The notes: generated by a model not told the origin, from the sequence alone. DNA of 33,684 nucleotides from Prevotellaceae bacterium (GCA_031263585.1 JAISFN010000197.1:1-33684); one strand, 5' to 3'. Positions 1 through 33,684 are shown, counted from the stretch's first letter. Numbers and translations: made by a program.

Positions 1-119
1 GATTGAATCTAAGTTATAAAGATACGAATTTTCAAGGTCGTTTCCAACTAAAAAGTAATTATATTTTATTGATATTCAAATAATTCTAGGTGTACATCAA
101 ATTTTTGTCATGTACTAAG
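1..119 (-). repeat. Left arm of 119-bp inverted repeat bounding the window
   Basis: Bases 1-119 match the reverse complement of 33539-33657 without gaps. I count four mismatches (positions 13, 42, 56 and 93), all transitions. The copy faces outward: its strand carries a TTGG-N19-TATCTTTA promoter-like pair that fires off the left edge. In the right copy the same promoter is followed by an ATG. This is best read as the 5' end of a multicopy element, probably an insertion sequence, cut by the window edge. The identity of the element is inferred, not recognised. Confidence 0.85.
17..47 (-). promoter_or_regulatory. Outward-facing Bacteroidota-type promoter in left repeat
   Basis: On the minus strand TTGG (complement of 44-47) is followed after 19 bases by TATCTTTA (complement of 17-24). 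This resembles the Bacteroidota -33/-7 consensus TTTG-N19/20-TAnnTTTG. It is conserved in the right copy at 33611-33641 and would transcribe out of the window. Confidence 0.5.
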
Positions 120-174
120 GATTAATCCCAGTATTTTTTTGTAAAAAAATTTCGTTTTTTTTACTCATCGGGAT

Positions 175-207
175 GGGAGCGCCCGCTCTTTGCCGTGGGG
201 CGCTCCC
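175..207. repeat. GC-rich hairpin
   Basis: GGGAGCGCC at 175-183 is perfectly complementary to GGCGCTCCC at 199-207, giving a 9-bp stem with a 15-base loop. It lies in AT-rich sequence after runs of T and A. No U-tract follows directly on either strand, so it is not a textbook terminator. It may be a remnant of the mobile element next to it. Confidence 0.55.
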
Positions 208-422
208 CGAGCAGAATTATTTTCTATTTCTTTAACTTGCCTGTATTGAAATCTGATTCAACGGATAAAGTAGAAATCTTTTAGAACTTGCAATACTTAC
301 TTTTGATAACCGGTTAATCCTATACTTTACTACAAAAAAAGTACAAAATTAACCCCAGCTTTAGTTTTTCATAATTGAAGGTACAAATCTATGAGTACTC
401 GTAAAGCTCGGTTACACATTTA

Positions 423-506
423 AGATTTTTAAACGATATGCGTATTGTGTATTGCGATTTTTCACACATTGCATATCACATATGATTTAACTATTAACGA
501 ATAAGC
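423..506 (+). repeat. Dispersed intergenic repeat, copy 1
   Basis: This 84-base segment aligns without gaps to the reverse complement of 4025-4108. I count 11 differences, most of them transitions. It includes a shared run around TTTTTCACACATTGCATATC. It lies 3' of the IS1-family pseudogene on the minus strand, in the same orientation relative to that gene as the copies after pyk, grpE and the DUF4846 gene. Confidence 0.8.
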
Positions 507-541
507 CGTCGCTTCTGTTCGAATCCTTTCGCGTGGTTTTA

Positions 542-1311
542 TTATTTCCTATTTTGGTGACGTTCTCCAAAGTATGCTAAATAAACAAAGCCGAAATTGC
601 TGCAAAAGAAAGCGGGATTAAATGCTTTTAAAATACTTTTAAATGCTTATTTAAATACGTTTAAACGCTCACGTATTATTTTGGAGAAATAGCAAGTTTT
701 ACGGAAGGCTCTGCGGATACGATGCCTCAGCCGGCAAGTATTCCCTTCGGTACCGACGGTATATTTCTTTCCTGCACGATGGTTTCCGCCTTTGAATGCG
801 GTCGCAAAGCTATCCCAATCATCACCGGCAATACTTCCGCAGCTTACCCCTGAATCAGACAAGTTTTTTTCAAGTCTTTGGCTGTTTTCATTCCCATTTG
901 CCCCAAACAAACGCCACAATTTTGCGGCTATCCCTACGGCAGGCATAGATGAGCCAAAGTTTGGCGCTCTTCTTCCCCTCATAAGTTCAAAACTCATCTG
1001 CTTCCAAACTATCATAATACTGCCGCCTGAGCTGGATCATATGCCGGGAGTGTAGTAAAACTAGCAATAGTTTTTTGATGCTGGTTCTCAATTTTAGCGG
1101 TATTTCTGATGCCTATGCCATAGACAAGCGGTAATAATATCTTTTGTGCCGGGGAAGAATGACAAGCTTTGTACCGCAATGCTTGGCCGCCGACAAACTG
1201 CCGTCGGCATTTCTTGCACAAATAATTTTGCGTCCCGCACGGTTTCTTAGCATTTCTTTTTATCTTTGTACCCTGACAATCGGGACAATGGAGTATGGTT
1301 TTTATTTTCAT
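542..1311 (-). pseudogene. Decayed IS1-family transposase
   Basis: The minus strand encodes a whole but broken IS1-family transposase of the kind common in Bacteroidota. The N-terminal zinc-finger part (1311 to about 1050) shows CPDC...CKKC and a GIGIRNTAKIE helix-turn-helix. The catalytic part then shifts frame: one frame reads LEADEF, then a TGA stop where the family has Trp, then TYEGKK and KLWLIYA. Another frame carries DDWDSF, KKYTVGTEGN and CRLRHRIRRAFRKTC. The C-terminus (AFF..NFGFVY, about 600-570) is in yet another frame. At least one nonsense codon and about three frameshifts separate the pieces, so it should be inactive. The Asp, Asp and Glu expected of the DDE site can still be read in the fragments. 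I did not find terminal inverted repeats. Confidence 0.88.
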
Positions 1312-1435
1312 TTAGAAAATACTGATTTGTCCGCTGATTTACAAATATTTACATCAGTATATTTTTTATATCACCATCCCTATTTTTACTTTTTCTGATT
1401 TCATTTTCTACTTGTCTTACATGAGGCAGCCTTGT

Positions 1436-1464
1436 GGAGATCTTTCGTTTCACTCAAGATGACA
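1436..1464 (-). repeat. Interspersed repeat core, copy 1 (downstream of xerD)
   Basis: On the minus strand this reads a core of the form TGAGTGAAACGAAAGATCT, which belongs to a class of short interspersed repeats common in Bacteroidota. It is often misread as short ORFs containing ILSETKDL, and one such reading occurs here in another frame. It sits just downstream of xerD. A related copy is at 17078-17170. Confidence 0.6.
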
Positions 1465-1491
1465 AAATCAACAAATAAGTAACGCTTATCG

Positions 1492-2388
1492 TCAAAATGC
1501 CCGTGGATGGTGCATAATGAGGGTTTCGCGCAGGTATTTGCTGTCGAGGTGGGTATAAATTTCGGTAGTAATAATAGACTCGTGTCCCAGCATTTCCTGT
1601 ACGGCTCGTAAGTCTGCCCCGCCTTCGAGCAAATGGGTGGCAAAAGAGTGCCGGAAAGTATGAGGACTTATCGATTTTGTAAGGCCGGTTTCCTTTGCCA
1701 GGTTCTTAATGATAATAAAAACCATTTCGCGGGTCAGTTGCGCTCCCCGGCGGTTTAAAAAAACAATATTTTCAAACTTTTTTTGCACAGATATTTGCTT
1801 GCGTTGCGGTAGATACAATTCAATCTGTTTTATAGCGCGTTTACCAATCGGCACTAAGCGTTCTTTGTCGCCTTTCCCCATTACCCTGATGAACCCTTCA
1901 TCGAAATACAAATTCGATAATTGTAAATTAAGCAGTTCCGATACTCTTAGTCCGCAACTATATAGCGTCTCGATTATTGCCCGGTTACGATGTCCTTCAG
2001 GCTTGCTTACGTCAATGGCATCAAGCAATTTTTCTATTTCTTCAACAGTGAGTATATCCGGTAGTTTTCGCCCGAGCTTGGGGCCTTCAATTAATTCGGT
2101 AGGGTCGTCATTAATCACATCTTCAAGCAATAAATAGTGGTAAAAGCTTTTTATTCCGCTTAAAATACGTGCCTGCGAGCGTTCACCCAATCCCAAATCG
2201 TAAATATAAGCCAGAAATTCCTCAATATGTTTTTGCTTTATCCCTTCGGGAGGTAGCCGATAATAAAGTTCATTAAAATCGTTTAGCTTTTTTATGTCCG
2301 AGGAATATGCCTCTATTGATTTTTCGGATAAAGATTTTTCAGTCCGTAAAAAAGAAATGAAATCGTCAATCCTGTTTGCCCAACTCAT
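1492..2388 (-). CDS. xerD: Site-specific tyrosine recombinase XerD
   Basis: This is a 298-aa cytoplasmic tyrosine recombinase. XerD works with XerC at dif to resolve chromosome dimers at division. The N-terminal SAM-like core-binding domain is about residues 4-88 and the catalytic domain about 110-290. The catalytic set is complete: R148 in CGLRVSEL, K172 in GKGDKER, H243 and R246 in HTFRH, H269 in LGHE and nucleophile Y278 in IYTHL. Length and residue spacing match E. coli XerD closely, which favours a housekeeping XerD over a phage or transposon integrase. The ATG at 2388 gives the expected N-terminus. It is divergent from pyk across 175 bases, and no mobile-element partner is adjacent apart from the dead IS1 remnant downstream. 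Confidence 0.93.
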   Translation of the reverse strand: MSWANRIDDFISFLRTEKSLSEKSIEAYSSDIKKLNDFNELYYRLPPEGIKQKHIEEFLAYIYDLGLGERSQARILSGIKSFYHYLLLEDVINDDPTELIEGPKLGRKLPDILTVEEIEKLLDAIDVSKPEGHRNRAIIETLYSCGLRVSELLNLQLSNLYFDEGFIRVMGKGDKERLVPIGKRAIKQIELYLPQRKQISVQKKFENIVFLNRRGAQLTREMVFIIIKNLAKETGLTKSISPHTFRHSFATHLLEGGADLRAVQEMLGHESIITTEIYTHLDSKYLRETLIMHHPRAF

Positions 2389-2563
2389 GCCGAATGATGT
2401 AAAATTGTTAATTTTGTATGTGCAATAGCTCAGGTTAAATTATTGAATTTGTTGCATATGTTTTGTATGTCACTTATTTGCAAGCTGATATATTAAGCTT
2501 GTTCCGGTTTGCCTTCGATAGAACTACGGGTATAAACACATCATAAAATTCGTTTACAAAGAT

Positions 2564-3997
2564 ATGAATTCAAAGAAAAAGACAAAAATAGTAGCAACAA
2601 TATCCGACAGGCGTTGTGATGTTGAATTTTTAACAAATCTTTATTATGCAGGGATGAATGTAGTACGTTTAAATACTGCGCACCAAACTGTTGAAGAGGC
2701 GAAAAAAGTGATCGATAATGTCCGCCGGGTTTCGGATCAGATTGCGGTACTAGTAGATACCAAAGGGCCTGAGATGCGTACTTCCCCTATGAAAAATGAT
2801 GACGGCTTTGATGTTAACCATGGGGATATTGTGATTATTTCTGGCGATTCGGCAGAGCTATCCTCCGAAGAGCGGCTTTACATAAACTACCCAAACTTTG
2901 TACACGATGTGCCCATTGGCGCTACTATATTGATTGACGATGGCGAAATAGCCTTGCAAGTAACCGACAAAACAGAGGACTACATATTGAGTACGGTGAT
3001 GAACGCAGGGAAAATAAAAGGGCGTAAAAGTGTGAATGTACCCAGTGTACACGTAAAGCTGCCGTCGCTTTCGGAGAAAGATATCGATTTTATATGTTGG
3101 GCTGTTGATAACGAGGTCGATTTTATTGCTCACTCGTTTGTACGTAATGCCCAAGATGTTGCCGATGTTCAGAAAATATTGGACGAAAAACAAAGCCATA
3201 TAAAAATAATTGCCAAAATTGAGAACCAGCAGGGGGTTGATAATATCGACGAGATATTAGGGCATGTATACGGGATTATGGTTGCCCGTGGCGATTTGGG
3301 GGTTGAGATTGACGCTGAAAAAATACCGGTAATTCAGCGGATGTTGATACATAAATGCCGCGAACGTAAAAAACCGGTGATTATTGCCACGCAAATGCTG
3401 CATACCATGATTGAACACCCGCGGCCTACACGTGCTGAGGTGAGCGATGTTGCCAACGCTATATACCAGCGTACTGACGCTATTATGTTGAGCGGCGAAA
3501 CGGCAAGCGGTATGTACCCTTTGGAATCGGTAGAAACGATGAGCAAAATAGCGATGGAAATAGAACAGAATTTACAACCCGAAACCGATATACAGTTGAA
3601 CCATGTTACCAAGGAAGTAACGGCAACTCTGGCCCGTTCGGCGGTCGAAGCTACGATGAAGCTACCGGTAAAAGCCATCGTAATCGATACGATGTCGGGG
3701 AGAACGGGACGCTACCTTGCCGTTTTCCGGCCTTCAGTTCCGGTGTTTGCCAAGTGTTACAAAAGCCATTCGATGCGCGAGCTGGCGTTGTCGTATGGCG
3801 TTTATGCTTCGATGATGGCTCCTCGAAATAGCAAGGACGAGTTTGAACATGAGGCCATAAGCGCTTTATTAATCGATAAATTAATAGAGCTGAAAGATCA
3901 GGTTGCAGTAATCGGCGGGAGTTTTGGCCCTACGGCAGGCGCTACTTTTATGGAGATTTGCCCGGCGGCAACAATAGTGCAAAATGATAAAATTTAG
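2564..3997 (+). CDS. pyk: Pyruvate kinase
   Basis: This 477-aa glycolytic enzyme transfers phosphate from phosphoenolpyruvate to ADP, giving pyruvate and ATP in the cytoplasm. Family motifs are in order: DTKGPEMRT near residue 65, the B domain (about 75-165), IAKIENQQG with the catalytic Lys, VARGDLGVE for metal and substrate binding, and RPTRAEVSDVANAI followed by DAIMLSGETASG. The C-terminal allosteric-type domain (about 345-477) is present. The length is typical for bacterial pyruvate kinases. It stands alone between divergent xerD and convergent dnaJ. A dispersed repeat copy lies directly after its stop codon. Confidence 0.96.
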   Translation: MNSKKKTKIVATISDRRCDVEFLTNLYYAGMNVVRLNTAHQTVEEAKKVIDNVRRVSDQIAVLVDTKGPEMRTSPMKNDDGFDVNHGDIVIISGDSAELSSEERLYINYPNFVHDVPIGATILIDDGEIALQVTDKTEDYILSTVMNAGKIKGRKSVNVPSVHVKLPSLSEKDIDFICWAVDNEVDFIAHSFVRNAQDVADVQKILDEKQSHIKIIAKIENQQGVDNIDEILGHVYGIMVARGDLGVEIDAEKIPVIQRMLIHKCRERKKPVIIATQMLHTMIEHPRPTRAEVSDVANAIYQRTDAIMLSGETASGMYPLESVETMSKIAMEIEQNLQPETDIQLNHVTKEVTATLARSAVEATMKLPVKAIVIDTMSGRTGRYLAVFRPSVPVFAKCYKSHSMRELALSYGVYASMMAPRNSKDEFEHEAISALLIDKLIELKDQVAVIGGSFGPTAGATFMEICPAATIVQNDKI

Positions 3998-4024
3998 AAC
4001 GAAAATATGTTAATGCTCCAATGT

Positions 4025-4108
4025 GCTTATTTGTTAATGGCTAAGCGATATGCGATATGCAATGTGTGAAAAATCACAATACACAATATGCGTATCTTTT
4101 AAAAATCT
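4025..4108 (-). repeat. Dispersed intergenic repeat, copy 2
   Basis: The reverse complement of this segment matches 423-506 over 84 ungapped bases with 11 differences. Its continuation (to about 4142) has the AT-rich head TTATATAATTTA..GAT..AAGATT shared with copies 3 and 4. It begins 27 bases after the pyk stop codon. Confidence 0.8.
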
Positions 4109-4442
4109 CAGATATATAATCTTAAATCGTAAATTATATAAACCTTTTTATAAGCCACTAAAATATTAATAACCAATGAAAAGAAATTTTTCTTCTTCGC
4201 CTTTCTATTGATGACTCCCAATTTATGGGTATTAGGGCAAATAATTAACCTTGCGAGTAAATGGAGTATTGCCATGGATTATAGCTCTGACGAAGGACAT
4301 GCGTCGGGCTGGCATAACTGGCCTTCTGAGCGCTATTCCGGTTGGCAATGGCGCGATTTGAATATTTCGTTAATTTCCTGTGTGATAGGCAGGATAGTAA
4401 AAAACAATCGGCTACGTATATTTATTAGTAGGGTATATATTA

Positions 4443-4482
4443 AAACAAATGAGGAAGCAGGGCGGGCGCCTCCTTATTGTTT
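4443..4482. terminator. Bidirectional hairpin terminator between pyk and dnaJ
   Basis: AAACAAATGAGGA (4443-4455) pairs almost fully with TCCTTATTGTTT (4471-4482) around a GC-rich loop. A-rich and T-rich stem ends flank it on both strands. The location between two convergent genes fits a shared terminator, and it lies 31 bases past the dnaJ stop. Confidence 0.6.
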
Positions 4483-4513
4483 AAACATCCGATATAAACC
4501 AATAATACTATAT

Positions 4514-5659
4514 TTACCGGAACATATTCCGCATACGGTCGAAAAAGTTTCGTTCTTCCTTGCTAGGTTTGGGTTTAAAATTATCCGATGTTCCTAATTT
4601 TTCAAGAGTTTTCTTTTCCTCTTTATCCAAATGTTTGGGTATCCATACATTAATGTGTACAAGTAAATCGCCTGTGCTGTACCCGTTAACATCGGGTAAG
4701 CCTTTACCGCGCAAACGCAGCATGCGTCCGGGTTGGGTTCCTTGCTCGATTTTAATTTTGGCTTTACCGTCAACCGTAGGTATTTCAATAGTATCACCTA
4801 ACGATGCTTGCGTAACGCTAATAAATAGCGAGTAAATTAAGTCATTTTCATCGCGTTGCAATTCGTCGCTTTTTTCTTCTTCAATAACAACAAGCAAATC
4901 GCCGTTAATTCCGCCGCCGCGGGCTGCATTCCCCTTGCCCGATAAATTCAATTGCATGCCTTCACTTACCCCTGCTGGAATTTTAAAGTTGATTTCCTCT
5001 TCTTTTTGTATGGTTCCTTCGCCTTTGCACTTGGTACACGGAACCAAAATAATTTTACCGAAGCCTTGGCAGGCAGGGCAAGTTGACGAGGTTTGCATTT
5101 GGCCTAAAATGGTATTGGCAATACGGGTAACGTGACCGGCGCCATTGCAGGTTGTACAGCTTGTAAAGCTGGTTCCGTCTTTGGCTCCCGTACCTTTGCA
5201 AACATCGCAAGTTAGTTTTTTAGGTATGCGTACTTTCTTTTCGACCCCGTGGGCAATATCCTTTAAATTGAGCTTTACGCGTATACGGATATCCGTACCG
5301 CGATTAGCTTGCCGACTGCCTTGCTGCCCTCTGCCAGAACCGAATCCACCAAAATTGAAATGTCCGCCAAAAATATCGCCAAACTGAGAAAAAATATCGT
5401 CCATCGAAAAGCCTCCAAAACCGCCGCCGGTATTTCCAATTCCTGCATGTCCGTACTGGTCGTAACAGGCGCGTTTATTCGGATTGCTTAAAACATCGTA
5501 AGCTTCGGCCGCTTCTTTAAATTTTTCTTCAGCTTCATGATCTCCCGGATTTTTATCGGGGTGGTATTTGATCGCTTTTTGCCGGTAGGCCTTTTTGACT
5601 TCTTCAATCGAGGCAGATCTTGTAACCTCTAAAACTTCGTAATAATCACGTTTTACCAT
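4514..5659 (-). CDS. dnaJ: Chaperone DnaJ (Hsp40)
   Basis: This 381-aa co-chaperone stimulates DnaK ATPase and delivers unfolded substrates. The J domain (about 5-70) has the YHPDKNPGD segment with the essential HPD. A Gly/Phe-rich linker follows (about 78-115, GGGFGGF and similar). The zinc region has four CxxCxGxG repeats ([32 protein letters not shown]). The C-terminal substrate-binding domains fill the rest. Length and domain order are those of a type I DnaJ, so it is a full housekeeping copy. It lies 140 bases downstream of grpE on the same strand, and the spacer holds a dispersed repeat, so it may be co-transcribed with grpE or have its own promoter. The ATG at 5659 starts exactly before the KRDYYEVL helix. 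Confidence 0.96.
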
Positions 5660-5685
5660 CTTGTTTTCTTATGAATGCGCAGGTA

Positions 5686-5780
5686 GATTATATAATTTAT
5701 GATGTAAGATTGCAGATTTAATATTTTTAAAATATTAATAATGTGATAAATACTTAGTATTGTTTGTGTAAATATTTATT
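5686..5780 (+). repeat. Dispersed intergenic repeat, copy 3 (grpE-dnaJ spacer)
   Basis: From TTATATAATTTATGATGTAAGATT onward this AT-rich segment aligns with 16006-16090, allowing small indels. Both end in GTAAATATTTATT. Its head is also recognisable in copy 2. It fills most of the 140-base gap between grpE and dnaJ and lies 3' of grpE in the orientation common to the family. Confidence 0.65.
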
Positions 5781-5799
5781 CAACATTATATAATCTATA

Positions 5800-6360
5800 T
5801 TATTCGCCAACAACGACTTTGGCGTAACGGATCACTTTATCGTTAAGCATATAGCCTTTTTGTACAACATCAATTACTTTCCCTTTTTTATCTTTCTCAG
5901 GGACTGCAAGTTTTGCTATAGCTTCGGAGTTATTGGTATCAAACTCCTTACCTAATGTTTCAATTTCGCTAAGTCCTTTCTGCTTTAAATACGATATTAA
6001 CTTATCATAAATAAGCATAATCCCTTCCCTTACCGCCGATACATCTTCAGATTGATTCATAGCAGCAATCGCCCGGTCAAAATCATCAATAACGGGCAGC
6101 AACCCTTGTATTGTATCTTCGCCGGCTGTTTTTATCAGCTCATAGCGTTCTTTTAAAGTACGTTTACGGTAATTGTCAAATTCGGCGGATAAACGCAAGT
6201 ATTTATCCTGTAATTCATCCACTTTTTCTTCCATCGATACAATTTCAGTATTTCCCTCAACAGGCTCTCCGATTTTGGGAGCTGTTTCCGAGCTCATGCC
6301 TTTTTCATCATTTTCGTTGTTGATGTTTTCTTGCTCGGTATCTTGCACATTATCACTCAT
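5800..6360 (-). CDS. grpE: Nucleotide exchange factor GrpE
   Basis: This 186-aa protein releases ADP from DnaK and so resets the chaperone cycle. The N-terminal 40 residues are acidic and polar, as usual for the disordered tail. A long coiled-coil helix follows (about 42-90, EEKVDELQDKYLRLSAEFDN), then the YRKRT segment and the C-terminal beta domain. That domain ends in VVQKGYMLNDKVIRYAKVVV, which matches the family signature near the end. Size is normal. It lies between the small TPR gene upstream and dnaJ downstream, both on the same strand, which supports a chaperone transcription unit. The ATG at 6360 is the only sensible start. Confidence 0.95.
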   Translation of the reverse strand: MSDNVQDTEQENINNENDEKGMSSETAPKIGEPVEGNTEIVSMEEKVDELQDKYLRLSAEFDNYRKRTLKERYELIKTAGEDTIQGLLPVIDDFDRAIAAMNQSEDVSAVREGIMLIYDKLISYLKQKGLSEIETLGKEFDTNNSEAIAKLAVPEKDKKGKVIDVVQKGYMLNDKVIRYAKVVVGE

Positions 6361-6461
6361 AATATTATATAGTATTTTAAATTTTTCAAATAATAAATTT
6401 TTTTAACTTTATTCTTTTACAAAAAAGCTGCCATAACTTATGGGTATGACATAGTGTCATT

Positions 6462-6731
6462 TTATGTTTCGATAATTTCGTTGTTCAGCGAGCCGAGTAT
6501 ACCATACAACATTTCCAGCACAGTAACTGCTTTGCTATCCTTATTTAATTCAATAGCTTTGTTGTACGCAATGATAGCATTGTCCAACTTTTGCTGGCGT
6601 TGGTAAACTTTCCCTTTTAAGTAGTAAGCTTCGTCATCATCAGCATTTTGCGAAATTAATAAATCTATTTCATCCATAGCTTTATCGTAGTTATTTTCAT
6701 CAATAAAGCGTTTTATTTTATCATAATTCAT
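6462..6731 (-). CDS. Small tetratricopeptide-repeat protein
   Basis: This 89-aa protein consists almost entirely of TPR-like helix pairs. The second unit (about 32-65) fits the consensus well, with DDEAYYLKGKVYQRQQKLDNAIIAYNKAIEL split across two helices; the first unit (about 1-28, YDKAMDEIDLLIS) is weaker. No signal peptide or membrane segment is seen, so it is probably a cytoplasmic protein-protein adaptor. It precedes grpE by 101 bases on the same strand. Position before grpE-dnaJ hints at a link with the chaperone system, but that is context only. A TAACTTTG box on the minus strand (6814-6807) could be its -7 element. Confidence 0.8.
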   Translation of the reverse strand: MNYDKIKRFIDENNYDKAMDEIDLLISQNADDDEAYYLKGKVYQRQQKLDNAIIAYNKAIELNKDSKAVTVLEMLYGILGSLNNEIIET

Positions 6732-6950
6732 AGTTAACTGTAAATTAAATTTGTATCAACAGTGTTAAATGTAATATTGTTTAGTTGCAATGTACCAAAA
6801 GGCAGGCAAAGTTACAAAACTAAGCAGATTTTACTAGCTTTGTTGTAAACTACATATTATGAGTCGAATAAATAAATATACCTATAATAATTATGATCTT
6901 ATTATATATTTTATATTTTTGTATGGTTAACTTTTTAATATTTGAAGTAT

Positions 6951-7133
6951 ATGACAAACGAAGAAAAAGTATTGGATACTATGCGTAAAGCAGGAGAACC
7001 GTTGAATGCCGGTAAAATTGCCGAGTTAGCGGGGCTTGATAAAAAAGACGTTGATAAAGCGATGACGAAACTTAAAACCGATGGCAGTATTGTTTCGCCG
7101 GTACGTTGTAAATGGGAACCGGCAAGCAAATAA
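6951..7133 (+). CDS. Minimal winged-helix protein
   Basis: This 60-aa protein begins MTNEEKVLDTMRKAG at the ATG 6951; an in-frame TTG at 6942 is less likely. The whole chain reads as one winged helix-turn-helix: helix 1 (EEKVLDTMRKAG), helix 2 and the recognition helix (NAGKIAELAGL...KKDVDKAMTKLKTDG), then the wing (SIVSPVRCKWEPA). Similar stand-alone proteins occur in Bacteroidales, usually annotated as MarR/ArsR-like regulators of unknown target. There is no ligand or dimer domain, so it may bind nucleic acid as a small accessory factor. It is divergent from the TPR-grpE-dnaJ group and is followed by a strong terminator, so it is monocistronic. Confidence 0.85.
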   Translation: MTNEEKVLDTMRKAGEPLNAGKIAELAGLDKKDVDKAMTKLKTDGSIVSPVRCKWEPASK

Positions 7134-7153
7134 CTAAACCATTAATTATGGGT

Positions 7154-7189
7154 AAAAAAGAGAATTAGTTAAGGCTAATTCTCTTTTTT
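7154..7189 (+). terminator. Strong intrinsic terminator after the winged-helix gene
   Basis: AAAAAAGAGAATTAG (7154-7168) and CTAATTCTCTTTTTT (7175-7189) form a perfect 15-bp stem with a 6-base loop and a built-in U-tract. It lies 20 bases after the stop codon and isolates the gene from the TonB receptor. Confidence 0.9.
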
Positions 7190-7485
7190 ATAACTTATCA
7201 ACAGGGTATTATTTAAATTGGAGTTATAACATGGTTATATCTCAAGAGTATACCGTTGCTTTTGATGTAGGAGATGTTTGGTGTTGAAAACTTATTTTAC
7301 GTAGGCAAACCCTGTTATGATATTTAATGTTTTGATAATAAGTATTTTGATAAATAAATAAGCTAAGAAACCTGTTTTTACAAAATCTTTTCTATTTCTT
7401 AATTGAATCATAACTTTGGCTAAAAATATTCGATATATTTTTACACAACAAAACCATACTATTATTAACAAATAACTAATTGTTT
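7190..7485. other. Upstream region of the TonB-dependent receptor
   Basis: These 296 AT-rich bases contain a likely -7 element, TAACTTTG, at 7411-7418, which would give a leader of about 60 bases. A short 6-bp inverted repeat (TATAAC...GTTATA, 7225-7239) is seen but is too short to call an operator. No gene is visible. Confidence 0.45.
7411..7418 (+). promoter_or_regulatory. Putative -7 element for the TonB-dependent receptor
   Basis: TAACTTTG matches the Bacteroidota TAnnTTTG -7 consensus and lies 67 bases before the ATG. No clear TTTG sits 19-20 bases upstream, so the call is tentative. Confidence 0.4.
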
Positions 7486-10400
7486 ATGAGATTAAAACTA
7501 CTATCGACCATTGCTATTATGGCTATGTTGATTTTGTTTGGCTCCACGGCTGTGGGGCAGGTAACTACATCAGGTATTGTCGGGACTGTTTACGACAATC
7601 AAAATGCAGGCTTAGTTGGCGCTACAGTAAAAGCGACACATACTCCGTCCGGAACGGTTTATTTTGCAGTTACTCAGGGGGGAGGTAATTTTTCCATTCA
7701 AGGTATGCGTATCGGAGGCCCTTATGATATCGAAGTTTCATTTATTGGATTTAATACGGAAATATTGACAGATGTATACCTTCAGTTAGGTGAGCCTTTT
7801 TCATTTAGAGTATCGTTGGCGGAAGAAAGCCTTACCTTATCCGAAGTGTTAGTTATAGGTACAAAGCGTTCGGCATTTAACGCCGAAAAAACAGGCGCAA
7901 GTACCAATATTAATAATGGACAAATTCGTACGCTTCCTACTATTAGCAGGAGTGTCCAGGATATCGCCCGTTTGTCGCCTTATGCCAGCGGCTTGAGTAA
8001 CGGTATGGGTTTTGCGGGCGGCGACGGCCGTTCGGCGAATTTTACGCTGGACGGAGCGAACTTGAATAATAATTTCGGTTTGAGTTCGGATTTGCCCGGC
8101 GGCGGTAATCCGATTTCTATTGACGCTATCGAAGAAGTTCAGGTTGTAATAGCTCCTTTCGATGTACGCCAAACAAATTTTATCGGCGGGGGAATAAACG
8201 CTATTACAAAATCGGGAACCAACACATTTAAAGGAAGCGCTTATTATTTCCTGCGTAATCAGGATATGCGCGGTAATAGAATCGGTGATCACGATTTTGG
8301 CGAACGTGCAAAAGAGTCGAGAACAACTTATGGTTTTACGCTTGGCGGCCCGATTATTAAAAATAAATTGTTTTTCTTCGGAAATTTTGAATATGAAAAA
8401 TCTCCGCAGCAAGTTATTACCTGGCGCGCCTCAGCCGATGGCATTTCTGATCATCAAACAGTTTCGCGTGTTACCGAGAGCGATTTGCAAAAGGTTTCGG
8501 ACCATTTGAAAAATAAATACGGCTATAATACAGGTTCTTACAATGATTTTCCCGCCGATGAGAGTAATTTGAAATATTTGCTTCGTTTAGACTGGAATAT
8601 TAACAATGCTAATAAATTTAGTTTACGTTACAACCATACAAAAAACGAAGGTTGGAATCCCCCCAACGGAAACTCGACCGACGGTAGTTATCGCGACAAC
8701 GGGAAAAATCGTGTCGGAGAATATTCATTTTCATATGCAAATTCCATGTATTCAATGGATAATGTAGTCAATTCGATAACTGCAGAATTGAACAGCCGTA
8801 TCAGCCCAAAAATGTCGAATCAGCTCCTTGCCACATATTCGCAGATCAGGGACACTCGTGGTTCTACTTCCGATCCTTTTCCGTTTATTGATATTATGAG
8901 CGGTGATATCGCTACTGGCGCGGCAGCGTTAGATCCCTATATTTCGGCAGGTTATGAATTGTTTACATGGAATAATGGCGTAACAAATAAGGTTGCCACC
9001 ATTACCGATAACTTTACATATTATATTGATAAGCATAAATTTACGGCAGGTATTAGTTACGAACACCAGTATGCCGATAATAATTATATGCGTAATGGAA
9101 CAGGTTATTATCGTTATGCCAGCGTAAGCGACTTTTTGAATGGCGCGGCTCCGGTCGATTTTGCATTAACATACGGCGCTAACGGTGAAAAGAAACCTTC
9201 TAACGCAGTTGCTTTCGCTCAGGTTGGCGTTTACTTGCAAGACGAATGGAATATGCTTGATAATTTAAAACTTACAGTTGGAGTTAGAGGCGATAATATT
9301 ATATTTTTGAATGATATTATGACCAACAACGCCATTAAAGAGCTTGACTTTGGCGGTAGGCATATCAACACCGGTATCTGGCCTAAATCAAAAATCAACT
9401 GGTCGCCCCGTCTCGGCTTTAGTTATGATGTAAAAAAGGATAAATCTTTAATCGTTCGTGGAGGAACAGGTTTATTTACAGGTCGTTTACCTTTGGTGTT
9501 CTTTACTAATATGCCTAGTAATGCGGGTATGAATCAAATGCTTATGAGAGCTCGAACCTTTTTCAATTCCGACGGTAGTGTAAATAACCGCGACTCGGAA
9601 TTGGATAGGTTAACCGGAGGCCTGATTACCGATGTGGATGAAATGATTAGAGTAATGGATTTCCAAACTGTAATTACTCCCGAAATGGGTAGTGTTCCAA
9701 GTTCAATTGCAGGCGTGGATCCCGATTTTAAAATGCCGCAGGTTTGGAAAAGCTCATTGGCCGTTGATTATGAAATTCCTGTTAAGTTCCCGTTCATGGC
9801 GACGGCGGAAGTTATGTATACTAAAAACATAAACGCCGTAAGGTTGGATAACTATGCTGTTAAAACTGCAGAGAGCGGCGCTTGGGAAAGGTTTGCCGGC
9901 CCCGACAAACGTTACATTTACCCTGCCAACATGTATTACAACAATATAACGGACGCTAGTGTGTTGACAAATACAAATCAAGGATACGGATATACCTTTA
10001 ACGTTACGCTGAAAGCGCAACCGGTAAGAGATTTAGACCTTATGTTTGCCTACACGCGTACCGAAATGAAAGAAATTTCGGGTATGCCCGGTAGTAATGC
10101 CGCTTCGGCATGGGGCAACCTTGTTACTGTTAACGGACCGAATTTGGCCGATGTACAGCGTTCGCAATATGTTGTTCCCGACATGTTTATAGGTTCTCTT
10201 TCATACAGATTACCCGATATGCGCTACAAAGCCACTACCATCAGTTTATTCTATCGCGGCTATTCTGCTTCGGGATATTCATTTACATATTCGAATGATA
10301 TGAATGGCGACGGACGTAGCAATGACCTGATTTATATTCCGAATAAAAAAGGCGATATAAAGTTTATTTCGCAAGCGGATGAAGATGCTTTCTTTGCATT

Positions 10401-10785
10401 TATGGAACAAGACCGTTATTTGAAAAAACACAAAGGTGAATATGCCGAGGCTTATGCCGCTCGCGCACCTTGGGTACACAAATTTGATTTGCGCATTCTA
10501 CAAGATTTTTATGTGAATGTAGGTAAAACAAAACATACCTTGCAACTCAGTTTGGATGTGTTGAACGTGGGTAATATGCTCAATACGGAATGGGGCGTTA
10601 GTAAAAATATGAATGCTAGCGGTAACGGACGAATTTTGAGATATGAAGGAAAAGATGCGAGCAATACGCCTTCGTTTTCAATGACAAAGGTTAGCGGCGA
10701 ATATCCTACCAAAACCTACGATACTAACTTGTACTTTAGAGAATGTTGGTCACTTCAAATAGGCTTGCGTTATATTTTTAATTAA
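7486..10785 (+). CDS. Oar-like TonB-dependent outer-membrane receptor
   Basis: This 1099-aa outer-membrane protein starts at ATG 7486; an in-frame TTG six bases earlier is unlikely. The signal peptide ends near AVGQ (about residue 25). A carboxypeptidase-regulatory-like beta sandwich follows (about 27-115, IVGTVYDNQNAGLVGATV), then a plug domain (about 125-240) and a large 22-strand-type barrel ending in an aromatic residue (LQIGLRYIFN). The SARP/Oar-type plug (DARQTNFIGGGINAITKSGT-like segment near 215-245) places it with the Oar-like group, not with SusC. No SusD partner is adjacent. The substrate cannot be told from sequence; Oar proteins have been linked to cell-surface functions as well as uptake. 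A hairpin terminator follows, so it is probably transcribed alone. Confidence 0.9.
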   Translation: MRLKLLSTIAIMAMLILFGSTAVGQVTTSGIVGTVYDNQNAGLVGATVKATHTPSGTVYFAVTQGGGNFSIQGMRIGGPYDIEVSFIGFNTEILTDVYLQLGEPFSFRVSLAEESLTLSEVLVIGTKRSAFNAEKTGASTNINNGQIRTLPTISRSVQDIARLSPYASGLSNGMGFAGGDGRSANFTLDGANLNNNFGLSSDLPGGGNPISIDAIEEVQVVIAPFDVRQTNFIGGGINAITKSGTNTFKGSAYYFLRNQDMRGNRIGDHDFGERAKESRTTYGFTLGGPIIKNKLFFFGNFEYEKSPQQVITWRASADGISDHQTVSRVTESDLQKVSDHLKNKYGYNTGSYNDFPADESNLKYLLRLDWNINNANKFSLRYNHTKNEGWNPPNGNSTDGSYRDNGKNRVGEYSFSYANSMYSMDNVVNSITAELNSRISPKMSNQLLATYSQIRDTRGSTSDPFPFIDIMSGDIATGAAALDPYISAGYELFTWNNGVTNKVATITDNFTYYIDKHKFTAGISYEHQYADNNYMRNGTGYYRYASVSDFLNGAAPVDFALTYGANGEKKPSNAVAFAQVGVYLQDEWNMLDNLKLTVGVRGDNIIFLNDIMTNNAIKELDFGGRHINTGIWPKSKINWSPRLGFSYDVKKDKSLIVRGGTGLFTGRLPLVFFTNMPSNAGMNQMLMRARTFFNSDGSVNNRDSELDRLTGGLITDVDEMIRVMDFQTVITPEMGSVPSSIAGVDPDFKMPQVWKSSLAVDYEIPVKFPFMATAEVMYTKNINAVRLDNYAVKTAESGAWERFAGPDKRYIYPANMYYNNITDASVLTNTNQGYGYTFNVTLKAQPVRDLDLMFAYTRTEMKEISGMPGSNAASAWGNLVTVNGPNLADVQRSQYVVPDMFIGSLSYRLPDMRYKATTISLFYRGYSASGYSFTYSNDMNGDGRSNDLIYIPNKKGDIKFISQADEDAFFAFMEQDRYLKKHKGEYAEAYAARAPWVHKFDLRILQDFYVNVGKTKHTLQLSLDVLNVGNMLNTEWGVSKNMNASGNGRILRYEGKDASNTPSFSMTKVSGEYPTKTYDTNLYFRECWSLQIGLRYIFN

Positions 10786-10889
10786 GTAAGCAATAAATTC
10801 TTTTAAAAACTAAGAATAATAACAGGGCTTAGGTTTTTATAAAGAACATTTTGATATTATTGGCTTAAGCTTTTGTAAATAATTTTATT

Positions 10890-10930
10890 AAAAGCGGTAT
10901 TCTAAAAAATCAGGATACCGCTTTTATTAT
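10890..10930 (+). terminator. Hairpin terminator after TonB receptor
   Basis: AAAAGCGGTAT (10890-10900) pairs perfectly with ATACCGCTTTT (10915-10925) around a 14-base loop, followed by ATTATT. It lies about 105 bases after the receptor stop codon. Confidence 0.8.
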
Positions 10931-11011
10931 CAGGCTATTTTAAATATAAAACGAAGTATTTACTAAAATTGGATAAAATAAGTTATTTTTGTAAAATAGC
11001 TCATATACGAA

Positions 11012-11110
11012 ATGATTAACGGAAATATTACCCCCAAACGGCAGCAGCAATTGACCGTTCAGTACCCCAATATGGATACGTTAAGCGAGGCGGTGGTAGG
11101 TAACCGCTGA
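11012..11110 (+). CDS. Possible 32-aa small protein or gene remnant
   Basis: An ATG at 11012 opens 32 codons ending in TGA at 11110. The peptide begins MINGNITPKRQQQL and ends SEAVVGNR. Codons such as CGG, CAG, ACC, GCG and CGC contrast with the AT-rich flanks, as expected of real or formerly real coding sequence. A TATTTTTG element lies 20 bases upstream of the ATG, so a short leader is possible, but a matching -33 box is not evident. I recognise no family. It could be a small functional peptide, a leader, or the 5' remnant of a deleted gene. Confidence 0.35.
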   Translation: MINGNITPKRQQQLTVQYPNMDTLSEAVVGNR

Positions 11111-11188
11111 TATTGGTCTATTATATAAATATATAAAATCTATTTTTTCAGCAAAATAAAATCTGGAATCTATATTAAGTAATTGAAA

Positions 11189-12733
11189 ATGCAACGGGTA
11201 TTTGTTATATTTATTTTATTGTTTTGTTTAATAGCGAATTATACATTTTCTCAGGATTTACTCCCTCCCGACTTAAAGAGCGTGAGTATTAATCCCGGAA
11301 CCGGCAATATTCTTGTGAAATGGACTAAGCCCGATGACGAAAATGTTACCCATATCGAAATATCGCGGCGCCCTTACGCCGGAAACCTATATTCTTTCGA
11401 CTCGATAGGGGCCGTATATCTTCCCGGTTCTGTTTTTATTGATAATGATGTTACGGATATAAACGAGGAACGGCAAACATACCGCATACGTTCGGCAAAC
11501 GATATAAAATACAGCGCTATCACCTCAATGCATTTGACAATGACAATTAACGCGGTTTATAATGCTTGCGGTAATGAAATCGAAGTGAGGTGGAACCCTT
11601 ATAAACAATTGTTTATTGATGCTAACGGAAAGATTGTTGAACCGCATGAACCCGAAGAAACCTTCAATAAATCGATAAAATATGAAGTATGGGGTTATGC
11701 CGGTTCAGGTACATTTAACGAAGGTAACGCCGTTAAACTAGGAAATACGGTAAGCGGTACAGTTGATGTGCTGGAAGACCTTAGCGAGGGAAGCAAGTAT
11801 CATTTGTTTGTAAAAGCCTTGTTGCCGAACGGCGATACCGCATCATCCTATCGTATGGAGGTTGAAACTACGGCACGGCGTGCACCATCGTACATGAATA
11901 TCGATTCGGTGATAAGCGTTAACGGGACAGTAGAACTTTATTTCGGGATCGATAAAAATACCCAGCTCGATACATTTGCCCTATACCGCAACGATGAACC
12001 CAATAAGCCGATTTATTGGTTCCGGGATGGGCCTCCTGCAAAACATATCGATAGGAATATCCAGCTCGGTTTAAGCTATAATTATCATTTAGGAGTGTTT
12101 CGATGCGGAAAATTATTGCAAACTACCGATACGGTTAACAATATCTTGTTAATGGTTAACAGTACCGGGCAGTCTACGCTATTAAGGTGGGCGGAGTTTA
12201 CCAATAAACCGGCAAAATATGAACTTACACGGATTGAACCCGAACCCGAAGAGCTTGTTTATTCGGCAACAGATATATATACCTGTAACGATGAAATAAA
12301 GCCCTTTTTGGAAGATGGTTTTTTCAGGTATTGTTATTCGCTCGAAGCCGATAACGGGCAGTCGTTAGCCCGCAGCGAACCCCAGTGCATAACAGTGGAG
12401 CCTATTGTAAACATGCCCGATGCGATTGACCCGCTTAGCGATATTACAAATCCGGCTACGGGCATGAGCCGGAACCGCTTTGGCCCGATTCTTTTATTCA
12501 AAGATGATAAATACCGGTTTACCCTTGAAGTTTTTAATAAGGCCGGCATTCGTATTTTTGCATCGACCAAGGAGTTTACGGATATGTTATCTCCCTTTTA
12601 TCATTATTGGGACGGGCGTTATAACAATGATTACGTTAGAGAGGACGTATATATTTACAGTTTGAAATTTGAATTTAAAAATCGGAAACCCTATACGCAG
12701 AACGGAACGGTTACGGTAGTATACAGGCAGTAG
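11189..12733 (+). CDS. Secreted Fn3-like protein with degenerate type B sorting domain
   Basis: This 514-aa protein starts at ATG 11189; a TTG two codons earlier is weaker. Residues 1-21 are a signal peptide ending FSQ. The body consists of fibronectin-III-like beta sandwiches (about 25-115, 120-230 and further copies), with features such as GNILVKWTKPDD and SIKYEVWGYAG. The last 100 residues (about 412-514) follow the gliding-motility-associated type B C-terminal fold: VFNKAGIRIFAS, then YYHxWDGRY-like HYWDGRYNNDYV and a final TVTVVYRQ strand. The usual FTPNGDGxND motif at the start of this domain is replaced by a divergent DPLSDITNPATG segment. It is therefore probably exported to the surface, though recognition by the T9SS is uncertain. 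It precedes the (p)ppGpp gene by 38 bases. Function beyond surface location is unknown. Confidence 0.8.
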   Translation: MQRVFVIFILLFCLIANYTFSQDLLPPDLKSVSINPGTGNILVKWTKPDDENVTHIEISRRPYAGNLYSFDSIGAVYLPGSVFIDNDVTDINEERQTYRIRSANDIKYSAITSMHLTMTINAVYNACGNEIEVRWNPYKQLFIDANGKIVEPHEPEETFNKSIKYEVWGYAGSGTFNEGNAVKLGNTVSGTVDVLEDLSEGSKYHLFVKALLPNGDTASSYRMEVETTARRAPSYMNIDSVISVNGTVELYFGIDKNTQLDTFALYRNDEPNKPIYWFRDGPPAKHIDRNIQLGLSYNYHLGVFRCGKLLQTTDTVNNILLMVNSTGQSTLLRWAEFTNKPAKYELTRIEPEPEELVYSATDIYTCNDEIKPFLEDGFFRYCYSLEADNGQSLARSEPQCITVEPIVNMPDAIDPLSDITNPATGMSRNRFGPILLFKDDKYRFTLEVFNKAGIRIFASTKEFTDMLSPFYHYWDGRYNNDYVREDVYIYSLKFEFKNRKPYTQNGTVTVVYRQ

Positions 12734-12771
12734 TTGCTTAAAAAGATATAATAAAAGGGAGGGTATAATAA

Positions 12772-15060
12772 ATGGCTTACTTACAAACCGAAGAGGAAAT
12801 AAAGCTTATACAAACTCATTTTGATGAGTTGCTTACTCATTGTCAAAAATTTCCGGCAGAAGAAATTGAAATAATCCACAGGGCTTTTTTATTGGCGAAT
12901 GATGCGCATATGGGTATCCCCCGCAAATCGGGAGGCCCGTATATAATACATCCCATTGCCGTTGCACGTATTGTTGCAGTAGAAATTGGCTTGGGGCATA
13001 AGTCGATAGCAGCAGCCCTGCTTCATGATGTGGTCGAAGATTCCCATTATACGCTTGATGATATACGCCTTTTATTCAGCGATCAAATTGCTTACTTAGT
13101 TGACGGGTTAACGAAGATTGAAGGCGCCTCGGATAATAACGACAGTTCGAATTCAAAACAAGCGGAAAATTTTAAAAAAATATTGATAACGCTAAGTGAT
13201 GATATCCGTGTAATTTTGATTAAGTTGGCAGATCGTTTGCACAATATGCGTACATTGGAGTTTATGGCGCCTGCTAAGCAGATGAAAATTGCCTCGGAAA
13301 CCATGTTTATTTATGCCCCGTTAGCGCATAGGATGGGCTTTTATATCATAAAAAGCGAGCTGGAAGACCTTAGCCTTAAATTTTCGCAACCCGATGCGTA
13401 TAAAAAAATATCAGACAAGCTGAAACAGCGGGAGCTTGATAGCAAAGATTTTATCAACCGTTTTATAGCTCCCATTATTGAAGAGCTGAAACAGGCTAAC
13501 ATTACTTTTGAGATAAGTAGCCGTTTTAAATCGGTATATTCAACATGGCGTAAAATGCAGGTTAAAGACATCCCTTTTGAAGAGGTGTTCGATTTATTTG
13601 CCATTCGTATTATATTCGATGCTACTGAAGGCGTGCCGGAGCGAATTCAATGCTGGCATGTATATACATTAATTACAGAGATATACCGTTCGAAAATTGA
13701 CCGGTTACGCGATTGGACCAGTACGCCTAAAGCCAATGGCTACGAGGCTTTGCACTGTACCGTAATGGGGTTGGGAGGCGATTGGGTTGAAGTACAAATA
13801 CGTACGCGCCGCATGGACGAAATTGCCGAGCGGGGAATTGCCGCACACTGGAAATACAAGGATAACGAAGCAAAAGAAAATGAGCTTGACAGATGGTTGA
13901 AGCAGGTTAAAGAATTTTTAGAGAACCCCAATATCAATGCTTTGGAATTTCTTGACCAATTCCGCATGAATTTGTTTGCTAATGATATTAGCGTATTTAC
14001 ACCCAAAGGCGAAACCAAATCGTTACCGAAGGGGGCTACTGCTTTAGATTTGGCCTATCTTATTCATACCGAAATAGGTAACCACGCTATTGCCGCTAAG
14101 GTAAACCATAAGCTTGTATCCTTGAATCATGTGTTAGGTAGCGGCGACCAAGTTGAAATTGTTACCACGGCAACCCAGAAGCCTCAGCTTGAGTGGCTGA
14201 ATTATGTAACTACGGCACGGGCCGTATCGTTGATAAAAAATTCGTTAAAGTCGGAGAGTAAAAACAATCAGCTTAAAGGACGGGAGATTATCGAGTGCGA
14301 GTTACAAAAATTTGGCATACGCCCCAGTACGCGAACGTATCGTAAATTGATTGAAGCATACAAGGTTAGCGATAAAAAGGAGCTATTCAGCAATGTAGGA
14401 ACAGGCGTTATCCAATTGAATAATCTGGATAAAATTCTCAGGCATAATACTCCTTATAAATGGGTGCAATACTGGGGCATGCAAATTTTAGGTATGGGTA
14501 GTCCGAAAAAAAATCTGCGGAAAAAAATAACACTGGAGTATGAAAATGAAAAAAATGCAAAATATAAGCGCATCGACCGTAAAACGCCTTATCTGTTGAA
14601 GGAAAATGTTGAGGATAAAAGTTTATCGTACATTATTGCAGAGTGTTGTAAACCCATTCCCGGCGATGAGGTTGTCGGTTTTGTAAATGAGGATAATGTA
14701 TCGGTAACTATTCATAAACGGAAATGCCCGACTGCTACGAAACTGGCATCGCAATTCGGCGACCGTATTGTAACCGCCAAGTGGGCTACGCATAAAGTGC
14801 TTTCGTTTTTAATAGTTTTGGAGATAAAGGGAATCGATAGGCTGGGCATATTAAACGAACTTACAGGGATTGTAACCGGGCAGTTAGGAGTAAATATCCG
14901 GAAATTAAGTGTCGAAAGCCATGACGGCATTTTTGAAGGTACGATTGAATTGTACGTGCATGATACCGTGGATTTAAATAACCTGATTATGCAGGTTGTT
15001 AAAATTAAAGGTATAGAAACTGTCAGGAGAATAGAGAAAATTGACTCAACAGTAGCTTGA
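12772..15060 (+). CDS. spoT: Bifunctional (p)ppGpp synthetase/hydrolase (RelA/SpoT family)
   Basis: This 762-aa long RSH protein makes and degrades the alarmone (p)ppGpp. The HD hydrolase domain (about 40-195) retains IIHPIAVA, LLHDVVEDS and KLADRLHNMRTL, so hydrolysis should be active. The synthetase domain (about 245-360) has SRFKSVYSTWRKM, DLFAIRIIF and TPKANGYEALHCTV followed by EVQIRTRRMDEIAERGIAAHWKYK. A TGS domain (about 400-460, ISVFTPKGETKSLPKGATALDLAY) and a C-terminal ACT domain (about 690-760, GIDRLGILNELTGI) complete the normal order. An unusually purine-rich GGGAGGG lies about 10 bases upstream of the ATG, rare for this phylum. The 38-base gap to the Fn3-like gene permits co-transcription. 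Confidence 0.95.
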   Translation: MAYLQTEEEIKLIQTHFDELLTHCQKFPAEEIEIIHRAFLLANDAHMGIPRKSGGPYIIHPIAVARIVAVEIGLGHKSIAAALLHDVVEDSHYTLDDIRLLFSDQIAYLVDGLTKIEGASDNNDSSNSKQAENFKKILITLSDDIRVILIKLADRLHNMRTLEFMAPAKQMKIASETMFIYAPLAHRMGFYIIKSELEDLSLKFSQPDAYKKISDKLKQRELDSKDFINRFIAPIIEELKQANITFEISSRFKSVYSTWRKMQVKDIPFEEVFDLFAIRIIFDATEGVPERIQCWHVYTLITEIYRSKIDRLRDWTSTPKANGYEALHCTVMGLGGDWVEVQIRTRRMDEIAERGIAAHWKYKDNEAKENELDRWLKQVKEFLENPNINALEFLDQFRMNLFANDISVFTPKGETKSLPKGATALDLAYLIHTEIGNHAIAAKVNHKLVSLNHVLGSGDQVEIVTTATQKPQLEWLNYVTTARAVSLIKNSLKSESKNNQLKGREIIECELQKFGIRPSTRTYRKLIEAYKVSDKKELFSNVGTGVIQLNNLDKILRHNTPYKWVQYWGMQILGMGSPKKNLRKKITLEYENEKNAKYKRIDRKTPYLLKENVEDKSLSYIIAECCKPIPGDEVVGFVNEDNVSVTIHKRKCPTATKLASQFGDRIVTAKWATHKVLSFLIVLEIKGIDRLGILNELTGIVTGQLGVNIRKLSVESHDGIFEGTIELYVHDTVDLNNLIMQVVKIKGIETVRRIEKIDSTVA

Positions 15061-15499
15061 TTCGGCTTTTAGGAAACGTGATATACATTACGAGACTGTT
15101 TAAAAATTAAAGGCATGCTCCGTTGTTATTGCATATTTCGTTAAAAATTAGTGTATTATCATTGCAATAAATAAGACCGATAACAATGGTTAAGATAGTA
15201 TTAAGGAGTTAACTTCCGATTAAAATGTATTTTTTCCTGACAATTTAACAAAAAAGATATCAGTCCGCCATCCCGTTAGTATCGTTAATCGGAGGTAGTA
15301 GATGATTTAAATATTGAATGCTTATCGAGAGCTTATTAAGGAGGGGGCGCCAGCGGCTATCATCCCCGTATGCGTCTCAAAATTTTGTTTTACAATTAGC
15401 TTAATAATAGCTATTTGTGCTGTAAGATAGGAAGAGCCTTAATGAGAATATCTATTTCATGCGGTTGTCAGGAAAAAGTACATTTTGATTGGACGTATT
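15061..15499. other. Intergenic region with MITE-like element
   Basis: The 439 bases between the convergent (p)ppGpp gene and coaD contain no gene I can support. Most of the stretch is taken up by a 277-bp element with 28-bp terminal inverted repeats (15216-15492). Confidence 0.65.
15216..15492. mobile_element. MITE-like element with 28-bp terminal inverted repeats
   Basis: The left end (15216-15243) and the reverse complement of the right end (15465-15492) match at 25 of 28 bases. Both run CC.AT.AAAATGTA and end TTTTTCCTGACAA. The three differences are all transitions. The 277-bp interior has no long open frame. This is the form of a non-autonomous miniature element. I see no clear target-site duplication in the immediate flanks. 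Alternatively it could be a diverged long-stem structure at the 3' ends of two convergent genes. Confidence 0.6.
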
Positions 15500-15979
15500 T
15501 TAGTACGTCCGTTTATAATCTTCAAGAATAATTGCTTGCGGAATAAACTGCGATACATCCCCGTTGTTAATAATAATATCGCGCACTATCGAGGAGCTTA
15601 TGGCGGTATGTTCGGGGGCAACCAGCATAAATACTGTTTCTATTTTTACGTCTAATTGTTTATTTACTTGCCCAATAGCTCGCTCAAATTCAAAGTCGGC
15701 CGAAGTTCGTAAACCGCGTATTAAAAAATAAACATCCAGTTTGCGGCACAGGTCTACAGTAAGACCTTTATACGGTAATGTTTGCACCTGGGGGTAATTT
15801 GCAAACACTTTATCAATCATATTAATCCGGTCTTCAATTTCGAACATATATCTTTTTTCCGAATTGTGACCTACTGCAATAACAACCTCATCAAATAATT
15901 GTAAAGCCCTATATACTAAGGCTGCATGTCCAATTGTGAAGGGATCGAACGATCCGGGAAAGATAACTGCTTTTTGCAT
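15500..15979 (-). CDS. coaD: Phosphopantetheine adenylyltransferase
   Basis: This 159-aa enzyme catalyses the penultimate step of coenzyme A synthesis: 4'-phosphopantetheine plus ATP gives dephospho-CoA and pyrophosphate. The nucleotidyltransferase signature is clear: FPGSFDPFTIGH at residues 7-18 contains the T/HxGH motif, RGLRTSADFEFE lies in the middle, and ISSSIVRD near residue 127 is the ISSTxxR-like motif. Length is standard. It starts at ATG 15979. The DUF4846 gene lies upstream on the same strand, 161 bases away, with a dispersed repeat between them, so close coupling is uncertain. Confidence 0.95.
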   Translation of the reverse strand: MQKAVIFPGSFDPFTIGHAALVYRALQLFDEVVIAVGHNSEKRYMFEIEDRINMIDKVFANYPQVQTLPYKGLTVDLCRKLDVYFLIRGLRTSADFEFERAIGQVNKQLDVKIETVFMLVAPEHTAISSSIVRDIIINNGDVSQFIPQAIILEDYKRTY

Positions 15980-16005
15980 ACATTATTTTATTAAATTATC
16001 AAGTT

Positions 16006-16093
16006 ATTATATAATTTAAGATTATAGATTTATATTTTTATAATATTTATAATGCGACAATTACCCGCAATGTATATGTAAATATTTATTGGA
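16006..16093 (+). repeat. Dispersed intergenic repeat, copy 4
   Basis: This AT-rich segment begins TTATATAATTTAAGATTATAG and ends GTAAATATTTATT. It aligns to copy 3 (5686-5780) with a six-base gap near the start and a few other changes. It sits between the 3' end of the DUF4846 gene and the start of coaD, in the same orientation relative to the upstream gene as the other copies. Confidence 0.65.
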
Positions 16094-16140
16094 GGTTTAG
16101 TGATAAATAATCTCCAATTTTCAATTTTAACAAATATTTT

Positions 16141-16971
16141 TTAAAATTCTTTTAAATCGTCTTTTTTGAAGTTCCATTCCGGAGTATATAAAATATCGCC
16201 GAAGTTAACGCTATACCAAGGCCCATATTCCCCGGGGTTATTTAATATCTGAATGTCCTGTGCCGGCATATGGCTTTGGGCCAATAAAAATAATTTTTCG
16301 CCCGTACTAGGGTTTGTAGCCGTGTCGATAACAATAACGGCATGTCCGGGGCTTCCGCCCTGTATAAAAACATCGCCGGCTTTTATATTCAATATATTTT
16401 TAGTTTTCAGTTCTTTGGATAGGGATAAAGTCCCGGCATACGTAAAAACAACATCCAGGTAGCTTCGGAAATCGGCGTAGGTATTGGATATTTTGGCCAA
16501 TTGTACCCATTTAACGGTATTTCCTTTTACCGAAACACGTTTTCCGTTCATCCACTCGCTGTATGCGGCTTTAAATCCGTTTGTAAAATTAAATGTTATA
16601 GCGTTATAGCGTTTTTGCTTGTATAAATACTCGGCTCGCAGGCGGATAATTGCATCGGCGCATTGCTGCAAATCGCGTGTGCCAATTTCCATGTCAACTA
16701 CGGCGCTATACACCCAGCTTTTCCCTTTACTATGGCCGTTGTGAAATTTAACATCGCTGCCGTGGGGTTTTAGGGTCAGGTTACGCAAGTATGCTGCAAA
16801 CGAGTTGAGCTCGGCTTTTTCCCGCACAAATCCATTTGGGGCGAGGATACGTGTTTGTACAGTAGTCCCGGATTTATTGATAAGTTTGTTATCTTGCGCG
16901 CATGCCGTGAGTTGCAATGCTATTGTATATAGTATTGCAAACAGCATGGCCAAGCTTTGGGCTTTCTTCAT
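16141..16971 (-). CDS. DUF4846 lipoprotein
   Basis: This 276-aa protein matches the DUF4846 family, common in Bacteroidota and of unknown activity. Residues 1-23 form a lipoprotein signal peptide with lipobox LTAC and lipidated C24, so it should be anchored to a membrane facing the periplasm or surface. The conserved C-terminal part contains KAGDVFIQGGSPGHAVIVIDTA (about 197-218) and QSHMPAQDIQIL. The central WVYSAVVDMEIGTRDLQQCADA segment is also typical of the family. The Gly-His motif hints at an enzymatic fold, but no function is established that I know of. It lies upstream of coaD on the same strand. Confidence 0.85.
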   Translation of the reverse strand: MKKAQSLAMLFAILYTIALQLTACAQDNKLINKSGTTVQTRILAPNGFVREKAELNSFAAYLRNLTLKPHGSDVKFHNGHSKGKSWVYSAVVDMEIGTRDLQQCADAIIRLRAEYLYKQKRYNAITFNFTNGFKAAYSEWMNGKRVSVKGNTVKWVQLAKISNTYADFRSYLDVVFTYAGTLSLSKELKTKNILNIKAGDVFIQGGSPGHAVIVIDTATNPSTGEKLFLLAQSHMPAQDIQILNNPGEYGPWYSVNFGDILYTPEWNFKKDDLKEF

Positions 16972-17077
16972 CGGAAGTATTAGATAATTGATAATCGTTA
17001 ACCGTTAATTGTACATTGATTATTGAAAACTATATAACTAAAATCTTGGCTCTTGATACTAACCCGCTATTAACTTG

Positions 17078-17170
17078 TTATGCCGAGGGGAGCGAAGCAT
17101 CTCTTTTTCAGATCTTTCATTTCGTTCAAAACTGAGCTTGCAAGCTCGCCGAAGGCAATGACAATATGAC
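17078..17170 (-). repeat. Interspersed palindromic repeat, copy 2
   Basis: The region holds a core (minus strand TGAACGAAATGAAAGATCT-like) related to 1436-1464. It also has a perfect 14-base palindrome GAGCTTGCAAGCTC (17134-17147) and a GAGGGGAGCGAAGCATCTC-like arm. This is the style of interspersed intergenic repeats common in Bacteroidota. It lies between the ung 3' end and the DUF4846 start. Confidence 0.6.
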
Positions 17171-17204
17171 AACGGTTTGGCATAGCTTTTGGTTCGATAC
17201 TAAA

Positions 17205-17873
17205 TTACAAACTCCAATCGATAGCTGTTAAGCCTTGTTGCTGTAATAATTCGTTGGTTTTTGAAAAATGCCGACAACCAAAAAAATATGTAGCTGAAAA
17301 TGGCGACGGATGCGCCGATTCAAGTACATAATGCTTGCTGGTATCGATCAACGCTTTTTTTGCCCGGGCAAAATTTCCCCACAATAAAAACACAACACCG
17401 CTTTTTTTATCGGATATAGTTTGTATTACCTGGTTTGTAAAGTTTTCCCAACCGGCTTTACTGTGCGCTGCAGCCTCGTTTTTGCGTACGGTTAATATGG
17501 CGTTTAATAAAAACACGCCTTGTTTGGCCCATTTTTCAAGATTTCCGTGATTTGGAGGATCAATTCCCAAATCGTGTTTAATTTCTTTAAAAATATTAAC
17601 TAACGAGGGTGGAGGTTTTATTCCGTCGGGTACCGAAAAGCATAAGCCGCAGGCCTGTCCGCTGCCGTGGTAGGGATCTTGCCCTAGTATTACAACCTTG
17701 ACTTTATCAAATGGCGTTTTTTCAAAAGCATTGAATATGAGCTTACCGGGAGGGAAAATAGTTTTGCCCTCCCTTATTTCGTTTTTTATAAAATTACTTA
17801 GTCGTATAAAATATTCCTTATCAAATTCGTTTTTAAGTATCTCTTTCCATGTAGCTTCTATCCTTACATCCAT
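17205..17873 (-). CDS. ung: Uracil-DNA glycosylase, family 1
   Basis: This 222-aa enzyme excises uracil from DNA as the first step of base-excision repair. The water-activating motif GQDPYHG (D66) and the minor-groove intercalation motif HPSPFSA (H188) are intact. The FSVPDGIKPPPSLVNIFKEI segment and LLNAILTV are also characteristic. I chose ATG 17873 (MDVRIEATW). The longer reading from 17903 would start at a TTG that lies inside the predicted -7 promoter element. A good promoter sits at 17901-17932. The gene is divergent from the large surface-protein cluster. Confidence 0.95.
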   Translation of the reverse strand: MDVRIEATWKEILKNEFDKEYFIRLSNFIKNEIREGKTIFPPGKLIFNAFEKTPFDKVKVVILGQDPYHGSGQACGLCFSVPDGIKPPPSLVNIFKEIKHDLGIDPPNHGNLEKWAKQGVFLLNAILTVRKNEAAAHSKAGWENFTNQVIQTISDKKSGVVFLLWGNFARAKKALIDTSKHYVLESAHPSPFSATYFFGCRHFSKTNELLQQQGLTAIDWSL

Positions 17874-17900
17874 TTTTGTAATTGTTTTAAATAATACTTT

Positions 17901-17932
17901 CAAAAATATGAATTATAGCTATAAATACCAAA
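17901..17932 (-). promoter_or_regulatory. Promoter of ung
   Basis: On the minus strand TTTG (complement of 17929-17932) is followed after exactly 20 bases by TATTTTTG (complement of 17901-17908). This is a near-ideal Bacteroidota -33/-7 pair. Transcription would start about 20 bases before the ATG at 17873, so it also decides the start codon. Confidence 0.7.
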
Positions 17933-18060
17933 GTTTTTATACGCATAATAAATTTTGTATGTAAAAAAATAAAACATGGGCTAAAAATAATTTAACATAC
18001 GAGAGGTAAATTTAAGAAAAAATAAGAAATCATTTAAAAAAATTGAAACTACAATGTTTA

Positions 18061-18087
18061 TTGTCTCGGATTTTTATTTTACTTTTG
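18061..18087 (+). promoter_or_regulatory. Candidate distal promoter of surface cluster
   Basis: TTG at 18061-18063 is followed after 16 bases by TACTTTTG (18080-18087), which matches the TAnnTTTG -7 consensus. The spacing is slightly short. Confidence 0.4.
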
Positions 18088-18209
18088 CAGTTATTATTCT
18101 TAGTTATTTAAACATAATTGGCTTGCAGCATGGTTTTTGAAACAATAAAATGCTTAAACTACTTATGGAGAAGCGCTTGTTTTAAAAATACAGGCATTTA
18201 TAGGGGCGC

Positions 18210-18238
18210 TTGTTAAGTTGGAATAATAAATACTTTTG
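18210..18238 (+). promoter_or_regulatory. Candidate middle promoter of surface cluster
   Basis: TTG at 18210-18212 is followed after 18 bases by TACTTTTG (18231-18238). Spacing and -7 sequence are close to the Bacteroidota consensus. Use of this promoter would give a leader of about 550 bases. Confidence 0.5.
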
Positions 18239-18591
18239 TAGCTTTTAATAAGTTGCCGGAGGGTTTTGATGAGAGTTTGTTTAATTTGATGTTTTTATAG
18301 CAATTGAATTTAAAAGCTATTAAAGATATTATTTTTGTTTGCCTAAAATCGGAAATAATTATTTTTTTCATTTTCAACATTTTATTTAATTGCTTGTTTT
18401 AAATAAGCTTAAATAACTTTATAATTATGTTATAGGCTTTTTAGCGCTCGGCAGCTTATTTTAAAATTGCACATAATTATATGATGTTTTTTGTTTATAA
18501 GCGTATGAGTTGATAAACGATACTGAAAAGAGGCGTACATAAGGTAAATTTAAAAAAGATATAATAAACTGTTAAAGAATAATAAAAAAGA

Positions 18592-18620
18592 TTTCAACAA
18601 TAATTTTTGTTATATCTTTG
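18592..18620 (+). promoter_or_regulatory. Candidate proximal promoter of surface cluster
   Basis: TATCTTTG at 18613-18620 is a perfect TAnnTTTG -7 element; TTTC at 18592-18595 is a poor -33. The leader would be about 165 bases. Confidence 0.5.
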
Positions 18621-18792
18621 TTTCGCGATAATTTGAGACGTAAACACTGTAAAATGTTGAACCATAATTTTTTCACTGGCAATTTAGAATTGAAATTGCA
18701 TTGGAAAACGATAATAAAACTATAATAATAAATTAATAAACAATTAATTAAATTAAAATAAATTGAGTAAAAACCAAAACAAATTGATGATT

Positions 18793-20661
18793 ATGAAAAA
18801 AATTCTTTTATCGTGTTTAACAGTTTTGTTTGCATTATCGATTGTTAATGCGCAAACTTTTAATTTAACGCCAAATCCGCCTAGTCCCAATCCTGGCGGT
18901 CGCGCTTTATATGGCGAAAAAACTTTATTTATTTGCCAGGGGCAACAACGTCCGGTTGATTTAAGTTACGACGTATTAGGCGAATACCTTAGCTTAGATA
19001 AAGGACACTGGGACGCGGTATGGTCGCCTGTTGGATTGCCGCTGCCTGCAAGCACCTATGACGGACAAAATGTATTTAAAGTAATTGATGCCGGGCTTGG
19101 CGTTTATGTGTTTGACTTTTATCCTAACGTAGGAGCTACATTTTGCGGAGTTAATGATGGCCATTATTTCAGGGCTTATGTAGTTATTGTTCCTTCGTTT
19201 ACAAGCGAGGAGTTTGAAACGATTGAAATTTGCTGGTGGCGTAGAGCCGCTGAATTGGCGGCTGTTAGTAATGATCCTCTTGATTACATTCCTCAATCAA
19301 CTAAGGATCTTGTTACTAGCTTTGGCGGTACTTTTACAGCATCCCCTACTAATTGGACAAATATTACGGCTAATGATGCGTTGAATGTAACGTACCATTA
19401 TTCAGCTGATATTACATTTACTATTAATGGCGTAAATAATTATCCTTGCGATAATACGTTTACGGTGAAAATGTCTACAAAAGTAGTTGAAGAGCCTAAT
19501 GTACTTGCAGCACAAACTCGCACTATGTGTGTGTCAGAGGCCAAATTAGAATCTCCAAAAACAGCTAAGCAATTCTTTGGCCGTATAACTCGCCCCGGCG
19601 ATTCTTATACTCCTCAAGCTCCGGCTACTGATCCTATTATTTTTGCTGAGTTGGCAAAATTGACGGTTCCAGGTACATATAACTTTGAATATAAATATCC
19701 CGATTGTACTGACCAGTCTCCGCAAATGTTAACTGTAACAGACGTGCTTATTATTACTGCTGATGATGCTGCTCCTCAATATCTTCCTGCTGAACTTACG
19801 GTGTGTAAGCCTGATTTAACGGCTGATATTATGTTTTTAAATACAGCATATGACTTGGCGCTACCTACGGTTAAAGCTTATATGGGTAATAAAGCAGTTC
19901 ATTGGTATTATGTTGGACCGAATAAAGACGGCAGCTCTTCTTCACACCCAAATCCGTTTGTTGGTGGTCTTAATCCAAGTTTTGATAAAAGAGAATTGTC
20001 GGCAAATGTTCCTTATTTCTTTAAATTTGCATTAGATGCATCGGCCGGAGTATGTTCGGCAGGCGCTAGCGATACGCTTACAATTATAGGTTTTGACGGT
20101 ACAAGCGCAGGAGATGGTCGTTTGCAAGTTTGCTTGAAAGATGCAACTTATAACTTAAGTGAAATATTAGGCTTGAAAACTAGTGTTGCCGTATGGGATT
20201 ATGTTCCTGCTGTGCCTGTTAATGGAACTCCGTTACTTTCCGGATCCCCCCAAAATACTATTACTGTAAAAGAAAGCGCTCCTAATGCAACATTGTACAG
20301 TACTTATAAATATGCATATAACCAATCAGGCCCTGGCGCTTGCGGAAGCTCTACAGGCGTGTTCTATTTAACGGTTACCGAAAATATGGTTGCTAGTACA
20401 GATATTACAGAAGCGTTCTGTATTACCTCGCTTCCGGCTAGTGTAAACATGTTTTATGTTATGGGTATCCAAGTCCCTGGTGCATTCACTGTAACAACGG
20501 GGGCAGCAGCTCCTTATTTCAATACCACAACGGGTATTTTGGATATTGTAAGTCTATCTAATTTGGGAGTTGCTGATTATGACTTTGAATTTGCGCCAAC
20601 TGCTGGTGGTTGCATCACAAATACAATTAAAATCAGAATTTCAATTGTCTCTTCATTATAA
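18793..20661 (+). CDS. Secreted protein A with six paired-cysteine repeats
   Basis: This 622-aa protein has a signal peptide (MKKILLSCLTVLFALSIVNAQ, about 1-21). I chose ATG 18793 because it gives the cleanest signal peptide; ATG 18787 is also possible. The mature chain has exactly 12 cysteines in six pairs: 48-118, 147-219, 246-305, 338-421, 447-517 and 543-607. Each pair brackets one domain of about 75-100 residues. Domains tend to start with Cys and an aliphatic DL..VLG segment, then G-x-W (GHW at 71-73), and end with Y-x-F-x-F and Cys, often Cys-Gly. I do not recognise the domain; an Ig-like disulfide sandwich is likely. No T9SS sorting domain is present at the C-terminus. It is first in a three-gene plus-strand cluster. 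Confidence 0.88.
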   Translation: MKKILLSCLTVLFALSIVNAQTFNLTPNPPSPNPGGRALYGEKTLFICQGQQRPVDLSYDVLGEYLSLDKGHWDAVWSPVGLPLPASTYDGQNVFKVIDAGLGVYVFDFYPNVGATFCGVNDGHYFRAYVVIVPSFTSEEFETIEICWWRRAAELAAVSNDPLDYIPQSTKDLVTSFGGTFTASPTNWTNITANDALNVTYHYSADITFTINGVNNYPCDNTFTVKMSTKVVEEPNVLAAQTRTMCVSEAKLESPKTAKQFFGRITRPGDSYTPQAPATDPIIFAELAKLTVPGTYNFEYKYPDCTDQSPQMLTVTDVLIITADDAAPQYLPAELTVCKPDLTADIMFLNTAYDLALPTVKAYMGNKAVHWYYVGPNKDGSSSSHPNPFVGGLNPSFDKRELSANVPYFFKFALDASAGVCSAGASDTLTIIGFDGTSAGDGRLQVCLKDATYNLSEILGLKTSVAVWDYVPAVPVNGTPLLSGSPQNTITVKESAPNATLYSTYKYAYNQSGPGACGSSTGVFYLTVTENMVASTDITEAFCITSLPASVNMFYVMGIQVPGAFTVTTGAAAPYFNTTTGILDIVSLSNLGVADYDFEFAPTAGGCITNTIKIRISIVSSL

Positions 20662-20682
20662 TTTGTATTAGGCAATAGTTTG

Positions 20683-20724
20683 AATCATTCCGGGATAATT
20701 AATTAAAATTTTTCCGGAATGATT
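20683..20724 (+). terminator. Hairpin between surface genes A and B
   Basis: AATCATTCCGG (20683-20693) pairs perfectly with CCGGAATGATT (20714-20724). The loop is AT-rich and 20 bases long. No strong U-tract follows, so it may attenuate or protect the transcript rather than fully terminate it. Confidence 0.55.
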
Positions 20725-20827
20725 TAATCAAAAAAGAACAAAAATTTATACTAATCAACATGATATAACATACTGGCGGATTATTTAATAACGCTTTTTA
20801 TGTTTTATTATTTATAGAAATTTTATA

Positions 20828-22804
20828 ATGAAAAAAATATTTTTAGCAATTGCGTTTTTTATGGGTATTGGCTTGCATGTTAATGCTCAGCTAGCTCCCC
20901 TCGATCCTACTGATTTAACAACTAATAAAGGCTTTGTTTATGCATCCGAATTATGGATGTGCGAATCTTATGTTGCTAATATCGACATGTCGTATGAGGC
21001 ATTTGGTAAGCAACTTTCATCCGAAGGTAAATGGTACGAAATAATACCGGGCACTTATCTTGTAGCAAAAGAAGGAAATAACTACAAAGAAATTGATGAG
21101 GCTAACAAATTGAATAACGGGATGCCGGTTAGTAACATCTTTAATGCTGTTGGCCGGGGTTCGGGCATATACGAGTTTGTGTATATCAATGAAAAAGATG
21201 GATTTTGCGGTATGTTAGTAGGCGACCGCGCTATTTTCCGCGTATACGTTGTACCCGAACTGAAAGGTTTCTCAGTTATTACCCAGCTTTGTAACGGCAC
21301 TCCGCTTGATGTTACTTTCGAGCCTAATATTCCTGCCGATATAAAAGATTTCATGGTAACCCAAATGGGTTGGAGCTTCAAATACAAAACATATCCTCAA
21401 GGCGATGCTGTAGCAATGCCTATTACCGCTTCTATAGCCGGCGTATTCCAATATACTTATGAGGTAGATGATACACAAGGTAATTTCAGCGGCAAGCATA
21501 CAGCATTGAATAGCACCAAATACAAATGTGCCGCTGATGCTCGTATAACCCATACTGTTAATCTTAACGAGGGTGCAATTACAACTGCCCCCGGCGATAT
21601 CGAAAAAACATTCTGTTTGGCTTTCGAATTGTTGAATAACACCATTAATGGTAAATATTTAGTTAATCTTAACAGCATATTAAACTACAATGCTCCGGTT
21701 GATGCCGCTGGTCCTTGGACAGTAACTGCAGGCGATACCTATGCTACTATTAATAAACTTACAGGCGCGGCTGAAATCGATTTACAAAAAATAGTAGATG
21801 ATGCCGTTACTCTTCCTTTCGAAGTTGTTTTCACATATACCTATAAAGATAATTGTGAAGATCCCAATTCAACAAAATCAATAAATGTAAAGTTTATTTT
21901 TGGCAATACTCAAATTAATGACGAACTAGTTGATAAAGATACAACAGTTTGTCGTAACTTGTATGCCGGCGACGTGAGCTTGTTAGGTTTATTGCAGGTT
22001 GAAGTTCCTTCAACTGCCGGTACATGGACAGATAAAGATAACAATATCTTATATACCGGTACAATTAATTTAAGCAATTTGTATGACGGCGAACGGTATC
22101 CGTACAGTTACTTTGTAAGCCCTGCTATGTCAGCTGATTTTTGCGGTATTACAAACTTCCTGGCTGTTTTAGGCGTTACAGTTGAAAATGTTGACGGCTA
22201 CAATAGCGGTCAGGCACAAATTTGTAAAGAAGTGTGGGCAAATAAGAATAAAAAAATAAACTTGTCTACCTACATTGCAGGTTTGCCGAAAGATTACAAG
22301 CCAAACGAGCTCAAATGGTATATCTACGATCCTGAATTAAAGGATTGGACTTTAATTACTACGGATTATACTCAATTTGCGGTTGATGATAAGCTGAAAG
22401 TGGGAACAAACTTATTCAAATTTGAATATTCAACCAAGTGCGGCGATGCCGAAGGTAGGTTGTTTATTACAGTTACCGACCGTATAACGAACTATGAAAA
22501 TAAGTACGTTACCTACTGTTACATTGACAATGCCGCTAAAGCAATTTATTTAGAACAAATATTAGGTGTTGGCGGAATAGAAGGCACATGGTCGGTTGAT
22601 TCAAGCGGCGAAGCTGTGAATGCCACTTATTTTGATGCCGCTACTGGAGTATTCAAAGGTCGTGAACAATTTGAAAGCACCGGTTTAGGCGCCGATAAAA
22701 CTTATATCTTCAAGTTTGAACCGAAAGACGGTAATCAAGGTTGCGGAATAGATCACGAAATATTTATCCATGTAACTCTGTCTACTGATATTGTAACTCC
22801 ATAA
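20828..22804 (+). CDS. Secreted protein B with six paired-cysteine repeats
   Basis: This 658-aa protein starts MKKIFLAIAFFMGIGLHVNAQ (signal peptide about 1-21). Like protein A, it has exactly 12 cysteines, again in six pairs: 45-127, 155-234, 263-343, 375-439, 466-538 and 564-639. G-x-W recurs about 24 residues after the first Cys (GKW 67-69, GTW 398-400, GTW 586-588), and Cys-Gly ends several units (127, 439, 538, 639). The match in architecture with protein A at only moderate sequence similarity points to an old duplication. No sorting domain, lipobox or membrane anchor is present at the C-terminus, which ends TDIVTP. It lies 166 bases after protein A. Function is unknown; a structural surface role is inferred. 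Confidence 0.88.
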   Translation: MKKIFLAIAFFMGIGLHVNAQLAPLDPTDLTTNKGFVYASELWMCESYVANIDMSYEAFGKQLSSEGKWYEIIPGTYLVAKEGNNYKEIDEANKLNNGMPVSNIFNAVGRGSGIYEFVYINEKDGFCGMLVGDRAIFRVYVVPELKGFSVITQLCNGTPLDVTFEPNIPADIKDFMVTQMGWSFKYKTYPQGDAVAMPITASIAGVFQYTYEVDDTQGNFSGKHTALNSTKYKCAADARITHTVNLNEGAITTAPGDIEKTFCLAFELLNNTINGKYLVNLNSILNYNAPVDAAGPWTVTAGDTYATINKLTGAAEIDLQKIVDDAVTLPFEVVFTYTYKDNCEDPNSTKSINVKFIFGNTQINDELVDKDTTVCRNLYAGDVSLLGLLQVEVPSTAGTWTDKDNNILYTGTINLSNLYDGERYPYSYFVSPAMSADFCGITNFLAVLGVTVENVDGYNSGQAQICKEVWANKNKKINLSTYIAGLPKDYKPNELKWYIYDPELKDWTLITTDYTQFAVDDKLKVGTNLFKFEYSTKCGDAEGRLFITVTDRITNYENKYVTYCYIDNAAKAIYLEQILGVGGIEGTWSVDSSGEAVNATYFDAATGVFKGREQFESTGLGADKTYIFKFEPKDGNQGCGIDHEIFIHVTLSTDIVTP

Positions 22805-23119
22805 TGTTTTGAGATTATTTGGATTGGATTATGAAAAAAATCTAATTACAGATAAATGATTGAAAGGGAAACTTCCCTAAATATTTAGGGAAGTACCTTT
22901 TCTTTAAAAATTATATTTCTATAAAAGCTTCTGATAGTTCTTCCATATCAGAAATAAAAATAAAAAAAGAAGGAAGGATTTTAGAATAACTGTGTTACAT
23001 TTACTGGAGTTATTCATTTTAAAATTTGTAAATAATATGCACTAATGATTTGTTAATCAAAAGGTGTACAATATATATACTGTTTTTAACGACATTCACA
23101 TAGACGAAAACTCAAGGTT
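22805..23119. other. Spacer between surface genes B and C
   Basis: These 315 bases hold a strong hairpin terminator (22863-22902) and then AT-rich sequence with purine runs. I see no gene and no clear -33/-7 pair, though a promoter for gene C would be expected here. Confidence 0.5.
22863..22902 (+). terminator. Hairpin terminator after surface gene B
   Basis: ACTTCCCTAA (22871-22880) and TTAGGGAAGT (22885-22894) form a perfect 10-bp stem with loop ATAT, extended outward by AAAGGG and CCTTTT. TTCTTT follows. It lies about 60 bases after the stop codon. Confidence 0.75.
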
Positions 23120-24931
23120 ATGTTAAAACAATATAAGCGACTGCTTTATATTTTGGGTATGGTAGTTTTTCTGAATCTACTGCATTATCCTGCATTGGCG
23201 CAGGGAGGTGATGAACCCAAAAAAGATACCACTGTTTGTAAAGAAGTAGCCATGCCGCTTGACTTATTCAATGTTTTAGGAATTCAGATTTCTCCAACAA
23301 ATGGATATTGGACTGATGGCAATGGAAAAATAGTAGATAATATTTTTGATCCAACAGTGTTGGATATCGGTAGTTATAATTTTGTTTTTACAATAACTAC
23401 CGAAAATTACTGTGGTGCGTATATAGGTAAAACGTATAAGGTAGAGGTTGATATAGAGGGATCTACGAAATTACAGGCGTATTATTCTTATTTGGATCCT
23501 GCATGGTGCGAATCGCAGCCCGGAACTTTAACAATTGATAGTATGGATTACGGTACTTTGAAGTATTCATACATGTTGTTACGGAAGGGTGAAGGGCAAA
23601 ATGATACTATAGTACGATGGACAGATGTGGAAAAATTGCCTCCCGTTGTTGTTGATAGTACTTTAACGAGCGGAGAATATTATTTATATGTAATGGCAGA
23701 TCCTGTAGATGGAGAAGAGCTTTTTGGAGTATGCTACACACCTTTGTGGAGTGATACAATTACGCTTGTAACCGTCGGAAGTCCTATTAATATTGATACA
23801 GTGGAACTTTTAGAACCTGAAGTTGGTGTTGACGGTAAGTTTACGGTTGAAGCTACGGGTGGCGTCGGCGAGTTGGAGTACAACTGGTATTTGGATAAAG
23901 ACGGCTCTTATGATCTTGAAAACCCAATACATACTGGAAAATCTATGATAACTTCATATAATAATAAGTATTGGTTAAGGGTTACCGATGAAAGAGGTTG
24001 TTACAAAGATTTATTCTATGAACCTAAAGGCAATATAGTGTACTTCCAGGATTACTACTTCTTCTGTCAAGGTAATTATATTGAAATGTTCTCAGGCTTG
24101 TTGATTGACTCTAAAGATGCCCTTGCTAGCTTGATATTCTCGACAGCTCAAAATCCGAATTTATGGATTGGCCAGGGTTATACAATTAAGGTTTACCCGA
24201 GCAACGAAGAGGGCGTATCTGCCGAAGATAGCAATAACTGGTTAAATGAAGCAATTACCGAAGGCTACACAGCTAATAACGCTACAATTGAGAAATATAT
24301 TGAGGTATACGACTCAAAGGGCATATTAGTAAAACGCCAGATGATAACTGTTAAGATATTCAACCGTCCTGTAGACTTGGCCTTGAACTTGGTAAATAGC
24401 AAGTTGGAATGGGATGTTGAGGATATGGTTAAGTTTGAGACTACGCCTGCAGATATGGCTTGGTATGTATACTTCTTGAACAATAAGTTACTTGATTCAA
24501 TCGAAACAAATAACATATTCGAAGTAAGCGCCATGAGGTTTACCGGTACTGTTCAGGATATGATGAAAGTACATGTACTTGAAGATGTAGTGATGGATGT
24601 TTATGCAATGACTAAGGATAGTACTTGTACGTGGGTAGTAAGCGAACCGGTAGTAGTTAACATACCATTCCCGAATACATTTACGCCTGATGGCGATGGT
24701 AACAACGATGTATTCTTGGGCGGCAGCAAGTTCGCTAATCGTGAGTATCACTTAGAAATAATCAACCGTTTCGGACATCGCTTGTACTACGGAGATAAAG
24801 GTTGGGATGGTACATACAAGGGTACTCAAATGCCGTCGGGAGCTTACTATTACATTGTACACCTGAAGATGGAAGACGGTACTACTAAGGTACTGAAGGG
24901 TGCAGTAACTCTTATCCGAAAGGAACGGTAA
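23120..24931 (+). CDS. Surface protein C: paired-cysteine domain plus T9SS type B sorting domain
   Basis: This 603-aa protein has a signal peptide (about 1-28, ending ALAQ). Residues 36-112 form one paired-cysteine domain like those of proteins A and B (C40-C98, GYW at 62-64, ending YCGAYIG). A second Cys pair (130-205) and a PKD/SprB-like stretch (about 222-300) follow, then a further beta-rich region to about 510. The C-terminus (about 515-603) is a canonical gliding-motility-associated type B sorting domain: FPNTFTPDGDGNNDVF, IINRFGHRLYY, GWDGTYKG, PSGAYYYIV and GAVTLIRKER. The type IX system should therefore export it to the surface. It is the only cluster member with this signal and may anchor or escort A and B, which is inference. 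A terminator follows. Confidence 0.9.
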   Translation: MLKQYKRLLYILGMVVFLNLLHYPALAQGGDEPKKDTTVCKEVAMPLDLFNVLGIQISPTNGYWTDGNGKIVDNIFDPTVLDIGSYNFVFTITTENYCGAYIGKTYKVEVDIEGSTKLQAYYSYLDPAWCESQPGTLTIDSMDYGTLKYSYMLLRKGEGQNDTIVRWTDVEKLPPVVVDSTLTSGEYYLYVMADPVDGEELFGVCYTPLWSDTITLVTVGSPINIDTVELLEPEVGVDGKFTVEATGGVGELEYNWYLDKDGSYDLENPIHTGKSMITSYNNKYWLRVTDERGCYKDLFYEPKGNIVYFQDYYFFCQGNYIEMFSGLLIDSKDALASLIFSTAQNPNLWIGQGYTIKVYPSNEEGVSAEDSNNWLNEAITEGYTANNATIEKYIEVYDSKGILVKRQMITVKIFNRPVDLALNLVNSKLEWDVEDMVKFETTPADMAWYVYFLNNKLLDSIETNNIFEVSAMRFTGTVQDMMKVHVLEDVVMDVYAMTKDSTCTWVVSEPVVVNIPFPNTFTPDGDGNNDVFLGGSKFANREYHLEIINRFGHRLYYGDKGWDGTYKGTQMPSGAYYYIVHLKMEDGTTKVLKGAVTLIRKER

Positions 24932-24946
24932 TAAAAAGATAAATTG

Positions 24947-24985
24947 AAAAAGTCCGGAGGTGAAAACTACCGGACTTTTTGTTTA
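24947..24985 (+). terminator. Intrinsic terminator ending the surface cluster
   Basis: AAAAAGTCCGG (24947-24957) pairs perfectly with CCGGACTTTTT (24970-24980), with a 12-base loop and a U-rich tail. It lies 15 bases after the stop of protein C. Confidence 0.9.
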
Positions 24986-25041
24986 AACTGCTTGCCGCTG
25001 ATATGCGCTTGATGATGTTTATTGAGATGAGCGTATTGCGG

Positions 25042-25815
25042 CTAATGTGCGAGTAGGGGTAAGACGTAGCTGATTTCTTTAAATGCATAATGGCTTATGT
25101 TGCCATTTTCTTCTTCAAGAACCAGCTCTCCGTTGTTAAGTATTCCCGCAATTTTAGCTTTAAATGTTCGTTCGTTCGATTTGTATAAATGAAAACCCTC
25201 TTTACGGTATAAATGCTGTAAATAACTATTATTGATAGTTGCCTGTTCGTTATTTTTTAGCATGTTGTACCACTTGTTAAAATGGTAAAGTAAGTGATTC
25301 AAACCCTTAAATATATCTGTTTTTTTTCCGGTTTTTTGGAAAACGGAAATGGGGTTTAAAATATCTTTATTAAAACTTTCCTGGTTAAGGTTTATCCCGA
25401 TTCCCAGTATAGAGAATGAGATGTGTTCTCCGATAATCGAATTTTCAATCAATATACCTGTAACCTTATGATCATCGATATAAATATCGTTGGGCCATTT
25501 TATGCGGGCATCGATATCCATACTTCCAAGATAGTTGCAAACGGCAAGGCTTGTAATTTTTGATATTAGGAATTGTTGTTCGGCAAGTAAAAACTGTGGG
25601 TAAATAATCAACGAAAATGTCATATTCTGGCCTTTTTCACTTTCCCAGCTATTTTGCCGTTGCCCCCTGCCTTTAGTTTGGTCGTCAGTAATTACAGCAG
25701 CGCCTTCATTTACGCTTAGCAACGCTAATTCGGTTGCTTTGTCATTGGTTGATGTCAAACTGTCATACCACTGTATGGTATAGCCGTCAACATCACAAGG
25801 AATTGTTTTAATCAT
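25042..25815 (-). CDS. birA: Biotin-[acetyl-CoA-carboxylase] ligase
   Basis: This 257-aa enzyme activates biotin to biotinyl-AMP and attaches it to a lysine of biotin-dependent carboxylases. The catalytic domain shows SLTSTNDKA near the N-terminus, GRGQRQNSW as the biotinyl-AMP loop (family GRGRxGRxW), KWPNDIY and KVTGILIE. A small C-terminal SH3-like part follows (about 205-257). There is no N-terminal helix-turn-helix, so it is a class I ligase, not a repressor. I chose ATG 25815 (MIKTIPCD). The upstream alternative is a TTG that lies a few bases from a predicted -7 box. It is divergent from rsfS, an arrangement seen in other Bacteroidales. Confidence 0.93.
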   Translation of the reverse strand: MIKTIPCDVDGYTIQWYDSLTSTNDKATELALLSVNEGAAVITDDQTKGRGQRQNSWESEKGQNMTFSLIIYPQFLLAEQQFLISKITSLAVCNYLGSMDIDARIKWPNDIYIDDHKVTGILIENSIIGEHISFSILGIGINLNQESFNKDILNPISVFQKTGKKTDIFKGLNHLLYHFNKWYNMLKNNEQATINNSYLQHLYRKEGFHLYKSNERTFKAKIAGILNNGELVLEEENGNISHYAFKEISYVLPLLAH

Positions 25816-25838
25816 GGTTGAATTATATATTAACAAAG

Positions 25839-25846
25839 CAAATTTA
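25839..25846 (-). promoter_or_regulatory. Putative -7 element of birA
   Basis: On the minus strand TAAATTTG matches TAnnTTTG and lies 23 bases before the birA ATG. A good -33 box is not visible. Confidence 0.4.
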
Positions 25847-25987
25847 CTTTAAAAAGTGAATATATAAATTGAAAACATACGGTAAGATACGCTTAACCTT
25901 TTGATGCCCAAATTTGTTTATACAATTTTAATGGTATTTTTTTTGTAATGCCTATTAAGATGTTTAACGAAATAATTATAAGAATAT

Positions 25988-26015
25988 TTTGGGCTTAAAT
26001 TTTATTTTATCTTTG
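25988..26015 (+). promoter_or_regulatory. Promoter of the rsfS-ftsH-cdsA group
   Basis: TTTG at 25988-25991 is followed after 16 bases by TATCTTTG (26008-26015), a perfect -7 element. Transcription would begin near 26022, just before the ATG at 26037. This rules out the longer reading from a TTG at 25989. Confidence 0.6.
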
Positions 26016-26036
26016 CAGAATTATAAATTTTTAACT

Positions 26037-26453
26037 ATGATGGGTAAGAAAGACGAATTAATAAGCCCTGCAAAAAAGAATGAAAAAGTAAAAACGGAAC
26101 AGGATAATAGTGCAACTGTTTTAAATGTGATAGTGGAAGCAATGCTTGAAAAAAAAGCATCGAAAATACTTGATCTTAATCTGTCAAATCTTGATAATTC
26201 CATATGCGATCATTTTATTATTACAAATGCAAATTCGACCACGCAAGTAGCTGCAATAGCCGATAATGTTGAGGATAAAATGATTGAAAGATTAGGTATT
26301 AAGCTAATGCGGCGCGGCGGCGATGAAAATGCCTTATGGATTATTTTGGATTATGGAAACATTATGGTGCATGTTTTTCAAACAGAATACCGGAGTTTTT
26401 ACAAGCTGGAAGAGTTATGGGCAGATGCATTAATAACGTCTTATGATGAATAA
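26037..26453 (+). CDS. rsfS: Ribosome silencing factor RsfS
   Basis: This 138-aa protein of the RsfS/Iojap family binds ribosomal protein L14 and blocks subunit joining, lowering translation in starvation. The fold is read from IVEAMLEKKASKILDLNLSNLD, then CDHFIITNANSTTQVAAIADNVED, and the signature WIILDYGNIMVHVF near residue 101, followed by YRSFYKLEELWAD. A charged 25-residue N-terminal extension precedes the domain. Start is ATG 26037 or the next codon, judged by the promoter. ftsH follows after 41 bases, the usual Bacteroidales order. Confidence 0.94.
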   Translation: MMGKKDELISPAKKNEKVKTEQDNSATVLNVIVEAMLEKKASKILDLNLSNLDNSICDHFIITNANSTTQVAAIADNVEDKMIERLGIKLMRRGGDENALWIILDYGNIMVHVFQTEYRSFYKLEELWADALITSYDE

Positions 26454-26494
26454 TATATATTATAACTGCTATATTAGCAGATAGAAAAGTAAAT

Positions 26495-28486
26495 ATGAGC
26501 AATAATATGAATCCTAATCAAATCGGAAACCGTAACAACCAGCCAAAGAAATTTAAATTTAGCCCTTACTGGTTTTATGCCATTTTAGGGGTGGTTTTAT
26601 TTAGTATGTGGTTTATGTATGGAGGCGGAAGCCCGGTAGAAGCACAATGGTCGGAAGTGCGTTCGAAAATGTTGCCCCAGGGCGATGTTGAAAAGATAGA
26701 AGTAATTACCAATCTGAACAAGGTTGAGGTTTATTTGAAAAAAGACAGGATTGGGAAATATAAGCAACTTAATCCCAGAGCAGAATATGGGCCTCATTTT
26801 GAATTTGTAATACCTAAGGATTGGGATGCGGAGCAAAAAATTGCCGAAGCGCAGGAAAATATAGCTGTAGATGCACGTGTGGAACCATCGTATCAGGAGC
26901 GGAATAATACCTGGATGAGGGTTCTTGAATTTATGCTTTTTCCCTTGATATTGATTTTATTCTGGATATTCATGTTCAGAGGCGTATCCAGAGGGCAAGG
27001 CGGTGGCGGAGGAATTTTTAATGTGGGGAAATCAAAGGCCAAGCTTTTTGATAAAGATAGTAACAACGATAAACGAGTTACGTTTAACGATGTTGCAGGG
27101 CTGGAAGAAGCCAAAGTCGAGATAATGGAAATAGTAGATTTTTTGAAAAATCCGAAAAAATATACCGATTTGGGAGGTAAAATCCCTAAGGGCGTGTTAT
27201 TGGTTGGCCCTCCGGGTACAGGTAAAACATTGTTGGCAAAAGCAGTTGCAGGAGAGGCGAATGTTCCTTTCTTTTCGATGTCTGGTTCCGATTTTGTGGA
27301 AATGTTTGTTGGGGTAGGGGCATCGCGCGTGCGCGATTTGTTCCGTCAGGCTAAGGAAAAAGCTCCGTGTATTGTTTTTATTGATGAAATAGATGCGGTT
27401 GGCCGTGCACGTGGTAAAAATGCAGGTTTTTCGGCCAATGACGAACGTGAAAATACGCTAAACCAGCTTCTTACCGAAATGGATGGGTTCGGCACAAACA
27501 GCGGTGTTATATTACTGGCGGCTACCAACCGTGCCGACATATTAGATAAAGCCCTGATGCGGGCGGGCCGTTTCGATCGTCAAATTTATGTGGATTTGCC
27601 CGAGTATAAGGAGAGACTGGATATTTTTAAAGTGCATTTACGTGGTTTAAAACTGGTTAACGGTTTTGACATTGATTTTCTGGCAAAACAAACTCCGGGA
27701 TTTTCGGGCGCCGATATTGCCAACGTATGTAATGAGGCTGCATTGATTGCCGCCCGCAAAAATAAACAATATATTGATAAACAAGATTTTTTAGATGCAA
27801 TTGACCGGATAATCGCAGGCTTGGAAAAGAAAAATAAAATTATTACAAAGGATGAAAAACGTACAATCGCATTTCACGAAGCAGGACATGCTACTGTTAG
27901 TTGGCTGTTGGAACATGCCAGCCCATTGCTTAAAGTAACTATTATCCCACGTGGACGATCATTAGGGGCGGCCTGGTATTTGCCTGACGAGCGCCAGATT
28001 ACAACCGTAAACCAAATGATGGACGAAATGGCGGCTACACTTGGAGGTCGGGCATCAGAAGAGCTGACCTTTGGGCAGATTTCGACGGGGGCTTTGAGTG
28101 ATTTGGAAAAAGTTACCAAACAGGCCTATGCAATGGTAGCTTATTATGGCATGAGCGATAAATTAGCCAATATGAGCTATTACGATTCGTCGGGGCAGTC
28201 GGAGTATACATTCGGCAAGCCCTATAGCGAAAAAACCGCCGAAATGATGGATGAAGAGGTGAAAGATATTATTGAAAAAGCCTATATCTTAGCTAAACAA
28301 ATCCTTACGGAACATAAGGATGGTTTGCATCAACTGGCTGAATTATTGCTTGAACGGGAAGTAATTTTTAGTGAAGATCTGGAGCATGTATTCGGAAAGC
28401 GTAAAGGCAACAGGCGGTTAGAGGAGCTTGGATTTACAGCCGATAACATTACAAAAATTAATAATCCCAATCCTACGCTTAAATAG
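26495..28486 (+). CDS. ftsH: ATP-dependent zinc metalloprotease FtsH
   Basis: This 663-aa inner-membrane AAA+ protease degrades membrane and short-lived cytoplasmic proteins. Two transmembrane helices (about 25-42 and 143-162) flank the periplasmic domain, and a Gly-rich linker follows. The AAA domain has Walker A GPPGTGKT (238-245), Walker B VFIDEID (294-300) and the second region of homology ([22 protein letters not shown]). The zinc site HEAGH is at 461-465, and a distal Asp in the [10 protein letters not shown] segment supplies the third ligand. Length is typical for Bacteroidota. It overlaps cdsA by one base, which suggests translational coupling. Confidence 0.97.
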
Positions 28487-29340
28487 TGAATAATTTAATT
28501 ACCCGTACTATAAGCGGTATCGTTTTTTTAGTTATCCTGATTGGAGCAATCATATCCGATTCTCTGAGCTATGGAGTTTTAATGCTTTTCATTATTATCA
28601 GGGGAATGCTGGAATATTACAAGTTACTGCTTCCAGACAAATTTGCTATACGTAAGGTGTTGGGGCTTATTTCGGGGGCATTTCTTTTTCTGTTATTGTT
28701 TTTTTGTGCATGGGCAGGATATGATTATTCACTTTTGCTATTGATGGCGATTCCTGTTTTTGCTATTTTTATAGCGGAACTTTATTCTAAATCGGAACAA
28801 CCCATGCAAATGATTGCAACTACATTATCCGGAGTGATATATGTGGCCTTGCCTTTTTCGTTAATGAACTTGATGGTTTTCCCTTGTGGTAATAATACAG
28901 TAGAACTTAGTGAGTTTTATTACGATTACAGAATGCTGCTGGCGTTTTTTATTATTTTGTGGACAAATGATGTAGGAGCATACTGTGCGGGGTCGCTTTT
29001 GGGGCGTAGTGGCAAACATAAATTATTCGAGCGTATTTCTCCTAAAAAATCATGGGAAGGCTTTACCGGCGGTGTGATATTGAGCATGCTGGCCGGGTTT
29101 GTTCTTTATTTTGTTTGGGGAAATAATTATCCGGTTAGCCAGGTTTATTGGATTGTTTTGGGCCTAATTGTATCTATATTTGGCACATTGGGCGATTTAG
29201 TCGAATCCATGTTAAAACGTAGTGCAGGCGTGAAAGACTCAGGGAATATTATGCCCGGGCACGGGGGTATGCTCGATCGTTTCGATAGCGTATTACTGTC
29301 GTTTCCATTGATGTTAATATATTGGCAAATAGTTATCTAA
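28486..29340 (+). CDS. cdsA: Phosphatidate cytidylyltransferase
   Basis: This 284-aa integral membrane enzyme makes CDP-diacylglycerol from phosphatidate and CTP, the branch point for phospholipid head groups. About eight hydrophobic segments are spread over the chain. The C-terminal CDP-DAG synthase signature is present: GDLVESMLKRSAGVKDSG followed by PGHGGMLDRFDS, with the metal-binding Asp residues. The middle SPKKSWEGFTGG segment is also conserved. The start is GTG at 28486, overlapping the ftsH stop by one base. psd follows after 26 bases, so two successive steps toward phosphatidylethanolamine are co-encoded. Confidence 0.95.
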   Translation: MNNLITRTISGIVFLVILIGAIISDSLSYGVLMLFIIIRGMLEYYKLLLPDKFAIRKVLGLISGAFLFLLLFFCAWAGYDYSLLLLMAIPVFAIFIAELYSKSEQPMQMIATTLSGVIYVALPFSLMNLMVFPCGNNTVELSEFYYDYRMLLAFFIILWTNDVGAYCAGSLLGRSGKHKLFERISPKKSWEGFTGGVILSMLAGFVLYFVWGNNYPVSQVYWIVLGLIVSIFGTLGDLVESMLKRSAGVKDSGNIMPGHGGMLDRFDSVLLSFPLMLIYWQIVI

Positions 29341-29366
29341 CCGTGAATTTAAATTTATAAAAATCA

Positions 29367-30014
29367 ATGCGTATTCATAAAGAAGGGACTTTGTTTATTA
29401 TATTCTCGCTGATACTTTTGTTGGCAATAGCCGAAATTACCATTTGGTACACAACATTGTACATGCTTTTACTGACAGCCGGAGCCTTATTCCTGTTCGG
29501 GTTTATCGTGCGTTTTTTCCGTTATCCGAAGCGTCCGCTAAAAAAAAATCCGGGAGCAGTGCTGGCTCCTGCCGATGGTAAGGTGGTGATTATAGAAGAA
29601 GTGGAAGAATCCGAATATTTTAAGGACAAACGTTTGCAAGTATCTATTTTTATGTCGCCGAATAACGTGCATATTAATTGGATGCCTGTTTCCGGAACAA
29701 TAGAGTATTTTAAGTACCATAAGGGTAAGTATCTGGTTGCATGGCATCCGAAATCATCTGTTAAAAACGAGCGTAGCTCGATCGTGGTTAATACCGGGAA
29801 AACGAAAATTTTACTCAGGCAGATAGCGGGTTATGTGGCTCGCCGTATTGTTTGGTATGTAAAAGAAGGTGATAAGAAGGAGCAAAACGAGCAGTTTGGT
29901 TTTATCAAATTCGGATCGCGTATCGACTTATTTTTGCCCGCCGATACGGAAGTAGAAGTGGAACTGGGGCAAAAAGTTGTAGGTACCGAAACCGTGATTG
30001 CCTATTTGGACTAA
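29367..30014 (+). CDS. psd: Phosphatidylserine decarboxylase proenzyme
   Basis: This 215-aa enzyme decarboxylates phosphatidylserine to phosphatidylethanolamine at the inner membrane. Two N-terminal hydrophobic segments (about 8-28 and 30-50) anchor it. Conserved parts include LAPADGKVV (66-74), FMSPNNVHINWMPVSG (95-110) and FGSRIDLF (182-189). Self-cleavage between G183 and S184 would create the pyruvoyl group. The short form belongs to the class found in Bacteroidota and archaea, not the long E. coli type. It is directly downstream of cdsA. A phosphatidylserine synthase gene is not in the window. Confidence 0.94.
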   Translation: MRIHKEGTLFIIFSLILLLAIAEITIWYTTLYMLLLTAGALFLFGFIVRFFRYPKRPLKKNPGAVLAPADGKVVIIEEVEESEYFKDKRLQVSIFMSPNNVHINWMPVSGTIEYFKYHKGKYLVAWHPKSSVKNERSSIVVNTGKTKILLRQIAGYVARRIVWYVKEGDKKEQNEQFGFIKFGSRIDLFLPADTEVEVELGQKVVGTETVIAYLD

Positions 30015-30148
30015 TTAACGTTTTATAGAGTAAATACTTAAATACATCAAGTCGTAAGTGTCAAGTCTATTTTAACCGGATATGCGGCTTAAGAAGCAGG
30101 ATACGAAAAATTGTAATACGCATATCGCCTTTAACACAAATAGATAAA

Positions 30149-31255
30149 GTGAATCAATTAGCCCGATATATCGTCATTATTTTTATTGTTGCATTTATTG
30201 CTTTTTTAGCCTGGTATTTTAGCAATATAGTGGCGTATATATTGATTTCGGCTGTATTATCGTTAATCGGCAAACCGTTGGTGGATGTTTTTGGCCGAAT
30301 GCGTGTCGGGAAATGGAAATTACCCCGGTGGTTGTGTGCTTTAGCTACCCTGTTTATCATTGGAGTTGCAATTTTTCTTTTCTTTTATCTTTTTATCCCT
30401 TTAATAGCAAGCCAGACCCGTATATTAGGCAATGTAGATGTAAATGAACTTGTTGATACGCTTAGCCGACCATTCAGAAATTTAGAGCAAACCATTGTTC
30501 ATAACATACCGGGCGCCGAAAATTTTTCGTTGAATACTTTTATTGCCGATGAAGTTTTATCCGTATTTAATGAGGGCATGCTTACCAATGCCTTCGGTTC
30601 AATTGCTAATTTTTTGGGGTCGATGGCTATTGCTATCTTTTCGATCATTTTTATTACCTTTTTCTTTTTAAAAGAAGAAGGTTTGTTTGTGGGCGCAATA
30701 ATCATTCTGTTTCCCCCAAAGTACGAGAAAAATATACGCCGGGCTTTGGATTCGGCTACGCGTTTGCTGGTACGCTATTTTATCGGTGTTGTAATTGATA
30801 TGTTGTGCGTAATGGTAATTCTTACCTTGGGATATACTTTGTTTGCCGGATTAGATATTCGAACGGCGCTTTTAATCGGTTTAATAGCCGGTATATTGAA
30901 TGTGATACCTTATATCGGGCCGGTAATCGGGGCTGTGCTAGGTATTATTATCTCGGTGGCTACCCATGTCGATTTACTTGCTTCGGGCGAAATATCGTCA
31001 CTGGTTTTCAGAATGATTCTTGTTTTTGCAGTCATGAAAATTACCGATGATTTTGTGTTGCAACCTACCATATTTGCAAATAGTGTGAATGCCCATCCTC
31101 TCGAAATTTTTATTGTGATACTGCTTGCCGGAAGCCTCGCCGGCATTGGGGGAATGTTATTAGCTATCCCTGCCTATACCGTGATACGTGTTTTTGCAAA
31201 GGAATTTTTCAATCATTTTCGTGTAGTTCAAAAACTTACCGAGCGAATGCAGTAA
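30149..31255 (+). CDS. AI-2E family transporter (PerM-like permease)
   Basis: This 368-aa polytopic membrane protein belongs to the AI-2E transporter family. Hydrophobic segments cluster at the N-terminus (about 6-45 and 60-90) and in the second half (about 150-180, 210-240, 243-275, 290-345). The loop between (about 95-145) is soluble and likely extracytoplasmic. Conserved residues include LIAGILNVIPYIGPVIG (about 248-264), and LQPTIFANSVNAHPLEIFIVIL near 300-325. Members export various substrates, including autoinducer-2 or Na+/H+ exchange, so the substrate is open. The start appears to be GTG 30149, 134 bases after psd, so membership of that operon is uncertain. Confidence 0.9.
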   Translation: MNQLARYIVIIFIVAFIAFLAWYFSNIVAYILISAVLSLIGKPLVDVFGRMRVGKWKLPRWLCALATLFIIGVAIFLFFYLFIPLIASQTRILGNVDVNELVDTLSRPFRNLEQTIVHNIPGAENFSLNTFIADEVLSVFNEGMLTNAFGSIANFLGSMAIAIFSIIFITFFFLKEEGLFVGAIIILFPPKYEKNIRRALDSATRLLVRYFIGVVIDMLCVMVILTLGYTLFAGLDIRTALLIGLIAGILNVIPYIGPVIGAVLGIIISVATHVDLLASGEISSLVFRMILVFAVMKITDDFVLQPTIFANSVNAHPLEIFIVILLAGSLAGIGGMLLAIPAYTVIRVFAKEFFNHFRVVQKLTERMQ

Positions 31256-31634
31256 ATGACTTTTTCATGTCGTTAACAATTTATTAATATCTTGTCAACA
31301 ATTTGTAGCTAATAATTGTTTTTTTACTAAAACAATAGGGTAGGGGGTATCGGTTTTTATCGGATAATAGATGTAGTACTAAAGGCTTACACAGGTTATT
31401 TGTATTAACATTGCTTAACTCGTATGTAATTTGTTGTACAATAAGCGCTTTTATTATATGCTTCTCATTGTTAGTTGTTTATTCTCGAAATGAGATGACG
31501 AGTGAAAGTTAAAAACTGACGAATAGCATTAACAAATCTTATTGTAGAATGTAGCTGGGTGCATTCTATCTGAAAAAATAATAACTTTGTTGTCCTTTCA
31601 CTACCAATTTTTTGTAAACTTATACTATATAAAT
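31256..31634. other. Spacer upstream of thioredoxin-like gene
   Basis: These 379 bases hold no recognisable gene. A 7-bp inverted repeat (TAGAATG 31545-31551, CATTCTA 31562-31568) precedes a perfect -7 box TAACTTTG at 31582-31589. Its position just upstream of the promoter would suit a regulator site, but it is short. Confidence 0.45.
31582..31589 (+). promoter_or_regulatory. Putative -7 element for thioredoxin-like gene
   Basis: TAACTTTG matches the TAnnTTTG consensus 45 bases before ATG 31635. The longest open frame would begin at a TTG overlapping this box, which argues for the downstream ATG. Confidence 0.5.
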
Positions 31635-32999
31635 ATGAGATATTTTATATTAATAGTGGGCTTATTTTTTGTGTTTAGCCCAATGTATGCCCAGCAGGAT
31701 GTTTTATTTGAACAAAGTTCGTGGGAGCAGGTGTTGCAAAAGGCAAAAAAGGAAAATAAACTTGTATTTATAGATGTTTCTGGAACAAATTGTTCGGCAT
31801 GTGAACAAATTCTTGCAACAATTTACACAAATGATGATGTAGGGAAGTTATATAATTCGAATTTTATTAATTATAGAATACTGCCTCAAAACGATAAACA
31901 CGCTTTCCTAGTAAGTCGGTATAACATAAAGTCTTTTCCTGCATATTTTTACATCCGGCCTGATGAAGCGTTACTTTACAGCTCCGACCATAACTCGACA
32001 ACTGACGATTTTATAGCGAATGCCGATTTGGCAATAAAAGAGCGTAATGCTGAAAAACCGATTGGCCAATGGGATTTGGAATATAAAGTTAAAAAGCCCG
32101 AAGGTAAATTTTTGTATGCTTATATCGAAAAGCGAACATCGCTGGCTCTCAATAATGCCGATATTATTGATCAGTATGCGTCGGTTGTACCGGATGGTGA
32201 TGTTTTGAAAAAAAATGCATTGTCGTTATTCTTAAAAAACGAACAAATAAATGCGAACGGCGCTTTCTTCCGTTTTATTTTGGATAAGCAGGAAAAAGTG
32301 AAAAATATCCTGCACCTGAATAATGCTCAGTTCCAACAAATATTATCGAATTCGATTGACTACTCGTTCGACAAGGCCTGTAAGGCTAAAAGCGAAGCAT
32401 TGTTAAATGATGTAATTGAAGGGCAATTAGCTTGTATGAAGACAATAGGGCATAAAGAGTCGGAGATTATAAGGAACGAATATCGTACAAAGTTTTATTA
32501 TGCTACAAAACAGCCTGTTTTATTGAGTAATTACGTCACGCTATATGCTAATACCATTATCAACCAGAAAGAGGAAATAAAGAAGCAGGAGGGCGAAAAA
32601 CAGCGGGATAAAAAGGATAATCGTACGGTGAATAAAAAGGCTTTATTCCCGTTGTCATTTACGATGCATATGATGCAGAAAGATGAACTGGAACAATTGG
32701 ATGTTGCCTATTCATTTAAATTGCGCGATGCCGCCCAGTATGTTGTTGAAATGTTGAGTAATAAAACGATGTTAAACAATGCGTTGACATGGAGTAAAAA
32801 AGCGATTGAATTGTTTGATTATTTCAGTAATTACGAAACTCATGCCTACGTGTTGTATAAGCTAGGCAAACGTAGCGAAGCTATTGCCTGCATGGAGAAA
32901 GCATATGCCGTTGCCCCATCGGCAGATGAGAGCGGCTCGGCTAAAGAACAAGTAGAGGCCAAATTGATTAAAATGAAACGTGGTGAACGAATTTGGTAG
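31635..32999 (+). CDS. Secreted thioredoxin-like protein with TPR-like tail
   Basis: This 454-aa protein starts MRYFILIVGLFFVFSPMYAQQ, a signal peptide cleaved near residue 20. The thioredoxin-like domain (about 25-135) has KLVFIDVSGTNCSACEQI with a C-x-x-C motif, as in the thioredoxin_7/DUF255-like group, and cis-Pro SFPAYFYI. The rest is helical, with a low-complexity charged linker (about 318-335, KKQEGEKQRDKKDN) and a TPR-like end (about 385-430, ALTWSKKAIELFDYF and KRSEAIACMEKAYAV). It is probably periplasmic, acting on disulfides or binding partners. I recognise no precise orthologue. It is monocistronic in the window. Confidence 0.83.
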   Translation: MRYFILIVGLFFVFSPMYAQQDVLFEQSSWEQVLQKAKKENKLVFIDVSGTNCSACEQILATIYTNDDVGKLYNSNFINYRILPQNDKHAFLVSRYNIKSFPAYFYIRPDEALLYSSDHNSTTDDFIANADLAIKERNAEKPIGQWDLEYKVKKPEGKFLYAYIEKRTSLALNNADIIDQYASVVPDGDVLKKNALSLFLKNEQINANGAFFRFILDKQEKVKNILHLNNAQFQQILSNSIDYSFDKACKAKSEALLNDVIEGQLACMKTIGHKESEIIRNEYRTKFYYATKQPVLLSNYVTLYANTIINQKEEIKKQEGEKQRDKKDNRTVNKKALFPLSFTMHMMQKDELEQLDVAYSFKLRDAAQYVVEMLSNKTMLNNALTWSKKAIELFDYFSNYETHAYVLYKLGKRSEAIACMEKAYAVAPSADESGSAKEQVEAKLIKMKRGERIW

Positions 33000-33054
33000 T
33001 ATTTGATGTCTGCAATACTAAATTTGTTACGTTGCTTCTTTTCCATAAAATAAA

Positions 33055-33083
33055 CCCTAAAAGTTTTTGTCTAGATTTTAGGG
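33055..33083 (+). terminator. Hairpin after thioredoxin-like gene
   Basis: CCCTAAAA (33055-33062) pairs with TTTTAGGG (33076-33083) around a 13-base loop containing TTTTTG. It lies 55 bases past the stop codon. A U-tract does not follow the stem directly, so terminator function is likely from position only. Confidence 0.5.
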
Positions 33084-33284
33084 CTTCACTGCAAATTCGG
33101 GAGTTTTTTATTAAAATAAGGTCAAGAGTTAGGCTAATCAGGGTTTTATTGGTACTATGGAATACTGTGGGAGTATCCCGTATTTGAGAAAGTATAGGAA
33201 ATAGGCTTATGTATTGACTGATATGCAGTAGTTAGTATTTGATCGTACAGTCCTCCAATGAGCAACAATCCGAACACATACTTT

Positions 33285-33343
33285 TATTTTTCTTTTCAAA
33301 CTTCCTCTGAGCTTGTAGAGGAGGGGATTTGAAAAGAAAAATA
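33285..33343. repeat. 59-bp near-perfect palindrome
   Basis: TATTTTTCTTTTCAAA plus CTTCCTCT (33285-33308) is mirrored by AGAGGAGG and TTTGAAAAGAAAAATA (33317-33343) around the loop GAGCTTGT. Only a few bases near the middle of each arm fail to pair. It can form a long hairpin on either strand. No gene overlaps it. Confidence 0.75.
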
Positions 33344-33538
33344 ATTGTCAGATAAATCAAAACTTTTTTAACTGTCTGTAAGATCAAGTCTCGGTTATTA
33401 CACCAAGATAAACAATCGGAAAGAGTCATACAAAAAATAAGGATGACTCGGGTTAAAGAATTTAATCACCCGCTAGTAAATCTCGCGCATCCGTTATGTA
33501 AACATGTACTGTACCGAATACGATTTTATATAGTTTAT

Positions 33539-33657
33539 CTTAGTACATGACAAAAATTTGATGTGCACCTAGAATTATTTGAATATCAATAAAATATAAT
33601 TGCTTTTTAGTTGGAGACGACCTTGAAAATTCGTATCTTTATAATTTAGATTCAATC
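33539..33657 (+). repeat. Right arm of 119-bp inverted repeat
   Basis: This is the inverted counterpart of 1-119, 115 of 119 bases identical. It contains the promoter at 33611-33641. It is followed by 27 more bases with an ATG at 33665, so it looks like the 5' end of an element whose gene continues past the window. Confidence 0.85.
33611..33641 (+). promoter_or_regulatory. Promoter in right repeat reading out of the window
   Basis: TTGG (33611-33614), a spacer of 19 bases and TATCTTTA (33634-33641) resemble the Bacteroidota -33/-7 pair. An ATG follows 23 bases later at 33665. Confidence 0.55.
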
Positions 33658-33664
33658 AATTATA

Positions 33665-33684
33665 ATGAAGACGAACAATTTCAA
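33665..33684 (+). CDS. Start of a truncated gene, possibly a transposase
   Basis: ATG at 33665 opens a frame reading MKTNNF before the window ends, with a promoter-like pair directly upstream inside the inverted repeat. Only six complete codons are visible, so the product cannot be named. A transposase of the flanking multicopy element is a reasonable guess from context. Confidence 0.35.

Follow-up and report, generated by a model that had tools for sequence, protein, structure and literature searches.

Regular cysteine pairs in two adjacent secreted proteins

The plus strand of a 33,684-nt stretch of DNA from a Prevotellaceae bacterium (JAISFN010000197.1:1-33684; hereafter the window, meaning its full length) encodes two neighbouring proteins whose cysteines fall into six consecutive pairs, which raises the question of what these paired units are and what they serve for. 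Protein A (18793..20661, +, 622 aa) and its distant paralog, protein B (20828..22804, +, 658 aa), were judged from sequence to be real open reading frames with hydrophobic N-termini. Both appear to begin with a Sec signal peptide (MKKILLSCLTVLFALSIVNA before Q in A, MKKIFLAIAFFMGIGLHVNA before Q in B) ending AQ, in agreement with the Bacteroidetes Q-rule (PMC5837995). A contains 13 cysteines, of which C8 lies inside the signal peptide, and B contains 12. The gaps between successive cysteines are 70/29/72/27/59/33/83/26/70/26/64 in mature A and 82/28/79/29/80/32/64/27/72/26/75 in mature B, matching exactly the 12 mature cysteines and alternating spacings that a sequence-only reading of this DNA had reported for both proteins. 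With 12 cysteines placed at random, perfect long/short alternation arose in 0.2% of trials, and the spacing ranges given in that reading in 0 of 2,000,000 placements. All 12 cysteines are invariant in an A/B alignment of 16 sequences from 9 genomes, which has only 24 invariant columns overall, and orthologs of A and B at ~25-30% identity still keep every one of them. The residue pattern proposed together with the spacings is present in a looser form than described; by eye, Trp occupies the G-x-W position in 9 of 12 units, while a full G-x-W and a closing Cys-Gly are each found in 5 of 12.

The first four units of A, all on the plus strand, span C48-C118 (18934..19146), C147-C219 (19231..19449), C246-C305 (19528..19707) and C338-C421 (19804..20055), and those of B, likewise plus, span C45-C127 (20960..21208), C155-C234 (21290..21529), C263-C343 (21614..21856) and C375-C439 (21950..22144). 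Units 5-6 of either protein are treated together below.

Predicted fold and relatives of the units

No Pfam family at E<=1 and no NCBIfam model matched A or B, in line with the earlier failure to place their tandem two-cysteine units in a named family. AlphaFold2 models computed from the 16-sequence alignment (B, pLDDT 76.8 and pTM 0.67; A, pLDDT 71.1 and pTM 0.59) predict a common beta-sandwich domain, in agreement with the repeated domain that had been proposed, with six Ig-like domains in series in each protein. Units 5-6 of B are mostly at pLDDT 70-90, except for the 500-520 loop, and those of A are lower. In almost every unit of both models, the first strand ends at the first cysteine, and the second cysteine sits in the turn just before the last strand. 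In Foldseek, the models best matched proteins with Ig or cadherin domains in series, among them the base of Aureispira GhpA, with low overall TM-scores (0.1-0.2), as expected where flexible strings are compared whole.

Profile comparison among the units linked A1 to B1, A5 to B5 and A6 to B6 at 94-97%, A6 to B3 at 94% and A5 to A6 at 93%, with cross-similarity among A5, A6, B3, B4, B6 and A1; there was no mutual recognition between A2, B2 or A4 and other units. Searched across the phylum, the terminal pair of units matched (E 5e-10 to 1e-3) proteins that we read from their sequences as belonging to Flavobacteriaceae; the genomes that encode them are assigned to a different family within the same class. 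These proteins consist of tandem repeats of the form ...LC..TVDLF..LGGTP..GGTW......G.FDP....GTYTYTV....C..., here called Cys-GTW-Cys repeats, for which the Pfam and NCBIfam libraries searched contain no specific model. Compared by hhalign, a repeat profile built from 34 sequences recognised A5 (92%), A6 (95%), B3 (67%), B4 (89%), B5 (83%) and B6 (55%), with CHU_C as negative control at 2%; the values for A1-A4, B1 and B2 were 1-34%, and the link of these units consists of cysteine spacing and predicted topology only. The two kinds of unit share a first Cys, an aliphatic stretch, G-x-W and a closing Cys near the last strand. They differ in position: the Flavobacteriaceae repeats are internal and followed by CHU_C wherever the protein end lay in the fetched DNA, whereas the last two units of A and B form the protein end, without CHU_C.

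The Cys-GTW-Cys repeats were in turn linked by hhalign to Ig_7 (PF19081, "Ig-like domain CHU_C associated") at 80%. Ig_7 is likewise Ig-like, with a Cys near each end and a Trp strand, and also occurs in several large proteins that carry the C-terminal module described below. A and B, however, fall below its Pfam gathering score and reach 0.1-14% in direct profile comparison, leaving the GTW repeats as the only connection. A direct profile link of the units to CHU_C was also rejected (<=28%, mostly <3%), as was classification of A and B as SprB-type gliding adhesins, since SprB repeats (PF13573) and CHU_C are absent from both. No relevant homolog of the units emerged when PDB sequences were searched with the module, with the whole of B, with the GTW repeats or with L008, a module protein of the window's own genome.

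The units had been described as a type that could not be recognised, a description that no longer holds now that they appear Ig-like and A5, A6 and B3-B6 match Cys-GTW-Cys repeats profile to profile. On this profile evidence, the units are a divergent branch of an Ig repeat that is found in cargo of the Type IX secretion system (T9SS) and is nameless in these libraries. The domain type is not exotic, because the recognisable units are distantly related to a repeat common in Flavobacteriaceae T9SS cargo.

A C-terminal two-domain module in one lineage

A search with A also hit two further proteins within one genome, at their C-termini. Units 5-6 of A (20113..20658, +; C447, C517, C543 and C607) and of B (22214..22801, +; C466, C538, C564 and C639) constitute a C-terminal two-domain module, matched in the two proteins with E 6.8e-38 and 3.8e-43, respectively, by a profile made from the alignment of units 5-6. 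The sequence-only reading saw the repeats correctly and missed that their last two members are a module common to many secreted proteins. By profile search, the window's genome has at least 8 copies. In the sister genus, the module is found in 12 of 13 genomes with up to 15 copies per genome, numbers that are lower bounds as the genomes are drafts. Family-wide, it is present in 14 of 399 genomes, all but one of them in these two genera, the sole exception being a weak partial match (E 7e-4); it is absent from 392 other genomes drawn from the order, a draw that did not include the sister genus.

The position of the module is strict, with 59 of 59 distinct stop-terminated copies ending 0-11 residues before the stop codon. 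The proteins that carry it span ~620 to 4,737 aa, and all 28 that were examined have one module each and no CHU_C. A clear hydrophobic N-terminal signal is present in 25 of these 28; two of the others are cut off where the contig ends, and for the third the start is uncertain. The parts preceding the module vary widely (FG-GAP/DUF11/Ig_7, IgGFc_binding/SprB, GEVED/Big_9), with SprB repeats in some proteins other than A and B. Apart from protein C beside A and B, no frameshifted CHU_C was found just downstream of module genes in the DNA examined. From these sequences, units 5-6 seem to be a tail common to dozens of otherwise dissimilar giant surface proteins in this lineage.

Homologous proteins with either the module or CHU_C

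In the window's genome, one IgGFc_binding/Ig_7 protein (contig C124) has CHU_C at its end and another (C69) has the module, with 38% identity between them over 713 N-terminal aa (E 5e-135). The sister genus has four more module-bearing proteins of this family, with identities of up to 43% over 650 aa, the value between the C124 protein and L131 (E 2e-155). In a second family, CHU_C ends a protein of the window's genome (C79) and the module ends L128, L048 and L133; identities of C79 to L128 and L048 are 35-37% over 570-636 aa (E ~1e-97 or lower). Two protein families can thus carry either tail.

SprA_N is present in the window's genome (G000) and in 4 of 5 relatives checked, and the former encodes both CHU_C and Por_Secre_tail cargo, so that a canonical T9SS is encoded alongside the module. 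Co-occurrence with the T9SS does not discriminate between readings, as this system is widespread in Bacteroidota that do not have the module. A PorP-like gene adjoins 6 of 9 CHU_C genes; no PorP/SprF-like shuttle gene adjoins module genes in the DNA examined, in which some flanks were short.

Conservation of the A-B-C gene cluster

Protein C (23120..24931, +, 603 aa), encoded by the third gene of the cluster, has a cysteine-pair unit near its N-terminus (C40-C98; 23237..23413, +), which the sequence-only reading had counted as a thirteenth unit, and a T9SS type B C-terminal domain (CTD; CHU_C) found by profile match (24668..24907, +). In genome G128, the ortholog of C matches that part of the A/B profile which covers unit 1. 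Between B and C lies a terminator-like hairpin (22871..22894, +), of a kind no commoner than chance expectation, and promoter scans gave nothing clearly above chance.

Among 60 relatives searched, a single genome, from another genus, has A, B and C side by side. Searching 300 family members with a profile and scanning GTDB species genomes brought the total to eight loci outside the window's genome. The gene order is A-B-C wherever the contig permits, with a lipoprotein gene between A and B in one locus and lipoprotein genes in the expected place of A in another (L045/L056). A and B keep 12 cysteines across the loci, with a few extra cysteines in B orthologs of some species, and every C has a T9SS type B CTD at its end. 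The contigs come from metagenome-assembled genomes (MAGs) labelled Kf353, Gx485 and similar, the two named labels denoting gut samples of Kalotermes flavicollis and Glyptotermes (PMC11707648), and the window's genome belongs to the same GTDB family as these gut MAGs. Because the gene order is conserved across two genera, A, B and C probably form one surface complex, and we speculate that it could attach the cell to flagellates of the gut, to particles of wood or to other bacteria.

The module as a candidate T9SS tail

Taken together, we consider it somewhat more probable than otherwise that A and B are exported and exposed on the cell surface as rods of six Ig-like domains each, and that their last two domains are a lineage-specific tail doing the job of CHU_C or Por_Secre_tail in T9SS cargo. 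Sec would take the chain across the inner membrane, the SprA translocon with a shuttle would recognise the C-terminal Ig pair, and the N-terminal Ig-like domains would then be displayed outside the cell as rods. For A and B, we infer T9SS dependence, anchoring and an adhesive role. Several traits of T9SS cargo are present: a conserved domain at the extreme C-terminus of diverse proteins, a tail predicted to be a beta-sandwich, putative Sec signal peptides in A and B, and a translocon gene in the host.

Known T9SS tails were compared with the module. The type A CTD (PF18962) has no match at the C-terminus of A or B and three matches elsewhere in the window's genome; the type B CTD (PF13585/TIGR04131) matches C and neither A, B nor any of the 28 module proteins; and the type C CTD (NF033708) matches no module protein. 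None of these three CTD types has detectable similarity to the module in sequence. Like the module, CHU_C sits at the extreme C-terminus of diverse multi-domain secreted Bacteroidota proteins, and here homologous proteins bear one or the other. In contrast, CHU_C measures ~85-100 aa, as compared to ~190 aa with two domains and cysteines in the module, which has neither sequence nor profile similarity to it nor a PorP/SprF gene found nearby. The type C CTD (ChiA type), despite the missing match, offers a precedent for a rarer class with a sequence unlike types A and B (PMC10202324). The T9SS CTDs described in the literature fold as beta-sandwiches of seven strands, and their conserved motifs determine this fold and not contacts with the translocon (PMC10994853), which makes an Ig-like replacement plausible. 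Since, in addition, type B signals may need >200 residues (PMC10202324), a signal of two Ig domains is believable. We read the module as a candidate for a fourth class among the C-terminal signals of the T9SS, for which we infer secretion and anchoring.

An alternative is that the terminal Ig pair serves in surface docking or polymerisation and is not a T9SS signal, some other feature driving export and a partner such as protein C providing the dock. C, a CHU_C protein, does adjoin A and B in every genome where the contig permits, the cysteine pairs could support an interlocked tail, and module genes have no PorP-like neighbour. However, away from the A-B-C cluster, the DNA retrieved around module genes contains no neighbouring CHU_C gene, the proteins show no further signal for export across the outer membrane, and homologous proteins bear the module or CHU_C as alternative translocation signals would, so that we regard docking as unlikely. 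A common tail spread by paralogy could also hold a C-terminal position with no sorting function. That the last two domains are ordinary Ig-like repeats at a C-terminal end common by descent and shuffling, without special function, fits their distant relationship to repeats internal in Flavobacteriaceae and the similar type of units 1-4, but is quite improbable, because neutral shuffling would leave internal copies, while the module is single, C-terminal and free of CHU_C in proteins with very different N-termini, homologous N-terminal parts being joined to either tail.

Cysteine pairing within the module

How the four module cysteines (C1 to C4) pair is a separate question, compatible with each of these readings. 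Bonds strictly within units (C1-C2 and C3-C4), the scheme of the sequence-only reading, are suggested by the presence of exactly two cysteines per unit, by their placement at the first-strand end and before the last strand in the models, and by the retention of the cysteine pair in nearly all Ig_7 and GTW repeats. Among 57 distinct modules, however, 44 have all four cysteines, 12 have lost C1 and C4 jointly (xCCx) and one is CxCx. The 12 are divergent descendants that all keep C2 and C3, which belong to different units and lie 24-29 residues apart; under within-unit pairing, each of these two would be left with no partner. The simplest reading of this pattern would be that C2 and C3 are bonded or adjacent, at least in the clade without C1 and C4, and that C1 pairs with C4. 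This is suggestive only, as it rests on one or two evolutionary events: on the tree, the C1 and C4 losses need two changes, with one also possible. An earlier cysteine ~25 residues before C1 persists in modules that have lost C1, which speaks against these two being bonded, and cysteine co-variation inside Ig_7 and GTW repeats shows too little variation to settle pairing. Overall, we give strictly within-unit disulfides, in place of C2-C3 and C1-C4, slightly less than an even chance.

Implications for the surface proteome of termite-gut symbionts

The domain kind itself is already known in outline; what is new is a strictly C-terminal Ig pair that alternates with CHU_C, a lineage-restricted candidate class of T9SS tail. 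In its fullest form, the proposal is that the module is a fourth class of T9SS sorting domain, a disulfide-containing Ig pair derived from internal adhesin repeats that, in one termite-gut Bacteroidales lineage, has taken the role of CHU_C in part of the surface proteome, possibly with inter-domain cysteine bonds; to this we assign even chances. Which proteins Bacteroidota export is defined by T9SS tails, of which two classes have been studied well and a third, less common class has been described (PMC10202324). The analysis also brings to notice a common adhesin repeat, Cys-GTW-Cys, that the Pfam and NCBIfam libraries searched do not model. If the module is indeed a tail of this kind, present scans would overlook some of the largest proteins on the surface of these symbionts (up to ~4,700 aa), and it would become possible to ask how a new signal gains acceptance by a translocon, a question that the swap pairs within the window's own genome make testable.

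Genes flanking A and B

In the sister genus, the gene directly upstream of A encodes a secreted protein of ~304 aa (L007:577-1488, with counterparts in L042, L043, L044 and L059) for which no Pfam match was obtained. This gene is absent upstream of A in the window, where a UDG gene on the opposite strand is found instead. In one genome, A and B are separated by an inserted lipoprotein-like gene (L059:4512-6338) that contains the metallopeptidase-like stretch HILGLGFEH, and similar genes adjoin B on its upstream side in another (L045/L056). Elsewhere in the window, positions 7480-10785 encode a TonB-receptor-like outer-membrane beta-barrel of 1101 aa with a CarboxypepD_reg domain, and positions 11183-12733 a protein of 516 aa whose C-terminus matches CHU_C, the T9SS type B C-terminal domain, weakly and in truncated form (E 2e-4); the latter protein is possibly a second type B cargo in the window.

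Further carriers of the module and related repeats

The two-domain C-terminal module also terminates single genes of very large size, encoding 4,619 aa (L120:1021-14880) and 4,737 aa (L125:493-14706). Two more modules of the window's genome (L104 and L105, on contigs C123 and C122, respectively) are located at contig ends, so that their carrier genes are cut off; repeats of the module kind may have caused these assembly breaks.

For the tandem Ig-like Cys-GTW-Cys repeats, taken from Flavobacteriaceae-like T9SS proteins (L109, which is contig 1 of G912, L112, L113 and L114), the libraries searched held no specific Pfam or NCBIfam model, and a family could be defined from these repeats.
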